NCBI RefSeq assembly: GCF_007994075.1
Contig: NZ_VIWU01000001.1
Location: 1,302,001 to 1,366,000 of the forward strand
From: Pseudonocardia hierapolitana
GTDB lineage: Bacteria; Actinomycetota; Actinomycetes; Mycobacteriales; Pseudonocardiaceae
Direction: 5' to 3'
Length of the DNA stretch: 64,000 nt
Below the pieces are notes generated by a model, which worked only from the letters and a program-made list of their open reading frames with translations, had not been told where the DNA came from and ran no database searches. Shown here one piece after another: positions 1 through 64,000 of this stretch. Position 1 is the first letter of the stretch. Each line of letters starts with the position of its first letter. The translations under genes were made by a program, and so were the position numbers.

Positions 1-87
1 AACGGATTGTGCGTTGTCGGAATCCGTTCCGCAACCGGCGGCGAGAAGCACGGCGACCGACGCCGCGACGATACGCAACCGAGGCAT
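1..87 (-). CDS. N-terminus of a putative lipoprotein (cut by the window edge)
   Basis: Only the first 29 codons lie in the window. The ATG is at 87-85. The translation begins with a short basic segment (MPRLR), a hydrophobic stretch, and a lipobox LLAAGC with Cys at residue 19, followed by GTDSDN. This is a typical type II signal peptide, so the product should be a lipid-anchored extracytoplasmic protein. The family cannot be told from what is visible. It is divergent from the gene at 211. No clear Shine-Dalgarno sequence precedes the ATG. Confidence 0.6.
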   Translation of the reverse strand, partial: MPRLRIVAASVAVLLAAGCGTDSDNAQSV

Positions 88-210
88 GGGAGGACGCTAC
101 CCGGGAGGCCACCCGGATTATGACTTGATCACACAATGGTGTTGTTCCAGCACACGGACGGTCCGGGTAATGCGAGAGTGATCACCTTCCACCGTGTCGA
201 AGGAGTTCCG

Positions 211-1785
211 ATGGACCGCCCGGTGTCCGCGCCCCACCGGTACCTGGTGCCGGGCGCGATCGCGTTGATCGTCGCCGGCATGTTGGTTCTGGTCGTGGCG
301 TGGCTGCAGCCGGACGTCACCGTGACCGGCGTGGCCGACGGCGGATCCTTCACCCCCGCAGCCCTTCGTGACGTCCAGATCACCGCGCTCGCCGACCCGT
401 CGCAGGTCGAGGTGCTGCTCGACGGTGCCCCGGCACCCGTGCGCCGTGACGGGGTGCGCTTCGTCCTCGACGCGTCGGCGCTCCCCGAGGGCGAGCACAC
501 CCTGCAGGTCCATTCCCCGGACGCGGCGATGCCGCTGCCCGGCACCGGCACGACGATCGACTTCACCGTCGACGCCACCCCGCCCGCCCTGTTCGTCGAC
601 CCGGTCCCCCCGACGGCGCTCGACGCGTCCGCGGAGGTCAAGGGCCGGGTCGAGGGCGCTGACGAGCTACTCGTCAACGGCGCGCCGTTCGAGCTGGACG
701 ACGACGGCGCCTTCACCGTCACGGAGTCGGCCGGTGCCGCCGACGTCGACCTGCTCGCGCGCGACGAGGCCGGCAACACGGTCGCGCAGAAGGTGCCGAT
801 CCCGGTGCAGCACCCGGGCATGCGCGCGGTGCACATGACCGCGCAGGCGTGGAGCGCGCCGTCGCTGCGAGAGCCCGTGCTGCAGCTGGCGAAGGACGGC
901 GCCATCGACACGATCCAGCTGGACATCAAGGACGAGAGCGGCGAGGTGGGCTACGCCTCCCAGGTGCCGCTGGCCGTCGAGATCGGCGCGAGCAAGGGCT
1001 ACTACGACGCGCGCGCGGTGCTGGACCAGATGCACGCGGCGGGGATTCGCGTCGTCGGGCGGATCGTGGCGTTCCGCGACCCCGTGCTCGGGGCGGCATC
1101 GTGGCGCGACGGCCACCACGAACGGCTGGTGCAGAACGCGAACGGCACCCCCTATACGAGTGGTTACGGTCAGTACTCGTTCACGAACTTCGCCAATCCC
1201 GAGGTGCGCTCCTACAATGTGGCGCTGGCCGAGGAGGCGGCCGGGCTCGGGTTCGACGAGATCCTCTACGACTACGTGCGGCGCCCGGACGGCCCGATTT
1301 CCGGAATGCATTTCGAGGGCCTCACGACGACCCCCGAGCAGTCGATCGCCGACTTTCTCGCGGAGACCCGACCGGCGGTGCGCAAGCACGGCGCGCTGCT
1401 CGGCGCGTCGGTTTTCGGGATAGCGGCGACCCGCCCCACCCAGATCGCACAGGACATCGTCTTGATGGCGCCGTACACCGACTACGTGGCGCCGATGGTG
1501 TACCCGTCGCACTGGGGTCGCGGGGAGTACGGCGTGATGAGCCCCGAGTCGTCGCCCTACGACATCACCGCGCGCTCGCTCGCCGACTTCGTGAAGCTCA
1601 CGCAGGGCACTCCCACCTCGGTGATCCCGTGGCTGCAGGCGTTCACGCTCCGGGTGCCCTACGGTGCGGCCGAGGTGCGCGCGCAGATCGATGCCACCGA
1701 GGCCAACGGCATCCGCTCGTTCATCCTCTGGGACCCGAACTGCCGCTACACGCAGGCCGCCGCGTTGCGGCCCGCGTCGCAGTGA
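211..1785 (+). CDS. Membrane-anchored putative glycoside hydrolase (DUF4015-like)
   Basis: 524 aa. The ATG at 211 was chosen because AAGGAG lies at 200-205; an upstream in-frame ATG at 136 lacks one. Residues about 12-32 form one N-terminal membrane segment. It is followed by a roughly 170-residue all-beta region resembling tandem Ig-like modules, with DATPP and DEAGN motifs. The C-terminal half (about 205-520) matches the putative glycosyl-hydrolase family DUF4015, with a barrel-like pattern: IDTIQLDIKDESGEVGY near its start, then FDEILYDYVRRPD, YVAPMVYPSHW and IRSFILWDPN. The Asp residues in the ILYDYVR and DIKDE segments are candidate catalytic acids. The substrate is not deducible; a role at the cell wall or on a surface polysaccharide is inferred. 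Confidence 0.8.
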   Translation: MDRPVSAPHRYLVPGAIALIVAGMLVLVVAWLQPDVTVTGVADGGSFTPAALRDVQITALADPSQVEVLLDGAPAPVRRDGVRFVLDASALPEGEHTLQVHSPDAAMPLPGTGTTIDFTVDATPPALFVDPVPPTALDASAEVKGRVEGADELLVNGAPFELDDDGAFTVTESAGAADVDLLARDEAGNTVAQKVPIPVQHPGMRAVHMTAQAWSAPSLREPVLQLAKDGAIDTIQLDIKDESGEVGYASQVPLAVEIGASKGYYDARAVLDQMHAAGIRVVGRIVAFRDPVLGAASWRDGHHERLVQNANGTPYTSGYGQYSFTNFANPEVRSYNVALAEEAAGLGFDEILYDYVRRPDGPISGMHFEGLTTTPEQSIADFLAETRPAVRKHGALLGASVFGIAATRPTQIAQDIVLMAPYTDYVAPMVYPSHWGRGEYGVMSPESSPYDITARSLADFVKLTQGTPTSVIPWLQAFTLRVPYGAAEVRAQIDATEANGIRSFILWDPNCRYTQAAALRPASQ

Positions 1786-1816
1786 GCGCTCGGCGTGCCG
1801 AGGCCGTACCGACCCG

Positions 1817-2995
1817 TCAGTCGCCCTTCACGTTCAGGACCTGCCGCAGCGTGTGGTCCACCGTGACCAGGTCCTTCGCGTCCTCCATCACGACGTCGAT
1901 GGACTTGTAGGCCTCCGGGATCTCGTCGAGGAACGCCGCCGCGTTGGAGGCCCGCCACTCGATGCCCTCCATCGCCTCGGCGAGCTGCTCCACCGTGAAC
2001 TTCTCCCGCGCGGCCCGCCGGGAGAAGTTGCGGCCCGCGCCGTGCGGCGCCGAGTTGAACGAGGCCGGGTTGCCCAGGCCCGTCACCACGTAGGACCGCG
2101 TGCCCATGGAGCCGGGGATGAGCCCCGGCCGCCCCGCCGAGGCGTCGATCGCGCCCTTGCGGGTGAGCCAGACGTCCACACCGAAGTGCCGCTCCTGCTC
2201 GGTGTAGTTGTGGTGGCACTGGACGTCCTCGGCACGCTCGATCTCCCGGCCCGCCCACTCGGCGATGCACCCGACGATCCGGTCGAGCATCTCGGCGCGG
2301 TTCTCCAGCGCGAAACGCTGGGCCCAGCGGAGCTCCCGGATGTAGTGCCAGAACTCGTCGATCCCCTCCGGCAGGTAGGCGAGGTCGCGGTGCGGCAGCT
2401 CGATCCACCAGCGCTCGCACAGCTGCTGCGCGGTGCGGACGTGCCGTTGCGCGATCTTGTTGCCCACCCCGCGCGAGCCGGAGTGCAGGAACACCCACAG
2501 CCGGTCCGCCTCGTCCAGGCACAGCTCGATGAAGTGGTTCCCGGACCCGAGCGTGCCGAGCTGCAGCCGCCAGTTCCCCGCATAGGAACCCGGGTCGAAC
2601 TGCGCACGCTCGGCGAGCGCCTCCAGCTCGGCGACGCGGGCCGCGGCCGTGTCCGTCAGCTTCCGGTTGTAGCCACCCTTGGAGACGGGTACGGCCGCCT
2701 CGATCGCCTCCCGCAGCGCGGACAGTGGACCCGCCTCGGCGATGTCGTCCTTCGTGAGCTGGGTGCGCACCGCCGCCATGCCGCAGCCGATGTCGACGCC
2801 GACGCTCGCCGGCATCACCGCCTCCACCGTGGGGATCACGCTGCCGACGGTGGATCCCATGCCGAGGTGCGCGTCGGGCATCAGCGCGACGTGCGGGCGG
2901 ACGAACGGCATCCGGGCGGTCTGCAGCGCCTGCTCCCGGGTAGCGTCCTCGAGGATCGACGCCCAGTTCAGCAGGCCCTTGGTGATCTGCTCCAC
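1817..2995 (-). CDS. rtcB: RNA-splicing ligase RtcB
   Basis: 392 aa, GTG start. RtcB joins RNA 2',3'-cyclic phosphate or 3'-phosphate ends to 5'-OH ends using GTP and Mn2+. The metal-binding signature VGVDIGCGM is present (Asp68, Cys71), as are PDAHLGMGSTVG near residue 40, GSGNHFIEL, HSGSRGVGN and HHNYTE, all characteristic of the family. The length is at the short end of the bacterial range and looks complete. No archease gene is adjacent. It lies 44 bp downstream of the methyltransferase gene on the same strand and could be the last gene of the dnaG run. It converges on the glycoside-hydrolase gene with about 30 bp between stops. Confidence 0.95.
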   Translation of the reverse strand: MEQITKGLLNWASILEDATREQALQTARMPFVRPHVALMPDAHLGMGSTVGSVIPTVEAVMPASVGVDIGCGMAAVRTQLTKDDIAEAGPLSALREAIEAAVPVSKGGYNRKLTDTAAARVAELEALAERAQFDPGSYAGNWRLQLGTLGSGNHFIELCLDEADRLWVFLHSGSRGVGNKIAQRHVRTAQQLCERWWIELPHRDLAYLPEGIDEFWHYIRELRWAQRFALENRAEMLDRIVGCIAEWAGREIERAEDVQCHHNYTEQERHFGVDVWLTRKGAIDASAGRPGLIPGSMGTRSYVVTGLGNPASFNSAPHGAGRNFSRRAAREKFTVEQLAEAMEGIEWRASNAAAFLDEIPEAYKSIDVVMEDAKDLVTVDHTLRQVLNVKGD

Positions 2996-3039
2996 GCGAG
3001 AGGGTCACCAGCCATCGGCCGGCCCACACGCGCGAGTTC

Positions 3040-3807
3040 CTACGCCTTGTGCGCCACCGCGAAGATGCGGCGGAACGGGAACCAGGTGCTCCCGTCCGGA
3101 CGCATCGGGTACGCCGCCCGCAGTCGGGGTGCCAGCTCGGCCCGGAAGGCCGCGTAGTCGTCGGCGGGCAGCGCGTCCCGGACCGGACGCAGCGCGGTGG
3201 CGCTGATCCACTGCAGCACCGGGTCCTCCCCGGTGAGCCGCTGCAGGTAGGTGGTCTCCCAGACGTCGACGTCCGCCGCGTGCGCGGCGAAGAGCTCCGC
3301 GTACTCGGCAGGCTCCGGAACGGCGAGCTCGCCGCGCAGCTCCACGCTCCCCCGCCACCGCGGCTCGGCGAGCAGCTCCCGGACCAGGGCGTGGGACGGG
3401 GCGCCGAAGTTGCCCGGAACCTGCATCGCGAACCACGCGCCCGCAGGCAAGGCCTGCAGCCAGCGGGGCAGCAGCCGCGGGTGCGACGGCACCCACTGCA
3501 GCACCGCGTTGGTGATCACGACGTCGGTGTCGGGCGCCGGTGCCCAGTCGACGACGTCGGCCAGCTCCGCGGCGATCCCCCGCTCCCGCGCGGCCACGAC
3601 CATCTCCGGGGAGGAGTCCAGCGCGCTGACCTCCGCGCCGGGCCAGCGGCCGGCGAGGACTCCGGTGAGGTGGCCGGGGCCGCAGCCGAGGTCGACGACG
3701 CGGCGCGGGGACGTGGCTCCCACCCGCGCGAGCAGGTCGCGGAACGGGCGCGAGCGGTGGTCGTCGAAGTCGAGGTAGAGCGCGGGATCCCAGGACGTCG
3801 CGGTCAC
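3040..3807 (-). CDS. tam: Trans-aconitate 2-methyltransferase-like SAM methyltransferase
   Basis: 255 aa, GTG start overlapping the stop of the upstream gene. This is a class I methyltransferase. Motif I is VVDLGCGPGHLT near residue 40, the acidic residue ending strand 2 is in VSALDSSPEM, and motif IV is VVITNAVLQWVPSHPRLL. Motifs such as WDPALYLDFDDHRSRPFRDLL and FRRIFAVAHK at the end are typical of Tam, which methyl-esterifies trans-aconitate to relieve inhibition of aconitase. Substrate assignment rests on family resemblance only. Overlapping starts and stops suggest co-transcription with the two upstream genes. Confidence 0.85.
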   Translation of the reverse strand: MTATSWDPALYLDFDDHRSRPFRDLLARVGATSPRRVVDLGCGPGHLTGVLAGRWPGAEVSALDSSPEMVVAARERGIAAELADVVDWAPAPDTDVVITNAVLQWVPSHPRLLPRWLQALPAGAWFAMQVPGNFGAPSHALVRELLAEPRWRGSVELRGELAVPEPAEYAELFAAHAADVDVWETTYLQRLTGEDPVLQWISATALRPVRDALPADDYAAFRAELAPRLRAAYPMRPDGSTWFPFRRIFAVAHKA

Positions 3808-4337
3808 GCGCGCCCCAGCGTGCGCTCGACGTCGGCCACGACCTGGCGCACCACCGCCACGTCGGTGCCCGGGTCGGGCCGGACCTGCAGCACGATGCCG
3901 TCGCGGCCGGGCACCTTGCGCTGCACGAACCAGGCCCCGCCGCCGGGCAGGTCGCGGTGGTGGCGGCTGCGGATCGACGCCTCCACCCGGGCGTGCACCG
4001 TCTCCGGCACGCGGCCGGGTTCGGCCAGCCGCAGCCGGCGCGGTGGCAGGTCGGTGACCAGCACCGCCCCTCCGATGGTCTCGGCCTCCTCAGCCTCGAC
4101 GAGCGTGAGGACGCCGTTTCCCCAGGTGGCCTTGCTGACCAGGTGCCATCCCACGTGCCCCACACCCTCCTGGCCGGGCAGCCACAGCCCGTGGGAGGTG
4201 ACGACGAGGTGCTCCTCGTCGCTGTACTCGTCGGCACGGAGCGTGGCGATCGCGAGGACGCGCTCGTCGGTGGCGAGCCGCGCCGCGACGTCGGCGGGCG
4301 CCTCCTCGCGCCCCAGCAGCTTGCGGAAGAACTTCAT
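3804..4337 (-). CDS. Conserved actinobacterial protein next to dnaG, function unknown
   Basis: 177 aa. Its ATG overlaps the dnaG stop (ATGA), so the two are probably translationally coupled. The N-terminus MKFFRKLLGREE is basic and amphipathic, but there is no signal peptide or membrane segment. The rest reads as a PH-like/beta-rich fold: repeated short strands (VVTSHGLWLP, HVGWHLVSKATWGNGVLTLVEAE) and a C-terminal segment rich in alternating hydrophobics. I recognise no catalytic motif. Its tight linkage to dnaG suggests a conserved housekeeping partner, but that is inference. Confidence 0.75.
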   Translation of the reverse strand: MKFFRKLLGREEAPADVAARLATDERVLAIATLRADEYSDEEHLVVTSHGLWLPGQEGVGHVGWHLVSKATWGNGVLTLVEAEEAETIGGAVLVTDLPPRRLRLAEPGRVPETVHARVEASIRSRHHRDLPGGGAWFVQRKVPGRDGIVLQVRPDPGTDVAVVRQVVADVERTLGRA

Positions 4338-6199
4338 CGGGCCGCCTGCTCCCGCAGCGCGATCCGGTACTGCTCCAGCGGCACCAGGTCACCGAAGAGC
4401 TGGTGGTAGGCGTCGGGCTCCTCCACCGGGTTGGTGCGCTGCAGCCGTGCCTTCAGCTCCGCCACCTGCGCCTCGACCAGCGCCAACCGGACCCCTGCGA
4501 TGACGCTGCCGACGTAGCGGGCCTCGTCGGTGTTGCGCCTGGGCAGTTCGAGGGGCTCCACGGCCAGCTCGGTGACCAGCGGGCGCGCCTCCTGCGGGCA
4601 TTCCGCGAGCACCGCCTCCAGCCACGCGTGGCCCTCGCGGCCGCTGCACACGCCGCCCGCCGCCTGCACCGCGCGGTGGACGGCGGCGAACGCCGGGTGG
4701 ACGAAGACCTGCTCGGGCAGCTCGTCGTAGCTCGGCCCGGCCACAGCGGGGATCTGCAGGGCCGCCTTGAGCGCCTCGCGCTGCAGGTGCAGCCGCGGGT
4801 CGTCCTTGGGCGGCGGCGTGGGCGGCTCCCGGCGCCCGTTGCGGGCACCGCGCACCGGCTCGGGGGGTGCCCCGGCCGCCTCCCGGACCCGCCGGACCAC
4901 CATCGCGATGTCGTCCCAGCTGGTCCAGCCCGCGAGGCGGCGGGCGTACTCGTCGCGCAGGTCCTCGCGCTTGATCCGGGCGACCAGCGGCACGGTGCGC
5001 TGCAGCGCGGCGACCCGGCCCTCCGCGGTGTCCAGGTTGTGGTCGCGCAGCATGCTGCGGATCGCGAACTCGAACAGCGGCTCGCGGCGCGCCACCAGGT
5101 CGCGCACGGCGGTGTCGCCGTGGGACTGGCGCAGCTCGCACGGGTCCTGCCCGTCGGGCGCCACGGCGACGAATGTCTGCGCGGCGAAGCTCTGGTCGCC
5201 CTCGAACGCCTTGAGCGCCGCCGCCTGCCCCGCAGCGTCGCCGTCGAAGGTGTAGATCACCTCGCCGAGGTCGAACGAGTCGTCGCCGATGAGGCGACGG
5301 ATCACCGCGATGTGCTCGGCCCCGAAGGCCGTGCCACACGACGCGACGGCCGTGGGCACGCCGGCCTGGTGCATCGCCATCACGTCCGTGTAGCCCTCGA
5401 CGACCACCACCTGGCGTCGTTTGGCGATCTCCCGCTTCGCGAGGTCGAGCCCGAATAGCACGTGCGTCTTGCGGTAGACCGGGGTGTCGGAGGTGTTGAG
5501 GTACTTGGCCTCGATGCCGTCGTCGTCGAACAGGCGGCGCGCGCCGAACCCGACGACGTCCCCGCCGAGGTCCTTGATCGACCACAGCAGCCGCCGGTGG
5601 AACCGGTCGATCGGGCCGCGCCGGCCCTCCTTGGACAGGCCCGCCTTCATCAGCTCGTCGAGCGTGAACCCGGCAGCGAGCAGGTGGCGGGTGAGCGAGT
5701 CCCAGCCTGCGGGCGCGTATCCGCAGCCGAAGCGCTGCGCCGCCGCGACGTCGAAGCCGCGGCTGGTGAGGAACTGGATCGCCGGTGCCGCTTCGGGGGT
5801 GTGCAGCTGCGCGGCGTAGAACTCGGCGGCCTTCTTGTTGGCCTCGAGCAACCGGGAGCGCGTGCCGCGGTCGCGCTGCACCGAGCTGCCGCCACCCTCG
5901 TAGGTGAGGCGGTACCCGACCCGCTCGGCGAGCCGCTCCACCGCCTCGACGAACGAGATGTGGTCCATCTTCATGAGGAACGCGATGGCGTCGCCGCCCT
6001 CGCCGCAGCCGAAGCAGTGGAACGTGCCGTGGCTGGGGCGGACGTTGAACGACGGCGTCTTCTCGTCGTGGAAGGGACAGAGGCCCTTCAGCGACCCGGC
6101 TCCGGCCCGGCGCAGGGCCACGTACTCGCCGACGACCTCGTCGACCCGGACTCGGTCGCGGACCTCCGCGATGTCATTGTCCCGGATCCGGCCCGCCAC
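4334..6199 (-). CDS. dnaG: DNA primase DnaG
   Basis: 621 aa, GTG start at 6199. It synthesises RNA primers for replication. The N-terminal CHC2 zinc ribbon is clear (Cys41, His44, Cys62, Cys65 in CPFHDEKTPSF and FHCFGCGEGG). The catalytic core has the TOPRIM motifs VVVVEGYTDVMA and TFDGDAAG, and a helical C-terminal DnaB-binding region follows (about 480-621). There is no Shine-Dalgarno sequence before the GTG. Instead TACACT lies 7 nt upstream, which fits a leaderless mRNA beginning at the start codon and supports this start over longer in-frame extensions. Head of a short minus-strand operon with the 177-aa gene and tam. Confidence 0.97.
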   Translation of the reverse strand: MAGRIRDNDIAEVRDRVRVDEVVGEYVALRRAGAGSLKGLCPFHDEKTPSFNVRPSHGTFHCFGCGEGGDAIAFLMKMDHISFVEAVERLAERVGYRLTYEGGGSSVQRDRGTRSRLLEANKKAAEFYAAQLHTPEAAPAIQFLTSRGFDVAAAQRFGCGYAPAGWDSLTRHLLAAGFTLDELMKAGLSKEGRRGPIDRFHRRLLWSIKDLGGDVVGFGARRLFDDDGIEAKYLNTSDTPVYRKTHVLFGLDLAKREIAKRRQVVVVEGYTDVMAMHQAGVPTAVASCGTAFGAEHIAVIRRLIGDDSFDLGEVIYTFDGDAAGQAAALKAFEGDQSFAAQTFVAVAPDGQDPCELRQSHGDTAVRDLVARREPLFEFAIRSMLRDHNLDTAEGRVAALQRTVPLVARIKREDLRDEYARRLAGWTSWDDIAMVVRRVREAAGAPPEPVRGARNGRREPPTPPPKDDPRLHLQREALKAALQIPAVAGPSYDELPEQVFVHPAFAAVHRAVQAAGGVCSGREGHAWLEAVLAECPQEARPLVTELAVEPLELPRRNTDEARYVGSVIAGVRLALVEAQVAELKARLQRTNPVEEPDAYHQLFGDLVPLEQYRIALREQAAR

Positions 6200-6206
6200 G
6201 GTGAGG

Positions 6207-6212
6207 AGTGTA
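6207..6212 (-). promoter_or_regulatory. Probable dnaG -10 box (leaderless transcript)
   Basis: TACACT on the minus strand, 7 nt before the dnaG GTG, with no ribosome-binding site between. This is the spacing expected when transcription starts at the start codon. No good -35 hexamer is visible. Confidence 0.5.
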
Positions 6213-6219
6213 GGCGCGC

Positions 6220-6375
6220 CTACCGACGAGCCGGCGCGCCACCGGCACGCTGCACCGTCGCCCGCTCCGGCCTGCGGTCGCGCTCGAGCATCAGTGGGAC
6301 CGCGGCCATCACCAGCAGCACGGCCAGCCCGCCGCCTGCGGCCAGCACCGTGAGCACATCTGCGAAGTTCGTCAT
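6220..6375 (-). CDS. Small single-pass membrane protein, 51 aa
   Basis: An ATG-to-TAG frame just upstream of dnaG on the same strand. It has a short N-terminus (MTNFADVLTV), one hydrophobic segment of about 20 residues rich in Ala, Gly, Leu and Val (about 8-29), then a strongly basic tail (LERDRRPERATVQR). Composition and layout fit a real small membrane protein with the tail inside. There is no recognisable family and only weak evidence for a ribosome-binding site, so it remains a prediction. The stop is only 7 bp from the dnaG -10 box. Confidence 0.45.
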   Translation of the reverse strand: MTNFADVLTVLAAGGGLAVLLVMAAVPLMLERDRRPERATVQRAGGAPARR

Positions 6376-6485
6376 GCCCACACGATCCGCCGGGGACGCG
6401 GAGAGCCGCCTCAGCCGGAGGTAGGGCTTCTCCGTGGACGCTCGGCCGTTCGGCCGATGGGGCCCCGGCGCCGCCCACGCTGCAC

Positions 6486-7211
6486 GTGCAGAATATGACC
6501 GTGCGTAAGGGGCGATGGGCTGACGTCATTCTCGTCGTCCTCTTCACCGCAGTGCTGACGGGGCTGACGGGCTGCGCCGAGTTCCAGGTGCGGATCGACC
6601 CGGCCCCGATCCCCACCGGCGACGCCGCCACGGTGCTCGCCACGCTCCCGGTCAAGGGCAGGGCGCCGCTCACCGGGTACGACCGGGAACAGTTCGGCCA
6701 GAGCTGGCGCGACATCGACCGCAACGGCTGCGACCAGCGCAACGACGTGCTCGCACGCGACCTCGCCGAGGTCGAGTACCGGCCCGGGACGGACTCGTGC
6801 GTGGTGCTGGCCGGCATGTTCGCCGACCCGTACTCCGGCCGCACGATCCCGTTCCGGCGCGGGCGGGACACCAGCGACGACGTGCAGATCGACCACGTCG
6901 TGGCGCTGGCCGACGCGTGGCGGACCGGCGCCCAGCAGCTCGACGTCGACGTCCGCGAGCGGTTCGCGAACGACCCGCTCAACCTGATGGCCACGCAGGG
7001 TTCGGTCAACCAGCAGAAGGGCGACGGCGACGCGGCCACCTGGCTCCCACCCGCCCGCGGCTTCCGTTGCGACTACGTGGCCCGGCAGGTGGCGGTGAAG
7101 GCCAAGTACCGGCTGTGGGTCACGGACGCGGAGCGGGACGCGATCGCCGGGGTGCTGAGCGGATGCCCCGGCCAGGAACTGCCGCCCGACTCGGGCATCG
7201 CCGGGGCGTAG
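6486..7211 (+). CDS. Secreted HNH endonuclease-family lipoprotein (DUF1524-like)
   Basis: 241 aa from GTG 6486; ATG 6495 is an equally possible start. The N-terminus has a hydrophobic core ending in the lipobox LTGC (Cys about 30), so the protein is exported and probably lipid-anchored. The nuclease core is DVQIDHVVALADAWRTGAQ, followed by the Asn-containing element FANDPLNLMATQGSVNQQKGD. This is the beta-beta-alpha-metal layout of the DUF1524/GmrSD-type HNH family common as secreted nucleases in actinobacteria. Conserved cysteine pairs (GCDQRND, DSCVVL, RCDYV, SGCPG) probably form disulfides. It should act on DNA or RNA outside the membrane. Confidence 0.85.
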   Translation: MQNMTVRKGRWADVILVVLFTAVLTGLTGCAEFQVRIDPAPIPTGDAATVLATLPVKGRAPLTGYDREQFGQSWRDIDRNGCDQRNDVLARDLAEVEYRPGTDSCVVLAGMFADPYSGRTIPFRRGRDTSDDVQIDHVVALADAWRTGAQQLDVDVRERFANDPLNLMATQGSVNQQKGDGDAATWLPPARGFRCDYVARQVAVKAKYRLWVTDAERDAIAGVLSGCPGQELPPDSGIAGA

Positions 7212-7237
7212 CCGCCGCGACCGTCGGCGGCTCCGCG

Positions 7238-7243
7238 TAGCGT
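7238..7243 (+). promoter_or_regulatory. Probable -10 box of the ECF sigma gene (leaderless)
   Basis: TAGCGT, followed by 7 nt and the GTG start at 7251, with no Shine-Dalgarno sequence between. The arrangement matches several other genes in this window. Confidence 0.45.
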
Positions 7244-7250
7244 CGGCACC

Positions 7251-8177
7251 GTGTTGACCGACGAGCGTGTGTTCGAGGAGCACCGGGCACATCTCGTCCG
7301 GGTCGGGTACCGGATCACCGGCAGCGTCGCCGACGCGGAGGACGCCGTGCAGGAGGCCTGGCTGCGCCTCGCCGGGCTGGACGAGGCCGCGCGGGCGGAC
7401 ATCCGCGACGAGCGCGCGTGGCTCACCACCGTTGTCGGGCGCCTGTGCCTCGACCGGCTGCGTTCGGCGGCCGCCCGCCGCGAGCGGTACGTCGGCCCGT
7501 GGCTGCCCGAGCCGCTGATCACCACCGGCGATCCCGACGAGCCGCTCGCCGCGGTGGTGCGCGACGAGGGCGTGCGGATGGCCGCGATGGTCGTCCTGGA
7601 GCGCCTGTCGCCGCCGCAGCGGGTGGCGTTCGTGCTGCACGAGGCACTCGCCCTGCCGTACGCGCAGATCGCCGAGGTGCTCGGCTGCCCGGAGGCCACC
7701 GCCCGGCAGCACGCGGCGCGGGCGCGCAAGATCGTGGCCGACGCCGACCCGCCGCCGCGGGTGACCACCGCCGAGCAGGAGACCGTGCTGGCCCGGTTCG
7801 CCGAGGCGATGGCGCGGGCCGACGGCGCCGCGCTGGTCGAGCTGCTGCACCCGGACGTCGTCTGGGTGAGCGATTCGGACGGCAAGGCGAAGGCCGCCCG
7901 CCGCCCCATCCTCGGCGCGGAGAAGGTGGCCAGGCTGCTGCTCGGCCTGCTCGCGACGTACGGCGAGGACATGATCCGCCGCTCGTCGATGCTGCAGGTC
8001 AACGGCGATCTCGGCCTCCGCACGCCTGCCGTCGAGTCACCCGCGGGCGCCGTCGCGGTCTTCGCGGTCCGCGACGGCCGGATCGCCGCCGTCTACCACG
8101 TCGTCAACCCCGAGAAGCTGGCGCATCTGCAGGGGCCAGACGCACCCGGCACGCTGCGTCGAAACCCTGGTCGGTGA
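7251..8177 (+). CDS. sigJ: ECF41-family (SigJ-like) RNA polymerase sigma factor
   Basis: 308 aa, GTG start. Region 2 (RITGSVADAEDAVQEAWLRL, about 22-41) and region 4 (RLSPPQRVAFVLHEALALPYAQIAEVLGCPEATARQ as a run of shorter motifs, about 118-155) are intact. The C-terminal extension of about 140 residues is a SnoaL-like domain that takes the place of a separate anti-sigma factor in this family. The ECF41 linker signature appears as DSDGK followed by the ARRPILG segment (family consensus DGGGK), and NPEKL near the end corresponds to the conserved NPDKL. Members typically sit beside a carboxymuconolactone decarboxylase, oxidoreductase or epimerase gene that they control; here the decarboxylase-like gene converges and overlaps by 74 bp. 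Confidence 0.92.
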   Translation: MLTDERVFEEHRAHLVRVGYRITGSVADAEDAVQEAWLRLAGLDEAARADIRDERAWLTTVVGRLCLDRLRSAAARRERYVGPWLPEPLITTGDPDEPLAAVVRDEGVRMAAMVVLERLSPPQRVAFVLHEALALPYAQIAEVLGCPEATARQHAARARKIVADADPPPRVTTAEQETVLARFAEAMARADGAALVELLHPDVVWVSDSDGKAKAARRPILGAEKVARLLLGLLATYGEDMIRRSSMLQVNGDLGLRTPAVESPAGAVAVFAVRDGRIAAVYHVVNPEKLAHLQGPDAPGTLRRNPGR

Positions 8178-8691
8178 TGCCGAGGGCGTGGTTGGCCCGG
8201 CCGCGCATGTTCTCCAGCGCGATGGCGTGGGTGAGCTCCACGACCCCGGCCCGCCCGAACTCGGCCTCCAGCTCGGCCACCTGCGCGTCGGTCACCGTCA
8301 TCGGCTGCGCGGTCATCGCGTCGGCGTAGGCGATCGCGAGCCGCTCGGCCCGGTCGTAGAGCGGGTTCGTCGCGTACTCGTCGATGTGCTGCAGCCGCTC
8401 GACGTCGAGCCCGTCGAGGCGCTGGAGCATCGTGCCGAAGTCGACGCACCACGAGCAGCCCACCACCGTGGCCGTCCGGTACACGGCGAGCTCGCGCACC
8501 CGCGTCGGCAGCACGCGAGGCGCCCACTCCTGCACGCCCTCCGCCACCAGCGACGCCCAGAACAGCCGCCTGTTGTGCCGGAACACCGCGAACGGCTCCG
8601 GGACGTCGCCGAACCTCCGGCGCGCGAACCGGTACACGAGCCGGCCGAAGAACCCGGCCTCCGACTCGGGAACCGCGGGAATGCGTGGCAT
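8104..8691 (-). CDS. Carboxymuconolactone decarboxylase/AhpD-like protein, partner of the ECF41 sigma factor
   Basis: 195 aa. ATG at 8691 is preceded by GGAGGACGAC. The AhpD-type CxxC is present (VVGCSWCVDFGTML), with a downstream His in the helix NMRGRANHALG. These residues support thiol peroxidase/disulfide or related chemistry rather than true carboxymuconolactone decarboxylation. Its 3' end overlaps the 3' end of the sigma gene by 74 bp on opposite strands, so transcripts of the two would be antisense at their tails. An ECF41-type promoter lies directly upstream (8724-8750), which makes it the likely direct target of the neighbouring sigma factor. Confidence 0.9.
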   Translation of the reverse strand: MPRIPAVPESEAGFFGRLVYRFARRRFGDVPEPFAVFRHNRRLFWASLVAEGVQEWAPRVLPTRVRELAVYRTATVVGCSWCVDFGTMLQRLDGLDVERLQHIDEYATNPLYDRAERLAIAYADAMTAQPMTVTDAQVAELEAEFGRAGVVELTHAIALENMRGRANHALGITDQGFDAACRVRLAPADAPASRG

Positions 8692-8723
8692 GTCGTCCTC
8701 CTCGATGTCGCCTACGCAGTGGG

Positions 8724-8750
8724 GACGAGACGGCGCCGGGATTCGTGACG
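8724..8750 (-). promoter_or_regulatory. Candidate ECF41/SigJ promoter for the AhpD-like gene
   Basis: On the minus strand CGTCACG (8750-8744), then exactly 16 nt, then CGTC (8727-8724), followed by CCC. The published ECF41 motif is TGTCACA-N16-CGTC, and the M. tuberculosis SigJ motif is GTCACA-N16-CGTCCT. This would start transcription roughly 25-30 nt before the ATG at 8691, leaving room for the ribosome-binding site. It fits into the 62-bp gap after dgt. Confidence 0.65.
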
Positions 8751-8753
8751 GAT

Positions 8754-10001
8754 TCAGCGGGCGACGGCGCGATGGCGGGCGACGGCCTGCTGGTCGGTGA
8801 GGATCGCGACCTGGTCGAGCACCACGCGCAGCCGGGCCGCGTCGTCGGCGGCGGACTTCCACTCGGTGGCGAACACCGGGTCGAGGGACTCCGGGGCGCC
8901 GTCGCGCAGGGCCGTGGCCAGCTCGACGAGCAGCAGGCGCTGGCGGGCCTGCATGGCGAGCCTGCCGGGGTCGCTCATCACGTAGCGCAGCGCCACCGCC
9001 TTGAGCAGGGCGACCTCCGCCGCGGCCGGGGCGGGCACGACGAGGTCGGCGGTGTAGCGCAGCAGCGGCCGGTCGCCGTGAGCGGCGCCGGTGGCGTCGA
9101 CGGCGGCGTGCACGAACCGTCCCACGAGCTCGCTGGTGAGCCGTTTGAGCGCGACGTGGTCGGCGGCGGACGCGGAGGCGGCCGAGAAGCCGCGCACGGC
9201 GGCGACGACCGGGAGCGCCAGCAGCGCGTCCGCGGCCTCCGCGAGCGCAGAAGCCTCGCCTCCGAAGTGCCGCACGGCGAGGTCCACGAGCGCGGCCCGC
9301 TCCCCCGGCACGCCGAGCGCGGCGAGGTCGATGCGCCCGGCGAGGATGCCGTCCTCGACGTCGTGCACCGAGTACGCGACGTCGTCGGACCAGTCCATGA
9401 TCTGCGCCTCGAGGCAGCGCCGTTCCTCCTGCGCACCCTCGCGGACCCAGGCGAACACGTCGGCGTCCTCGGGGTAGGCGCCGTACTTGCGATCACCGGG
9501 CCTGCGCACCCACGGGTACTTGCACGAGGCGTCCAGCGAGGCCCGCGTGAGGTTGAGGCCCACCCCGTCGATCTTGGGTTCCAGCCGGGTGAGGATGCGC
9601 AGCGTCTGCGCGTTGCCCTCGAAACCGCCGTCGAGCCCGCAGTCGGCCGCGAACTCGTCGAGGGCGCGCTCCCCGTTGTGCCCGAACGGCGGGTGACCGA
9701 TGTCGTGGGCGAGCCCGGCCGTGTCGACGACGTCCGGGTCGCAGCCCAGCTCCTCGGCGATGCCGCGCCCGATCTGCGCGACCTCCAGCGAGTGGGTGAG
9801 CCGCGTGCGCGGCACGCCGCTGATCTCGGCGCCCTCCCCCGGCCCGACGACCTGGGTCTTGCCGGCCAGCCGGCGCAGGGCCGCCGAGTGCAGCACCCGG
9901 GCGCGGTCGCGGGCGAACGGGCTGCGCCGCTCCTTGCCCGCGCCCTTCGGGGACTCCGGCGCCGGACGGGCTCGGTCGTGCGCGGAGTACTCGGTCGTCA
10001 T
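8754..10001 (-). CDS. dgt: dGTP triphosphohydrolase-like dNTPase
   Basis: 415 aa. ATG at 10001 overlaps the stop of the upstream gene. Hydrolyses dNTPs to deoxynucleoside and triphosphate. The HD-domain metal ligands are visible: [13 protein letters not shown] (first His), [16 protein letters not shown] (His-Asp pair) and [18 protein letters not shown]. The N-terminal [23 protein letters not shown] is typical. It is the third gene of an xdhC-ydcF-dgt run with overlapping ends. The same gene lies near dnaG in mycobacteria. Confidence 0.95.
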
Positions 10002-10738
10002 CCCAGCCCGGTGGACTCGGTGTCCACGGACGCGTGGGTGAGCTGGTAGTACAGGAGCGCCGCCGTCTCGCGGACGATGTAGCGCAGCTGCGTCTCCCGC
10101 GTCTGCACCACCGGGCCGCTGCGGGTGGGCGAGGTCCACGCGTCGAGCCCGCTGTCGCGGGCCATGGTGCGGGCTCGCAACGAGTGCCACGGATCGCTCA
10201 CGACGAGAGCGCTCGACCACCCGTCCTGTTCGGCCCGCGCGGCCACGGCCTGCAGGCTGCCGAGCGTGTCCGATCCCTCGGCGACGGCGATCACGGACTC
10301 GGCGGGCACCCCGCGCTCGATCAGGTAACGCCGCCCGGCCTCGGCCTCGGTGTAGGCGTCGCCGATCCGGCCGCCGCCGGTGGTGACGATCCGCGGGGCG
10401 AGGCCGTCCTCGTACAGGGCCTCCGCGTGCCGCAGCCGGTAGGCGAAGATCGAGCTGGGCTCGCCGTCGTACTGCGCGGCTCCGAGCACGATCACGGCGT
10501 CGACCGGCTCCCGGTCGTCGACCCGCGCGACCTGCCACACCCGGAACGCGGTGCCCCCGACCACCAGCGCGGCCATCAACACGGCGCCGACGACGAGCCG
10601 GAAGACCCAGCCCCGCCGCCGCGGCGGCGGGAGGTCGCGCAGCGGGAGCGTCGGCGCCTCCGCCCCGGTCAGGTCCGCGACACGCCGCGGCGGACCTGGG
10701 GTGGAGAGCGCCCGCGTGAGGTCGTGGCGGGCGGTCAT
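9998..10738 (-). CDS. YdcF/SanA-like DUF218 membrane protein
   Basis: 246 aa. After a proline-rich cytoplasmic N-terminus there is one membrane segment (about 46-66, [20 protein letters not shown]), then an extracytoplasmic DUF218 domain. Family motifs are present: [50 protein letters not shown] helix, and [16 protein letters not shown]. Proteins of this family (SanA, YdcF, ElyC) are linked to envelope integrity and peptidoglycan precursor handling. Start and stop overlap both neighbours (TGATG with xdhC), indicating translational coupling. Confidence 0.88.
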
Positions 10739-11760
10739 CAGCCGATCCGGCCGTCGCCTGCGGCGAGCGCGCTGCCCGTCCGCCCGGACCGGGCCGCCAC
10801 GACCTGCGCGACGATCGACACCGCCGTCTCCGCCGGGGTGCGCGCGCCCAGGTCGAGCCCGACCGGCCCGTGCAGGCGGGCCAGCTCGGCCTCGGTGAGG
10901 CCTGCGGCCAGTAGCCGCTCGCGGCGCGCGGCCTGGGTGCGGCGCGACCCCAGCGCGCCGATGAACCCCCGGCCCCGCCGGAGCGCGTCGACCAGCACGA
11001 CGTCGAACGCGGGCGCGTGGTCGAGCAGCACGAGGACGTCGGCGTCGGTGAACGCGGCGACGGCGCTGTGGACGGCGTCGAGGTCGGTCTCGGCACGCGC
11101 CGCCCAGCCGAGCAGCCCGGCCTGCGCGAGCAGCGCCTCGCCGATGGCGCCCGCCCCGGCGACCAGCACCGACGGCACCGGGACCCAGATGTCGACCAGC
11201 AGCTCGACGTCGCCGGCCGGCACGCGCTCGGTGGCGGTGGCACCGCGGCGCAGCAGCCCGCGGGCGGCCCCGGTGGCCTCCGTGTCGAGCTCGGGCGTGC
11301 CCAGTGACCCGTGCACGGCCTCGAGCTCGGGCCCCGCGAGCACGATCGCCCCCGCGCCCTGCGCGGTCGAGACCAGCGCGGCCGGCGCGCCCCGTTCGAG
11401 GGCCTCACCCAGCGCGGCCGCCTGCTCGGCGGGCAGCGGGTGGCCCAGCAGCGTGGCGCCGCCTGCGCAGGCGAGGCCCGCGTCGAGCGCGGTGGCCTCC
11501 GCGACGTGCGCCTCGCGGGTCTGCGGCCCGGACACCGCCGCCGCGGCCAGCGGGAGGACCGCGTCGTCGAGCGTGCCGCGGTAGAGCGCACCGGCCACGG
11601 CGCCACCCGCCGTGCCCGCCACGAGCTGCCCGCTCTCGACCGTGCCGAACCCGTGGCGCGCGAGCACGCGCACCACACCCACGCCGTCGGGCGCCCACTT
11701 CCGCAATGCCGCACCGAGCTCCCGGAGCCCCGACACGGGGGCCGCGCCCGCTTCCGTCAC
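10738..11760 (-). CDS. xdhC: XdhC/CoxI-family protein
   Basis: 340 aa, GTG start. The family assists insertion or maturation of the molybdenum cofactor in xanthine dehydrogenase-type enzymes. The N-terminal XdhC/CoxI domain (about 15-95) is followed by a Rossmann domain with [22 protein letters not shown], and the signature near the C-terminus is [17 protein letters not shown], then [22 protein letters not shown]. No xanthine dehydrogenase or CO dehydrogenase genes are nearby, so its client is elsewhere. It has no Shine-Dalgarno sequence, and TACCCT lies 7 nt upstream, suggesting a leaderless message. Divergent from the CNNM pair. Confidence 0.9.
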
Positions 11761-11767
11761 GGGGCCC

Positions 11768-11773
11768 AGGGTA
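11768..11773 (-). promoter_or_regulatory. Probable xdhC -10 box (leaderless)
   Basis: TACCCT on the minus strand, 7 nt before the GTG of xdhC, with only GGGCCCC between. Confidence 0.4.
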
Positions 11774-11807
11774 GCGACCGGGGCGGACCGAGTCGGGGCA
11801 CGAACGC

Positions 11808-11889
11808 GCCGATCGTGTGACGTGATCGGCAGGCGGCCGAGGAACTACGTGGTGATCTCGAACGTTGGGAGAGACGAACCGTCATCACC
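11808..11889 (+). promoter_or_regulatory. Structured leader region before the CNNM pair
   Basis: Two inverted repeats precede the leader ORF. GCCGATC (11808-11814) and GATCGGC (11824-11830) are perfect arms around 9 nt and could be an operator or a 5' hairpin. GGTGAT (11851-11856) pairs with ATCACC (11884-11889) around a 27-nt interior containing CGAAC twice. I do not recognise a known riboswitch. No promoter hexamers are convincing. Confidence 0.35.
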
Positions 11890-11903
11890 ACAGCACAGGA
11901 ATC

Positions 11904-11972
11904 ATGGATCCCGCAGACAGTACCGGCGCCGCCCTCGCAGGGCGGCAGCTCGAACGGGCCGGTCGCCCGTGA
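11904..11972 (+). CDS. Possible 22-aa leader peptide coupled to the CNNM gene
   Basis: ATG at 11904 opens a 22-codon frame beginning MDPADSTG. Its TGA (11970-11972) overlaps the GTG of the CNNM gene (GTGA). AGGA lies 3 nt before the ATG, a short but usable spacing, whereas the CNNM GTG has no ribosome-binding site of its own. A strong hairpin (GCCGCCCT / AGGGCGGC, 11928-11946, loop CGC) lies inside the frame, so ribosome passage would melt it. The early Asp-Pro recalls the acidic/proline start of the Mg2+-sensing MgtL leader. Existence as a translated peptide is inferred. Confidence 0.4.
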   Translation: MDPADSTGAALAGRQLERAGRP

Positions 11973-13327
11973 CCATCCTCTCCATCCTCCTCGGCGTGCT
12001 GACGGTCGTCGGCCTCACCGTGCTCACCGGCTACTTCGTGGCCCAGGAGTTCGGGTACATGGCCGTCGACCGCTCCCGGCTCCAGGCCCGCGCCTCCGCG
12101 GGTGACGCGGCTGCGCGGCGCGCGCTCGGCATCACCCGCCGCACCTCGTTCATGCTGTCCGGCGCCCAGCTGGGCATCACCGTCACCGGCCTGCTGGCCG
12201 GCTACGTGGCCGAGCCGATGATCGGTGACGGCGTGGCCGAGCTCCTCGGCGGCACCGGTGTGCCGGCGGGCGCCGGGCTGGTCATCGGCGCAGTGGTGGC
12301 GCTGGTCGTCGTCACGGTCGTGCAGATGGTGTTCGGCGAGCTGTTCCCCAAGAACCTCGCGATCGCCCGGCCCGAGCCGGTGGCGCGTGCACTCGCGTAC
12401 TCCACGTCGATCTACCTCGCCGCGTTCGGCTGGCTGATCCGGCTCTTCGACGCCGCCTCGAACGTGCTGCTCAAGGCGCTGCGGATCGAGCCGGTGCACG
12501 ACGTCGAGCACGCTGCGACCCCGCGCGACCTCGAGGCGATCATCGACGAGTCCCGCGACAGCGGCGACCTCGACGACGACCTGTCCACCCTCCTCGACCG
12601 CGTGCTCGACTTCACCGACCGCACCGCGCGGGCCGCGATGATCCCGCGGCCGCGGGTCACATCGGTACGGGCCGGCGCCCCGATCTCCGAGCTCGTCGAG
12701 GTGATGGCATCGGGCCACTCGCGCCTGCCGGTCATCGGGGAGAACCCCGACGACGTGGTCGGCGTGATCTGCCTGCGCGACGTGCTGGCCCTGGAAGGGC
12801 GGTCCGACCTGGCCACCCTGCGCGTCATCGACGTGGCCCGCACACCCGTGCTCGTGCTGGCGTCGCTGCCACTGCCCACCGTCCTCGACCGCCTTCGCGG
12901 GGCCGACGACGAGTTCGCGGTGGTCGTCGACGAGTACGGCGGCCTCGCAGGCGTCATCACGGTCGAGGACATCGCGGAGGAGCTCGTCGGCGAGATCACC
13001 GACGAGCACGACCCGGCCGGTGCCGACGGCCTCGCCGCGAACGACGGCGAGTGGACCGTGCCCGGCACGCTCTCGGTCGAGGAGGTGGAGCGCCTGCTCG
13101 ACGCCGACCTGCCGGACGGCGAGTACCAGACCATCGGCGGCCTGGTGATCGACGAGCTGCAGCGCCTCCCCGAACCCGGCGACGGCGTCCGGCTCCGGCT
13201 CGAGAACCCGTCGCTGTCCGAGGAGGGCGAGCCGCCGCGCACGCTGGAGATCACCGTGCTCACCGTCGAGCGCCACGTGCCGTCCTCCGTGCGGCTGGCG
13301 TGGGCCGAAGCGGAGGTGCCGGCATGA
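11969..13327 (+). CDS. CNNM/CorC-type membrane protein with CBS pair (first of tandem pair)
   Basis: 452 aa, GTG start. The N-terminal DUF21 membrane domain (about 1-190, about four helices) contains VAQEFGYMAVDRSR and VFGELFPKNLAIARPEPVA, characteristic of the family. A CBS-domain pair (about 205-335; ARAAMIPRPRVTSVRAGAPI, FAVVVDEYGGLAGVITVEDIAEELVGEI) and a C-terminal CorC/HlyC domain (about 350-440) follow. Members are involved in Mg2+/Co2+ efflux or homeostasis; the old name hemolysin is misleading. It overlaps the second CNNM gene by 4 bp and matches the tandem arrangement of Rv1842c-Rv1841c in M. tuberculosis. Translation is probably coupled to the leader ORF. Confidence 0.9.
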   Translation: MTILSILLGVLTVVGLTVLTGYFVAQEFGYMAVDRSRLQARASAGDAAARRALGITRRTSFMLSGAQLGITVTGLLAGYVAEPMIGDGVAELLGGTGVPAGAGLVIGAVVALVVVTVVQMVFGELFPKNLAIARPEPVARALAYSTSIYLAAFGWLIRLFDAASNVLLKALRIEPVHDVEHAATPRDLEAIIDESRDSGDLDDDLSTLLDRVLDFTDRTARAAMIPRPRVTSVRAGAPISELVEVMASGHSRLPVIGENPDDVVGVICLRDVLALEGRSDLATLRVIDVARTPVLVLASLPLPTVLDRLRGADDEFAVVVDEYGGLAGVITVEDIAEELVGEITDEHDPAGADGLAANDGEWTVPGTLSVEEVERLLDADLPDGEYQTIGGLVIDELQRLPEPGDGVRLRLENPSLSEEGEPPRTLEITVLTVERHVPSSVRLAWAEAEVPA

Positions 13328-14322
13328 GTGTCGGTGTCGCACTCGGCGTCTCCGTGGTGCTGGTCGCGCTCTCCGCGTTCTTCGTGGCGATCGAGTTCGC
13401 GCTCGTCGCCGCCCGCCGCTACCGCCTGGAGGAGGCCGCCGCCACCAGCGTGTCGGCTCGAATGGCGCTGCGCTCGGCCCGGGACCTGTCGATGCTGCTC
13501 GCCGGATCGCAGCTGGGCATCACCCTCTGCACGGTCGGCCTCGGCGCGATCGGCAAGCCCGCCGTCGAGGAGCTGCTGCACCCGCTCTTCGGCGGACTCG
13601 GCGACCCGTGGTCCACGGTGGTCTCGTTCGTGCTGTCGCTGATCGTCGTGACGTTCGTGCACCTGGTCGTCGGCGAGATGGCGCCCAAGTCATGGGCGAT
13701 CGCCCACCCCGAGCGCTCCGCCACGATGCTGGCGCTGCCGATGCGGGCGTTCATCGTGCTCACCCGGCCGGTGCTCGTCGGGCTGAACGGCATGGCCAAC
13801 TGGTGCCTGCGCCGCGTGGGCGTCGAACCGGTCGACGAACTGGCGGGCGGGCACAACCCGGACGACCTGCGCGAGCTGGTGGAGCACTCCGCCAGCACGG
13901 GCGCCCTCGACCCGGAGCGGCGCGACCAGATCGTCACCGCGCTCGAGCTGGACCGTGCCCCGCTGCGCGAGGTCGTGCGGCCGCGCTCGGAGGTGGCGGG
14001 CGTGCCCACCGGCGCCGACGCTCCGGCGATCCGCGCCGCCGCCCGGGAGAGCGGCCACCTGCGCCTCGTCGTCGGCGATGCCGACGGGCGCCCGGTCGGC
14101 GTGGTCCACGTGCGCGACGCGCTGGCCGTGCCGGCCGGCACCACGGCGGGCGAGCTCATGCGCCCGATCCGCACACTGCCGGCCGACCTGCCGATCCACG
14201 ACGCCCTGTCCGCCATGCAGGCCGGGCGCAGCCAGATCGCGCTGGTGGAGTCCGATGGTGCGGTCGTGGGCCTGGTGACGCTCCACGACCTGCTCGACCG
14301 CCTGCTCCCGGCGGCCGCCTGA
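13324..14322 (+). CDS. CNNM/CorC-type membrane protein, shorter second copy
   Basis: 332 aa. ATG overlaps the previous stop (ATGA). The DUF21 domain (FVAIEFALVAARRYRLE; VVGEMAPKSWAIAHPERSA) is followed by a CBS pair (REVVRPRSEVAGV; ALVESDGAVVGLVTLHDLLDRLL), and the protein ends there. It lacks the C-terminal CorC/HlyC domain present in the first copy. The pair probably forms a hetero-oligomeric cation transporter or regulator, with only the longer subunit carrying the CorC domain. This split is inferred from domain layout. Confidence 0.88.
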   Translation: MSVGVALGVSVVLVALSAFFVAIEFALVAARRYRLEEAAATSVSARMALRSARDLSMLLAGSQLGITLCTVGLGAIGKPAVEELLHPLFGGLGDPWSTVVSFVLSLIVVTFVHLVVGEMAPKSWAIAHPERSATMLALPMRAFIVLTRPVLVGLNGMANWCLRRVGVEPVDELAGGHNPDDLRELVEHSASTGALDPERRDQIVTALELDRAPLREVVRPRSEVAGVPTGADAPAIRAAARESGHLRLVVGDADGRPVGVVHVRDALAVPAGTTAGELMRPIRTLPADLPIHDALSAMQAGRSQIALVESDGAVVGLVTLHDLLDRLLPAAA

Positions 14323-14323
14323 A

Positions 14324-14435
14324 CCGACGAGCGGCGCTGTTGTGCCACTGAGGGCCGCGCGCTTGCTTCGCGGCGCGCGCAGCCCTCAGACATGCATGGC
14401 GTCGGAACCTATCCGACGAACGCGCCGCTCGTCGG
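14324..14435. terminator. Nested inverted repeats; bidirectional terminator between convergent genes
   Basis: Outer perfect 14-bp arms CCGACGAGCGGCGC (14324-14337) and its complement (14422-14435) enclose a second hairpin with arms CTGAGGGC (14348-14355) and GCCCTCAG (14382-14389), whose inner parts GCGCGC also pair. A third small hairpin GTCGGA-ACCTA-TCCGAC lies at 14401-14417. The location between the stop of the CNNM gene and the stop of glyS suggests transcription termination for both. No U-tract is present, as is usual in actinobacteria. Confidence 0.65.
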
Positions 14436-14439
14436 AACG

Positions 14440-15837
<1,398 letters not shown>

Positions 15838-15950
15838 GGGTGACTCCAGGTGGACGGACGGTGAGCTCCCAGCGTATCCGGCGCGCTCCACCGCATTGCC
15901 CGCCCCCGGTCCGCGCACCCCGATCAGGGGGTCACCATTAACAAGGCTGT

Positions 15951-15976
15951 ACTTATATAAGTGACGTCTGTATATT
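15951..15976 (+). promoter_or_regulatory. Promoter and operator of the ArsR-SRPBCC pair
   Basis: A perfect 12-bp palindrome ACTTATATAAGT (15951-15962) is followed by a -10 box TATATT (15971-15976), which ends 6 nt before the GTG at 15983. The palindrome covers the -35/spacer zone, where a bound ArsR dimer would block RNA polymerase. The AT-rich site stands out sharply from its GC-rich surroundings. The message is probably leaderless. Confidence 0.65.
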
Positions 15977-15982
15977 GGCGTC

Positions 15983-16333
15983 GTGCACGCGTTCGACGTC
16001 CTCGGCGACCCGGTCCGGCGCCGGATCCTCGAGCTCCTCGCCGAGGGCGAGCAGACCTCAGGAGCGGTCACCGCCGTCGTCTGCGCGGAGTTCGGCATCT
16101 CCCAGCCCGCGGTGTCCCAGCACCTCAAGGTGCTGCGCGAGAGCGGCTTCGCCACCGTCCGGCCGGAGGGCACCCGCAGGCTCTACGCCGTGCGCCCCGA
16201 GCCGCTCCAGGACGTCGACGCGTGGCTCGACCGCTTCCGGCGGTTCTGGACCCCGCGGCTGGCGGCACTGGCCACCGAGATCGAGCGCGGCAAGCGGGAA
16301 CGCCGGCTGCGCAACGACCACCCCGAGGAGTGA
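15983..16333 (+). CDS. ArsR-family transcriptional repressor
   Basis: 116 aa, GTG start. The winged helix-turn-helix lies at about residues 3-85 ([41 protein letters not shown]; beta wing [14 protein letters not shown]). There are no cysteine metal sites, so this is the non-metal subgroup that usually sits next to an SRPBCC/AHSA1 gene. The C-terminal helix ([28 protein letters not shown]) would form the dimer. The stop is 2 bp from the next ATG, so the pair is an operon, likely autoregulated through the palindrome at 15951. Confidence 0.9.
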
Positions 16334-16335
16334 CC

Positions 16336-16962
16336 ATGTTCGACATCGACCCCCAGATCAGCGCGGTCAGCCGCACGGTCGGCACCAGGGAGCGCGACGG
16401 CCGCGAGGCGAAGGTCGTCACGATCAGCCAGGCGTTCGACACCGACGTCGACGACCTCTGGGAAGCCTGCACGACAGCCGACCGGCTGGGACGTTGGTTC
16501 GCCCCGGTCTCGGGAGAGCTGCGCCTCGGCGGGCGTTACCAGATCGAGGGCAACGCAAGCGGCACGGTCGAGAGCTGCGATCCGCCCAAGAGCTTCTCCC
16601 TCACGTGGGAGTTCGGCGGCGGGGTGAGCTGGGTCGAGGTGCGCCTGTCGCCCGAGGCCGGTGGCGGCTCGCGCTTCGAGCTCGAGCACACCGCCCACCC
16701 CGAGGAGCACTGGGACACGTACGGGCCCGGGGCCGTCGGGCTCGGGTACGACATGGCCCTTGCCGCGCTGGCCCTCCACCTGCGGACCGGGGGCGTCACC
16801 AACGACCAGGAGCACGCGGAGTGGTGGGCGACGGACGCGGCGAAGCAGTTCCTCGCCGCGGCCGGGGACCGCTGGTACGAGGCCGACGTCGCGGGCGGCG
16901 CGGCGCCCGAGGCCGCCCGCGGTGCCACCGACCGCTGCGTCGCGGCGTACACGGGCGGCTGA
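16336..16962 (+). CDS. SRPBCC (AHSA1-like) family protein
   Basis: 208 aa. A START-like hydrophobic-cavity fold: VVTISQAFDTDVDDLWEACTTADRLGRWFAPVSGELRLGG in shorter motifs, then YQIEGNASGTVESCDPPKSFSLTWEF and SRFELEHTAHPEEHWDTYGPGAVGLGYD. This is the actinobacterial AHSA1 group commonly paired with ArsR repressors; ligands are mostly unknown. About 50 extra residues at the C-terminus are helical and alanine-rich. Function beyond small-molecule binding is not deducible. Confidence 0.85.
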   Translation: MFDIDPQISAVSRTVGTRERDGREAKVVTISQAFDTDVDDLWEACTTADRLGRWFAPVSGELRLGGRYQIEGNASGTVESCDPPKSFSLTWEFGGGVSWVEVRLSPEAGGGSRFELEHTAHPEEHWDTYGPGAVGLGYDMALAALALHLRTGGVTNDQEHAEWWATDAAKQFLAAAGDRWYEADVAGGAAPEAARGATDRCVAAYTGG

Positions 16963-16992
16963 CGACGAACCGGCCGACGGCACACGCTCCGT

Positions 16993-17049
16993 GCGGACGG
17001 CACACAGCGCCCGTCGTGCGTGCGCCCCCACGCGGTGTGTGCCGTCCGC
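16993..17049 (+). terminator. 14-bp inverted repeat after the SRPBCC gene
   Basis: Perfect arms GCGGACGGCACACA (16993-17006) and its complement (17036-17049), separated by 29 nt. The left part of the arm (GACGGCACAC) also occurs a few bases upstream. It lies about 30 bp after the SRPBCC stop and before the winged-helix gene, fitting a terminator; an operator for the downstream gene is the alternative. Confidence 0.45.
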
Positions 17050-17078
17050 CTGACGGTGGCCTCTGGCAGGCTCCGGCC

Positions 17079-18260
17079 GTGCCTCCCCGCCACATCGACG
17101 TCGCCGAGCGCCGCGCCCGGCTCGCCGTCCGCCACCGGCTCACGCCGGCCACCCGCACCGACGACGTCGTCGCCATCGCCGACGCCATGGCCGGGCTGCA
17201 CTCCACCGACCCCGTCACGGTGCACCTGTCGGCGGCGGCGCGCATGCTGCACCCCCGGCTGCCCGCTGTGGACGAGGCGCTCTACGAGCACCGCACGCTG
17301 GTGCGCCACCACGCGATGCGCCGCACCCTGTGGGTGTTCGGCCGCGAGCTCGCCCGGGCCGCCCACCACTCGTCCACGGTCACGCTGCTGGGGCGCCAGC
17401 GCACGCTGCTGCTCGACGCCGTGACCGCGGCGGGGCTGGCCCCCGACCCCGAGCGCTGGGTGGCGGCCGCCTCGGAGGAGATCCTCGCGGTGCTCGCCGA
17501 CAAGGGCCCGCTCAGCGCGCGCGAGCTCGGGACGCTGGTGCCGAACCTGGCCGTTCCGATCACGATCGGCACCGGCCGCCAGGCCGCCGTGCTGTCCGCG
17601 CACACCCGCGTGCTGCTGGTGCTGGGCTTCGAGGGGCGGGTGCTGCGGGCCCGCCCCACCGGCACGTGGATCAACGGGCAGTACCGCTGGGCGGCAGCGC
17701 ACGCCTGGTCGCCGGAGTTCACCGAGCCGCTCGACCCCAGCGAGGCGGCCGCAACGGTGGCCCGCGCCTGGCTGCGCGCGTTCGGCCCCGGCACCCGCAC
17801 CGACCTGCAATGGTGGACCGGCTGGACGGTCGCCACCACCAAGCGGGCGCTCGCCGACGTCGGCGCGGTGGAGGTCGAGCTCGGCGAGGGCCCCGGTTAC
17901 GTCCTGCCCGATGACGTCGACCCGGCCCCGCCCGCCGAGCCGTCCGTCGCGCTCCTGCCCGGACTCGACCCGTCCACCATGGGCTGGAAGCAGCGCGACT
18001 TCCACCTCGACCCGGCCCACGGCCCCCTCCTGTTCGACCGCAACGGCAACGGTGGCCCGACGATCTGGGTCGACGGCCGGATCGTCGGCGGATGGGTGCA
18101 GCGCGTCGACGGCACCATCGCCGTCCGGGTGCTGGAGGACATCGGCGCCGAGCGACACGCCGAGGTCGAGAGCAAGGCCCACGAGCTGGAACAGCTGCTG
18201 GGAGGGGTCCGCTTCACACCGAGGTTCCCGGCCCCGCTCCAGGCGGAACTACGGACTTAG
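17079..18260 (+). CDS. Winged-helix DNA-binding protein related to the AlkZ/YcaQ family
   Basis: 393 aa, GTG start. It shows the tandem winged-helix architecture of the HTH_42 family: N-terminal segment VAIADAMAGLHSTDPVTVHLSAAARM, RRTLWVFGRELARAAHHSS, ELGTLVP and RWAAAHAWSPEF, then the C-terminal FDRNGNGGPTIWVDGRIVGGWVQR. AlkZ/YcaQ members are DNA glycosylases that unhook interstrand crosslinks and carry a catalytic Q-x-Q or Q-x-D motif. Here the corresponding GLHSTDP segment has no Gln, so glycosylase activity is doubtful. Such paralogues are frequent in actinobacteria. Confidence 0.8.
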   Translation: MPPRHIDVAERRARLAVRHRLTPATRTDDVVAIADAMAGLHSTDPVTVHLSAAARMLHPRLPAVDEALYEHRTLVRHHAMRRTLWVFGRELARAAHHSSTVTLLGRQRTLLLDAVTAAGLAPDPERWVAAASEEILAVLADKGPLSARELGTLVPNLAVPITIGTGRQAAVLSAHTRVLLVLGFEGRVLRARPTGTWINGQYRWAAAHAWSPEFTEPLDPSEAAATVARAWLRAFGPGTRTDLQWWTGWTVATTKRALADVGAVEVELGEGPGYVLPDDVDPAPPAEPSVALLPGLDPSTMGWKQRDFHLDPAHGPLLFDRNGNGGPTIWVDGRIVGGWVQRVDGTIAVRVLEDIGAERHAEVESKAHELEQLLGGVRFTPRFPAPLQAELRT

Positions 18261-18263
18261 GGC

Positions 18264-18590
18264 TCAGGCGAGCAGGCTCCGATGTGCCGTCGCCGCGCCG
18301 GCCGCCGCCGTCACCAGCGTCTCGAACGTCGCAGGCTCGTCCGCCAGGGCCTCGCTCAGCAGCGGCACGACGTGCTCGCGCACCGGGAACGGGGACAGGG
18401 CGCGCCGGTAGGCGTCCACGGAGGAGAAGCGGACCGTCAGCACCCAGCGGTCCGGCTCGTCGACCGACCGTCCCAGCTCGCCGCCGAGGCACCCGTCCGC
18501 GGCGGTGAGCAGCTCCAGCGCGGTACGGGCGCGGGCCGAGAATTCGGGCGCGAGATCGGGGGTGGTGGTGAACCGGCACACGAGCAGCAC
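18264..18590 (-). CDS. Antibiotic-biosynthesis-monooxygenase (ABM) domain protein
   Basis: 108 aa from GTG 18590, chosen because the ferredoxin-like fold begins immediately (VLLVCRFTTTPD) and a GGGTGGGGG tract precedes it. The layout is beta-alpha-beta-beta-alpha-beta: RARTALELLTAADGCLGGELGRSVDEPDRWVLTVRF in pieces, then SSVDAYRRALSPFPVREHVVPLLSEALADEP. ABM-fold proteins include small cofactor-free oxygenases and heme-degrading enzymes, but no catalytic residue pair can be assigned. The stop lies 4 bp from the convergent winged-helix stop. Divergent from smtB. Confidence 0.75.
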   Translation of the reverse strand: MLLVCRFTTTPDLAPEFSARARTALELLTAADGCLGGELGRSVDEPDRWVLTVRFSSVDAYRRALSPFPVREHVVPLLSEALADEPATFETLVTAAAGAATAHRSLLA

Positions 18591-18687
18591 GCCCCCACCC
18601 TTCCAGCACGCGCCTACGATGGAGGCGCGGCCCGTCTGCACTGACCACCGGGGAGCGCGGCCGCCGCTTCCGGGGATGGGGACGCCG

Positions 18688-19092
18688 ATGTCGATCGTCG
18701 CAGGTGCGGGGCCCACCGGCCGAGCCGCCGCCGTTGACGGGCTGACCGCCGACGATCACGTCGAGCACGTGGCCGGCCACCCGGCCTCCAGGCCAGCCCC
18801 GGTACGCACCCCGCGTACGCTCGCGGCCGCAGGCGACCTGCTGCGCGCGCTCGCCGCGCCGGTGCGCATCGCGATCGTGCTGCAGCTGCTGGAGTCCGAC
18901 CGGTGCGTGCACGACCTCGTCGACGCGCTGGGGGTCGCCCAGCCGCTCATCAGCCAGCACCTTCGGGTGCTGAAGTCGGCCGGGGTGGTGCACGGCGAGC
19001 GCCGCGGTCGCGAGGTGGTGTACTCCCTGGTCGACGATCACCTGGCGCACATCGTGGTCGACGCGGTCGCACACGTCGAGGAGGGGCGATGA
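18688..19092 (+). CDS. smtB: SmtB-type zinc-sensing ArsR-family repressor
   Basis: 134 aa from ATG 18688 (GGGGATGGGGA precedes it; ATG 18676 is possible). The wHTH covers about 45-110 (SDRCVHDLVDALGVAQPL; ISQHLRVLKSAGVVHGERRGREVVYSLV). The alpha-5 zinc site is complete: in DDHLAHIVVDAVAHVEE the spacing D-x-H-(10)-H-xx-E matches the SmtB/CzrA ligands exactly. It therefore should release DNA on binding zinc. It overlaps zur by 4 bp, the same smtB-zur operon as Rv2358-Rv2359 of M. tuberculosis, where the pair balances zinc efflux and uptake. Confidence 0.92.
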   Translation: MSIVAGAGPTGRAAAVDGLTADDHVEHVAGHPASRPAPVRTPRTLAAAGDLLRALAAPVRIAIVLQLLESDRCVHDLVDALGVAQPLISQHLRVLKSAGVVHGERRGREVVYSLVDDHLAHIVVDAVAHVEEGR

Positions 19093-19517
19093 ACACCGAT
19101 GTGAACGGGCAGGCGCCCACCACGAGAGCGCTGCGCGCCACCCGGCAACGGGCGGCGGTGTCGGCGCTGCTGGACCGGCTCGACGACTTCCGCTCCGCCC
19201 AGGAGATCCACGAGGAACTGCGGCGCACCGGCGAGGGCATCGGCCTCACCACCGTCTACCGCACGCTGCAGACCCTCGCCGACGGCGGCGAGGTCGACGT
19301 GCTGCGCACCGGCTCGGGCGAGGCCGTCTACCGCCGCTGCGCCTCCGCGGAGCACCACCACCACCTCGTCTGCCGCCGCTGCGGCCACACCGTCGAGATC
19401 GAGGGCCCCGCAGTGGAGACCTGGGCGAAGCGGGTGGCCGAGGACCACGGGTTCGTGGAGCTGAGCCACACGGCAGAGGTCTTCGGCCTCTGCAAGGACT
19501 GCGGCGCCGCCCGCTGA
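19089..19517 (+). CDS. zur: Zinc uptake regulator Zur (Fur family)
   Basis: 142 aa. ATG overlaps the smtB stop (ATGA). DNA-binding helices RATRQRAAVSALLDRLDDF and GLTTVYRTLQTLADGGEVD are followed by the dimerisation domain with HHHHLVCRRCGHTVEIEG and a final CKDCG. The two CxxC pairs form the structural zinc site, and the His-rich segment gives the regulatory one. The position after smtB identifies it as Zur rather than iron-sensing Fur. No Zur box is visible in this window. Confidence 0.93.
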   Translation: MNTDVNGQAPTTRALRATRQRAAVSALLDRLDDFRSAQEIHEELRRTGEGIGLTTVYRTLQTLADGGEVDVLRTGSGEAVYRRCASAEHHHHLVCRRCGHTVEIEGPAVETWAKRVAEDHGFVELSHTAEVFGLCKDCGAAR

Positions 19518-19648
19518 CGATCGGCCCTGACGGTCGGCGCTGCCGCAGATCCTGCGAGCGGTACCTCCGATCGTGACGCCCTCTGGACCGCGGCGGCCCG
19601 CTGCGGGAGCATCGGGGCGAGCCCGAACCGGAAGGGGATGACCTGCCG

Positions 19649-19834
19649 ATGGAGGCGAAAGCGGGCGACCACATCGTCGTGGAGGGCACGATCGTCGACC
19701 AGGCGCGGCGCGAGGGCGAGGTCCTCGAAGTGATCGGCTCCGGCGACCGCAGGTGCTACCGGGTGCGCTGGCAGGACGGCCACGAGTCCGTCTTCCAGCC
19801 CGGCCCGGGCGCGCACGTCACGTCCCCGGGCTGA
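19649..19834 (+). CDS. DUF1918-family small protein
   Basis: 61 aa. ATG is preceded by GGAAGGGGATGACC. The sequence is an SH3-like small barrel pattern: KAGDHIVVEGTIVDQARREGEVLEVIG, then YRVRWQDGHESVFQPGPGAHV. DUF1918 proteins are widespread in actinobacteria and of unknown function. It is a single gene between zur and the convergent YbjN-like gene. Confidence 0.85.
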   Translation: MEAKAGDHIVVEGTIVDQARREGEVLEVIGSGDRRCYRVRWQDGHESVFQPGPGAHVTSPG

Positions 19835-19850
19835 GCGGCGCCACTCGGCG

Positions 19851-20252
19851 TTACTCGGGCTGCAGCGCCGCACGCAGGCTGGAGGCGCCGCTCACCACGA
19901 GCATCAGCAGCGTTCCCATCGCCTTCTCGTCGAGTCCGGAGGCCGGGAACGCGTAGCGCCACGTGACGTCCCAGCCTGCGTCGCCACGGATCACCCGCGC
20001 GGTGCCGAACAACCCCTCGCCCAGGCCGAGCGCCACCTGCGATGGCACGTCGGACTCGGCGGGCAGGTCCCACGCCACCACGCACGTGAGGTTGAGGACC
20101 GGCAGGCCGTCCTCCAGGTCCAGCCCCTGCAGCGCGCAGACCACGCCGCCGTGGGCGAAGGTGAGTGCGCCGTCGTCGTCGACGGTGACGTCGTGGTAGC
20201 GCTCCAGCGCGGTGCGGGCCACGGCCAACATGTCGGCGATGGAACTGGTCAC
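19851..20252 (-). CDS. YbjN/secretion-chaperone-like protein
   Basis: 133 aa. GTG at 20252 overlaps the uppS stop (GTGA). Alternating helices and strands ([64 protein letters not shown]) resemble YbjN and type III secretion chaperone folds, which bind peptides. No enzyme motif is visible. Rv2360c occupies the corresponding place beside uppS in M. tuberculosis and may be its counterpart. Confidence 0.7.
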
Positions 20253-21034
20253 GAGGCGGCCTCCGGGGTGTCGAGGGCTCCACCGAAGCGGCGGTCGCGC
20301 CTCGCGTAGATCTCGATCGCCTGCCACAGGTGGCGGCGGTCGAAGTCGGGGAAGAGCGTGTCGAGGAAGACCAGCTCCGCGTACGCCGACTGCCAGAGCA
20401 GGAAGTTCGAGGTGCGCTGCTCGCCGGAGGAGCGCACGAACAGGTCGACGTCGGGCATGTCGGGCTCGTCGAGGTACCGGGCGATCATGCGCTCGTCGAT
20501 CTTGTCGGGCTTGACCCTGCCCTCGGCGACCTGGCGCGCGATCTGCTTCACGGCGTCGGCGATCTCCGCCCGCCCGCCGTAGTTGACGCACATGGTGAGC
20601 GTCAGCACGTCGTTGTGCTTCGTCTTCTCCTCGGCGATCTCCAGCTCCTTGATCACCGAGCGCCACAGCCGCGGGCGCCGGCCCGCCCAGCGCACCCGCA
20701 CACCCATGGCGTCCATCTCGTCGACGCGGCGGCGGATCACATCACGGTTGAAGCCCATGAGGAAGCGCACCTCGTCGGGGCTGCGCTTCCAGTTCTCGGT
20801 GGAGAACGCGTACGCCGACAGCCACCGGACGCCGATGTCGATCGCGCCGCGGGCCACGTCCATCAGGGCGGCCTCTCCGCGGCGGTGCCCCTCGATCCGG
20901 GGCAGCCCGCGGGCATTGGCCCAGCGCCCGTTCCCGTCCATGACCAGTGCGACGTGGTTCGGCACCAGCTCGGGCGGGATCACCGGGGGGCGCGCACCGG
21001 ACGGGTGCGGCGGCGGTGGCTGGAACCGGCTCAC
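20249..21034 (-). CDS. uppS: Polyprenyl diphosphate synthase (cis-prenyltransferase)
   Basis: 261 aa, GTG start. It extends farnesyl diphosphate with isopentenyl units in cis to give the decaprenyl or undecaprenyl carrier lipid for cell-wall synthesis. Family motifs are intact: [24 protein letters not shown] (catalytic Asp and structural P-loop), [14 protein letters not shown], and [25 protein letters not shown] near the C-terminus. It has no Shine-Dalgarno sequence; TAGGGT ends 6 nt before the GTG, suggesting a leaderless transcript. Equivalent to Rv2361c. Confidence 0.96.
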
Positions 21035-21040
21035 GAACTC

Positions 21041-21046
21041 ACCCTA
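21041..21046 (-). promoter_or_regulatory. Probable uppS -10 box (leaderless)
   Basis: TAGGGT on the minus strand, 6 nt before the GTG at 21034. Confidence 0.45.
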
Positions 21047-21117
21047 GGGGTCGGGGTGCGGGAAACCTCAGGGTCCCTCCGGCGAGCACCCCACTCCGGG
21101 CATACCACCCATCCCTC

Positions 21118-21123
21118 TACCGT
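21118..21123 (+). promoter_or_regulatory. Probable dedA -10 box (leaderless)
   Basis: TACCGT followed by 7 nt (GTGAATC) and the ATG at 21131. No Shine-Dalgarno sequence lies between. Confidence 0.45.
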
Positions 21124-21130
21124 GTGAATC

Positions 21131-21955
21131 ATGACCGCCCCCGCCCCACAGCTCGACGGCATCGTCGGTTGGGTCGTCGATCTGATGGAGACGCTCGGCG
21201 CGCCCGGCGTCGGTCTCGCGATCGCACTGGAGAACCTGTTCCCGCCGCTGCCCAGCGAGGTGTTCCTGCCGCTCGCCGGGTTCGCCGCCTCGCGAGGTGA
21301 GCTGAGCCTCGTCGCGGCGATCGCCTGGACGACCATCGGGTCCGTCGTCGGCGCGCTCGCGCTGTACGCGCTCGGCGCCGCGCTCGGCAGGAACCGGCTG
21401 CGCGCGATCGCCGATCGGATGCCGCTGGTGGACGTGGGCGACATCGACAAGGCGGAGGCCTGGTTCGCCAGGCACGGCGCGAAGGCGGTGTTCTTCGGGC
21501 GGATGGTGCCGTTGGTCCGCAGCATGATCTCGGTGCCGGCCGGGGTCGAGCGCATGGGCATTCCGCTCTTCCTCGCACTCACCGCCGCGGGGAGCCTGAT
21601 CTGGAACTCCATCTTCGTGATGGCCGGGTACCTGCTCGGCGAGAACTGGCACATCGTCGAGAGCTACGCGGGCATCTTCTCGAAGGTGGTGCTCGTGGTG
21701 ATCGCGATCGCGGTGGTGGTCTTCGTGGTCGTGCGGATCAGGCGCCGCGGCCGGGACGTCCCCGCGGATCAGGACGTCCCCGCGGACCAGGGCGACGCCC
21801 CCACCGAGCGGATCCCGGTGGTGCGGGTGCCGCGCCCGGAGCCCATGCGGCAGTGGTCGGCCGAGCCGTCGTCCACGGAGTGGTCGGCCCAGCCCACCCA
21901 GCGGCTCCCCGTGATCCGGCCCGACGCACCGCCTGCGCAGCGGTCGCGGCGGTAG
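21131..21955 (+). CDS. DedA-family membrane protein
   Basis: 274 aa. DedA/SNARE-associated domain at about 20-200: ALENLFPPLPSEVFLPLAGF, FARHGAKAVFFGRMVPLVRSMISVPAG and LIWNSIFVMAGYLLGENW carry the conserved Glu/Asp and Arg residues of the family. DedA proteins work as lipid flippases or in proton-motive-force-dependent membrane homeostasis. About 70 C-terminal residues are cytoplasmic, Pro-rich and contain the near-repeat RIPVVRVP and RLPVIRPD, plus a duplicated DVPADQ. Divergent from uppS; some DedA paralogues flip undecaprenyl phosphate, so a link to the neighbour's product is possible. Confidence 0.92.
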   Translation: MTAPAPQLDGIVGWVVDLMETLGAPGVGLAIALENLFPPLPSEVFLPLAGFAASRGELSLVAAIAWTTIGSVVGALALYALGAALGRNRLRAIADRMPLVDVGDIDKAEAWFARHGAKAVFFGRMVPLVRSMISVPAGVERMGIPLFLALTAAGSLIWNSIFVMAGYLLGENWHIVESYAGIFSKVVLVVIAIAVVVFVVVRIRRRGRDVPADQDVPADQGDAPTERIPVVRVPRPEPMRQWSAEPSSTEWSAQPTQRLPVIRPDAPPAQRSRR

Positions 21956-21961
21956 CGACGC

Positions 21962-23092
21962 GTGCGGACCTGGGCACGCACCGGCTCGGGCCTCGTCCTC
22001 GGCGCCTGCACCGCGGCGGTGCACCTGCTGCTCGCGCTCCCCGTCGCCGCGGCACTGCTCGTGCCCGCGCTCCGTCCGGTGGCGGAGTCGGTAGTCTGCC
22101 GGCTCGCCGGGCTGGAGCGCCGCCGGATCGTGGTCCTGCTCGGCGGGACGGGCGGGCGTGCGGAGCCGCCACCGGCACGAGCGCTGCGCTACCTCGCAAC
22201 GCGGATCCCCGTCGGGCTGCTGGGTGGGGCGGTGCTCACGCTGCTCGGCATCGGCCTGACCTTCGCCGCCACCCTCCTCTTCTCGTGGGTCACGCAGACG
22301 CCCTGGGTCATGGAGCGCGAGGCGGCCGTCGTGGTGAGCGGCCTGCTCGTCGCGTACTACGCCGTCCCCGGCGCGGTACTGCTCTACCTGGCGCTCGCCG
22401 GCGCAGGGGGCGTGGCCCGCTGGGAACGCACGCTGCTCGGCCGGCTGCTCGCGCCTTCGCGCGAGGAGCAGCTCACCCGTCGCGTCGAGGAGCTCTCGCG
22501 CACCCGGGACGCGATCGTCGCGGCCGTCGACGACGAGCGCCGCCGCATCGAGCGCGACCTCCACGACGGCGTGCAGCAGCGCTTGGTGGCACTCGGCATG
22601 CTGCTGGGCAGGGCGCGCCGCCACCCCGACCGCGCTGCCGAGCTCGTCGCGCAGGCCCACGACGAGGCCCAGCGCACGCTCGTGGAGCTGCGCGACGTAT
22701 CTTGGCGCGTCTACCCGGCCGCACTGGACACCGGTGGCCTCGCGGCCGCGCTGGAGTCGGTGGCCGAGCGGGCCCCGCTGCCGGTCCGGATCCACTGCGA
22801 CCTGCCCGTCGAGCCGCCCGCTACCGTGCGCGCGGCCGCCTGGTTCGTCATCAGCGAAGCGGTGACGAACGCGGCAAAGCACTCGGGCGCGCTGCGCGTG
22901 GACGTGGAGGTGGCGATGGTGGACGGCCGGCTGCGCGCCACCGTCCGCGACGACGGTCGCGGCGGCGCCGACCCGGCGGCCGGGGGCCTTGCGGGGCTGG
23001 CGCGCCGGGTCGCGGCAGCGGACGGCGCCTTCACGGTGGACAGCCCGGCCGGCGGGCCGACCGTCGTCACCGCGGAGCTGCCGTGCGCGTGA
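21962..23092 (+). CDS. NarL-type sensor histidine kinase
   Basis: 376 aa, GTG start 6 bp after dedA. Four hydrophobic segments lie in the first 150 residues. A coiled linker leads to a HisKA_3 domain with phospho-acceptor His201 (RRRIERDLHDGVQQRLVALG). The HATPase region has VISEAVTNAAKHSG (N box) and VRDDGRGGADP (G box). No extracytoplasmic sensor domain is evident, so the signal is probably membrane-related. The gene overlaps the response regulator by 10 bp, forming a two-component system that may be co-transcribed with dedA. Confidence 0.9.
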   Translation: MRTWARTGSGLVLGACTAAVHLLLALPVAAALLVPALRPVAESVVCRLAGLERRRIVVLLGGTGGRAEPPPARALRYLATRIPVGLLGGAVLTLLGIGLTFAATLLFSWVTQTPWVMEREAAVVVSGLLVAYYAVPGAVLLYLALAGAGGVARWERTLLGRLLAPSREEQLTRRVEELSRTRDAIVAAVDDERRRIERDLHDGVQQRLVALGMLLGRARRHPDRAAELVAQAHDEAQRTLVELRDVSWRVYPAALDTGGLAAALESVAERAPLPVRIHCDLPVEPPATVRAAAWFVISEAVTNAAKHSGALRVDVEVAMVDGRLRATVRDDGRGGADPAAGGLAGLARRVAAADGAFTVDSPAGGPTVVTAELPCA

Positions 23093-23727
23093 CGATCGCC
23101 GAGGACTCCGCGCTGCTGCGCGAGGGGCTCGTCCGCCTGCTCGTCGACGAGGGGCACGAGGTGGTGGCCGCGGTCGGCGACGTCCGAGCGCTGCTCGGGG
23201 CCGTCGAGCGCGAGCAGCCCGACGTCGTGGTGGCCGACGTGCGCATGCCGCCCACCCACAGCGACGAGGGCGTGGTCGCGGCGCTGGAGATCCGGCGCCG
23301 GTGGCCGCAGGTCGGGGTGCTCGTGCTGTCGCAGTACGTCGAGCGCAGGCACACCGCGCAGCTGATCGGCGACGACGGCGGGCGCGTCGGCTACCTGCTC
23401 AAGGACCGGGTGACGCAGGTCGAGGAGTTCCTGGACGCGCTGGAGCGGGTGGGCGCAGGCGGCGCGGCGTTCGACCCGGAGGTGGTGCGGCAGCTGCTCG
23501 CCGCCGGCAGGCGCGCCGACCCGCTCTCCCGCCTCACGCCCCGGGAACGCGACGTGCTCGACGCCATGGCCGAGGGCCTCACCAACGCCGGTACGGCGGA
23601 GCGGCTCCGGATGTCGGTCAGCGCCGTGGAGAAGCACGTGGCCTCCATCTTCGGGAAGCTGGGCATCGCGGAGGCTGCGGGGTACAGCAGGCGGGTGCTG
23701 GCGGTCCTGCGCTACCTCGGCTCGTGA
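23083..23727 (+). CDS. NarL/LuxR-family response regulator
   Basis: 214 aa, GTG start inside the kinase gene. The receiver domain (1-120) has the acidic pair ED, phospho-acceptor Asp52 in PDVVVADVRMPP, and Lys in YLLKDRV. The C-terminal LuxR helix-turn-helix (about 148-210) reads LTPRERDVLDAMAEGLTNAG, then SVSAVEKHVASIFGKLGI. The partner is the kinase just upstream. Target genes are unknown; no obvious direct-repeat sites lie next to the operon. Confidence 0.92.
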   Translation: MRVTIAEDSALLREGLVRLLVDEGHEVVAAVGDVRALLGAVEREQPDVVVADVRMPPTHSDEGVVAALEIRRRWPQVGVLVLSQYVERRHTAQLIGDDGGRVGYLLKDRVTQVEEFLDALERVGAGGAAFDPEVVRQLLAAGRRADPLSRLTPRERDVLDAMAEGLTNAGTAERLRMSVSAVEKHVASIFGKLGIAEAAGYSRRVLAVLRYLGS

Positions 23728-23768
23728 GCCTGGACGCCGCCCTCCTGCGCGGAGTACCGTCGCCCATA

Positions 23769-23784
23769 TTCATCAATCGATGAA
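23769..23784 (+). promoter_or_regulatory. Palindrome upstream of the FAD hydroxylase
   Basis: TTCATC-AATC-GATGAA, perfect 6-bp arms with a 4-nt centre in an AT-rich island 15 bp before the ATG. The size fits a MarR- or TetR-type operator, but no regulator gene is adjacent. Confidence 0.35.
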
Positions 23785-23798
23785 AAGTGGGTATCGCG

Positions 23799-25037
23799 AT
23801 GAACGAGCGCACGACCTGCGCCGTCGTCGGCGGCGGTCCGGCCGGCATGGTGCTCGGTCTCCTGCTCGCCAGGGCAGGCGTCGACGTCACGGTCCTGGAG
23901 AAGCACGGCGACTTCCTGCGCGACTTCCGCGGGGACACCGTCCACCCGTCCACCCTGCAGCTGCTCGACGAGCTCGGCCTCGGCGCCCGCTTCGCCGAGC
24001 TCCCGCACAGCGAGCTGCGTGAGATCGCCTTCCCGTTCCCCGACGGATCCCGCGTCGTCGTCGGCGACCTGCGACGACTCAAGGTCGCCCATCCCTACAT
24101 CGCGATGGTGCCGCAGTGGGACCTGCTCAACCTGCTCGCGGAGGCGGCGGAGGGGGAGCCGACGTACACCCTGCGGATGCGCACCGAGGTCACCGAGCTG
24201 ATCCGCGAGGGCGGGAGGGTGCGTGGCGTGCGCTACCGCACCGAGGACGGCGAGCTCCACGAGCTGCGCGCCGACCTCACGGTGGCCGCGGACGGGCGCT
24301 GGTCGATCGCCCGCGCGCAGGCGGAGCTGCAGCCGAAGGAACTGCCGGTGCCGATCGACACGTGGTGGTTCCGGCTGTCGCGCAACCCCGCCGACGACCC
24401 GACCGCGCTGACACCGGTCGTGAGCGACCGTCGCTTCGTGCTCGTGATCCCCCGCGAGGGTTTCCTCCAGCTCGCGTACTTCGCCGCGAAGGGCAGCGAC
24501 GCCCGGCTGCGTGAGCGGGGCGTCGAATGGTTCCGCCACGAGATCGCCACGGCCGTGCCGTGGCTCGCCGACCGGGTCGGCGAGCTGACGTCGATGGACG
24601 ACGTCAAGCACCTCGACATCCGGCTGAACCGGCTGAACCGCTGGCACGTCGACGGGCTGCTGTGCATCGGCGACGCGGCGCACGCGATGTCCCCCATCGG
24701 CGGGGTCGGGATCAACCTCGCCGTGCAGGACGCCGTCGCCGCCGCGACCCTGCTGGCCGAGCCGCTGCGGCGGGGCGACGTCGGCGCGGCCGCGCTGGCC
24801 AGGATCCGCAGGCGGAGGCTGGTGCCGACGATCGCCGTGCAGACCCTGCAGCAGATCCTGCACCGCGCCGTCCTGAAGCCGATCATCGACGGGGAGCGCC
24901 AGGGCCCGCCGAAGCCGGTCGTCGCGCTGCTGAAGGCGATCCCCGCTGCGTCGTTCGTGCCCGCGTACCTGATCGGGGTGGGGCTGCGGCCCGAGCACGC
25001 GCCCGCGTTCGCCCGGCGCGCCGCGGCGAGCCCTTAG
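23799..25037 (+). CDS. FAD-dependent aromatic-ring hydroxylase-like oxidoreductase
   Basis: 412 aa from ATG 23799 (GTG 23787 is an alternative). N-terminal FAD-binding GxGxxG motif is VVGGGPAGMVLGLLLARAGVDVTVLEKH. The middle DG-type segment is VAADGRWSIAR, and the second FAD motif is LLCIGDAAHAMSPIGGVGINLAVQDA. This is the PheA/TfdB-PHBH class of flavoprotein monooxygenases, which hydroxylate aromatic substrates using NAD(P)H. The substrate is unknown. The C-terminus is helical (HRAVLKPIIDGERQG). It overlaps the recO stop by 4 bp on the opposite strand. Confidence 0.87.
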   Translation: MNERTTCAVVGGGPAGMVLGLLLARAGVDVTVLEKHGDFLRDFRGDTVHPSTLQLLDELGLGARFAELPHSELREIAFPFPDGSRVVVGDLRRLKVAHPYIAMVPQWDLLNLLAEAAEGEPTYTLRMRTEVTELIREGGRVRGVRYRTEDGELHELRADLTVAADGRWSIARAQAELQPKELPVPIDTWWFRLSRNPADDPTALTPVVSDRRFVLVIPREGFLQLAYFAAKGSDARLRERGVEWFRHEIATAVPWLADRVGELTSMDDVKHLDIRLNRLNRWHVDGLLCIGDAAHAMSPIGGVGINLAVQDAVAAATLLAEPLRRGDVGAAALARIRRRRLVPTIAVQTLQQILHRAVLKPIIDGERQGPPKPVVALLKAIPAASFVPAYLIGVGLRPEHAPAFARRAAASP

Positions 25038-25774
25038 GTGACAGCTCGCCGCTCGACCAGCGGCAGGGACCGCAGCTGGCGCTCCATGTGCCACTGCAGG
25101 TGGGCGGCCACGAGCCCGCTGGTGTCGCGGCGGGTGACGGTGGTCGCGGTGTCGGCGGTGCCCCAGTCGCCGTGCAGCAGCGCGTCGAGCAGCGCGAACG
25201 TCTCCTGCGACGGCCGCACCGAGCCGGGAGGACGGCAGCGCGGGCACACCGCTCCCCCGGCGGGGATGTTGAACGCGACGTGCGGGCCGGGCTCGGCGCA
25301 GCGGGCGCACTCGGAGATCGCGGGTGCCCACCCGGCGTGGGTCATTGCGCGCAGGAGGAACGCGTCGAGCACGAGCGACGGGTCACGCTCCCGACCTGCG
25401 AGGGCCCGCACGGCACCCACCAGCAGCAGGTACACGCGCAGCGCGGGCTCGCCCTCCTCGGCGACGAGCCGGTCGGCCGTCTCCAGCATCGCGCAGCCCG
25501 CCGTGTAGCGCGGGTAGTCGCCGATGATCCCGGCGCCGAACGCGTCGACGGTCTCGGCCTGGGTGACGATGTCCAGCGACCGGCCGGTGTAGCACTGCAC
25601 GTCGACGTGGTTGAACGGCTCCAACCGCGCACCCCAGCGCGACCGGGTGCGCCGCACGCCCTTCGCCACCGCGCGCACCTTGCCGCGGCGGCGGGTGAGC
25701 AGCGTGACGATGCGGTCCGCCTCGCCGAGCTTCTGCACCCGCAGCACCAGGCCGGTGTCACGCCACAGGGTCAC
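25034..25774 (-). CDS. recO: DNA repair protein RecO
   Basis: 246 aa, GTG start. RecO loads RecA with RecF/RecR and anneals ssDNA. The N-terminal OB fold (LWRDTGLVLRVQKLGEADRIVTLLTRRRGKVRAVAKGVRR) and the C-terminal helical part with a zinc cluster (CARCAEPG and CPRCRPPG) are clear. There is no Shine-Dalgarno sequence; TAGGCT ends 6 nt before the GTG. Equivalent to Rv2362c, which also follows uppS in mycobacteria; here five genes separate them. Confidence 0.94.
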   Translation of the reverse strand: MTLWRDTGLVLRVQKLGEADRIVTLLTRRRGKVRAVAKGVRRTRSRWGARLEPFNHVDVQCYTGRSLDIVTQAETVDAFGAGIIGDYPRYTAGCAMLETADRLVAEEGEPALRVYLLLVGAVRALAGRERDPSLVLDAFLLRAMTHAGWAPAISECARCAEPGPHVAFNIPAGGAVCPRCRPPGSVRPSQETFALLDALLHGDWGTADTATTVTRRDTSGLVAAHLQWHMERQLRSLPLVERRAVT

Positions 25775-25780
25775 CGGCCC

Positions 25781-25786
25781 AGCCTA
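25781..25786 (-). promoter_or_regulatory. Probable recO -10 box (leaderless)
   Basis: TAGGCT on the minus strand, 6 nt before the GTG at 25774. Confidence 0.45.
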
Positions 25787-25800
25787 CGGCCGGCCCCCGC

Positions 25801-25837
25801 TTGACACTGCCCCCCACACCAGGTGAGGTGACCCTAA
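25801..25837 (+). promoter_or_regulatory. hugZ-like promoter with candidate IdeR/DtxR iron box
   Basis: A consensus -35 TTGACA (25801-25806) is followed 17 nt later by a weak -10 (TGAGGT). The 19-bp stretch CCAGGTGAGGTGACCCTAA (25819-25837) agrees with the IdeR/DtxR consensus TTAGGTTAGGCTAACCTAA at 13 of 19 positions, including both AGG-type half-sites. It covers the -10 and start region, the usual place for iron-dependent repression. Confidence 0.5.
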
Positions 25838-25858
25838 TTCGACATCCGAGGAGACCCG

Positions 25859-26659
25859 GTGACCCATGTCGTGCCCGAGCACCAGCGCGCCGCGGCCGAG
25901 CACACCCTCGCGGCCACTCCGGGGGTGCGAGGCGAGCTCAGCGACGCCGAGCGCTCCCGCACGCTGATCACCGCAGTCCGCACCGGCTCCCTCTCCACGA
26001 TCGGCGAGGGCGGGTTCCCGTTCGGCTCGCTCGTCTCGCACGCCGTCGACCCGAGCGGACGGCCGTTGCTGCTGCTCAGCGACCTGGCCGAGCACAGCCG
26101 CAACCTCGCCGCCGACCCGAGGGCGTCGCTGATGGCCACGGAAGCCGGTGCGGGCGACCCCCTCGCACTGGCCCGGGTCACCGTGATCGGCCGCGTCGGG
26201 GAGCTCGAGGGCGGCGAGCGCGCGGCCGCCCTGGAGATCTACCAGGAGGCCCAGCCCGGCGCGTTCTACGCCGGGTTCGGCGACGTCCGCCTCTACCGGC
26301 TCGAGGTCGAGTCCGTCCGGTACGTCGGCGGGTTCGGCCGGATGAGCTGGGTGGACGCCGCGAGCTACGCCGACGCCGAGCCCGACCCGCTGCGCCCGCA
26401 CGCCGAGCGGATCATCGCCCACATGAACGACGACCACGCCGACGCGCTGGTGCTGTTCTGCCGCCGGTTCGCCGAACGGCCGGACACCACCGAGGCGCGG
26501 ATGGTGGCGGTCGACCGGTACGGGTTCGCCGTGCTCGCCGCGGACGAGGCGGGCGGCCGGCAGACCGCGGTGCGCCTGCCGTTCCACGAGCGCACGGACA
26601 CCCCGGACGGCGTCCGGAAGGCGATGATCGAGCTTGTGCGCCGCGCGCGTGCCGCGTAG
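25859..26659 (+). CDS. HugZ-like heme-binding flavin-reductase-fold protein (putative heme oxygenase)
   Basis: 266 aa. GTG is preceded by GAGGAG. The N-terminal split-barrel PNPOx domain (about 25-165; TLITAVRTGSLSTIGEGGFPFGS; RASLMATEA; GRVGELEG) is followed by a C-terminal DUF2470 domain (about 180-265) with HAERIIAHMNDDHADALVLFCRRF. This two-part layout is that of HugZ/HutZ heme oxygenases and of related heme-binding proteins. The HMNDDHADAL segment supplies candidate heme-ligand histidines. With the iron-box candidate upstream, a role in releasing iron from heme under iron limitation is the best inference; a plain flavin oxidoreductase is the alternative. Confidence 0.82.
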   Translation: MTHVVPEHQRAAAEHTLAATPGVRGELSDAERSRTLITAVRTGSLSTIGEGGFPFGSLVSHAVDPSGRPLLLLSDLAEHSRNLAADPRASLMATEAGAGDPLALARVTVIGRVGELEGGERAAALEIYQEAQPGAFYAGFGDVRLYRLEVESVRYVGGFGRMSWVDAASYADAEPDPLRPHAERIIAHMNDDHADALVLFCRRFAERPDTTEARMVAVDRYGFAVLAADEAGGRQTAVRLPFHERTDTPDGVRKAMIELVRRARAA

Positions 26660-26688
26660 CCGGGACCCGCGCCCACCAGCAGCGATCT

Positions 26689-27765
26689 TCAGGCCGACGC
26701 GGCCGCGTGGCAGGCCCCCCGCCCCTCGGCGTGCGCCACGATCCGGCCACCCGCGATGCGCACTGCCGCCTCCGTGGCGTCGCTGACGACCCGCTCGCCC
26801 GCCGCCGCCGCGACGGCGCCCGCCTCGTCGTGCACCACCTGGAGCCGGGGCCACGCCGACTCGGGGAACGCAGGCCGGATGCAGCGGCAGACGTCCGCCA
26901 CCACGAGCCGGGCGAGCGAGGCCAGCTCGCCGGGCTCGCCGGAGACCAGCACCGCGGTGACGACCGAGCCGGGCGGCGCAGCCCGCACCGCCTCCTCGAC
27001 GGCCACGAGCCGGTGCAGTCCGAGCACGGCGACGACGCCGTCGCCTGCGAGGTCGGCCGGTGTGCCGCGCACGGCGTCCACGGCGGCGGGAGGCTCCCAT
27101 GGCCGTCCGGCCGGACGAGCCCGCGGTACGTACGGCAGGTGAGGTGGGGCCCACTCGTCCCCCCGCCCGCTGCCGAGCTCGAGGTCGGCGAGCCCTTCGC
27201 AGGCGCTGACGACGTCGAACGGGTCGGCGAAGCCGGGCGCGGCGGCGGCGAGCTGGCCTGCGCCGTGCAGCGTGGTGAGCGCGACCTCGGCCGCGCGCAC
27301 CCGGCGGCCCTCGCGTGACGGCCCGTGCATCTGCTCCAGCGCGAGTCCGAGCAGGACCGCGTCGAGGGCCATGAGCTGGGCGAACGGCGTGCGCATGCGC
27401 TCGTCGGCCAGCACCTCCGGCACGAGGTCGGCGCCGAGCGGCGTCGTGCCGTCGGGGTCGGCCGAGGCGAGGGGGAGCCGCCCCACCCACGCCCTGGCGA
27501 ACGCCCCGAGTGCCGTGCGCGGCGTCGTGCCGGGGACCACCTGCGGGATCGGCGCCCGCTCCGCCTCCGCGGCGAGCACAGCGAGGTAGAGCGCGCGCTT
27601 GCCCGGGAAGTTCGAGTAGACCGCGCCGCGGGTGAGCTCCGCGCGCTCGGCGATCACATCGATCTTGGCCTCGCGGAAGCCCCGTTCGACGAACTCGGTG
27701 CGGGCCGCGGCGAGCACCCTCTCGCGCGTGCGCTCCTGCGCCTGGGCCCTCGTGAGCCGGGCCAT
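26689..27765 (-). CDS. TetR-family regulator with an unusual C-terminal extension
   Basis: 358 aa, against about 200 for ordinary TetR proteins. The N-terminal helix-turn-helix (ARTEFVERGFREAKIDVIAERAELTRGAVYSNFPGKRALYLA in pieces, about 20-62) is standard, and a ligand-binding helical core follows to about 210. The last 120 residues form an alpha/beta region (VVAVLGLHRLVAVEEAV; SVVTAVLVSGEPGELASLARL; VRIAGGRIVAHAEG) resembling a thioredoxin-like fold without its active-site pair. It carries Cys293-x-Cys295 and Cys352-His353. A GGGAGGG sequence precedes the ATG. Divergent from the P450, it is the probable regulator of both genes through the short region between. Confidence 0.85.
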   Translation of the reverse strand: MARLTRAQAQERTRERVLAAARTEFVERGFREAKIDVIAERAELTRGAVYSNFPGKRALYLAVLAAEAERAPIPQVVPGTTPRTALGAFARAWVGRLPLASADPDGTTPLGADLVPEVLADERMRTPFAQLMALDAVLLGLALEQMHGPSREGRRVRAAEVALTTLHGAGQLAAAAPGFADPFDVVSACEGLADLELGSGRGDEWAPPHLPYVPRARPAGRPWEPPAAVDAVRGTPADLAGDGVVAVLGLHRLVAVEEAVRAAPPGSVVTAVLVSGEPGELASLARLVVADVCRCIRPAFPESAWPRLQVVHDEAGAVAAAAGERVVSDATEAAVRIAGGRIVAHAEGRGACHAAASA

Positions 27766-27811
27766 CGCCCTCCCGTCGTAGCCGCCTCTGGCGCCACGAT
27801 GCTACGGTCGC

Positions 27812-27847
27812 CATTCGAATGATGAGAACATCTGTCTTTAACATCTG
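27812..27847. promoter_or_regulatory. Operator candidates between tetR-like and P450 genes
   Basis: Perfect palindrome CATTCGAATG (27812-27821), then a direct repeat AACATCTG at 27827-27834 and 27840-27847 (13-bp pitch). The region is AT-rich relative to its surroundings, and GGAGGA for the P450 follows directly. Either motif could be the TetR site. Confidence 0.4.
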
Positions 27848-27855
27848 GAGGACGC

Positions 27856-29040
27856 GTGCCTGCCCTGCCCGAGATCGACCTCACCGATCCCGCGGTGCTC
27901 CGCGACCCGTTCACCGCCCACGGGCAGGCCAGGGAGCGCTCGCCCCTCGTCCGGCTGCTCGTGCCCGGGATGGCGGCGATGTGGGGCGTGTCGCGCTACG
28001 CGGAGGCGCGGGCGGTGCTCTCCGACCCGGCGCGGTTCGCCCTCAGCCCGGCCACGTTCGCCTTCAAGCCCGATGTGTCCGACGAGCTGAAGCCCTACCT
28101 GCGGTCCATGCAGGAGATGGAAGGCCCCGAGCACGCGCGGCTCCGCAGGCTGGTGTCCCCGGCGTTCACGCCGCGGCGGGCCGCGCAGTTCCGGCCGCGG
28201 ATCGAGGCGATCGTCGAGGAGCTCCTCGACGACCTCGCCGAGCAGGCGACGGACGGCCCGGCCGACCTGATCGCGCATCTCGCGCGGCCGCTGCCGATGG
28301 CGGTGATCTGCGAGCTCGTCGGCATCCCGGAGCAGGACCGTCCGCGCTGGCGGGAGTACGGGGCGGCGGTGGCGGCGGGCGCCGGTGCCGCGTTCGTCGA
28401 CGCGATCCCCGGCATCATCGAGGGCGCCAGGGCGGCGGTGGCCGCGCGCCGGGCCGAGCCGCGCGACGACCTCGTCTCCGACCTCGTCCGCGCCCAGGCC
28501 GAGGACGGCGACCGGCTCAGCGACGTCGAGCTGGTCACCCTCGTCTGGCAGCTCGTGCTCGGCGGGCAGGTCCCGACCAACCTCCTCGCCAACGCCGTCG
28601 AGGTGCTCCTCACCCACCCCGACCAGCTCGCCGCGCTCCGCGCCCACCCCACGCTCGCGCCGCGGGCCGTCGAGGAGCTGACGCGCTGGTGCGGCCCCCA
28701 GCTGCTGGCGTTCCCGCGGTTCACGACGCAGGACGTGGAGCTGTCCGGCGTGCGGATCCCCCGAGGCGAACCGGTCGTCGCCGTGATCGCGGCCGCCAAC
28801 CGCGACCCCCGGGCGTTCGCCGATGCCGACATGCTCGACATCAGCCGCGACGGCTCCGCTCCCCACCTCGGGTTCGCCCACGGCCCGCACTTCTGCCTGG
28901 GCGCCGCGTTCGCCCGCGTGCAGACCCAGGTCGCGCTGACCGCCCTCCTGCGCCGAGCCCCCGGCCTCGCGCTCGGCGAGGTGCAGCGCGCCTCCGACGG
29001 AGGCACCTGGCGGCTGGCCGCGCTGCCCGTCACGCTCTGA
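27856..29040 (+). CDS. Cytochrome P450
   Basis: 394 aa. GTG is preceded by GGAGGA. A soluble bacterial class I P450. The heme loop LGFAHGPHFCLGAAFAR (Cys347), the ExxR pair (Glu274, Arg277) and the C-helix EGPEHARLRRL are intact. The I-helix oxygen-activation motif, normally AGxET or AGxDT, reads GGQVPT (236-241): the acid is Val and the following Thr is Pro. That removes the standard proton relay, as in some P450s with substrate-assisted or peroxide-type chemistry. No ferredoxin or reductase gene is adjacent. Controlled presumably by the divergent TetR-like protein. Confidence 0.93.
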   Translation: MPALPEIDLTDPAVLRDPFTAHGQARERSPLVRLLVPGMAAMWGVSRYAEARAVLSDPARFALSPATFAFKPDVSDELKPYLRSMQEMEGPEHARLRRLVSPAFTPRRAAQFRPRIEAIVEELLDDLAEQATDGPADLIAHLARPLPMAVICELVGIPEQDRPRWREYGAAVAAGAGAAFVDAIPGIIEGARAAVAARRAEPRDDLVSDLVRAQAEDGDRLSDVELVTLVWQLVLGGQVPTNLLANAVEVLLTHPDQLAALRAHPTLAPRAVEELTRWCGPQLLAFPRFTTQDVELSGVRIPRGEPVVAVIAAANRDPRAFADADMLDISRDGSAPHLGFAHGPHFCLGAAFARVQTQVALTALLRRAPGLALGEVQRASDGGTWRLAALPVTL

Positions 29041-29054
29041 CGGGCGCGCTCACT

Positions 29055-29984
29055 TCAGAAGCCCAGCTTGCGCAGCTGCTTCGGGTCCCGTTGCCAGTCC
29101 TTGGCGATCTTCACGTGCAGGTCGAGGTAGATCCTCGTCCCGAGCAGCGCCTCGATCTGCCGCCGCGCGTCGGCGCCCACCTGCCGCAGCCGGGCGCCGC
29201 CCTTGCCGATCACGATGCCCTTCTGGCTGGACCGCTCGACGTAGATGTTGGCGTGCACGTCCAGGAGGGGCGGTGCCGATTCGGGGCGCCCCGAGCGGGG
29301 CACCATCTCCTCGATCACCACGGCGATCGAGTGCGGAAGCTCGTCGCGCACCCCTTCGAGGGCGGCCTCGCGGATCAGCTCCGCGACGAGGGTCTCCTCC
29401 GGCTCGTCGGTGAGCTCGCCGTCCGGGTACAGCGGCGGGCCCTCGGGGAGCCGGGCGACGAGCAGGTCGGTGAGCAGGTCGACCTGGAACCCGTTGACCG
29501 CCGAGCAGGGCACGACCTCGGCGAACTCCATGAGCCCCGCCATCTGGGTGAGCCGCTCGGCGACCTGGTCGGGCTGGGCGGCGTCGGTCTTCGTGACGAT
29601 GCCGAGCACGGGCGTGCGTCCGGCGACCGAGCGCAACTCGTTCGCGATGAACTCGTCGCCGCGGCCCACCGGCTGGTCGGCCGGCACGCAGAAGCCGATC
29701 ACGTCGACCTCGGCCCACGTCTCCCGGACGACGTCGTTGAGCCGGCTGCCGAGCAGCGTGCGCGGCTTGTGCAGCCCGGGCGTGTCGACGACGACGAGCT
29801 GCGCGTCCTTGCGGTGCAGGATGCCGCGGATCGCGTGCCGGGTGGTCTGGGGCCGGCTCGACGTGATCGCGATCTTCTGCCCGATCAGCGCGTTGGTCAG
29901 CGTGGACTTGCCCGCGTTGGGCCGGCCGACGAAGCAGGCGAAACCGGACCGGAAATCGTCCGGGACCTGCGCGAACCCGGTCAC
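29055..29984 (-). CDS. era: GTPase Era
   Basis: 309 aa. GTG at 29984 overlaps the lhgO stop (GTGA). Era binds 16S rRNA during 30S assembly. G1 GRPNAGKSTLTNALIG, the G2 region QTTRHAIRG, G3 DTPGLHKP and G4 TKTD are intact, and the C-terminal KH domain has GIVIGKGGARLRQVGADARRQ. The N-terminus VTGFAQVPDDFRSGFACFVG is compatible with the start chosen. Part of a minus-strand run with lhgO, the CDA-like gene, CNNM and ybeY; equivalent to Rv2364c. Confidence 0.96.
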   Translation of the reverse strand: MTGFAQVPDDFRSGFACFVGRPNAGKSTLTNALIGQKIAITSSRPQTTRHAIRGILHRKDAQLVVVDTPGLHKPRTLLGSRLNDVVRETWAEVDVIGFCVPADQPVGRGDEFIANELRSVAGRTPVLGIVTKTDAAQPDQVAERLTQMAGLMEFAEVVPCSAVNGFQVDLLTDLLVARLPEGPPLYPDGELTDEPEETLVAELIREAALEGVRDELPHSIAVVIEEMVPRSGRPESAPPLLDVHANIYVERSSQKGIVIGKGGARLRQVGADARRQIEALLGTRIYLDLHVKIAKDWQRDPKQLRKLGF

Positions 29985-31210
29985 GAGACCGTCAGGGGCG
30001 CGAGCTTCTCGCCGGTGAGCTTCTCGAGGATCTCCCGGCCGATCGGCAACGCCGCGGTGGCGGCGGGCGAGGGCGCGTTCAGGACGTGCAGCACCGAACC
30101 GGCGCCCGACCCCTGTTCGACGAACAGGAAGTCGTCGACGAGGGTGCCGTCGGCCTTCACCGCCTGGGCCCGCACTCCCGCGCCCGCGCGGTGCAGGTCC
30201 TCCGCGCGCACGTCGGGCAGCATCCGCTGGATCTGCTTGACCATCGCCGCGCGCGAGAGCGACCGGTGCATCTCGCCGAAACCGTACTTCCAGTGCTTCT
30301 TGGCGACCTTGATCATGCCCGGGTAGGTGATCGTCTGCAGGAACTCCTTGGGCTTGACCACGCCCCAGGAGTAGCCCTCGCGGGCCAGTGCGAGCACCGC
30401 GTTCGGGCCGGCGTGCACGTGCCCGTCGATGCCGCGGGTGGCGTGCACGCCGAGGAACGGGAACGCCGGGTCGGGCACCGGGTAGATCAGGCCCTTCACC
30501 AGCTCGGCGGCGCGGTCGCTGAAACCGGAGTACTCGCCGCGGAACGGGATGATCCGCACGCCCGGGTCGGCGCCGGCCGCCCTGGCGACCTCGTCGCAGC
30601 GCAGCCCGGCACACACGACGACCTGCTTGCCGAGCAGGTCGCCTGTCTCGGTGCGCACCACGACGTCGTCCGCGCGAGGCGCGATCCCGGTCACCGCCCG
30701 GTTCAGGTGGATCTCGCCGCCCTCCTTGGCGACGAGCTCGCCGATCTTCTCGGCGATCGCGCGGTAGTCGGTGATCCCGGTGGACGGGACGTACAGCGCG
30801 GCGATACCGCGGACGTGCGGCTCGTGCTCGCGCATCCCGGCCTGGTCGAGCTCGTGGTTCTCCACGCCGTTGGCGTCGCCGCGCCGCTTGAGCTCCGCCA
30901 TCCGCGGCAGCTCCTCCGGGTCGGTGGCGACCACCAGCTTGCCGGTGACCTCGTGCGGCAGGTCGTGCTCACGGCAGAACGCCACGGTCTCCGCGCAGCC
31001 GGCCACCGCGAGGCGCGCCTTGTAGCCGCCCGGGGCGTAGTAGAGCCCGGAGTGGATGACGTTGGAGTTGTTGCCCGTCTGGTGGCGGGCGAGCTGCGGC
31101 TCGCGCTCGACGACGGCGACGGACCGGCCGGTGCGCACCACGGCGTGGGCGGTGGCGAGGCCGACGATGCCGCCGCCGACCACGACGACGTCGAACGAGG
31201 GGGTGCTCAT
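29981..31210 (-). CDS. lhgO: L-2-hydroxyglutarate oxidase-like FAD enzyme
   Basis: 409 aa. Oxidises L-2-hydroxyglutarate to 2-oxoglutarate, a metabolite-repair reaction. N-terminal FAD motif DVVVVGGGIVGLATAHAVVR; family segments RHQTGNNSNVIHSGLYYAPGG-type (in shorter pieces), KLVVATDPEELPRM, YVPSTGITDYRAIAEKIGEL and FPFLGVHATRGIDGHVHAGPNAV are clear. It lies with overlapping ends between era and the CDA-like gene, where mycobacteria have nothing, so it was inserted into a conserved operon. Confidence 0.93.
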   Translation of the reverse strand: MSTPSFDVVVVGGGIVGLATAHAVVRTGRSVAVVEREPQLARHQTGNNSNVIHSGLYYAPGGYKARLAVAGCAETVAFCREHDLPHEVTGKLVVATDPEELPRMAELKRRGDANGVENHELDQAGMREHEPHVRGIAALYVPSTGITDYRAIAEKIGELVAKEGGEIHLNRAVTGIAPRADDVVVRTETGDLLGKQVVVCAGLRCDEVARAAGADPGVRIIPFRGEYSGFSDRAAELVKGLIYPVPDPAFPFLGVHATRGIDGHVHAGPNAVLALAREGYSWGVVKPKEFLQTITYPGMIKVAKKHWKYGFGEMHRSLSRAAMVKQIQRMLPDVRAEDLHRAGAGVRAQAVKADGTLVDDFLFVEQGSGAGSVLHVLNAPSPAATAALPIGREILEKLTGEKLAPLTVS

Positions 31211-31575
31211 GAACTGGTCTCCGGGGTCAGGGTCTCGGCGCTGTATTTCTGTACGACGGCGCCGGACGCGTCGGCGCGCAGGATGTAGGCGGAGGGCGTG
31301 AGGTCGCGCACCGCGGCCAGCGAGGCCGCGTCGACGGAGTCCGACCCCGTTACGACGGCGGCCGCTTCCAGCCCGGGTGCCCCGCTCGACACCGCGGCGG
31401 CGACCGCCGCCTGCAGCGCGGTGAGCGTGAGCGACGGGAGCGCGACGGTGGCCGCGGCGTAGGTGCGCCCGTCGGTGTCGCGGACCGCGGCTCCTTCGGC
31501 GGCGCCGGTGCGCGCGCGGGCCGACCTGGCCAGCGTGACGATCTTGACGTCTTCCGGGTCAGCCTGGTCGGGCAT
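31207..31575 (-). CDS. Cytidine-deaminase-like protein lacking the zinc site
   Basis: 122 aa. The fold and the gene position (between era and CNNM) match the conserved Rv2365c-type protein, annotated as cytidine-deaminase-like: EDVKIVTLARSARARTGAAEGAAVRD, RTYAAATVALPSLTLTALQAAVAAAVSSG, DLTPSAYILRA. True deaminases bind zinc through HAE/CAE and PCxxC motifs. This sequence contains no Cys and no His at all, so it cannot be a zinc deaminase. Start ATG 31575 lies inside the CNNM gene end (17-bp overlap). Function unknown. Confidence 0.82.
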   Translation of the reverse strand: MPDQADPEDVKIVTLARSARARTGAAEGAAVRDTDGRTYAAATVALPSLTLTALQAAVAAAVSSGAPGLEAAAVVTGSDSVDAASLAAVRDLTPSAYILRADASGAVVQKYSAETLTPETSS

Positions 31576-32914
31576 CGCTCTCCTCACGCTGTGCGGCGTC
31601 CTCGTCGGGCGCCTGCTTCTCGACGGGCTCCACCAGCACCGTGTTGATCCGTACCCGCCCGCGCGCGTCCTTGCCACCCTCGGCGAGGAGCCGCAGGCCT
31701 GCCACCTCGGTCTCGGCCCCGGGCAGCGGCACGCGGCCGAGCCGCTGGGCGAGCAGCCCGCCGACGGTGTCGACGTCGGCGGCGGCGAGGACCTCGCCCA
31801 GGTCGTCCTCCTGCCCGGCCGGGCCGTCGGGGCCGCCGAAGTGCTCGAGGAGGTCCTCCACCGGGAGCCGCGCCGACACCCGCAGCCGCCCTTCGTCCAG
31901 CTCCTGGACGTCGGGAACCTCCGCGGTGTCGTACTCGTCGGTGATCTCGCCGACGATCTCCTCGAGGATGTCCTCGATGGTGACGACGCCGGCCGTGCCG
32001 CCGTACTCGTCCACCACGATCGCCATGTGGTTGCGCGCGGCCTGCATCTCCTTGAGCAGCTCGTCCACCCGCTTGGTGTCGGGCACGAGCACCGCGGGCC
32101 GCATGACCTCCGCGAGCGGGCTGTCCGGCTGCTCGACCTGCGCGCGCACGAGGTCCTTGAGGTAGGCGACGCCGATGATGTCGTCGATGTTCTCGCCGAG
32201 CACCGGGATGCGCGAGTAGCCGCTCTTGAGGGCGAGCCGCAGCACCTTGTCGACCGGCGTGGCCCGGTCGGTCCACACGACGTCGGGGCGCGGCACCATC
32301 ACCTCACGCACGATCGTGTCGCCCAGCTCGAACACCGAGTGGATCATCTGCCGCTCGTCCTCGTCGACGACGCCGCTGGTGCTCGCCATGTCGACGAGCT
32401 CGCGCAGCTCCACCTCGGACGAGAACGGGCCCTGCCGGAACCCCTGCCCCGGGGTGATCGCGTTGCCGACGAGGATCAGCAGCTTGGTGAGCGGGCCGAG
32501 CAGGGTGGCGAGCGCGCGGACCGGCGCCGCGACGAGCATCCCGATGCGGTAGGGGTGCTGGCGGCCGAGCGTGCGCGGGCCGACGCCGATGAGCACGTAG
32601 CTGACCACGACCATGACCGCGCCGGCGGTGAGGCCACCCGCCCAGTCCCGGTCGAAGATCTGGATGAGCGCGATCGCCAGCAGCACCGTGGCGGCGGTCT
32701 CGGCGGCCAACCGCAGCAGCAGGAGCAGGTTGACGTGCCGCGGACGGTCGGCGGCGACGGCGGCGAGTGCGCGCGAACCGGGGCGGCCGGCGCGCACGAG
32801 GGCGTCGACGCGGGCGCGCGACACCGTGTTGAGGGCCGCGTCGGCCGCTGCGAACAACCCCGCGAGCGGGACCAGCAGGATCGCGGTGACGATCAGCGGG
32901 AGGGTGCCGTCCAT
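31559..32914 (-). CDS. CNNM/CorC-family membrane protein
   Basis: 451 aa. DUF21 membrane domain (1-180; FAAADAALNTVSRARVDALV), CBS pair (about 200-330; IVREVMVPRPDVVWTDRATP; MAIVVDEYGGTAGVVTIEDI) and C-terminal CorC/HlyC domain (about 345-430). Third member of the family in this window and equivalent to Rv2366c. The conserved position between ybeY and era is ancient in actinobacteria, hinting at a link between Mg2+ handling and ribosome maturation. 11 bp follow ybeY. Confidence 0.92.
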   Translation of the reverse strand: MDGTLPLIVTAILLVPLAGLFAAADAALNTVSRARVDALVRAGRPGSRALAAVAADRPRHVNLLLLLRLAAETAATVLLAIALIQIFDRDWAGGLTAGAVMVVVSYVLIGVGPRTLGRQHPYRIGMLVAAPVRALATLLGPLTKLLILVGNAITPGQGFRQGPFSSEVELRELVDMASTSGVVDEDERQMIHSVFELGDTIVREVMVPRPDVVWTDRATPVDKVLRLALKSGYSRIPVLGENIDDIIGVAYLKDLVRAQVEQPDSPLAEVMRPAVLVPDTKRVDELLKEMQAARNHMAIVVDEYGGTAGVVTIEDILEEIVGEITDEYDTAEVPDVQELDEGRLRVSARLPVEDLLEHFGGPDGPAGQEDDLGEVLAAADVDTVGGLLAQRLGRVPLPGAETEVAGLRLLAEGGKDARGRVRINTVLVEPVEKQAPDEDAAQREESDARPG

Positions 32915-32925
32915 GACCGGGGGGT

Positions 32926-33462
32926 TCAGGAGTCCTCGAGGCCTGCGGTGCCGAGCACCGCGGAGTCGCTGCGGTGCCGCGCGGCCTCGGCGGCGGCCTT
33001 CTGGCGTGCGGCCTGCCAGTCGGCGAGCAGCCGGTTCTGCAGGCCGAACATCTCCCGCTCCTGCTCCGGCTCGGCGTGGTCGTAGCCGAGCAGGTGCAGC
33101 ACGCCGTGCACGGTGAGCAGGTGCATCTCGTCGGCGAGGGTGTGGCCCGCCTTGCGGGCCTGCGCCTTGGCGAAGTCCGGGCACAGCACGATGTCGCCGA
33201 GCAGCGCCGGGCCGGTGTCGGGGGCGTCCGGGCGCCGCGACTCCTCCACCAGCTCGTCCATCGGGAACGACAGGACGTCGGTGGGCCCCGGCTCGTCCAT
33301 CCAGCGCTCGTGCAGCTCGCTCATGACCTCTTCGGTCACGACGAGGATCGACAGCTCGGCCGCGGGGTTGACGTGCATCGCGTCGAGGGAGAAGCGCGCC
33401 ACGGAGGCCAGCAGCGACTCGTCGACGGCCACGCCCGACTCGTTGCACACCTCGATAGACAC
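32926..33462 (-). CDS. ybeY: Endoribonuclease YbeY (rRNA maturation)
   Basis: 178 aa from GTG 33462 (AGGGGAAA precedes it). Single-strand metallo-endoribonuclease in 16S 3'-end processing and ribosome quality control. The zinc motif [11 protein letters not shown] is complete, and the preceding [14 protein letters not shown] and DVLSFPMDE segments match the family. In most actinobacteria phoH lies directly upstream; here it is 9 kb away at 42453 with a catabolic block between. Confidence 0.95.
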
Positions 33463-33521
33463 GGATTTCCCCTGCTCCACTCGCTTACCGGACAACCAGC
33501 CTAGACCGTCGAGCACAGTGG

Positions 33522-33688
33522 CTAGCGCCCCGTCCAGGGAGGTCGGTGCGTAGATCGGTGGATCCAGGCGTTCGCTGGCAAGGCGGAGGAAGGTCCGCGT
33601 ACTGGGCGTACTCGGGCCTTCCGACAACGCAGCCAGCGGACGCCTGGGCCGCCGAGATACGTGCGGACCTTCCTGGACGGGGCGCTAG
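33522..33688. repeat. Long hairpin element, copy A (CTAG-bounded)
   Basis: 167 bp. The outer arms CTAGCGCCCCGTCCAGG (33522-33538) and its complement (33672-33688) are perfect over 17 bp and pairing continues, with a few mismatches, over about 23 more pairs. Second arms are 33564-33578 and 33633-33647 (15 pairs, one wobble). Third arms are GGAAGGTCC (33588-33596) and GGGCCTTCC (33614-33622), closing a 17-nt loop (33597-33613) that contains CGTACTGGGCGTACTC. A second copy with different arms but conserved loop lies at 50534-50701. Could be a hairpin mobile element or a structured RNA. Confidence 0.85.
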
Positions 33689-33691
33689 GTT
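33686..33691 (+). promoter_or_regulatory. Probable -10 box of the alditol-oxidase gene (leaderless)
   Basis: TAGGTT, then 7 nt, then ATG 33699, with no Shine-Dalgarno sequence. Its first three bases are the end of the terminal CTAG of hairpin copy A, so the element abuts or supplies the promoter. Confidence 0.45.
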
Positions 33692-33698
33692 CGCGTCC

Positions 33699-34931
33699 AT
33701 GGTGACCGCGAACTGGGCAGGCAACGTCGTCTTCTCCTCGCGGGAGGTGCACCGCCCGACATCGGTTGCGCAGCTGCAGGAGCTGGTCGCGGGCAGCGAC
33801 CGGGTACGGGCGCTCGGCTCGGGGCACTCGTTCAGCCGGATCGCCGACACCGACGGCGAGCACGTCACCCTCGCCGGGCTCCCGCCCGTCGTCGAGATCG
33901 ATGCGGCCACCGCCACCGCGCGCGTCTCGGCCGGCCTGCGGTACGGCGAGTTCACCGGGCGCATGCACGACGCCGGTTTCGCCCTGCCGAACCTGGGATC
34001 GCTCCCCCACATCGTCGTGGCGGGCGCCTGCGCCACCGGCACCCACGGGTCCGGGCAGGCCAACGGCGCGCTCGGCACGGCCGTGTCCGCCGTCGAGCTC
34101 GTGGGGGCCGACGGCGAGCTGCGCACCGTCCGCCGCGGCGACGCGGAGTTCCCCGGCTCGGTCGTGGCACTCGGCGCGCTGGGCATCGTCACCGCGCTCA
34201 CGCTGGACCTGCGCCCGACGTTCGGCATCCGACAGTGGATCTACGAGGGTCTCGCCCTCGACGCCGCCGAGGAGGCGCTCGCCGGCGGCTACAGCGTCAG
34301 CCTGTTCACCCACTGGAGGGGCGCGGGCTTCGAGCAGGTCTGGCTCAAGCAGCTCGACACCGATCCCGAGCCGCCCGTCCGCTGGCTCGGCGCCACGAGG
34401 GCTCCGGCACCGGTGCACATGGTGCCCGGCGTCGACCCGCAGCACTGCACCCCGCAGCTGGGTGAGCCGGGGCCGTGGCACGCGCGCCTGCCGCACTTCC
34501 GGCTCGAGTTCACCCCGAGCAGCGGCGACGAGCTGCAGTCGGAGTACTTCGTGCCGCGCGAGGCCCTCCCCGACGCCCTGCGCGCGGTCGACGCCGTCCG
34601 CGACCACGTGACGCCGGTGCTGCAGGTCTCCGAGATCCGGACGGTGGCGGCCGACGACCTGTGGCTCTCCCCCGCCCAGGGCCGCGAGACCGCGGCGCTG
34701 CACTTCACCTGGGTGCCCGACACCGAGGCCGTGCTCCCCGCGGTGGCCGCGCTGGAGTCGGCGCTGGCCCAGTTCGGTACCCGGCCGCACTGGGGCAAGG
34801 TGTTCGGCACCGCCCCGGCGACGGTCGCCTCACTCTGGCCGCGCCTGAACGACTTCGCCACCCTCACGCTGAAGCACGACCCCGAAGGCAAGTTCCGCAA
34901 CGCGATGCTGGAGACCTACCTGCCCCGCTGA
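33699..34931 (+). CDS. Alditol (xylitol) oxidase-like FAD enzyme
   Basis: 410 aa. Resembles Streptomyces AldO/xylitol oxidase and L-gulono-/arabinono-lactone oxidases, which oxidise polyols or aldonolactones with O2. N-terminal PCMH FAD domain: VRALGSGHSFSRIADTDG with His43 at the position of the covalent FAD link, LPNLGSLPHIVVAGACATGTHGSG, and ALGALGIVTALTLDLRPTF. The C-terminal cap has PHWGKVFG and KHDPEGKFRNAMLE, typical of the group. It is the first gene of the accessory block next to ybeY and stands alone on the plus strand. Confidence 0.9.
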   Translation: MVTANWAGNVVFSSREVHRPTSVAQLQELVAGSDRVRALGSGHSFSRIADTDGEHVTLAGLPPVVEIDAATATARVSAGLRYGEFTGRMHDAGFALPNLGSLPHIVVAGACATGTHGSGQANGALGTAVSAVELVGADGELRTVRRGDAEFPGSVVALGALGIVTALTLDLRPTFGIRQWIYEGLALDAAEEALAGGYSVSLFTHWRGAGFEQVWLKQLDTDPEPPVRWLGATRAPAPVHMVPGVDPQHCTPQLGEPGPWHARLPHFRLEFTPSSGDELQSEYFVPREALPDALRAVDAVRDHVTPVLQVSEIRTVAADDLWLSPAQGRETAALHFTWVPDTEAVLPAVAALESALAQFGTRPHWGKVFGTAPATVASLWPRLNDFATLTLKHDPEGKFRNAMLETYLPR

Positions 34932-34941
34932 AGCCCCGAAG

Positions 34942-35778
34942 CTACCCCTGCACCACCGGGTTCGTGAGGACACCCACCCCGGGGATGCGGCACTCCGCCA
35001 CCGTGCCGGGCCGGATGTGCACCGCCCCCGGGGTGCCGGTGGAGATGATGTCCCCGGGGTACAGCGGCATCACCGCGCTGTGGAAGCTCACCAGGAACTG
35101 CGGCGAGTAACGCATGCGCGAGACCGTGTTGCTGCGGTGCACCCCGCCGTCCAGCACGGTGCTGACCTCGACGGACGCCAGGTCACCCACCTCGGCGAGC
35201 GGCACGATCTGCGGCCCGAAGGAGAAGAAGCCCGGGAAGTTCTTGGACCGGGTGAGGAACCGCGGGTTGCGCTCCAGGATGTCCTCGGCGGTCTGGTCGA
35301 GCACCGTGGTGACGCCGAAGACGTGGTCGAGCGCGTCCGCCTCGCTCACGTCGCGGCAGTAGCGCCCGATCACGAGGCCCAACTCGGCCTCCGCGGTGGT
35401 GCGGGAGCTCTGCGGCGGGATCGGGATCTCCTCACCCGGGCCGATCACCGTGTGGTCGCCCTTGATGAACGACGCCGGCTCATCGGGCACCTGCTCGGAC
35501 AGGTCGGCGGCGTGGTCGACGTAGTTCAGGCCGATGCCCCAGATGAGCCGCGGATGCCGGTACGGCGCGCCGAACGCCACCGAGGACTCGGGCACGAACA
35601 GGGCATCGCCGGCGGACTCGACGGCCTTCGCCAGCTCGGCGACGCGCTCCTCGACGAGGACGGCCCGGACGTCGCCGTCGAACCCGGGGAGCAGGTCGGG
35701 CACGCGGGCGACCCCACGTCCTTGTTCGACCACGGCCGGGATCTCGGTCCCGTCGACACGAATGCTCGCCAACCGCAT
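34942..35778 (-). CDS. Fumarylacetoacetate-hydrolase-family protein
   Basis: 278 aa. C-terminal FAH domain with WGIGLNYVDHA, FIKGDHTVIGPGEEIPIP, and metal ligands around Glu130, Glu132 and Asp161 (TTAEAELGLVIGR; TTVLDQTAED). Family members hydrolyse or decarboxylate acylpyruvates, 2-oxo-4-pentenoate products and oxaloacetate. Last gene of the minus-strand catabolic run. AGGAGAGGA precedes the ATG, and TAGGCT (35816-35811) could be its own -10 box. The exact substrate is unknown. Confidence 0.88.
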   Translation of the reverse strand: MRLASIRVDGTEIPAVVEQGRGVARVPDLLPGFDGDVRAVLVEERVAELAKAVESAGDALFVPESSVAFGAPYRHPRLIWGIGLNYVDHAADLSEQVPDEPASFIKGDHTVIGPGEEIPIPPQSSRTTAEAELGLVIGRYCRDVSEADALDHVFGVTTVLDQTAEDILERNPRFLTRSKNFPGFFSFGPQIVPLAEVGDLASVEVSTVLDGGVHRSNTVSRMRYSPQFLVSFHSAVMPLYPGDIISTGTPGAVHIRPGTVAECRIPGVGVLTNPVVQG

Positions 35779-35823
35779 GCAGATGGGTCCTCTCCTCGCA
35801 GTTTCCGCTCAGCCTACGAACGC

Positions 35824-37380
35824 CTACTGCTCCGACGTGTGCTCGGGGGTCCGGCGCCTGCCCCACTCGGCCAGCCTCGACGTGACCGCCTTCCGGATGC
35901 GCGGCAGCACGGTCGGGAGCAGGACCAGCGTCGCGATCACGATCAGGAGCACCAGGCTCGTCGTGCGCTGCACGAAGATCGTGAAGTCGCCACCGGAGAT
36001 GATCATCGTCTGGCGCAGCGTCTCCTCCGCGAGCGGCCCGAGCACGAGCGCGATCACCAGCGCCGCGGGCGACATGCCGTACCGGCGCATGAAGAACCCG
36101 AGCACACCGCAGGCCAGCATGATCCCGACCTCGACGATGCTGCCGTTCACCGAGTAGGTCCCGACCACGCAGAGCAGGATGATCACCGGTGCCAACACCC
36201 GGAACGGCACGCGGGCGATGCTCGCGAACGCCGGGATGCAGAACACGTTCACCAGCAGCAACATCACGTTGCCCAGGTACATGCTGGCGATGAGGCCCCA
36301 GGCGAACTCCGGGTTCTGCTCCATGAGCAGCGGGCCCGGCTGCAGCCCCCACATCAGGAACCCGCCGATCAGCACGGCGGTGGCCGCCGACCCCGGGATG
36401 CCCAGCGTCAGCAGCGGCACCATCGCCCCGGCGGAGGCCGCGTTGTTCGCCGCCTCCGGCCCGGCGAGCCCGGCCATCGCGCCCTTGCCGAACCGCTCCG
36501 GCCTCCGCGAGATCGACTTCTCGAGGTTGTACGACATCAGCGACGCCACCGTGGCACCCGCGCCCGGTGCCGTGCCCACGGCGAATCCGAGCAGCGAGCC
36601 GCGCAGGATCGGGCCGCGCGACTCGCGCACGTCCTCCCGGTTCGGCCAGAACGCGCGTCCGCGCGAGCCCACCGTGAAGTAGCCGATGCGCTCGAGGTGC
36701 CCACCCCGCCACAGGGTGTGCAGGATCTCGCCGATGCCGAACAGGCCGATCGCCACCGGGATGAAGTCGATGCCGTTGATCAGCTCGGTGGAGCCGAACG
36801 TGTAGCGCTGCGCCCCGCCGCCGATGTCGACGCCGACGGTCGCGAGCGCGAACCCGACGAGCGCGGACAGCGCGCCGAGCAGCCAGTTGCGGCCGATGAT
36901 CACGATGAGCGTGAGCAGGCCGGCGACGACCACGAGGAAAAGCTCCGGCGGACCGAAGCTGCTCGCCACCGCCGCGGTGACCGGCGCGGCGACGCTGATC
37001 AGCAGGGCACCGAGCGTCCCGGCGACGAACGAGGCGACGGCGGCCATCACCAGCGCGGGACCCGCCCGGCCCTGCCGCGCGAGCGGGTAGCCGTCGAAGG
37101 TGCTGGCGACCGTGGCCGACTCCCCCGGAGTGTTGATCAGCACCGACGTGATCGTGCCGCCGTACATCGCGCCGTAGTAGACCGCGGCCAGCATGATGAT
37201 GGCGCCGGTGGGATCGAGGCCGAAGGTGAGCGGCAGCAGCACCGCGAGCCCGGCCGACGGGCCGAGCCCCGGCATGACGCCGACGACCATCCCGAGCACC
37301 ACGCCCGCCGCGAGCAGGAGCACGTTCTGCACGGTGAGCAGGGCGAGGATCCCCTGCCCGAGATCGGCGAAGACGTCCAC
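35824..37380 (-). CDS. tctA: Tripartite tricarboxylate transporter, large membrane subunit TctA
   Basis: 518 aa, GTG start with GAGGGA upstream. About 10-12 membrane helices. Family signatures GVMPGLGPSAGLAVLLPLTFGL, MYGGTITSVLINTPGESATVAST-type (in pieces), GTAPGAGATVASLMSY and ALGIPG-like LLTLGIPGSAATAVLIGG are clear. With TctB and the periplasmic TctC it forms a secondary transporter for carboxylates such as citrate, tartrate or aromatic acids. Transcribed after tctC and tctB. Confidence 0.95.
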   Translation of the reverse strand: MDVFADLGQGILALLTVQNVLLLAAGVVLGMVVGVMPGLGPSAGLAVLLPLTFGLDPTGAIIMLAAVYYGAMYGGTITSVLINTPGESATVASTFDGYPLARQGRAGPALVMAAVASFVAGTLGALLISVAAPVTAAVASSFGPPELFLVVVAGLLTLIVIIGRNWLLGALSALVGFALATVGVDIGGGAQRYTFGSTELINGIDFIPVAIGLFGIGEILHTLWRGGHLERIGYFTVGSRGRAFWPNREDVRESRGPILRGSLLGFAVGTAPGAGATVASLMSYNLEKSISRRPERFGKGAMAGLAGPEAANNAASAGAMVPLLTLGIPGSAATAVLIGGFLMWGLQPGPLLMEQNPEFAWGLIASMYLGNVMLLLVNVFCIPAFASIARVPFRVLAPVIILLCVVGTYSVNGSIVEVGIMLACGVLGFFMRRYGMSPAALVIALVLGPLAEETLRQTMIISGGDFTIFVQRTTSLVLLIVIATLVLLPTVLPRIRKAVTSRLAEWGRRRTPEHTSEQ

Positions 37381-37399
37381 GGCGTCCCTCCCCCGGCCG

Positions 37400-37855
37400 T
37401 CAGAACCGCGGCAGGACGCCGGCCGGAAGGCCCGCGTTCAGCAGCGTCTGGAAGAGCACGTACAGCCCGACGGACAGTCCGATGCCGAGCACGGCGTTCA
37501 GCACCGGGTGCTCGCGGTTGAGCAGCCACAGGCAGCCGAGCAGGAACAGTGCACCGGCGATGACCGCCCCCAGCACCGTGAACGCGGCCGCGAGCGCCGC
37601 GGCGGCCACCACGACGATCGCCATCGTCCGCGGGTGCCGTCCGAGATCGGGCCCGTCGACCTCGGGCTCGGGCTCGACGCGGCGCAGGCTGCCCACGAGC
37701 GCGACGAGGGTGAGCACGATCCCGATGCCACCGATGAAACGGGGGAAGAAGCCCGGCCCGATGCGGCCGGCGGCCGTACGCCACTCCATGCCGAGCGCGA
37801 GCTGGAAGTAGCCCGCGAGGACGACCAGCAGGATCCCGAAGAACACCGTGTTCAT
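37400..37855 (-). CDS. tctB: Tripartite tricarboxylate transporter, small membrane subunit TctB
   Basis: 151 aa from ATG 37855, four predicted helices (MNTVFFGILLVVLAGYFQLA; FFPRFIGGIGIVLTLVALVG; TMAIVVVAAAALAAAFTVLG; GIGLSVGLYVLFQTLLNAG). TctB is required for transport with TctA. A GTG at 37951 that overlaps the tctC stop (GTGA) would add a 32-residue Arg/Glu-rich extension (VTARSEERATEHRRSE...). That stretch contains the repeated 33-bp leader (37858-37890) and is more likely untranslated or a coupling device. Confidence 0.88.
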   Translation of the reverse strand: MNTVFFGILLVVLAGYFQLALGMEWRTAAGRIGPGFFPRFIGGIGIVLTLVALVGSLRRVEPEPEVDGPDLGRHPRTMAIVVVAAAALAAAFTVLGAVIAGALFLLGCLWLLNREHPVLNAVLGIGLSVGLYVLFQTLLNAGLPAGVLPRF

Positions 37856-37857
37856 CG

Positions 37858-37890
37858 GCCTCCGCTTCGCTCCGGCGGGCTTGCGGGCCC
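37858..37890 (-). repeat. 33-bp leader repeat, copy before tctB
   Basis: On the minus strand a 33-bp sequence ending ...CGGAGCGAAGCGGAGGC directly before the tctB ATG. It matches 43696-43728 (before the alpha-mannosidase) at 31 of 33 positions. It contains GGAGG and so carries the ribosome-binding site. Confidence 0.75.
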
Positions 37891-37947
37891 CTGGTGACGC
37901 CGTCTCGCTCCTCCGGTGCTCGGTCGCTCGTTCCTCGCTGCGCGCGG

Positions 37948-38925
37948 TCACAGCGCGCCCCGCTCGGTGAGGATGCGCTTGAAGTCCGCCTGCGTCTGGT
38001 CCAGGAACGCGCTGAAGTCCGCCCCCCAGCGCAGGTCCTCCGACAGGTGGTTGCTGGCCACGTACTCCTTCCACTCCGGCGTCTCGACGACCTGCTGCAT
38101 GGTCGTGATCCACCACTGCTGCGCGTGCTCGGGGGCGTCCGGCGGGAGGATCAGCCCGCGGGGCATCGAGGGGAGGCCGGTGAACCCGAGCGACTCGTCC
38201 GTGGGCACGTCCGGGATCTCCGGCAGCGGCTCGGCCGCCGTGGTGAGCAGGGCCCGCAACTGGCCGGCCTGCACGTGGCCCAGCACGGTGCCCGGGTTGG
38301 AGATGATCGCCTCGAGGCTGCCGGACAACATGGCCGTCTGCATCTGCCCCTCGTCGTTGAACGGCACGTACTCGATCCGGTAACCGGCCTGGTCGGCGAG
38401 CATCGCGTGGACGATGAAGTCGACGTTGACGGTGCCGATCCCGCCCACGACCACGCTGCCCTTCCCGCGGGCGTGCTCCACCCAGCTCGCCCAGTCGGTG
38501 ATCGGGCTCGTGCCGGGAACCAGGAACAGCGAGTCGTCGGTGGCGAAGAGCCCGACGGGCGTGAAGTCCTGCGGCTGCCACCCCGTGTCGGCCTGCAGGG
38601 GTGTGGTGATGAACGAGCCGGACGTCGTGGAGATGGAGTATCCGCTGCCTGCGTCGCTGAAGACGTGCCCCCACCCCGTCGCGCCGCTGCCGCCCTCCCG
38701 GTTCTCGACGACGATGTCGTGCGGGTAGAGCCGGTGCTTCTGCAGGATGTCGACGATCGTGCGCGCCATGATGTCGTTCCCGCCGCCCGGGCCGAAGGCG
38801 ATCGTCCAGTCCAGGTCCTGCGACGGGTACTCCTCCGGGGACTCCGCGGTCCCGGCTCCGGAGCAACCGGCCAGGACCATCACGGCGGCCGCGGCGAGCG
38901 CCCTCCGGAGAAACGTGCGGGGCAT
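37948..38925 (-). CDS. tctC: Tripartite tricarboxylate transporter substrate-binding lipoprotein TctC
   Basis: 325 aa. ATG is preceded by AAGGGAG. Signal peptide with lipobox VLAGC (Cys20). The mature protein is a Bug/TctC-type solute receptor: AFGPGGGNDIMARTIVDILQKH, VVENREGGSGATGWGH (the water-mediated carboxylate-binding loop), AMLADQAGYRIEYVPFNDEGQMQTAMLSG in pieces, and GLILPPDAP. The glycine-rich GPGGGND loop replaces the common P-GG-D form. Ligand likely a carboxylate degraded by the neighbouring enzymes. Confidence 0.93.
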   Translation of the reverse strand: MPRTFLRRALAAAAVMVLAGCSGAGTAESPEEYPSQDLDWTIAFGPGGGNDIMARTIVDILQKHRLYPHDIVVENREGGSGATGWGHVFSDAGSGYSISTTSGSFITTPLQADTGWQPQDFTPVGLFATDDSLFLVPGTSPITDWASWVEHARGKGSVVVGGIGTVNVDFIVHAMLADQAGYRIEYVPFNDEGQMQTAMLSGSLEAIISNPGTVLGHVQAGQLRALLTTAAEPLPEIPDVPTDESLGFTGLPSMPRGLILPPDAPEHAQQWWITTMQQVVETPEWKEYVASNHLSEDLRWGADFSAFLDQTQADFKRILTERGAL

Positions 38926-38978
38926 GGCGGTCTCCCTTCCCGGCGACGGTGCCGGAGTTGGGGCTGGGGGCGGGACAT

Positions 38979-39431
38979 TCAGGCCACGTCGGGGTCCTTG
39001 CGTTCGAGTCGGTGCCACGAACCGGCGGCGAACGCCACGAGCCGGCCCTCGTCGTCGACGAGGCGCGACTCCAGGTGCACGAGTCGTCGGCCGGCGTTCA
39101 GCAGCGCGGCCGTGCAGCGACCCCGGCCGGTGAGCGGCCGGAAGAAGCGCAGGTTCATCTCGACCGTCACCGCGGTGGAGAGGAAGCGGTGGCACAGGTG
39201 CCCCATCGACACGTCCATCGCGGTGGCGATCACCCCGCCGTGCACCGAGCCCTGCGGGTTGCACAGGTGCCCCGCATAGGGCAGCCCGACGGTGCAGGTG
39301 CGGGCCTCGTCGTCGTAGGAGATGTCGAGGTCGAGGAAGCGGGCGAGGAAGAACGCCCCGAACTCGGGGCGGGCCTCCGCGGCGGCCTGCGCGGCACGCG
39401 CCGTGACATCGGTGTTCATGTCGGGGCTCAT
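38979..39431 (-). CDS. PaaI-type hotdog thioesterase
   Basis: 150 aa from ATG 39431, which overlaps the crotonase stop (ATGA); ATG 39419 is an alternative. Hotdog fold with CNPQGSVHGGVIATAMDVSMGH (HGG loop and catalytic Asp), TVEMNLRFFRPL and GRLVAFAAGSWHRL. It hydrolyses acyl- or aroyl-CoA thioesters, here probably releasing trapped CoA from intermediates of the block. Confidence 0.88.
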   Translation of the reverse strand: MSPDMNTDVTARAAQAAAEARPEFGAFFLARFLDLDISYDDEARTCTVGLPYAGHLCNPQGSVHGGVIATAMDVSMGHLCHRFLSTAVTVEMNLRFFRPLTGRGRCTAALLNAGRRLVHLESRLVDDEGRLVAFAAGSWHRLERKDPDVA

Positions 39432-40216
39432 CCCCACGTGAACCGCGGCGGGCGCTTCTCCAGGAACGCGCGCACGCCCTCGGCGTAGTCGGGGGTGTCG
39501 AACGACCCGTTCCGGATGGCGGTGGTCTCCGCGTCGTCGGTGAGCTGGCCGGCCACGACCCGGCGGACTATCTCCTTGCCCTTCCGCACGCTGTACTGCG
39601 CGCGCGTGGTGACGACCTCGGCGAACCCATAGGTGGTGGCGGCGAGGTCGTCGGTGGGCACGACCTCGTCGAAGAGGCCGAGCGCCACCGCGCGATCGGC
39701 CGGGATCTGCTGGCCGGAGACGAGGATCCACGTGGCGCGCGACGGCCCGGCGAGGTCCACGAGGCGGCGGGTGGACTCGAGGCTGTAGACGAGCCCGAGC
39801 TTGGCCGGCGTGATCGCGAAGCGGGCGCGCTCGTCGGCGAAGCGCAGGTCGCAGGCCAGCGCGAGGCCTGCCCCGCCGCCGATGCAGTAGCCGTGCACCA
39901 TCGCGATCGTCGGCTTCACCATGCCGTCGAGCGCCCGCTCGGCGGCCGCGACGTGCTCGTTGTAGCGGCGGGCGCGCTCGGCGTCGCCGCGCTCGCGCTC
40001 GAACTCCGCGATGTCCGCGCCCGATGCGAAGGCCTTCTGCCCGGCCCCGCGCAGCACCACGACCTTGACGTCCGGGTCGGCGTCGAGCCCGGCGAGCAGG
40101 CCGGGGAGCTCCCGGTACATGTCGATGGTGATCGCGTTGTGGCTCTGGGGCCGGTTGAGCACCACGGTGGCCACGCCGTCCGGCCCGGCGCGTTCGATGA
40201 GGATCTGGTCGGACAT
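39428..40216 (-). CDS. Crotonase-family (enoyl-CoA hydratase/isomerase-like) protein
   Basis: 262 aa. ATG overlaps the CoA-transferase stop (TGATG). CoA-binding and oxyanion-hole elements are present (GAGQKAFASGADIAEF; MVHGYCIGGGAGLALACDLRFA). Both glutamates of classical hydratases are absent: the GGGxE position is Gly (GGGAGLA) and the second PE position is PA (AITPAKLGLVY). It is therefore probably an isomerase, decarboxylase or C-C lyase of the superfamily rather than a hydratase. The basic tail RPPRFTWG is common in the group. Confidence 0.88.
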   Translation of the reverse strand: MSDQILIERAGPDGVATVVLNRPQSHNAITIDMYRELPGLLAGLDADPDVKVVVLRGAGQKAFASGADIAEFERERGDAERARRYNEHVAAAERALDGMVKPTIAMVHGYCIGGGAGLALACDLRFADERARFAITPAKLGLVYSLESTRRLVDLAGPSRATWILVSGQQIPADRAVALGLFDEVVPTDDLAATTYGFAEVVTTRAQYSVRKGKEIVRRVVAGQLTDDAETTAIRNGSFDTPDYAEGVRAFLEKRPPRFTWG

Positions 40217-41430
40217 CAGCTCGCTTGCCTTTCGGGGTGGGCGTCGTAGGCCACGCCGCTCGCGAACAGCTCGGCCACCTCGTCGTCGCCGATCCCGCTG
40301 TCGCGCAGCACCTGCGCGGTGTGCTGGCCGAGCCACGGCGCGGGGCCGCGCACCCGGAAGTCGAGGGTGGAGAACTTGGTGGGCGGCGCGATCGTCCGCA
40401 TGGGCCCCATGATCGGGTGCTCCTGCTCGACGATCATCCCGCGCTCGACGACGTGGGGGTCGTCGAGCGCCTCGGCGTAGGTGAGCACCGGGCCGCCGGG
40501 CACGCCCGCCCGGTCGAGGCGCTTGATCCACTCCTCGGTGGCGCGGGTGGTGGTGAGCCGCTCGATCTCGACCTCGAGCTCGTCGATGTGCGCCATCCGG
40601 TCCGGCAGCGTCGCGAACCGGGGGTCGGTGAGCCACTCGGGCCGGTCGAGCACACCGGTGACCAGGCGCTCCCACAGCCGGTCGTTGTTGGCGCCGATCG
40701 TGACGTAGCCATCGGCCGTGCGGTACGCCTGGTACGGCGTGGACCGCCGGTGCCGGGTGCCCGTGGCCGCGGGCTCCTCACCCCCGCCGAACCACGCGCC
40801 CGACTCCCACACCGTCCACGCGAGGCCCGCGTCGACCAGCGAGATGTCCAGGTACTGCCCCTCGCCGGTGCGCGAGCGCTGGATGTGCGCCGCGAGCACG
40901 GAGTAGATCGCGGTGGCTCCGGCCGCGATGTCGTTGATCGCGATGCCGACCTTGACCGGCCTGCCTCCCGGCTCGCCGGTCATGCGCATGAGGCCGACGG
41001 CGCCCTGGGCCATGATGTCGAACCCCGGGCGGTCCCGGTACGGCCCCGTCTGCCCGAAGCCGCTGATGGAGCAGTAGATGACGTCGGGCCGGACCGCCTT
41101 CACGGCCGCGTAGTCGATGCCGAGACGGCGCACCACACCCGGGCGGAAGTTCTCGATCACGAGGTCGGCCTCTGCGACGAGGCGCAGGAAGATCTGGCGG
41201 CCGCGGTCGGTCTTGAGGTCGAGCGAGATGCTGCGCTTGCTCCGGTTGGGCATCGCGAAGGGGTAGCTCTCACCCTCCACCTTCGGCGCGAGCCTGCGGG
41301 AGTCGTCGCCGGTGACCGGCTGCTCGACCTTGATCACGTCAGCGCCCAGCTCGGCCAGAACCATCGTGCAGTACGGCCCGGAGAGGAACCGGGTGAGGTC
41401 GAGGACTCGGAATCCGTCGAGCGGGAGCAC
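40216..41430 (-). CDS. Family III CoA-transferase (CaiB/BaiF)
   Basis: 404 aa, GTG start with AAAGGCGG upstream. Transfers CoA between carboxylates through an enzyme-bound anhydride. Motifs: LDLTRFLSGPYCTMVLAELGADVIKVE (in pieces), NRSKRSISLDLK, VIENFRPGVVRRLG, GQTGPYRDRPGFDIMAQ, and AINDIAAGATA with the likely catalytic Asp167. First gene of the run, so it probably activates the acid imported by TctABC. Its -10 TAATAT lies within the palindrome shared with the divergent iclR-type gene. Confidence 0.93.
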   Translation of the reverse strand: MLPLDGFRVLDLTRFLSGPYCTMVLAELGADVIKVEQPVTGDDSRRLAPKVEGESYPFAMPNRSKRSISLDLKTDRGRQIFLRLVAEADLVIENFRPGVVRRLGIDYAAVKAVRPDVIYCSISGFGQTGPYRDRPGFDIMAQGAVGLMRMTGEPGGRPVKVGIAINDIAAGATAIYSVLAAHIQRSRTGEGQYLDISLVDAGLAWTVWESGAWFGGGEEPAATGTRHRRSTPYQAYRTADGYVTIGANNDRLWERLVTGVLDRPEWLTDPRFATLPDRMAHIDELEVEIERLTTTRATEEWIKRLDRAGVPGGPVLTYAEALDDPHVVERGMIVEQEHPIMGPMRTIAPPTKFSTLDFRVRGPAPWLGQHTAQVLRDSGIGDDEVAELFASGVAYDAHPERQAS

Positions 41431-41442
41431 GTGACCGCCTTT

Positions 41443-41468
41443 CCCGTATCACGGGATATTATCCCGTG
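41443..41468. promoter_or_regulatory. IclR-type operator over both divergent -10 boxes
   Basis: Overlapping palindromes CCCGT-ATC-ACGGG (41443-41455) and CACGGGATATTATCCCGTG (41450-41468, perfect around a central T). TATTAT (41457-41462) is the -10 for the plus-strand regulator, whose ATG follows 8 nt later. TAATAT on the minus strand (41461-41456) is the -10 for the CoA-transferase gene. Binding at the dyad would silence both. Confidence 0.7.
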
Positions 41469-41470
41469 TT

Positions 41471-42352
41471 ATGGAAACAGTACGATCCGTCCCTTCCCTG
41501 GTCAAGGGCGACGGAGGAGCGGTGAGCGCGGACGCAGCGGACGCCCCCACACGGGCCGGCGTCCAGTCGATCGACCGGGCGGTCGCGATCCTGCGCTGCT
41601 TCGACGCGCGTCGTCCCGAGCTGGGCATCAGCGAGATCGCCCGCATGACGGGACTGTCGACGAGCACCACCCACCGGCTGCTCGCCGCGATGCAGAGCAA
41701 CAGCCTGGTGCGCCAGACCCCGGGCCGCCGCTACGGGCTCGGACCGTTGCTCGTCCAGCTCGCGCGCAGCGGGGCCGTGCCCACCACGCTGCGCGACGCG
41801 GCGCTGCCGTTCCTGCGCGCGCTGCGGGACGAGATCGACGAGACCGTCGCCGTGCACGAGCTGCTGCCCACCGATGAGCGCGCCGTCGTCGACCAGGTGG
41901 AGAGCCACCAGGAGCTGCGGCGCACCTACACCGACATCGGCGTACCGCTCGCCCTGCCGCACGGCGCGCCGGGCAAGGCGATCCTCGCGATGCTGCCGCC
42001 CGACCGGCAGGAGCGCTGGCTCTCCCGGCCGATCCCGGCCGCCACGCCCCGCACGATCACCGACCCCGACGAGCTGCGCGCCCAGCTCGTCACGATCCGC
42101 GCCCGCGGCTGGGCGGGGTCACAGGCCGAGCGCTATCCGGGCATCCGCGCCGTCGCGGCCCCGCTCTTCGACCACACCGGCGCCGTGGTCGGCGCCCTCG
42201 GCACCTCGGTGCCGGAGGTCCGCATGGACGACCGGCGGGCCGCCGAGCTGGGCGAGCGCGTCCGCGCCGTGGCCTGGGAGGTGTCGGAGACGCTGGGCGC
42301 GACGGCCGAGGCGGTGGCCCGCACCGTGCAGGTGGCGGGCGGCGACGCCTGA
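41471..42352 (+). CDS. IclR-family transcriptional regulator
   Basis: 293 aa. ATG 41471 directly follows the -10 region, so the message is probably leaderless or nearly so. The N-terminal wHTH (about 30-90: SIDRAVAILRCFDARRPELG; ISEIARMTGLSTSTTHRLLA; GRRYGLGPLLVQL) is followed by the effector domain (about 100-270: VAVHELLPTDERAVVDQV; LPHGAPGKAILAML; YPGIRAVAAPLFDHTGAVVGALGTSVP in pieces). Divergent from and probably controlling the CoA-transferase/TTT run, with a carboxylate or its CoA ester as effector. Confidence 0.92.
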   Translation: METVRSVPSLVKGDGGAVSADAADAPTRAGVQSIDRAVAILRCFDARRPELGISEIARMTGLSTSTTHRLLAAMQSNSLVRQTPGRRYGLGPLLVQLARSGAVPTTLRDAALPFLRALRDEIDETVAVHELLPTDERAVVDQVESHQELRRTYTDIGVPLALPHGAPGKAILAMLPPDRQERWLSRPIPAATPRTITDPDELRAQLVTIRARGWAGSQAERYPGIRAVAAPLFDHTGAVVGALGTSVPEVRMDDRRAAELGERVRAVAWEVSETLGATAEAVARTVQVAGGDA

Positions 42353-42394
42353 CGCTCGCTCACGCACCGCGGCTCGCGCACACCGACTCGGCCC

Positions 42395-42437
42395 ACGCAC
42401 CCCGTCGAACGGGAGCGTCGGCCGACATCGGGTGCGT
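42395..42437 (+). terminator. Inverted repeat between convergent iclR-type and phoH genes
   Basis: ACGCACCC (42395-42402) pairs with GGGTGCGT (42430-42437); CCCGT/ACGGG in the interior adds a second small hairpin. It lies between two converging stops. No U-tract. Confidence 0.45.
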
Positions 42438-42452
42438 CGGGCTACCGCCAGG

Positions 42453-43511
42453 TCAGCGGCGGTTGCGGCGGCGGTGGTCCTGGGGCGGGCCGTTGCGCGG
42501 CGCGGCGGCGCGCAGGTTGGGGCGCTCGCCCGCCGCGTCCCACCTCGCGTAGGCGTCGACGATGTCGGCGACGAGGCGGTGGCGCACCACGTCGGTGCTG
42601 GACAGCTGCGCGAAGTGCACGTCGTCGACGTCGCCGAGGATGTCGCGCACGACGGTGAGCCCGGAGCGGGTGCCGCCGGGCAGGTCGACCTGCGTGACGT
42701 CCCCGGTGACCACGATCTTCGAGCCGAAGCCGAGCCGGGTGAGGAACATCTTCATCTGCTCGGGCGTGGTGTTCTGCGCCTCGTCGAGGATGATGAAGGC
42801 GTCGTTGAGCGTGCGCCCGCGCATGTACGCGAGCGGCGCCACCTCGATCGTGCCGGCGGCGATCAGCTTGGGGATCGACTCCGGGTCGAGCATGTCGTGC
42901 AGCGCGTCGTACAGCGGCCGCAGGTACGGGTCGATCTTCTCGTAGAGCGTGCCCGGCAGGTAGCCCAGCCGCTCCCCCGCCTCGACGGCAGGCCGCGTGA
43001 GGATGATGCGGGTGACCATCTTGGCCTGCAGCGCCTGCACGGCCTTGGCCATGGCGAGGTAGGTCTTGCCCGTACCCGCCGGGCCGATGCCGAAGACGAT
43101 CGTGTGTGCGTCGATCGAGTCGACGTAGCGCTTCTGGTTGAGCGTCTTGGGCCGGATGGTCTTGCCGCGCCGCGACAGGATGTCGAGCGAGAGCACCTCG
43201 GCGGGCGACTCGCCGATGCGGGCGCGCTCGTCGGCGTCGCCGTCGCCGAGCATCTCGACGGTGCGGCGCACGGCGTCGGGCGAGACCTGCTGGCCCCGCT
43301 CCGCGAGCATGATCAGCTCGGTGAAGACGCGCTCGGCGAAGGCCACATCGGCCGGGGCACCGGTGAGCGTGAGCTCGTTGCCACGGACGTGGACGTCGGC
43401 CTCGAGCATCTCCTCGGCGACGCGCAGGCTCTCGTCGCGCGAGCCCAGCAGCGCGAGCAGAGCAGCGTCCGGAACGGCCATACGGGACTGGACGGGATCC
43501 GGATGGGTCAA
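42453..43511 (-). CDS. phoH: PhoH-family ATPase
   Basis: 352 aa from TTG 43511; ATG 43481 would give 342 aa and cannot be excluded. Walker A FGIGPAGTGKTYLAMA and Walker B AFIILDEAQNTTPEQM are intact, with VHVRGNELTLTG in the N-terminal KH-like part and GDVTQVDLPGG sensor segment. PhoH/YbeZ works with YbeY in rRNA metabolism. In M. tuberculosis Rv2368c directly precedes ybeY; here a 9-kb block separates them. The Arg/Asn-rich tail (QDHRRRNRR) may bind RNA. Confidence 0.93.
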   Translation of the reverse strand: MTHPDPVQSRMAVPDAALLALLGSRDESLRVAEEMLEADVHVRGNELTLTGAPADVAFAERVFTELIMLAERGQQVSPDAVRRTVEMLGDGDADERARIGESPAEVLSLDILSRRGKTIRPKTLNQKRYVDSIDAHTIVFGIGPAGTGKTYLAMAKAVQALQAKMVTRIILTRPAVEAGERLGYLPGTLYEKIDPYLRPLYDALHDMLDPESIPKLIAAGTIEVAPLAYMRGRTLNDAFIILDEAQNTTPEQMKMFLTRLGFGSKIVVTGDVTQVDLPGGTRSGLTVVRDILGDVDDVHFAQLSSTDVVRHRLVADIVDAYARWDAAGERPNLRAAAPRNGPPQDHRRRNRR

Positions 43512-43611
43512 GGGTTGTGCCGCCTGCTCTCGTCTCTGCCGGTGTGAACTCCCACGATGCTACCGCGAGCCCCCGACGGAACGCGTGTTGTTTCCGACGG
43601 GCACGGGCCCC

Positions 43612-43647
43612 TTGACAGGGCATTTAGTCCAGAGATTGGATTTATAT
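43612..43647 (+). promoter_or_regulatory. Promoter region of the alpha-mannosidase gene
   Basis: TTGACA at 43612-43617 with a poor TTGGAT at 18-nt spacing; TTATAT (43642-43647) is too far for the same -35. Between them TCCA-GAGAT-TGGA is a small dyad in an AT-rich island, a possible sugar-repressor operator. A 6-bp hairpin TCCTGC/GCAGGA (43666-43683) lies in the leader. Confidence 0.35.
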
Positions 43648-43695
43648 GCGAGCGGCCTGGTGTCGTCCTGCGGGGGAGCAGGATGGCGCCTCGAA

Positions 43696-43728
43696 GGGCC
43701 CGCGAGCACGCCGGAGCGAAGCGGAGGC
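43696..43728 (+). repeat. 33-bp leader repeat, copy before the alpha-mannosidase
   Basis: Matches the tctB leader (minus strand 37858-37890) at 31 of 33 bases, ending CGGAGCGAAGCGGAGGC. The GTG at 43739 follows 10 nt later, so the repeat supplies the ribosome-binding site here too. Confidence 0.75.
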
Positions 43729-43738
43729 AACAGACACA

Positions 43739-46700
43739 GTGCATGACGACTCGAAGCTGGTCCAGCAGCGGATCGCGCGCTTCGTGCGCGAGCGGCTCGT
43801 CCCGGCGATGTACCGCGAGCGTGTCCCGGTGGAGGTCACCGCCTGGACGGCGCCGGGCGAACCGGTGCCGTTCGCCGAAGCGGTGCGCCAGGAGTACGCG
43901 CCGTTCGCGATCGGCTCGCCGTGGGGATGGCCATGGGGCACGGTCTGGTTCCACCTCAGGGGCGTCGTGCCGGCCGGCTGGACCGATCCGGGCACCCGCC
44001 CCGAGCTCGCCGTCGACCTCGGGTTCGCGGGCGTGCAGCCCGGCTTCCAGTCCGAGGGCCTCGCGTACACCCCGGAGGGGAAGGTCGTCGCCGCCGTCGA
44101 GCCGCGCAACGCGCACGTCCCGCTGCCCGGCGGGCCCGGTTCCGCGGTCGACCTCTACGTGGAGGCCGCGTCCAACCCGGGCGTGGCCGCCGACTGGACG
44201 TACACCCCGACCCGCATGGGCGACCCGGCGACCGCGGGGGACGACCCGCTCTACCGGCTCGTCGCCGCCGACATCGCGCTGCTCGACGTCACCGTCTGGG
44301 AGCTGGCGCAGGACTTCTGGACGCTGTCCGGGCTGGTCGCCGAGCTGCCCACCGACCTGCCGCGGCGCGCCGAGGTGCTGCGTGCGCTGGAGCGGGCCGT
44401 CGACGTCGTCGACCCGGACGACGTGGCGGGCACCGCCGCGCTGGGCAGGGCCGAGCTCGTGGACGCGCTGGCGAGCCCGGCGTGGCCGAGCGCGCACCGG
44501 GTGCACGCCGTCGGGCACGCCCACATCGACTCCGCATGGCTGTGGCCGGTGCGCGAGACCGTCCGGAAGGTGGCGCGGACGTTCGCGAACGTCCTGGACC
44601 TGATGGACACCGACGAGGAGTTCGTGTTCGCCGCGTCCTCGGCCCAGCAGTACGCGTGGCTGGCCGAGCACCAGCCGGAGCTGTTCGAGCGGGTCAAGCA
44701 GCGCGTGGCCGAGGGCCGGTTCGTGCCGGTCGGCGGGATGTGGGTCGAGTCGGACACCAACATGCCCGGCTCCGAGGCGCTGGCCCGCCAGTTCGTGGCC
44801 GGCAAGCGATTCTTCATCGAGCAGCTGGGCGTGGAGCCCCTCGAGGTGTGGCTGCCCGACTCCTTCGGCTACAGCGCCGCACTCCCGCAGCTCATCACCG
44901 CCGCCGGGTCCCGCTGGTTCCTCACCCAGAAGATCTCCTGGAACGAGACCAACGTGATGCCCCACCACACGTTCCGCTGGGAGGGCATCGACGGCACCCA
45001 GGTGTTCACGCACTTCCCGCCGGTCGACACCTACAACGCGGAGCTGTCCCAGCACGAGCTGGCCCGCGCGCAACGGCAGTACGCCGAGAAGGGGCGCGCC
45101 AACACCTCGCTCGTGCCGTTCGGCTGGGGCGACGGCGGCGGCGGGCCCACCCGGGAGATGCTCGCCGCCGCGGCCCGCACGAAGTCACTGGAAGGCTCGC
45201 CCGCGGTCCGGATGACCCCGCCCGCCGAGTTCTTCTCCACCGCCGAGGCGGAGTACCCGCGCCCGCCCGTGTGGTCGGGCGAGCTGTACCTCGAGTTCCA
45301 CCGCGGCACCTACACCTCGCAGGCCCGCACCAAGCGCGGCAACCGCCGCAGCGAGCACCTGTTGCGCGAGGCCGAGCTGTGGGCCGCGACCGCGGCCGTC
45401 CGGGCGGGCCTGCCCTACCCCGCCGACGTGCTGGAACGTTGCTGGCACACCGTGCTGCTGCAGCAGTTCCACGACATCCTGCCCGGCACCTCGATCGCCT
45501 GGGTGCACCAGGAGGCCGAGCGCAACTACGCCCGCGTCGCCGAGGACCTCGAAGCCGTCGTCGCCCGCTCGCTCGCCGCCCTCGCCGGCGACGGGGACGG
45601 CGCGGTCACGGTCAACGCGGGTCCCTACCCGGTCGACGGCGTGCCTGCGCTGGGCGGCGGTGCGATCGCCGCGTCCGCCGAGGCGGTGCGCGTCGAGGAG
45701 AACGGCGACGGCACGGTGCTGGACAGCGGCGCGGTACGCGTCGTGGTCGACCGGCGCGGGCTGCTCACCTCCGTGTACGACCTCGCCGCCGACCGCGAGC
45801 TCGTGCCACCCGGTTCGGCCGCGAACCTGCTGCAGCTGCACCGCGACACCCCCACCCAGTGGGACGCGTGGGACATCGACGAGCACTACCGCCGCCACGG
45901 CCGTGACCTCACCGACGTCGCCGAGCTGGCGGTCGTCGAGCGCGGGCCGGAACGGGCCGCCGTGCGGATCGTGCGCAAGGCGGGCGCGTCGACGATCACG
46001 CAGGTCGTGTCGCTCGCCGCCGGGTCGGCCTCGATCGAGATCGACACCCACGTGGACTGGCACGAGCGGCAGAAGCTGCTCAAACTCGCCTTCCCGGTCG
46101 ACGTGCACGCAGAGCGGGCGACGTCGGAGATCCAGTTCGGGCACCTGCACCGGCCGATCCACACCAACACCTCGTGGGACGCCGCGCGGTTCGAGACCGT
46201 GGCCCACCGCTGGGTGCACGTGGGCGAGCCCGGCTACGGCGTGGCCGTCGCGAACGACTCGACCTACGGCCACGACGTCACCCGCTCCACCCGCCCGGAC
46301 GGCGGCACGACCACGGTCGTGCGGCTCTCGCTGCTGCGCGCACCGCTCTTCCCCGACCCCACCTCCGACCAGGGCGAGCACCGCCTGCGGGTCTCCCTGA
46401 GGGCAGGCGCCACGATCGCGGACGCGGTGGCAGAGGGCTACCGGCTCAACCTGCCGCTGCGCACCGTCCGCGGCGCGCCGATCGCCCCGCTCGTGACGGT
46501 CGACTCCCCCGCGGTGGTGGTCGAGGCCGTCAAGCTCGCCGAGGACGGCAGCGGCGACGTCGTCGTGCGGCTCTACGAGGCGCACGGCGGGCGGGCGAGC
46601 GCCCGGGTCACGGCCGGCTTCGAGCACTCGGGGGTGGTCGAGACCGACCTCCTGGAACGCCCGCTCCCCGAGCCGGTCGCCCTGGCGGGCGACGGAACGC

Positions 46701-46750
46701 TGCGGCTGCGCCCGTTCCGGATCGTCACGCTGCGATACCGCCGCGGATGA
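43739..46750 (+). CDS. Alpha-mannosidase (glycoside hydrolase family 38)
   Basis: 1003 aa, GTG start in frame with the protein homology; no signal peptide, so cytoplasmic. GH38 zinc/catalytic signature VGHAHIDSAWLWPVRET (His262, Asp264) and the nucleophile segment VWLPDSFGYSAALPQ (Asp374) are present, with QKISWNETNVMPHHTF and FGWGDGGGGPTREM following. The C-terminal half carries the beta-sandwich domains (GSASIEIDTHVDWHERQKLLKLAFPV in pieces; WVHVGEPGYGVAVANDSTYGHD). It would trim imported alpha-mannosides and sits next to the sugar ABC transporter genes. Confidence 0.95.
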   Translation: MHDDSKLVQQRIARFVRERLVPAMYRERVPVEVTAWTAPGEPVPFAEAVRQEYAPFAIGSPWGWPWGTVWFHLRGVVPAGWTDPGTRPELAVDLGFAGVQPGFQSEGLAYTPEGKVVAAVEPRNAHVPLPGGPGSAVDLYVEAASNPGVAADWTYTPTRMGDPATAGDDPLYRLVAADIALLDVTVWELAQDFWTLSGLVAELPTDLPRRAEVLRALERAVDVVDPDDVAGTAALGRAELVDALASPAWPSAHRVHAVGHAHIDSAWLWPVRETVRKVARTFANVLDLMDTDEEFVFAASSAQQYAWLAEHQPELFERVKQRVAEGRFVPVGGMWVESDTNMPGSEALARQFVAGKRFFIEQLGVEPLEVWLPDSFGYSAALPQLITAAGSRWFLTQKISWNETNVMPHHTFRWEGIDGTQVFTHFPPVDTYNAELSQHELARAQRQYAEKGRANTSLVPFGWGDGGGGPTREMLAAAARTKSLEGSPAVRMTPPAEFFSTAEAEYPRPPVWSGELYLEFHRGTYTSQARTKRGNRRSEHLLREAELWAATAAVRAGLPYPADVLERCWHTVLLQQFHDILPGTSIAWVHQEAERNYARVAEDLEAVVARSLAALAGDGDGAVTVNAGPYPVDGVPALGGGAIAASAEAVRVEENGDGTVLDSGAVRVVVDRRGLLTSVYDLAADRELVPPGSAANLLQLHRDTPTQWDAWDIDEHYRRHGRDLTDVAELAVVERGPERAAVRIVRKAGASTITQVVSLAAGSASIEIDTHVDWHERQKLLKLAFPVDVHAERATSEIQFGHLHRPIHTNTSWDAARFETVAHRWVHVGEPGYGVAVANDSTYGHDVTRSTRPDGGTTTVVRLSLLRAPLFPDPTSDQGEHRLRVSLRAGATIADAVAEGYRLNLPLRTVRGAPIAPLVTVDSPAVVVEAVKLAEDGSGDVVVRLYEAHGGRASARVTAGFEHSGVVETDLLERPLPEPVALAGDGTLRLRPFRIVTLRYRRG

Positions 46751-46865
46751 TCATCCTGGGGTCGTGTGCGTCCCCCGGCCGCTCCTGGTGTCGGGCCATG
46801 ACGCTAGGGATCGGCGCGGGGACCCTCCCCGGACCGAGGCGCCCCGACGGAGCAACCGAAGGGCA

Positions 46866-46895
46866 TTGACACCCGTGAGAGGCCGGCCATAGCGT
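46866..46895 (+). promoter_or_regulatory. Sigma-70-type promoter of the sugar ABC operon
   Basis: TTGACA (46866-46871), 18-nt spacer containing GGCCGGCC, TAGCGT (46890-46895). Transcription would start near 46902, leaving a leader of about 45 nt with GAGAGG before the ATG at 46949. Confidence 0.65.
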
Positions 46896-46948
46896 CCGCG
46901 AGTAAGGGCTTTCCGCCCACCCCGTCAGCGACGACGAGAGGTCCACGC

Positions 46949-48256
46949 ATGCCTGCGGACATGTCCCACCTGCCGGTGTCCACCCGCCGCACGTTCCTGT
47001 CCCTGGTGGGTGCGCTCGGCATCGGAGGCGCGCTCGCCGCGTGCGGTGGGGACACCGGTGGCCTCGACAGCGGTGGAGGGTCCGGCGGCGGCAAGCCGAC
47101 GCTCAAGCAGTGGTACCACCTCTACGGCGAGTCGGGCACGGAGCAGGCGGTGCAGCGCTACGCCCAGGGCTACGAGCGGGCCACCGTCGAGGTGCAGTGG
47201 ACACCCGGCGACTACGAGTCGAAGCTGTCGTCCGGGCTGCTGTCCGACAGCGGCCCTGACGTCTTCGAGTACCAGCTCAACGTGGACATGGTCCGCAGCG
47301 GACAGATCGTCCCGCTCGACGACATCGTCGGCCCGGTGCGGGGCGACTACACCGACACCGACGTCACGGCCACGTCGCTCGACGGCTCGATCTACGGCGT
47401 GAAGATCGTCGACGACACCGGCTTCCTCTACTACCGCAAGAGCCTCCTCGCCGCGGCGGGCGTGCAGCCGCCCACCACGATGGACGAGCTGATCGACGCC
47501 TCCCGCGCGCTGAACCGGGACGGCGTCAAGGGCCTGTTCATCGGCAACGACGCCGGGGTCACCCCCGCGTTCGGCGGCGGCGCCCTGCTCGACCTCGTGT
47601 TGTGGTCGGCAGGAACGGCGAACCTCACCGCGGACAACAGGATCGGCTTCACCACGCCGGAGGCGAAGGACTCGTTCCGCAAGCTGCGTGAGCTCGCCGA
47701 GAGCGGTTCGATCCTGCTCGGGGCGCCCACCGACTTCTGGGACCCGTCGGCGTTCACCCAGGAGCTCGCCGCCATGCAGTGGTGCGGGCTCTGGGCGATG
47801 CCGAAGATCAAAGAGGCATTCGGCGACGACTTCGGCATCGTGCCGTGGCCCGCGCTGAGCGCGACCGTCGGCAAGCCGGTCACCTTCCTCGGCGGCTGGA
47901 CCTCCTTCGTCAGCGCCAAGGCGCGGGACGTCGACCTGGCCAAGGACTTCGTCAAGTGGCTGTGGATCGACAACGCCGAGGCGCAGGAGGACTTCAACCT
48001 CTCGTACGGCTTCCACATCCCGCCGCGCAAGAGCCTCGCTGCGAGCGCCCAGAAGCTGCAGGAAGGGGTCGCGGCGGAGGCCCTGCGCATCTTCAACGAG
48101 TCCGCGGTGGCGCCGAACCCGATGTGGACCCCGAAGATGAAGTCGGCGTTCGCCGATGCGGCCACCGCGATCGTCCGCGGCGGCGGAGACATCGACGCCG
48201 AGCTCGCCAAGGCGCAGCAGGCGGTCGAGGCCGAGCTGGCCCGCCTCGCGGCGTGA
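46949..48256 (+). CDS. Sugar ABC transporter substrate-binding lipoprotein
   Basis: 435 aa. Twin-arginine lipoprotein signal: STRRTFLSLVGALGIGG followed by LAAC (Cys about 32), so it is probably exported folded by Tat. Family 1 extracellular solute-binding pattern: WYHLYGESGTEQAVQRYAQGYE, YESKLSSGLLSDSGPDVFEYQL, SIYGVKIVDDTGFLYYRKSLLAAAGVQPPTTMDELI in pieces. Ligand probably an oligosaccharide containing mannose, judging from the neighbouring GH38. Followed by two permease genes with GTGA and ATGA overlaps. Confidence 0.93.
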   Translation: MPADMSHLPVSTRRTFLSLVGALGIGGALAACGGDTGGLDSGGGSGGGKPTLKQWYHLYGESGTEQAVQRYAQGYERATVEVQWTPGDYESKLSSGLLSDSGPDVFEYQLNVDMVRSGQIVPLDDIVGPVRGDYTDTDVTATSLDGSIYGVKIVDDTGFLYYRKSLLAAAGVQPPTTMDELIDASRALNRDGVKGLFIGNDAGVTPAFGGGALLDLVLWSAGTANLTADNRIGFTTPEAKDSFRKLRELAESGSILLGAPTDFWDPSAFTQELAAMQWCGLWAMPKIKEAFGDDFGIVPWPALSATVGKPVTFLGGWTSFVSAKARDVDLAKDFVKWLWIDNAEAQEDFNLSYGFHIPPRKSLAASAQKLQEGVAAEALRIFNESAVAPNPMWTPKMKSAFADAATAIVRGGGDIDAELAKAQQAVEAELARLAA

Positions 48257-49200
48257 GCACGGTCGAAGCACCGCCGTCGCCGCCCCGGCACGCGGCAGGC
48301 GCCCGGCCGCGGCGCCGCGGGAGCATGGGGGCCACGCCTGCGTTCTGGCTCTTCATGGGGCCGTTCCTCGCGGGCCTGGTCGTGTTCGTGTACCTGCCGA
48401 TCGCCTGGAGCTTCGTCCTCAGCTTCAACCGGGCGCAGAACACGGTGCAGCCCCGCGAGTTCGTCGGCCTCCAGAACTACCTCGACCTGCTCGGGCCCGG
48501 GCCGTTCCTCGACAGCCTGTGGACCTTCACCGTCTTCGCCGCGATCATCGTGCCGCTCACGTTCGTGCTGTCGCTGCTGCTCGCGGTGCTGCTCAACCAG
48601 ATCGCCGTGGCGCGGGCCTTCTTCCGGTCGGCCTTCTTCCTGCCCACCGCGTGCTCCTACGTGGTGGCGTCGCTGATCTGGAAGCTGTCGATCTTCAACG
48701 GCGTGCGGTTCGGGCTGGCCAACCAGGTGCTCTCGCTGTTCGGCGTCGAGAACATCGCGTGGCTGTCGTCGGTGAGCCCGCCGTGGTACTGGCTGGTGCT
48801 GGCCACCGTGCGGCTGTGGCTGCAGCTGGGCTTCTACATCATCCTGTTCCTCGCCGGGCTGCAGCGGATCTCCCCCGAGCTCTACGAGGCCGCGTACGTG
48901 GACGGTGCCAAGGCCGGGTGGCAGACGTTCCGCCACATCACCCTGCCGCAGCTGCGGACGACGTCGGTGGCGGTGCTGCTGCTCAACCTGATCGCGGCCT
49001 ACCAGGCGTTCGACGAGTTCTACAACCTCCTGGGCAACAGCTCGCTGGCCCGGCCGCCGCTCGTCTACCTCTACTACACCGCGCAGAGCAACCAGGACTA
49101 CGGCCACGGCAGCGCAGGCGCCATGATCCTCGCCGCCCTGATCGTGCTGGTGACGCTGGCGCAGAACCGCATCTACGGGTTCGGGAGGCCGGAGACATGA
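48253..49200 (+). CDS. Sugar ABC transporter permease (MalF-like)
   Basis: 315 aa. GTG overlaps the binding-protein stop (GTGA). After a Pro/Arg-rich N-terminus there are six helices, beginning FWLFMGPFLAGLVVFVYLPIAWSF. The EAA loop reads ELYEAAYVDGAKAGWQTFRHITLPQL, which docks the ATPase. No ATPase gene is present in the cluster, so a shared MsiK-type ATPase encoded elsewhere is expected, as is common in actinobacteria. Confidence 0.93.
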   Translation: MSTVEAPPSPPRHAAGARPRRRGSMGATPAFWLFMGPFLAGLVVFVYLPIAWSFVLSFNRAQNTVQPREFVGLQNYLDLLGPGPFLDSLWTFTVFAAIIVPLTFVLSLLLAVLLNQIAVARAFFRSAFFLPTACSYVVASLIWKLSIFNGVRFGLANQVLSLFGVENIAWLSSVSPPWYWLVLATVRLWLQLGFYIILFLAGLQRISPELYEAAYVDGAKAGWQTFRHITLPQLRTTSVAVLLLNLIAAYQAFDEFYNLLGNSSLARPPLVYLYYTAQSNQDYGHGSAGAMILAALIVLVTLAQNRIYGFGRPET

Positions 49201-50030
49201 GGCAGTCCGGCATCCCCGTGACCGTGGCGCGGTACGCCGCGCTCGTCGTCGCGACCGTGCTGTTCCTGCTGCCGTTCTACCTGATGCTGCGCAACGCGCT
49301 CGCGACCGACCGGGAGATCACCGGCGTCGACTGGACGATCTTCCCGAGCTCGCTGCGGTGGGGCAACGTCGCCGAGGCCTTCGCGGACCCGACGGCGAAC
49401 CTCGCACGGGCCATGTTCAACTCGGCGTTCATCGCGGTGACGCAGACGGCCGGGACGGTGCTGCTCTCGTCGATGGCGGGGTACGCGCTGGCCCGCATCC
49501 CGTTCCGGTACGCCACCCCGATCTTCTACGCGGTGCTGCTCACGCTGATGGTGCCGCCCGCCGTGACGTTCGTGCCGAGCTTCATCATCGTGTCCCGGCT
49601 GGGCTGGGTGAACTCCTACCAGGGGATCATCGTCCCGGTCCTGTTCAGCGGGTTCACCGCGTTCCTGTTCCGGCAGTACTTCCTCAACTTCCCGCGGGAG
49701 CTGGAGGAGGCGGGCCGCATCGACGGCCTCGGCTACCTCGGCGTCTTCTGGCGGATCGTGGTGCCGAACTCGCTCGGTTTCTTCGCCGCCATCTCGGTCA
49801 TCACGGCCATCGCCTCGTGGAACCAGTTCCTGTGGCCGCTCGTCGTCGGGCAGAACCCGTCGATGTGGACGGTGCAGGTGTCGCTCTCGACGCTGATGAC
49901 GGCCCAGACGATCAACCTGCACCAGGTGTTCATGGCCGCGCTCATCTCGATCGTGCCCCTGGTGCTCGTGTTCGTGTTCCTGCAGCGCTACCTCGTGCAG
50001 GGAGTCGCGGAGTCGGGGATCAAGGGCTGA
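49197..50030 (+). CDS. Sugar ABC transporter permease (MalG-like)
   Basis: 277 aa. ATG overlaps the previous stop (ATGA). Six helices; the second half has the EAA loop ELEEAGRIDGLGYLGVFWRIVVPNS and a typical end QRYLVQGVAESGIKG. Forms a heterodimeric channel with the MalF-like subunit. Last gene of the transporter operon. Confidence 0.93.
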   Translation: MRQSGIPVTVARYAALVVATVLFLLPFYLMLRNALATDREITGVDWTIFPSSLRWGNVAEAFADPTANLARAMFNSAFIAVTQTAGTVLLSSMAGYALARIPFRYATPIFYAVLLTLMVPPAVTFVPSFIIVSRLGWVNSYQGIIVPVLFSGFTAFLFRQYFLNFPRELEEAGRIDGLGYLGVFWRIVVPNSLGFFAAISVITAIASWNQFLWPLVVGQNPSMWTVQVSLSTLMTAQTINLHQVFMAALISIVPLVLVFVFLQRYLVQGVAESGIKG

Positions 50031-50073
50031 TCTCCGCCAGCCCCCGCTCGGCGCGGCGTCGAGACTCGGTCCC

Positions 50074-50526
50074 ATGACCGACGACGCACTGACCGTGCTG
50101 CGGGGCATGTACGCGGCCGAGCAGGAGTACCTGGACGCGGGCGGGCCCGGAAGGGCGAGCTTCGAGACCCTGGCGCCGTTCTTCGCGCCCGACGTGGTGC
50201 TGCACCAGGCCGAGACGCTGCCCTACGGCGGCACCTGGCGCGGGCACGCCGGGCTGGAGCGCTTCTTCGCAGCGATGAGCACGGCCTGGGAGGCGTTCGA
50301 GATGCTCGAGCAGGAGTTCCACCCGGCCGGCGACGTGGTCGTCGTGCGCACCGAGGTGCGCGCCACGGCCCGCGCGACCGGCCGGAAGCTGGAGTTCCCG
50401 ATCCTGCAGACGGTGCGCGTCGCCGAGGGGCGCATCACCGAGGTGTGGCCGTTCTACTGGGACACCGCGGCGATCGCGGACGCCTGCCGGGCCGTTCCGC
50501 ACACCGCTACCCGCGCGGCCAGGTGA
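50074..50526 (+). CDS. SnoaL/NTF2-like protein
   Basis: 150 aa. The cone-shaped alpha+beta pattern of the NTF2/SnoaL superfamily is visible: TVLRGMYAAEQEYLDAGGPGRASFETLAPFFAPDVVLHQAETLPYGGTWRGHAGLERFFAAMS in successive short motifs, then ARATGRKLEFPILQTVRVAEGRITEVWPFYWDT. These proteins are small isomerases, cyclases or ligand binders; no active-site residues can be fixed. Its stop lies 7 bp before hairpin copy B. Confidence 0.82.
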   Translation: MTDDALTVLRGMYAAEQEYLDAGGPGRASFETLAPFFAPDVVLHQAETLPYGGTWRGHAGLERFFAAMSTAWEAFEMLEQEFHPAGDVVVVRTEVRATARATGRKLEFPILQTVRVAEGRITEVWPFYWDTAAIADACRAVPHTATRAAR

Positions 50527-50533
50527 TCCGTGG

Positions 50534-50701
50534 CTAGTGCTTCCCGCCGGAGGTTCGTCGGGGGTATCGGTGGATCCAGCTTCTCGCTGGGCGTGCCGGC
50601 GGGCAGCCCTCGTACCGGGCGTACTCGGGCTGTTCGCCGGTGCGTCCAGCGTGGAGCTGGGCCGCAGAGACCCTTGGCGAACCTCCGGCGGGGAGCACTA
50701 G
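50534..50701. repeat. Long hairpin element, copy B (CTAG-bounded)
   Basis: 168 bp. Outer arms 50534-50557 and 50678-50701 pair over 24 bp with one wobble. Second arms 50576-50590 and 50646-50660 (15 positions, one mismatch, one wobble). Third arms 50596-50609 and 50627-50640 (14 bp with two G-T wobbles) close a 17-nt loop (50610-50626) with CGTACCGGGCGTACTC. Shared with copy A are ATCGGTGGATCCAG, the loop and CTGGGCCGC; the arms are otherwise different. The insertion sequence begins immediately after its terminal CTAG. Confidence 0.85.
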
Positions 50702-51660
50702 CGCGTGTTTACTAATCGGCGGAGCCAGATGTTGATCTCTACGATCTGGGTGGTGGCTTCGAAGCGCAGGGCGAGCTTGTCGTAGCGGGTGGCGAACCCT
50801 CGGTGCTGTTTGTGCAGGTTGATGCTGCACTCAACGGCATGCCGCTGGCGGTAGATGTCGGGGTCGAACCGTGGAGGCCGTCCACCACGTGATCCACGCT
50901 TACGCCGGTGGGCCTGCTGGTCGCGCTTGATCGGGATAGTCGCGCGGATACCGCGTCGGCGTAGGTAGGCGCGGTTGGCCCAGGATGAGTAGGCCTTGTC
51001 GGCCAGTACCCGGTCCGGTCGGGTCCGGGGCCGCCCCTGCCCGGGCCGCAGGACCCGGATGCGTTCCAGGACCGGCACGAACTGCGGGCTGTCTCCTCGA
51101 TGCCCGGCGGTGAGCAGCATCGACAGCGGCTTACGCCCCTGCTCAGAAGCCAGATGCAGCTTTGTGGTCCATCCGCCACGGGACCGGCCGAGTGCGTGGT
51201 CGGCCGGCTCATCACCGGGTGGTTCGACTTGACCGGCCGGGTCTTGGCGGGCGCCCGCGGCGTGCTGGTGCGCCCGCACGATCGTGGAGTCCACCGACAC
51301 GTCCCAGCAGATCAGGCCAGCCTCGTCACCGAGTTGCTGCAGGCGTTCCATGATCCGGGTCCAGATGCCGTCACGTTGCCAGGCCCGGAACAGGCCGTAG
51401 ACCGACTGCCAGGACCCGTACCGCTCGGGTATGTCCCGCCACGGTGTGCCGGCACGGGTCCGCCACCGGATCCCGTCGATCAACTGTCGTCTGGTCCACG
51501 TTCGGGGCCGCCCACGCCCACTCACCGCAGGTAGCAGGGGTGCAAGCAGCTGCCACTGCGCGTCGGTGAGGTCATGACGGGCACCCGCGGGTACGGTCCC
51601 CACGAGGTCTCCGGTGGTGATGGTCTTCTTGGTCGTTGATCCATCTACCGGAGGCCTCAC
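50698..51660 (-). CDS. IS5-family DDE transposase
   Basis: 320 aa from GTG 51660; an internal GTG at about 51600 (VGTVPAGARHDLT) may be the real start. N-terminal DUF4096-like domain DLTDAQWQLLAPLLP, RRQLIDGIRWRTRAGTPWRDIPERYGSWQSVYGLFRAW in pieces. DDE residues are in DVSVDSTIVRAHQHAAG, RVLADKAYSS and AVECSINLHKQHRGFATRYDK, all intact, so it should be active. The stop codon TAG is not part of the element: it is read from the CTAG target duplication. Confidence 0.92.
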   Translation of the reverse strand: MRPPVDGSTTKKTITTGDLVGTVPAGARHDLTDAQWQLLAPLLPAVSGRGRPRTWTRRQLIDGIRWRTRAGTPWRDIPERYGSWQSVYGLFRAWQRDGIWTRIMERLQQLGDEAGLICWDVSVDSTIVRAHQHAAGARQDPAGQVEPPGDEPADHALGRSRGGWTTKLHLASEQGRKPLSMLLTAGHRGDSPQFVPVLERIRVLRPGQGRPRTRPDRVLADKAYSSWANRAYLRRRGIRATIPIKRDQQAHRRKRGSRGGRPPRFDPDIYRQRHAVECSINLHKQHRGFATRYDKLALRFEATTQIVEINIWLRRLVNTR

Positions 51661-51719
51661 TCATCTCCGCCGACCGACACGCGCTGGCCGACGACGAAGA
51701 TCCACTTTCTAAACAGGCG
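50702..51719 (-). mobile_element. IS5-group insertion sequence (1018 bp, complete)
   Basis: Flanked by a 4-bp target duplication CTAG (50698-50701 and 51720-51723), typical of the IS5 group (target YTAR). Imperfect terminal inverted repeats: left CGCGTGTTTACTAA, right (reversed) CGCCTGTTTAGAAA, 11 of 14 matching. One transposase gene fills the element. Insertion occurred in the CTAG that ends hairpin copy B and that also holds the stop codon of the ThDP-enzyme gene. Confidence 0.88.
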
Positions 51720-53345
51720 CTAGTGCCCCCGGAAGGCTTCCGCCAGCCACCAGGAGCCGCCGTCCGAGGCGATGCGCGCGTGCACCAGCAGGGGGGCGTC
51801 CCGGGGCCCGGCCACCCAGTGCGCCACGGCGTCGAGGTCGGCCTGCGCGTTCACCGTGACGGCCTCGAACCCGTAGCCCCGGCCGATGGCGGCGATGTCG
51901 GTGTCCGGGAACGCCACGGTGGTGTGGTCCTCGCCGGTGAAGTGGTGCACCTCGGCGCCGTAGCCGCGGTCGTCGTACACCACGACCACCATCTGCAGGC
52001 CCAGCCGCGTCACCGTCTCCAGCTCGGCCGCCGACATCAACGCGCCGCCGTCGCCCAGCGCCGCGACGGTGAGCCGGTCCGGCCGGGCGCACGCGGCGCC
52101 GATCGCGGTGGCCAGGCCCAGCCCGATCGACTGGAAGCCCTGGGTGAGGCAGTAGCCGTGCTCGTCGGGCACCCGCAGGTAGGCGCTGGGATAGCCCATG
52201 AAGTTGCCCGAGTCGACCGCCACCGTCCGTTCGGCGGGCAGCAGGTCGTCGAGGGCGATCGTCAGCGTGCGCGGGTCGATGCCGTCGGCGCCGGTGAGGT
52301 CCTTGTAGGGCTCGCTGCGCCAGCGGCCGCGCTCCGCGATCGCGGCCGCGACCTCGGGTGTGCGGTAGCCGGTGGGCGGGCCGTCGAGCGCCGCGCGCAC
52401 GTCCTCGGCCGTCGCTCCGACGTCCCCGAGCACACCCAGGTGCACCGGCCGGTTCGCGCCGATCGCGTCGGCGTCGAGATCGACCTGGACGACCGTCGCG
52501 TCCGGGCCGATCAGCGCGCCGTGGCGCATCGTCCACATGTTGAGCGCGCAGCCCCACCCGACGACGAGATCGGCGCCGGAGATCAGCTCGGCGGCGAGCG
52601 GGGTGGCGAAGCCGCCGGAGATCCCCAGGGACCACGGATCGTCGGCGAAGAGACCCGCCGCGACGGCGGACGTCGCCAGCAAGGCGCCGGACGCGGCCGC
52701 CAACTCGCGCAGCTGCGCACCAGCCGCGCGGGCACCGCGACCCGCGACGAACACCGGCCGCGCCGCCCCCGCGATCAGGGCGGCGAGCGCCTCGACCGCC
52801 TCCGCGCCCGGACGGACCGGGGCGAGCGGCTGCACGGCGGGCACGGGCCCGGCGTCCACGTCCGCCGCCTGCACGTCGAGCGGCAGGTTGAGCACGACGG
52901 TGCGGCGCTGCTCCACCGCGGTGCGGTAGGCGCGGACGACGTCGGCGAGCGCGGTGGCGGGCGAGTGCACCCGCTCGGCCACCGCTCCCACCGCGCGGGC
53001 CAGCACGTCCTGGTCGATCCGGAAGTTCGAGCGCACCGCGCCCGCCCCGGTGTCGGCGGCGAGCACGATCATCGGGGTGCGGCTCTTCGCCGCCTCGGTG
53101 ATCCCGGTCATCGCGTTGGTGAGCCCGCAGCCCTGGTGCACCGTGAGCACGCCGACGCGCCCGCTGGTGCGGGCGTACGCGTCGGCCATCGTCGCGGCGC
53201 CGCCCTCGTGCCGCGCCGCGACGTACGGCACCCCGCCGTCGCGCAGCGCGTTGGTCACGTGGAAGTTGCCGCTGCCCACCACGCCGAACGCGTGCCCGAC
53301 GCCGAGCTCGGCGAGGGCTCGCCCGACGAGTTCCGCGACCGTCAC
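51720..53345 (-). CDS. Thiamine-diphosphate-dependent enzyme (decarboxylase/acetolactate-synthase family)
   Basis: 541 aa. GTG overlaps the stop of the cyclase gene (GTGA). Three-domain ThDP architecture: N-terminal pyrimidine-binding domain with catalytic Glu in AARHEGGAATMADAYAR, central domain (about 180-330), and C-terminal PP domain with LGDGGALMSAAELETVTRLG. The ThDP motif GDG...N ends in Asp (VVVYDDRG) rather than Asn, a minor variation. Candidate activities are 2-oxo-acid decarboxylation of an aromatic or branched substrate. Its TAG stop lies in the CTAG target site duplicated by the IS, so the reading frame survived the insertion unchanged. Confidence 0.88.
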   Translation of the reverse strand: MTVAELVGRALAELGVGHAFGVVGSGNFHVTNALRDGGVPYVAARHEGGAATMADAYARTSGRVGVLTVHQGCGLTNAMTGITEAAKSRTPMIVLAADTGAGAVRSNFRIDQDVLARAVGAVAERVHSPATALADVVRAYRTAVEQRRTVVLNLPLDVQAADVDAGPVPAVQPLAPVRPGAEAVEALAALIAGAARPVFVAGRGARAAGAQLRELAAASGALLATSAVAAGLFADDPWSLGISGGFATPLAAELISGADLVVGWGCALNMWTMRHGALIGPDATVVQVDLDADAIGANRPVHLGVLGDVGATAEDVRAALDGPPTGYRTPEVAAAIAERGRWRSEPYKDLTGADGIDPRTLTIALDDLLPAERTVAVDSGNFMGYPSAYLRVPDEHGYCLTQGFQSIGLGLATAIGAACARPDRLTVAALGDGGALMSAAELETVTRLGLQMVVVVYDDRGYGAEVHHFTGEDHTTVAFPDTDIAAIGRGYGFEAVTVNAQADLDAVAHWVAGPRDAPLLVHARIASDGGSWWLAEAFRGH

Positions 53346-54103
53346 CGCTCCACCAACGCGAGGACGCGCGCGGGACTGCCCGACCCGCCGACGATCGGTA
53401 GCGGGCCCGCCACGACCACCGCCCCGGTGGGCGGCAGCTGGGCCAGGTTCTGCAGCTGGGTGAGCCCGTACTTGCCCGCGCCGAGCAGGAAGCTGTGGCA
53501 CGGGAACGGCGGGTCGAAGCCGTGCGCCGCACCCGCGTCGGTGCCGACGGTCTCCACGCCGATCCCGATCACCGGCGCCTCCTCGGCGAGCCACTTCGCG
53601 CACTCGACCGAGATCCCCGGCGTCGCGCCCGCGTTCAGGAACGCATCGGCGTCGGCGCTGCGGGCGTCCCACCCGGTGCGGTAGAGCAGCCAGCCGCCCT
53701 CGGGGAGCGGCCCGTGCTCCTTCTCCCAGGTCCGCACGTGCTCGATCTCGAGCAGGAAGTCGGGGTTCGCCGCGGCCTGGTCCGCGACGTCGAGCACGGC
53801 GGCCGGCGCGAGCAGTTTCTGCGGCGCGACCTGCGCGATGTCCTCCCCGTCCTTCGCGGTGACCCAGTGGACCGGCGCGTCGAAGTGGGTGCCGGTGTGC
53901 TCGGAGGTGTGGATGTCGTTCCAGTACCAGGCAGGGCCCCGGTCGTCGTAGCGGCTGATCTCGGAGAGCCCGAACGCGGACGCGTTGGCGAACGGCGGGG
54001 GCAGCTGCAGCACCGGGGTGTCCGCCTGCAGCGGAGCGGTCAGGTCGACGACCTCGACGGTGCGGTCGCGCAACGCGGCGACCAGGTCGGAGAGCACGGT
54101 CAC
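53342..54103 (-). CDS. Cyclase-family metal hydrolase (kynurenine formamidase/isatin hydrolase-like)
   Basis: 253 aa from GTG 54103 (GGGAGGAAC precedes). The metal-binding signature HTGTHFDAPVHW is complete, with GWLLYRTGWDAR, VIGIGVETVGTDAG and PCHSFLLGAGKYGLTQL-type segments typical of PF04199. Family members hydrolyse cyclic amides, lactones or formyl-kynurenine. Coupled to the ThDP enzyme, so a hydrolysed 2-oxo acid may be passed on for decarboxylation; isatin to isatinate is one known precedent. A -10 box TAGGTT (54144-54139) lies upstream. Confidence 0.87.
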   Translation of the reverse strand: MTVLSDLVAALRDRTVEVVDLTAPLQADTPVLQLPPPFANASAFGLSEISRYDDRGPAWYWNDIHTSEHTGTHFDAPVHWVTAKDGEDIAQVAPQKLLAPAAVLDVADQAAANPDFLLEIEHVRTWEKEHGPLPEGGWLLYRTGWDARSADADAFLNAGATPGISVECAKWLAEEAPVIGIGVETVGTDAGAAHGFDPPFPCHSFLLGAGKYGLTQLQNLAQLPPTGAVVVAGPLPIVGGSGSPARVLALVER

Positions 54104-54166
54104 TGTTCCTCCCGGGGTTCGGCACCAATCTCCCCCCAACCTATGGCCCCAGGCCCTCCCGGCGGA

Positions 54167-54221
54167 GTTCAGGAAAGCCACATTCAGGGCTGTGCTGGCC
54201 CTGAATGTGGCTTTCCTGAAC
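54167..54221. terminator. Perfect 24-bp hairpin between minus-strand genes
   Basis: Arms 54167-54190 and 54198-54221 are perfectly complementary over 24 bp around a 7-nt loop (TGTGCTG). The right arm contains CTGAATGTGGCTTTCC. It is A/T-richer than its surroundings. It lies after the stop of the alpha/beta hydrolase and before the cyclase gene, consistent with a terminator for the former. Confidence 0.7.
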
Positions 54222-54242
54222 TTCCGGGCCGCGGCGTGACGC

Positions 54243-54998
54243 TCAGCCGGCGGGGCCGACCAGCCGGTCCACCGCCTCCCGGCACGCCTTCCACGCCTCC
54301 GTCGCCGGGTCGATCACCGCGAAGTGCTCCACCCCGGGCAGGGTCACCAGCTCCGCCTCGTCACCGGCCGCAGCGACGAACCGCTCGCTCTGCCGGATCG
54401 GCACGTTGACGTCGGCCGTGCCGTGCACGCACACCACGCGGACGCCGAGCGGGAGCCGCTCCACCGGCGAGGCGAGGACGTACCGGTCGGGCACGTCGTC
54501 CGGGCCGCCGCCGAGCAGGTCCTTGGCCGCGCCGTTGCCCACGCCGTTCCGCTCGGCGTCGACGAGGTCGAGCACCCCGGCCTGGCTCACCACACCGCGC
54601 AGCCGCACCGCGGGCGCGGCACCCGGGGCGTCGGCAGGCAGGCCGGGACGCGCGGCGAGCCAGGCGGCGAGGTGCCCGCCCGCCGAGTGCCCGACGGCCA
54701 CCACCCGATCCAGGGGCAGGTCCCGCCCGACGAGCAGGTCGAGGGCCGCTGCGACGTCGTCGAACGTGGCCGGCCAGCCACCGTCGCCGCCCACCCGCCG
54801 GTACTCGATGTTCCAGGCCGCGTACCCGGCGGCGACGAGATCGGCGACGAGGGGCCTGCCGAGCTCCAGGCCGAAGCGCTGCCGCCAGAACCCACCGTGC
54901 ACCACCACGACGACGGCGCGCGGTTGACCATCGGGGAGCGTGAGCTCGCCGAACTGGCTGGGGTGGTCGCCGTAGACGATCCGGAGCGGCGTCGGCAC
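54243..54998 (-). CDS. Alpha/beta hydrolase, kynurenine-formamidase/esterase-like
   Basis: 251 aa, GTG start. Oxyanion segment VVVVHGGFWRQRFG, nucleophile elbow VAVGHSAGGHLAAWLA (Ser), acid in VCVHGTADVNVPIRQSERF, and base His in LPGVEHFAVID. HGGFW with GHSAGGH is the pattern of the AFMID/BD-FAE-like group. A link to the neighbouring cyclase-family enzyme is possible but they lie in separate transcripts, divided by the hairpin at 54167. Confidence 0.85.
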   Translation of the reverse strand: MPTPLRIVYGDHPSQFGELTLPDGQPRAVVVVVHGGFWRQRFGLELGRPLVADLVAAGYAAWNIEYRRVGGDGGWPATFDDVAAALDLLVGRDLPLDRVVAVGHSAGGHLAAWLAARPGLPADAPGAAPAVRLRGVVSQAGVLDLVDAERNGVGNGAAKDLLGGGPDDVPDRYVLASPVERLPLGVRVVCVHGTADVNVPIRQSERFVAAAGDEAELVTLPGVEHFAVIDPATEAWKACREAVDRLVGPAG

Positions 54999-55183
54999 GG
55001 GGGCAGCATCGCACGTACCGGGTTGCCACGCCGCGGTGGACGTGGGGGGTACGCCCACCGCGACGCGGCTCCGCCGGCTGGGGGAATCACGCCGGCGGCC
55101 CCGTGGGTGCGAACACCCGCGGCACGGCACCGCGACAAGGAGAACGGTACTCCGCCACGACCAGGGCGAACCCGCTCTCACCC

Positions 55184-55203
55184 GGTTGACGGGGATGTCA
55201 ACC
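55184..55203 (-). terminator. Hairpin at the rsmE stop codon
   Basis: GGTTGAC-GGGGAT-GTCAACC; the right arm contains the TGA stop of rsmE on the minus strand. The following 185 bp (54999-55183) hold no recognisable gene, only short GC-rich dyads. Confidence 0.4.
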
Positions 55204-55935
55204 CCACCGCGAGGTGAGCACCCCCAATGCGCCCAGTGCCACCGCGGCCGCGGTGGAGGCGCGCAGCACCTCGGCCCCCAAACGCACCGGCAGCGCGCCG
55301 GCCGCGACGAGCATGTCGGTCTCGGCATCGGTGATGCCACCCTCCGGGCCGACCACGAGCAGCAGCTCACCACGCGGCGGCAGCGGCACGTCGGCGAGCC
55401 GTCGGGAGGCGCCCTCGTGCAGCACGACCGCCAGGTCGACCGCGCTGACCCGCCGGACGAGCGCGGCCGTGGTGACCAGCTCCTCGACGACCGGCAGCCA
55501 CGGCCTGCGGGCCTGCTTCGCCGCCTCGCGCACCGTGCTGCGCCAGCGCGCGAGCGCCTTCTCCCCGCGCGGCCCCTCCTCCCAGCGGGCCACGCAGCGC
55601 GCGGCGCGCCACGGCAGGATCCCGTCCACGCCCGCCTCGGTGGCCGACTCGACGGCCAGCTCGCCGCGGTCGCCCTTCAAGAGCGCCTGGGCCAGCAGGA
55701 CCCGAGGGGCGGGCACGTCGGCGTCGGCGCGACGGACGATCGTGAGGTCCACGGTGTCGCGCCCGGCAGCATCGACCACGGCATGGGCGAGCCCGCCGCG
55801 GCCGTCGGACAGCAGCACCGCCTCGCCGGGGCGCAGCCGCTTGACGGTGGCGGCGTGCCGACCCTCCGGGCCCTCCAGCCGGGCGGCCCCGGCGGCAGGC
55901 AGGGGGTCGAGCAGGAAGAGCGGCGCGGTACTCAT
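55198..55935 (-). CDS. rsmE: 16S rRNA (uracil1498-N3)-methyltransferase RsmE
   Basis: 245 aa. ATG overlaps the hydrolase stop (ATGA). N-terminal PUA-like domain (LEGPEGRHAATVKRLRPGEAV) and SPOUT knot with LLLVVGPEGGITDAE and VRLGAEVLRASTAAAVALGAL, the SAM-binding trefoil knot. Equivalent to Rv2372c beside dnaJ2 and hrcA. First backbone gene after the second accessory block. Confidence 0.95.
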   Translation of the reverse strand: MSTAPLFLLDPLPAAGAARLEGPEGRHAATVKRLRPGEAVLLSDGRGGLAHAVVDAAGRDTVDLTIVRRADADVPAPRVLLAQALLKGDRGELAVESATEAGVDGILPWRAARCVARWEEGPRGEKALARWRSTVREAAKQARRPWLPVVEELVTTAALVRRVSAVDLAVVLHEGASRRLADVPLPPRGELLLVVGPEGGITDAETDMLVAAGALPVRLGAEVLRASTAAAVALGALGVLTSRWG

Positions 55936-56705
55936 GCGCGGCGGATGGGCGCGATCGTCGGCACCGGATCCGTGGTGAGGAAGCCGAGCACGAGCTGCGT
56001 GACCAGATCGGGCTTCTCCATGCACAGCACGTGCGAGGTGCCCGGCACCACGGCCAGCTCGGCGTCGGGCAGCGACCGGTACATCTCGATCGTGTGCTCA
56101 AGGGTCACCGCGTCGTCGTCGCCGGACATGACGAGCGTCCGCGCCGGCACCCCCGCGAGCTGCTCGGCGACGAGCGTCGGTCCGGTGAGCGCGCTCTCGA
56201 TGATCTTCGCCGCGACCACCGGGAAGTGCTCGGCGCCGTCCGGGGACTCCTCCGCGTACCAGGCGCCGAGCGGGGACGCCTGCAGCTCGGCCACCGCGTC
56301 CGGCCCGTGGAAGAACGCCGGGAGCAGGCCGCTCTGGTGGAACTGGCCGCTGATCAGCACCATCCGCCGCACGAGGTCGGGCCGCGCGAGCCCCACGAGC
56401 AGCGCGGTGATCGCGCCGTCGCTGTAGCCCACGAGATGCGCGGGTCCGCCGACGACCTCCTCGAGGAACGCGACGGCATCCCCGGCGTACAGCTCGTACG
56501 TGAACGAGCCCGGGACGTCGGGGGTGTGCCCGTGACCGCGCCGGTCGGGGGTGAACACGTGGAACCGCGCGGCGTACGCCTCGCGCACCGGCGCGAACTC
56601 GCGCGAGCTGGAGAACCCGCCGTGCAGGTAGACGAGCGGATCCCCTTCGCCGTACTCGGCGTACCAGGTGGGCCGACCAGCCACCGGGACGACGGATCCG
56701 GTCAT
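55932..56705 (-). CDS. Alpha/beta hydrolase (proline-iminopeptidase/haloperoxidase-like fold)
   Basis: 257 aa. ATG overlaps the dnaJ stop (ATGA). Oxyanion [10 protein letters not shown], nucleophile elbow [15 protein letters not shown] (Ser), acid in [14 protein letters not shown] and His in [14 protein letters not shown] give a complete triad. Substrate unknown. Embedded in the dnaJ-rsmE operon, it is an addition relative to mycobacteria. Confidence 0.9.
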
Positions 56706-57871
56706 CGACCGAACGAGTCGCGCAGCCGCGAGAAGATCCCGTGCCCGTTGCGGTTGCCGCCCGCGAGGTCGGGCTGCTCCTCGCCGCGCAGCGCCGCGAG
56801 CTGGCGCAGCAGCTCGGTCTGCTTGGCGTCGAGCTTGGTGGGAACGGCGACGTCGACGTGCACCATCAGGTCGCCCTGGCCGTCGACGCGGCCGGTGGAG
56901 CGCAACCTCGGCATGCCCTTGCCGCGCAGCGTGCGCACCGTGCCGGCCTGGGTGCCGGGCTCGATGTGCAGCTCCTCGGTGCCGTCGAGGGTGGGCAGCG
57001 GCAGCGTGGTGCCGAGCGCGGCGGCCGTCATCGGCAGCTGAACGGTGCAGTGCAGGTCGGCGCCGTCGCGCGTGAAGAGGTCGTGCGGCTCCTCCTCCAC
57101 CTCCACGTAGAGGTCGCCTGCAGGCCCGCCGCCGGGTCCGACCTCGCCCTGCCCGGCCAGCCGGACGCGCATGCCGTCGGCGACGCCCGGCGGGATGCGC
57201 ACGCCCACTGTGCGTCGCGACCGCACCCGCCCGTCGCCGCCGCACTGCCGGCACGGCTCGGGGATGACCTCGCCGAAGCCGCGGCAGTTGGGGCAGGGCC
57301 GAGACGTGACGACCTGGCCGAGGAACGAGCGCTGCACGCTCTGCACCTCGCCGCGGCCGTTGCAGATGTCGCACATCGTGGGAGCGCTGCCGGGCGCGCA
57401 GCCCGAGCCGGTGCACTCGCTGCAGAGGACGGCGGTGTCGACCGTGAGGTCGCGGGTGACGCCGCTCGCGCACTCCTCGAGGGTGAGCCGCATCCGGATC
57501 AGGGCGTCGGCGCCGGGCTGCACCCGGCTGCGCGGGCCCCGCCCACGCCCGCCCGCCTGACCGCCGAAGAAGGCGTCCATGATGTCGCCGAAGCCGAACG
57601 CGCTGAACGGGTCGGCCGCGCCGGCCCCGCCCCCGCCGTTGCCCAGCGGGTCGCCGCCGAGATCGACGATGCGCCGCTTCTCCGGATCGGACAGCACCTC
57701 GTACGCGGCGCTGACCTCGCGGAAGCGTTCCTGCGCCGCCGCGTCCGGGTTCACGTCGGGGTGCAGCTCACGCGCCAGCCTGCGGTAGGCCCGCTTGATC
57801 TCGTCGGGCCCGGCGTCTGGCGAGACGCCGAGTGTCCCGTAGTAATCCCGTACCACGTGCGCGTTCCCCAT
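56702..57871 (-). CDS. dnaJ: Chaperone DnaJ (DnaJ2 type)
   Basis: 389 aa. J domain with HPD motif ([20 protein letters not shown]), Gly/Phe region ([20 protein letters not shown]), four CxxCxGxG-type zinc repeats ([33 protein letters not shown]) and C-terminal substrate-binding domains. Co-chaperone for DnaK. Directly downstream of hrcA, as Rv2373c after Rv2374c. A separate dnaK-linked dnaJ1 is expected elsewhere. Confidence 0.96.
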
Positions 57872-57918
57872 GGTCCTTCTCGCTCGGTACTGCTCCGGAT
57901 GCGGCGTCCTGCCGCGCG

Positions 57919-58938
57919 TCAGCGTCCAGCCAGGATCTCACCCACGTACCGGGCCACCGCGTGCACCGCGGCGATGGAGCCCGGGTAATCCATCCTTGTG
58001 GGCCCCAGGATGCCCATCCCGCCGAGCACGGTGCCCGGCCCGTAGCCGATGGACACCACGGAGGTGTCGCGCATCTCCTCGGCCTCGTTCTCCTCGCCGA
58101 TGCGCACCGTGACCGTGCCCGGCTCCTGGGCTGATGCCAGCAGCCTGAGCACGACCACCTGCTCTTCCAGGGCCTCGAGCACCTGCCGCAGCGAGTGCGG
58201 GAAGTCGGCGGCGCTTCGGGTGAGGTTGGCGGTGCCGCCCAGGAGCAGCCGCTCCTCCGGGTGCTCGACGAGCGTCTCGATCAGCACCGTCGACACCGCG
58301 ATCATGGCGTCGCGCAGGTCGGCGGGCGCGGTGTTGGGCAGCTCGGCGACGGCGGCGGACGCGGCCGCGAGCGGCCGCCCCACGAGCGCGCCGTTCACCA
58401 GCGTGCGCACCTGCCCCACGGCGTCGTCGGAGATCACGTCACCGAGGTCGACCACGCGCTGGTCCACCCGGCCGCTGTCGGTGATCACGACCAGCATCAG
58501 CCGGGCGGGCGTGAGCTGGACGATCTCGCAGTGGCGCACGGTGGAGCGGGTGAGCGTGGGGTACTGCACCACCGCCACCTGCCGGGTGAGCTGGGCGAGC
58601 AGCCGCACGCTGCGACGGAGCACGTCGTCGAGGTCGACGGCGCCGTCGAGGAACGCCTGCACGGCGCGCCGCTCCGCCGCCGACAGCGGCTTGACCTGCG
58701 CCAACCGGTCGACGAACAGCCGGTAGCCCTTGTCCGTGGGCACGCGCCCCGCGCTGGTGTGGGGCTGGGCGATCAGGCCCTCGTCCTCCAGCACGGCCAT
58801 GTCGTTGCGGACCGTGGCGCTGGAGACGCCCAGGTTGTGCCGCTCGACGATCATCTTCGAGCCGACGGGCTCGTGGGTGGAAACGTAGTCGGCGACGATC
58901 GCCCGCAGCACGGCGAAGCGACGCTCGTCGGCGTTCAC
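57919..58938 (-). CDS. hrcA: Heat-shock repressor HrcA
   Basis: 339 aa, GTG start with GGGAGGAG upstream. N-terminal wHTH ([54 protein letters not shown] in pieces) and C-terminal IDR/GAF-like domain ending [18 protein letters not shown]. It represses groE-type operons through CIRCE elements. No CIRCE was found upstream of this copy. TAGACT (58986-58981) is a likely -10 box. Confidence 0.95.
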
Positions 58939-59016
58939 GGCAGCGCTCCTCCCGGCGGTGTGCTCGTGGACTTCCCCCCAGTCTATGTGTTCTGCAGCGG
59001 CGGGAGCGCAGGCACG

Positions 59017-59592
59017 ATGTGGCGTGTGCAGATCCGCCGCCCCGTCCTCGACGCCATCGCGGCCGGAACCGTCACGTGCGCGTTCCGGCGATGGGACCGG
59101 CCCCGGGTGCGCGTCGGCGGCAGCCAGCGCACCCAGATCGGTGTCCTGGAGTTCACCTCCGTGGATCCGGTCGAGGCGTCAGACCTCACCCTCGAGGACG
59201 CCCGCGCCGCCGGATTCGCCGATCTCGCCGCGCTGCAGGAGGCGCAGCGCGGCGATGGTCAGCTCTACCGCGTCGGACTGCGGCTGGCAGGTCCCGATCC
59301 GCGCGTGGCGCTGCGGGCGAAGCGCCGGCTGTCGCAGGCCGAGCGCGCCGAGATCGACACCCGCCTGGCACGGATGGACCGCAGCTCGCCCCACGGCCCG
59401 TGGACCGCGGCGGTGCTGCAGCTGATCGCGGAGAACCCGGGCGTGCGCGCCCCCGATCTGGCCGCGCGCATGGGCCGGGAGACGCTGCCGTTCAAGCGGG
59501 ATGTCCGCAAGCTCAAGGAGCTCGGGCTCACCGAGAGCCTGGAGGTGGGCTACCGGCTGTCGCCGCGGGGGCGGGCCTACCGCCGCGGCTGA
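59017..59592 (+). CDS. ASCH-like domain protein with C-terminal winged helix
   Basis: 191 aa from ATG 59017 (GGGAG upstream). N-terminal about 100 residues look like an ASCH/PUA-type RNA-binding barrel ([33 protein letters not shown] in pieces; [27 protein letters not shown]). The C-terminal part ([42 protein letters not shown] in pieces) is a winged helix, with the tail [14 protein letters not shown] role in RNA binding or regulation is inferred. Divergent from hrcA. Confidence 0.75.
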
Positions 59593-59664
59593 TAGATCTG
59601 GTTTATGAAGGGATCACGAACATTGCTTTGACTTGCCGCAGGTCAGGCCGTGATCGTCTACAGT

Positions 59665-60150
59665 ATGTCGACGGACGTCACCGATCTTGCCGCGGTGCGG
59701 GTGGGGCGGGTCCGCGAGATCGCGACCGCCCACCTCGGGCTGCGCGGTCCCCTGATCCCCATCCTCCACGCGGTCCAGGAGGACCTGGGCCACATCGATC
59801 AGGCGGACGTGCCGGTGATCGCGGACGTGCTCAACCTCTCCGCCGCCGAGGTGCACGGGGTGGTCACGTTCTACCGCGACTTCCGCCGCGCCCCCGGCGG
59901 GCGGGCCACCGTGCGGATCTGCCAGGCCGAGGCCTGCCAGGCGGTCGGTGCCGAAGCACTCGGCGAGCACGCCCGCCGCAGGCTCGGCGTCGACTTCGGC
60001 GGCAGCACGTCCGACGGAGCGGTCACCCTCGACGAGGTCTTCTGCCTCGGGAACTGCGCCCTCGGACCCGCCGTGCAGGTCGACGGCAGGCTGCACGGCC
60101 GGGTGACCCCGGCCCGCCTCGACGCGCTGCTCGGGGAGGTGGCCCGATGA
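59665..60150 (+). CDS. fdsG: NAD-dependent formate dehydrogenase, gamma subunit (NuoE-like)
   Basis: 161 aa from ATG 59665; GTG 59650 is an alternative. Thioredoxin-like [2Fe-2S] protein: ILHAVQEDLGHID, VHGVVTFYRDFR, then the four cluster ligands in ICQAEACQAVG and VFCLGNCALGPAVQVDG. Passes electrons within the FdsGBA complex, which oxidises formate to CO2 with NAD+. Overlaps fdsB by 4 bp (ATGA). Upstream TTGACT (59628) and TACAGT (59659) are too far apart to be one promoter. Confidence 0.92.
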   Translation: MSTDVTDLAAVRVGRVREIATAHLGLRGPLIPILHAVQEDLGHIDQADVPVIADVLNLSAAEVHGVVTFYRDFRRAPGGRATVRICQAEACQAVGAEALGEHARRRLGVDFGGSTSDGAVTLDEVFCLGNCALGPAVQVDGRLHGRVTPARLDALLGEVAR

Positions 60151-61805
60151 GCGGGATGGAAGCCGGCGGAGCCGGGATGGGCGAGGGCAAGCTCCGCGTG
60201 TTCGTCCCTCGGGACTCGGCGGCCCGCTCCGTCGGCGCCGACGCGGTGGCCGAGCGGCTCGTCGCGGCCGGCGCCGAGGTGGTGCGCACCGGCTCGCGCG
60301 GCATGCTGTGGCTGGAGCCCCTCGTCGAGGTGGAGACGCCGGCCGGGCGCGTCGGATACGGGCCGGTCGCCCCCGAGGACGTCGACGGGCTGGTGGCCGC
60401 GGGCATGCTCGACGGGCAGGACGCCGGACTCGGCGGGCCGGAACGTCCGACTCGCCGCGACGAGATGTCGGACTCGCCCGATGGGGGGCGGGTCGACGCG
60501 GCGAGTCCCGCGATCCGGCACGGCGAGTCGGGCGTGTACCTCGGGCTCGTCGAGGAGCTGCCGTGGATGCGCCGCCAGCAGCGGGTGACGTTCGCCCGGG
60601 TCGGCGTCGTCGACCCGCACTCCCCCGACGACTACGAGGCCAACGGCGGCCTCGCCGGGCTGCGCACGGCGCTGGCGATGAGCCCGGCGGACGTCGTGGA
60701 AGAGGTCGTCACCTCGGGTCTGCGCGGCCGCGGCGGCGCAGGCTTCCCCACCGGGATCAAGTGGCGCACGGTCCTCGGCGCCGAGGCCGACGTCAAGTTC
60801 GTCTGCTGCAACGCCGACGAGGGCGACTCCGGCACGTTCGCCGACCGGATGCTCATCGAGGGCGACCCGTTCACCCTCATCGAGGGCATGACGATCGCGG
60901 CGCACGCCGTCGGCGCGACCGAGGGCTACGTCTACCTGCGCTCGGAGTACCCGGACGCCGTCGAGACCCTGACGGCGGCGATCGAGGCCGCCCGGGAGCG
61001 CGGCTGGCTCGGCGAGCGGATCCTCGGCTCGGACCTCACGTTCGACCTGCACGTCCGGGTCGGGGCGGGCGCCTACATCTGCGGCGAGGAGACCTCGATG
61101 CTGGAGAGCCTCGAGGGCAAACGCGGCCAGGTGCGGGCCAAGCCCCCGATCCCGGCCCTCGAAGGGCTCTTCGGCCGCCCCACCGTCGTCAACAACGTGC
61201 TCTCGCTCGCCTCGGTGCCCGCGATCCTCGCCGACGGCGCCGACGCGTACGCCGCGCTGGGCGTCGGCCGCTCCCGGGGCACGAGCGTGTTCCAGCTCGG
61301 CGGCAACATCGCCCGCGGCGGGATCGTCGAGACCGCGTTCGGCATCACCCTCGGCGAGCTGATCGACGACCTCGGCGGCGGCACCGCGTCCGGCCGACCG
61401 GCGCGCGCCGTGCAGGTGGGCGGCCCGCTCGGGGCGTACCTGCCGGTGGAGAAGTTCGACCTGCCGATGGACTACGAGGCGTTCGCCGAGGCAGGCGCGA
61501 TGCTCGGCCACGGCGGGATCGTCGTCTTCGACGACACGGTCGACATGGCCGCGATGGCCCGCTTCGCCTTCTCCTTCTGCGCCGAGGAGTCGTGCGGGAA
61601 GTGCACGCCGTGCCGGGTGGGCGCGGTGCGCGGCGTCGAGACGATCGACCGCATCCGCACCGGTCAGGACCGGGAGAAGAACCTCGTGCTGCTCGAGGAC
61701 CTGTGCGAGCTGATGACCGACGGGTCGCTCTGCGCGATGGGCGGGCTGACCCCCATGCCCGTGCGCAGCGCGGTGCGCCACTTCGGGGAGGACTTCACAC
61801 GATGA
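60147..61805 (+). CDS. fdsB: NAD-dependent formate dehydrogenase, beta subunit (NuoF-like)
   Basis: 552 aa. An N-terminal thioredoxin-like domain (about 10-90, LRVFVPRDSAARSVGADAVAERL) is followed by the NuoF core: FMN/NADH site TSGLRGRGGAGFPTGIKW, VCCNADEGDSGTFADRMLIEGDP in pieces, GAYICGEETSMLESLEGKRG, and the [4Fe-4S] motif EESCGKCTPCRVG. The electron-accepting diaphorase subunit. Residues about 95-127 form an extra Gly/Asp/Arg-rich linker encoded by repeats of GACTCGCC and its complement. Stop overlaps fdsA (ATGA). Confidence 0.94.
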   Translation: MSGMEAGGAGMGEGKLRVFVPRDSAARSVGADAVAERLVAAGAEVVRTGSRGMLWLEPLVEVETPAGRVGYGPVAPEDVDGLVAAGMLDGQDAGLGGPERPTRRDEMSDSPDGGRVDAASPAIRHGESGVYLGLVEELPWMRRQQRVTFARVGVVDPHSPDDYEANGGLAGLRTALAMSPADVVEEVVTSGLRGRGGAGFPTGIKWRTVLGAEADVKFVCCNADEGDSGTFADRMLIEGDPFTLIEGMTIAAHAVGATEGYVYLRSEYPDAVETLTAAIEAARERGWLGERILGSDLTFDLHVRVGAGAYICGEETSMLESLEGKRGQVRAKPPIPALEGLFGRPTVVNNVLSLASVPAILADGADAYAALGVGRSRGTSVFQLGGNIARGGIVETAFGITLGELIDDLGGGTASGRPARAVQVGGPLGAYLPVEKFDLPMDYEAFAEAGAMLGHGGIVVFDDTVDMAAMARFAFSFCAEESCGKCTPCRVGAVRGVETIDRIRTGQDREKNLVLLEDLCELMTDGSLCAMGGLTPMPVRSAVRHFGEDFTR

Positions 61806-64000
61806 GTTTGCTCAAGGAACCCGACTACGGCACACCGGCCCGAGAGGGGGCCGCCACCGTCGAGGTCACGATCGACGGCGTCGCGGTCACCGTCCCGCCC
61901 GGCACGTCCGTGATGCGCGCGGCCAAGCAGGCCGGCCTCGACATCCCGAAGCTCTGCGCCACCGACTCCCTCGAGGCGTTCGGCTCCTGCCGGCTGTGCG
62001 TCGTCGAGATCGACGGGGCCCGTGGCACTCCGGCCTCCTGCACCACGCCCGTCGCGCCGGGAATGGTGGTGCGCACCCAGACCGAGAAGCTGGGCAAGCT
62101 GCGCCGCGGCGTGATGGAGCTCTACATCTCCGACCACCCGCTCGACTGCCTCACCTGCTCCGCCAACGGCGACTGCGAGCTGCAGGACATGGCGGGCGTC
62201 ACCGGGCTGCGCGAGGTGCGCTACGGCTCGGGCGTGGACGCGGGCGCCAACCACATGGACGCCCCGACGGACACGTCCAACCCCTACTTCGACTTCGACG
62301 CCTCCAAGTGCATCGCCTGCTCGCGCTGCGTGCGGGCCTGCGACGAGGTGCAGGGCACCCTCGCCCTGACGATCGAGGGCCGCGGCTTCGACTCGAAGGT
62401 CGCGGCGGGCGCCGGTGTGTCCTTCATGGAGTCCGACTGCGTGTCCTGCGGCGCGTGCGTGCAGGCCTGCCCCACCGCCACTCTGCAGGAGAAGTCGGTC
62501 ATCGAGCTCGGGATGCCCACCCGCAGCGTCGTCACCACCTGCGCGTACTGCGGCGTCGGGTGCTCGTTCAAGGCCGAGCTGCGCGGTGACGAGCTCGTCC
62601 GGATGGTCCCGTACAAGGACGGCGGCGCCAACGAGGGCCACTCGTGCGTGAAGGGCCGCTTCGCGTTCGGATACGCCAGCCACCCGGACCGCGTTCTCAC
62701 GCCGAGGATGCGCGAGTCGATCGCGGACCCGTGGCGCGAGGTGTCCTGGGAGGAGGCCATCTCGTTCACGGCGAGACGGCTCCGGGAGATCCAGGCCGCC
62801 CACGGCACGGGCTCGATCGGGGCGATCACCTCGTCGCGCACGACGAACGAGGAGGTCTACGCGGTCCAGAAGATGGTGCGCGCGGTGTTCGGCAACAACA
62901 ACGTCGACACCTGCGCCCGCGTCTGCCACTCCCCCACCGGTTACGGGCTCAAGCAGACCTTCGGCACGTCGGCGGGCACCCAGGACTTCAAGTCCGTCGC
63001 CAAGTCCGACGTGATCCTGCTCATCGGGGCCAACCCGACCGACGGGCACCCGGTCTTCGCCTCGCGCATGAAGCGCCGGCTGCGGCAGGGCGCGGAGTTG
63101 ATCGTCCTCGACCCGCGGCGCATCGACCTCGTCCGGTCCCCGCACGTCGAAGCCGCTCACCACCTGCAGCTCGCCCCCGGCACCAACGTGGCGGTCGTCA
63201 ACGCGATGGCGCACGTCGTGGTCACCGAGGGTTTGGTCGACCGTGAGTTCGTCGAGGCCCGCTGCGAGGGCTTCGAGGAGTGGGAGGCGTTCATCGCCGG
63301 CCCCGAGCACAGCCCGGAAGCCGTGGAGGAGATCACCGGGGTGCCCGCCGCCGAGCTGCGGGCCGCAGCGAGGCTCTACGCGACCGGCGGGAACGCCGCC
63401 ATCTACTACGGCCTCGGCGTCACCGAGCACAGCCAGGGCTCCACGATGGTCATGGGCATGGCCAACCTGGCGATGGCCACCGGCAACATCGGCCGCGACG
63501 GCGTCGGCGTCAACCCGCTGCGCGGCCAGAACAACGTGCAGGGCTCCTGCGACATGGGGTCGTTCCCGCACGAGCTGCCCGGCTACCGGCACGTCTCGGA
63601 GGACGGCGCCCGGGAGATCTACGAGCAGCTGTGGGGCACACCGATCCTCGACGAGCCGGGGCTGCGCATCCCCAACATGTTCGACTCCGCGCTCGACGGG
63701 TCGTTCCGCGCGCTCTTCGTGCAGGGCGAGGACATCGCGCAGTCCGACCCGAACACCCAGCACGTGCACGCCGCGCTCGCCGCGCTCGAACTCCTCGTCG
63801 TGCAGGACCTGTTCGAGAACGAGACCGCGAAGTTCGCGCACGTGCTGCTGCCCGGCACGTCGTTCCTGGAGAAGGACGGCACGTTCACCAACGCCGAACG
63901 CCGCATCAACCGCGTCCGCCCGGTGATGGCGCCGAAGACCGGCAAGCACGAGTGGCAGATCGTCTGCGAGATCGCGCAGGCGATGGGCTACCCGATGCAG
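61802..64000 (+). CDS. fdsA: NAD-dependent formate dehydrogenase, alpha subunit (molybdopterin enzyme), 3' end outside window
   Basis: The first 733 codons are present, open at the window end. N-terminal [2Fe-2S] domain (KLCATDSLEAFGSCRLCVVEIDG in pieces), the His-Cys3 cluster (SDHPLDCLTCSANGDCELQ), two [4Fe-4S] clusters (CIACSRCVRACDEVQG; CVSCGACVQACPTATLQ), and the catalytic-domain cluster (CAYCGVGCSFKAEL). The Mo-ligand is Cys375 (CARVCHSPTGYGL), not selenocysteine. Mo-bis-MGD domain follows with LRGQNNVQGSCDMG. Probably soluble and cytoplasmic. An fdhD-type sulfurtransferase gene may lie beyond the edge. Confidence 0.95.
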   Translation, partial: MSLLKEPDYGTPAREGAATVEVTIDGVAVTVPPGTSVMRAAKQAGLDIPKLCATDSLEAFGSCRLCVVEIDGARGTPASCTTPVAPGMVVRTQTEKLGKLRRGVMELYISDHPLDCLTCSANGDCELQDMAGVTGLREVRYGSGVDAGANHMDAPTDTSNPYFDFDASKCIACSRCVRACDEVQGTLALTIEGRGFDSKVAAGAGVSFMESDCVSCGACVQACPTATLQEKSVIELGMPTRSVVTTCAYCGVGCSFKAELRGDELVRMVPYKDGGANEGHSCVKGRFAFGYASHPDRVLTPRMRESIADPWREVSWEEAISFTARRLREIQAAHGTGSIGAITSSRTTNEEVYAVQKMVRAVFGNNNVDTCARVCHSPTGYGLKQTFGTSAGTQDFKSVAKSDVILLIGANPTDGHPVFASRMKRRLRQGAELIVLDPRRIDLVRSPHVEAAHHLQLAPGTNVAVVNAMAHVVVTEGLVDREFVEARCEGFEEWEAFIAGPEHSPEAVEEITGVPAAELRAAARLYATGGNAAIYYGLGVTEHSQGSTMVMGMANLAMATGNIGRDGVGVNPLRGQNNVQGSCDMGSFPHELPGYRHVSEDGAREIYEQLWGTPILDEPGLRIPNMFDSALDGSFRALFVQGEDIAQSDPNTQHVHAALAALELLVVQDLFENETAKFAHVLLPGTSFLEKDGTFTNAERRINRVRPVMAPKTGKHEWQIVCEIAQAMGYPMQ

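Follow-up and report, generated by a model that had tools for sequence, protein, structure and literature searches.

The window analysed here, a stretch of 64,000 nucleotides from the genome of Pseudonocardia hierapolitana (NZ_VIWU01000001.1, positions 1,302,001 to 1,366,000), contains two members of a hairpin family that is very probably a non-autonomous TA-type mobile element (MITE) with IS630-like ends. Its class is known; what is new is one conserved core with differing ends. Selection acts, with high likelihood, on one folded strand of this element and, given such selection, that strand rather probably acts as RNA and not as single-stranded DNA (ssDNA).

Two hairpins in the window

Copy A occupies positions 33522-33688 (167 nt) and copy B positions 50534-50701 (168 nt), both on the + strand and both including the C and G of the flanking CTAG, so that the elements proper lie at 33525-33685 and 50537-50698; the initial annotation had placed both hairpins and their lengths correctly. 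Their folds reach -145.4 kcal/mol (z = -15.4) and -152.9 kcal/mol (z = -17.2), respectively, each matched by none of 200 dinucleotide shuffles. Aligned together with 100 flanking bases on each side, the two copies reach a mean column identity of 76%; blocks in the core are conserved and the arms differ. The loop CGTACYGGGCGTACTCGGG is exact in both, in line with the earlier observation that the loop is kept while the arms differ, and these are its 2 exact matches in the window, where 0.06 would be expected with up to three mismatches.

The architecture first proposed, three stacked stems and a 17-nt apical loop, needs revision: the loop is conserved, but each copy is nearly one continuous hairpin and the 'apical loop' itself holds a GUAC/GUAC stem of 4 bp capped by a loop of 5 nt. 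This conserved apical segment reads CGTACTGGGCGTACTCGGG in copy A (33598-33616, + strand) and CGTACCGGGCGTACTCGGG in copy B (50611-50629, + strand). The conserved core segments ATCGGTGGATCCAG and CTGGGCCGC had been taken as unpaired; most of their bases in fact pair mutually, via a bulged A and G-U wobbles. On the + strand of copy A they lie at 33554-33567 (mostly paired, with the bulged A) and 33644-33652 (pairing with the GGATCCAG side), and on that of copy B at 50566-50579 and 50657-50665.

The outer arms of copy A, at 33525-33557 and 33653-33685 (+ strand), are terminal inverted repeats whose inner limits are approximate, being drawn from the comparison with IS630 ends over 34 nt of the hairpin ends and from the fewer wobbles in the outer 24 pairs. 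They are flanked by the left (33523-33524) and right (33686-33687) TA of a target duplication, recognized from the sequence and from the empty site in related genomes; for copy B, the TA at 50535-50536 and 50699-50700 are presumed to be a target duplication from sequence alone. Elsewhere in the window, positions 54166-54222 hold a terminator-like, perfect 25-bp inverted repeat with a 7-nt loop.

Family size and distribution

Where two copies had been seen at first, we analysed 48 in the P. hierapolitana genome and 145 in all genomes; the latter are those retrieved, so at least 145 exist among the genomes searched. Lengths range from 157 to 176 bp in both sets, and 135 of the 145 measure 166-169 bp, too short for a transposase of their own. 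Copy B belongs to a cluster whose 24 members are closely similar; the P. hierapolitana genome contributes 15. Searching this genome (8.86 Mb, a single contig) with the sequence of copy A gave 41 matches, including the self-match and reverse matches. A covariance model built from 31 copies gave 97 matches at E <= 10, both strands of the same hairpins counted, and recovered copies that the plain sequence search had overlooked.

Covariance-model searches of actinobacterial genomes bore out the expectation of many copies with compensatory arm changes. In a search of 100 genomes with stricter filters, in which matches per genome are those among the matches listed, 34 had matches at E <= 0.01: P. 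hierapolitana, 31 of 59 others of the same genus and 2 of 40 others of the order (G063 and G090). One locus of Pseudonocardia lacus shares identical flanks with a locus of G054, a genome listed under that genus. An order-wide search found matches in 25 of 298 genomes (P. hierapolitana included) and 14 of 76 genera, and plasmid records add Streptomyces, Kitasatospora, Embleya and Streptantibioticus, with many of the matches partial; for the first 11 plasmid loci, cmsearch confirms nine at E <= 3.3e-8 and two weakly. With Pseudonocardia in Pseudonocardiales and Streptomyces in Kitasatosporales, at least two orders of Actinomycetota carry the element.

Five loci (L004, L025, L035, L039 and L040) were left out as partial or doubtful. 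Alignment A2 was made without L007, L027, L033 and L037, and alignment A5 without L007, L033 and L037; these last three form a subfamily with ends (C/G)TAGGCCG... that by eye resemble those of the Kitasatospora plasmid copy L285 CTAGGCCCTGTCCGG. Outside the 145 stand two short copies of the P. hierapolitana genome (G000): L112 (G000:C1:3700916-3700995), an 80-bp B-type copy with both ends but no core, which may be an in-place deletion, and L113 (G000:C1:3448198-3448295), a relative shortened to 98 bp whose outer stem is long.

Rfam gave no match at gathering score in the whole window, and the best sub-threshold match around copy B was to a microRNA-precursor model, at 27.1 bits against the 77.5 needed. 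Likewise, a literature search, with most subscription journals outside its reach, found no description of the hairpin family. The view that this is not a described element is upheld by both searches as far as the family goes, but not for its class, since TA-type MITEs are already known.

Insertion at TA sites

The initial annotation had considered a mobile hairpin at CTAG sites, and occupied and empty sites between species establish its mobility. The copy A site is empty in three related genomes (G022, G004 and G011), with GTAG where copy A has CTAG...CTAG. A second case is L026, two copies in an ABC-transporter operon (BPD_transp_1 and ABC_tran genes) that we compared with eight genomes. The flanks overlap by exactly TA in five of the eight at site 1 (G048, G022, G030, G011 and G004) and in three at site 2 (G022, G030 and G011), which makes eight clean empty-site comparisons with TA duplication on insertion. 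Other sites are unoccupied with a diverged junction (site 1 in G018 and G049; site 2 in G048, G018 and G049), site 2 is occupied in G004, and G058 gave no orthologous stretch. Of the CTAG boundary, the TA is the part that matters; its outer C and G differ between copies (GTAG..CTTC in L005, ATAG..CTTT in L021).

Six sites among the retrieved copies are occupied in two genomes each, three in the same orientation at 0.89-0.91 identity and three in opposite orientation at 0.61-0.77. The opposite-orientation pairs, including copy A and L121 in G030, look like independent insertions at the same TA. Three identical copies lying at different places in G001, and likewise three in G004, also point to recent movement.

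Element ends and insertion sequences

What the first reading missed is that terminal inverted repeats similar to those of IS630-type elements make up most of the outer arms: the outer ~33 bp match the ends of several different IS630-family elements. The P. hierapolitana genome has four DDE_3 (PF13358) genes, among them those of three near-identical 1274-bp insertion sequences (IS) with ends CTAGTGCGTTGACCACGAACGTTCACCGGG, and L121-type hairpins have nearly the same ~30 bp as the ends of this IS. Across 32 DDE_3 loci from P. hierapolitana and 17 other genomes, compared over 34 nt of the hairpin ends, 13 ends from 11 loci match the hairpin end better than all 200 shuffles each (for example, 31 of 34 nt in G050), a null that is too lenient because the IS ends had been selected beforehand, on account of good local similarity and a terminus like CTAGTG. 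Five loci (L230, L231, L266, L269 and L274) are additionally defined by their own inverted repeats. No DDE_3 match was found in four of the 17 hairpin-bearing genomes searched (G001, G007, G030 and G048), all four rich in hairpins.

Candidates for an autonomous partner were rejected or weakened. All 33 pattern matches to B-type ends in P. hierapolitana (up to three mismatches) fall in listed copies; 12 of 14 matches to G001-type ends in G001 pair as hairpins and two are single; and the P. hierapolitana pair 596495/597528 encloses a stretch that encodes an ABC-transporter permease.

The ends of Streptomycetaceae copies differ again. One end type, AGGGCTGTCCCGTAATC, occurs upstream of a short transposase ORF with HTH_Tnp_4 and DDE_Tnp_1 (L299; 95.7% over 23 nt), a single case with a truncated ORF that we read as IS5-type. 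H89/L298 was considered as a further Streptomyces case and set aside, since it proved to be a palindrome of 36 bp next to a DDE_5 transposase, and the end of that transposase element was not found. L298 and L300 are 36-bp palindromes of two Streptomyces-type ends only, one of which overlaps the end of a Rid-family hydrolase gene.

In the window, an IS5-type element (PF13340 and DDE_Tnp_1; region 50698-51723, ORF 50698-51660 on the - strand) adjoins copy B at its CTAG edge, and its transposase ORF stops at the TAG formed by that edge (50698-50700). An automatic search for inverted repeats of this IS gave nothing convincing; its ends were named by eye, the other one at the CTAG at 51720. Its end sequence also flanks copy L017 of P. 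hierapolitana, and the IS may use hairpin edges as targets.

Strand-specific conservation of the fold

The arms remain self-complementary despite differing in sequence, as had been seen between copies A and B, and compensatory changes occur in many clusters. In an alignment of 52 cluster representatives, both partners have changed in 44 of 56 pairs, and 94.6% of cells are paired, as against 81.0% in shuffled and 36.5-46.8% in slid versions. None of 500 shuffles and none of six slid versions equals the real alignment in any of the five covariation measures, with a consensus structure taken from the same alignment.

Pairing is moreover specific to one strand, which substantiates the earlier suggestion of selection on folding. 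Over the 145 copies, we counted 1587 G-U against 91 A-C, with G-U above A-C in 145 of 145, in a strand-neutral self-alignment that scores both transition mismatches alike; in 55 cluster representatives the counts are 598 and 56, in the same direction in 55 of 55. The outer 24 pairs contain 92 G-U and 16 A-C, and pairs 24-71 contain 486 and 34. RNAalifold gives -84.9 for the + strand and -36.8 for the - strand, and reading orientation solely from the loop motif gives the same answer for 142 of 145 copies (two ties, one opposite). The polarity extends to Streptomycetaceae, where G-U (174) exceeds A-C (38) in 18 of 19 copies, the exception being the Streptomyces copy L309, and the + strand folds better in 19 of 19. 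In this comparison the orientation of seven loci comes from homology to the query, the loop motif being undecided for L304-L307 and L309 and weak for L302 and L303. Five of five loci in other genera, with L283 left out, have the same polarity.

Could templated correction between the arms, by quasipalindrome correction or gene conversion, be all that keeps a plain palindromic MITE complementary, the folded strand itself being functionless? Double Watson-Crick changes are indeed common (9 private, 14 shared), and two ortholog-like pairs carry them: L102/L162 has two, and L026_2519 and L192_601, which share site and orientation, differ by four among 11 changed pairs, for which in-place compensation, conversion and re-insertion cannot be told apart. 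However, correction should erase wobbles and be strand-neutral, whereas G-U prevails throughout and occurs in at least three sequences at 32 of 56 pair columns, as against 3 of 56 for A-C, so that a strand-specific bias would have to be added. Arm-templated repair, raised in the initial annotation, may contribute, but as the whole explanation it is improbable.

Strand-biased mutation, such as deamination, might instead generate the G-U excess without selection. Private C>T changes do outnumber G>A, 23 to 7, but so do private A>G over T>C, at 18 to 7, which arise by another chemistry and yet affect pairing alike, even if the shared set is weaker (8 to 4); and both fork orientations occur, yet every copy has the excess. 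We find this explanation barely credible. Single-copy changes in seven clusters have a weaker bias (41 versus 14, plus 32 transversion-type breaks), as expected if the fold is kept during propagation and decays after insertion. Mobility alone does not account for the strand bias of the wobbles, which points to selection on one folded strand.

Insertion in stop codons

The first reading also missed that many copies sit in stop codons. A coding frame runs into the element on 88 of 290 sides, and 66 of these 88 stop at a TAG made of the target TA and the element's first base. This count, like those that follow, leaves out sides or frames below the script thresholds. On 67 sides (61 elements) the TAG lies in stop phase, with the far TA intact in 51 and altered in 16, and 62 of the 67 frames end at the TAG by the script criterion while five seem to continue. 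Reading phase alone proved unsuitable as proof, since most background TA sites in the window share this phase (316 of 351 coding sides), presumably because they belong to Tyr codons. For this reason, the real evidence is the base on the far side, which after an intact TA (n = 51) is G in 44 cases, A in seven and never C or T. The excess at stop codons may reflect survival rather than targeting, as copies landing at other points of a gene would tend to disappear.

A host cis-regulatory RNA (terminator, attenuator or riboswitch) that is not a mobile parasite would also suit the many stably folded copies found right at stop or start codons. Yet no evident function unites the neighbouring genes of A, B and the L026 copies, both L026 elements sit on stop/start overlaps of one operon in opposite orientations, presence varies among related species, the same TA is taken by different subfamilies in opposite orientation, and Rfam offers no match, which together make such a role very improbable. 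Nor would a cis role in mRNA explain the strand preference, because genes ending at a copy share the element's orientation nearly as often as they oppose it (32 and 35). In tandem gene contexts, antisense to the + strand prevails by 50 to 17, a count that is confounded with fork direction.

Orientation relative to replication

With dnaA (at 3.536 Mb in P. hierapolitana and 0.6 kb in G022) taken as the origin and the opposite point as the terminus, the + strand opposes the fork in 58 of 76 copies (p = 4.7e-6), 39 of 48 in P. hierapolitana and 19 of 28 in G022, the latter not significant by itself (p = 0.087). Copies with a near relative (<6% divergence) oppose the fork in 15 of 17 cases in P. 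hierapolitana and in 15 of 24 in G022 (a split of 15 to 9). In convergent and divergent gene contexts the bias is 23 to 8. A review describes orientation bias with replication, and contact with the sliding clamp, for several IS families (PMC5371812).

This bias is also what might be seen if the + strand acted as folded ssDNA, in replication, conjugation or single-strand transposition, with G-T tolerated better than A-C. Copies on large actinobacterial plasmids would suit such a role, and DNA parameters favour the + strand too (55 of 55), for which reason fold energy does not serve as an RNA-versus-DNA test. Against it, double-strand DDE transposition is what the 2-bp TA duplication and the resemblance to IS630 ends would fit, and the better-folding strand would mostly lie on the leading-strand template, the opposite of what the same review describes for IS200/IS605 (PMC5371812). 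The P. hierapolitana genome also has no match to the Y1 transposase PF01797, for which five of 14 control genomes were positive, and an origin from REP/RAYT or IS200-type systems was rejected for this reason as well. An ssDNA role thus appears unlikely.

A model for the family

We regard as probable a MITE whose fold is kept by selection on the + strand, most likely as RNA, and which is mobilized by IS630-type transposases in trans. It inserts at TA, mostly within CTAG, and duplicates the TA, as the empty sites document. Given the sequence match between the outer ~25-33 bp of its arms and IS630-type terminal inverted repeats, IS630-family DDE transposases probably move it in trans; part of the difference between subfamilies lies in which IS630 element their ends match, one Streptomyces subfamily being IS5-like in a single case. 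The outermost G turns the target TA into TAG, so that landing in a stop codon spares the protein end, in keeping with the many surviving copies found there. Fork direction may govern insertion or retention, as the observed bias suggests. The inner hairpin, with its strand-specific fold, would be held by selection on the + strand, the selected molecule most likely being RNA: + strand transcripts would form a ~75-bp hairpin whose fixed core is read by a host or element factor, for which NEMIS RNA suggests, by analogy, RNase III or another double-strand RNA binder as the first candidate. On this model, arm covariation follows from two demands: the outer pairs must fit the transposase and each other, and the inner pairs must keep the fold.

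More tentatively, the inner hairpin might be a selfish, conserved RNA module that swaps its outer arms and rides on IS630 and even IS5-type transposases, with its length nearly fixed at ~168 nt and its + strand RNA acting in trans, for example in transposase recruitment or nuclease defence. We consider this possible, with the odds somewhat against it, and retain the trans-mobilized MITE with a selected + strand as our working model.

Small hairpin transposons are usually viewed as deletion derivatives of one IS, the fold being a side effect of having inverted ends. In this family the fold seems to last longer than the ends do: Pseudonocardia and Streptomyces copies have the core and the strand polarity in common but not the ends. 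The wobbles keep the + strand paired yet spoil the DNA palindrome, which makes the family a natural test of RNA function in a bacterial MITE. Furthermore, a TA target plus a terminal G, giving TAG, is a simple means by which a parasite could avoid doing damage where genes are densely packed.

Comparison with known systems

Integron attC sites combine conserved core sites with an integrase that recognizes the folded strand. Among the small intergenic repeats, ERIC/IRU measures 127 bp and belongs to enterobacteria, and we know of no strand-specific covariation described for it. It resembles the hairpins in its TA termini and folded RNA, and its orientation matters for its effect on mRNA, according to the description in PMC2229807. 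In that same account, Correia/NEMIS of Neisseria likewise has TA termini and transcripts that fold into stem-loops, for which cleavage by RNase III has been proposed; a conserved core with differing ends is not among the features given there (PMC2229807).

YPAL/RU-2 of Yersinia is close in size (~168 bp) and is likewise intergenic, mobile and not A+T-rich, and may affect the stability of upstream transcripts; it is presented, however, without TA termini, with duplications of 3-26 bp and with internal inverted repeats, whereas the hairpins have a 2-bp TA duplication (PMC2229807). REPs, associated with RAYT or IS200-IS605 transposases, are also repeated palindromes, but of 20-40 bp (PMC3733652), and the Y1 transposase is absent from the P. 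hierapolitana genome. BOX, RUP and SPRITE are folded repeats as well; the orientation bias of the hairpins, set against the account of these repeats in PMC3049150, differs in extending to sites where the adjoining genes converge or diverge. RUP of Streptococcus pneumoniae, whose movement has been ascribed to IS630-Spn1, shares with the hairpins small size, a TA target, IS630-like ends, a folded structure and an intergenic location (PMC2229807). RUP is 107 bp long with one partner IS named, whereas the hairpins are mostly 166-169 bp, GC-rich, and combine one core with several end types.
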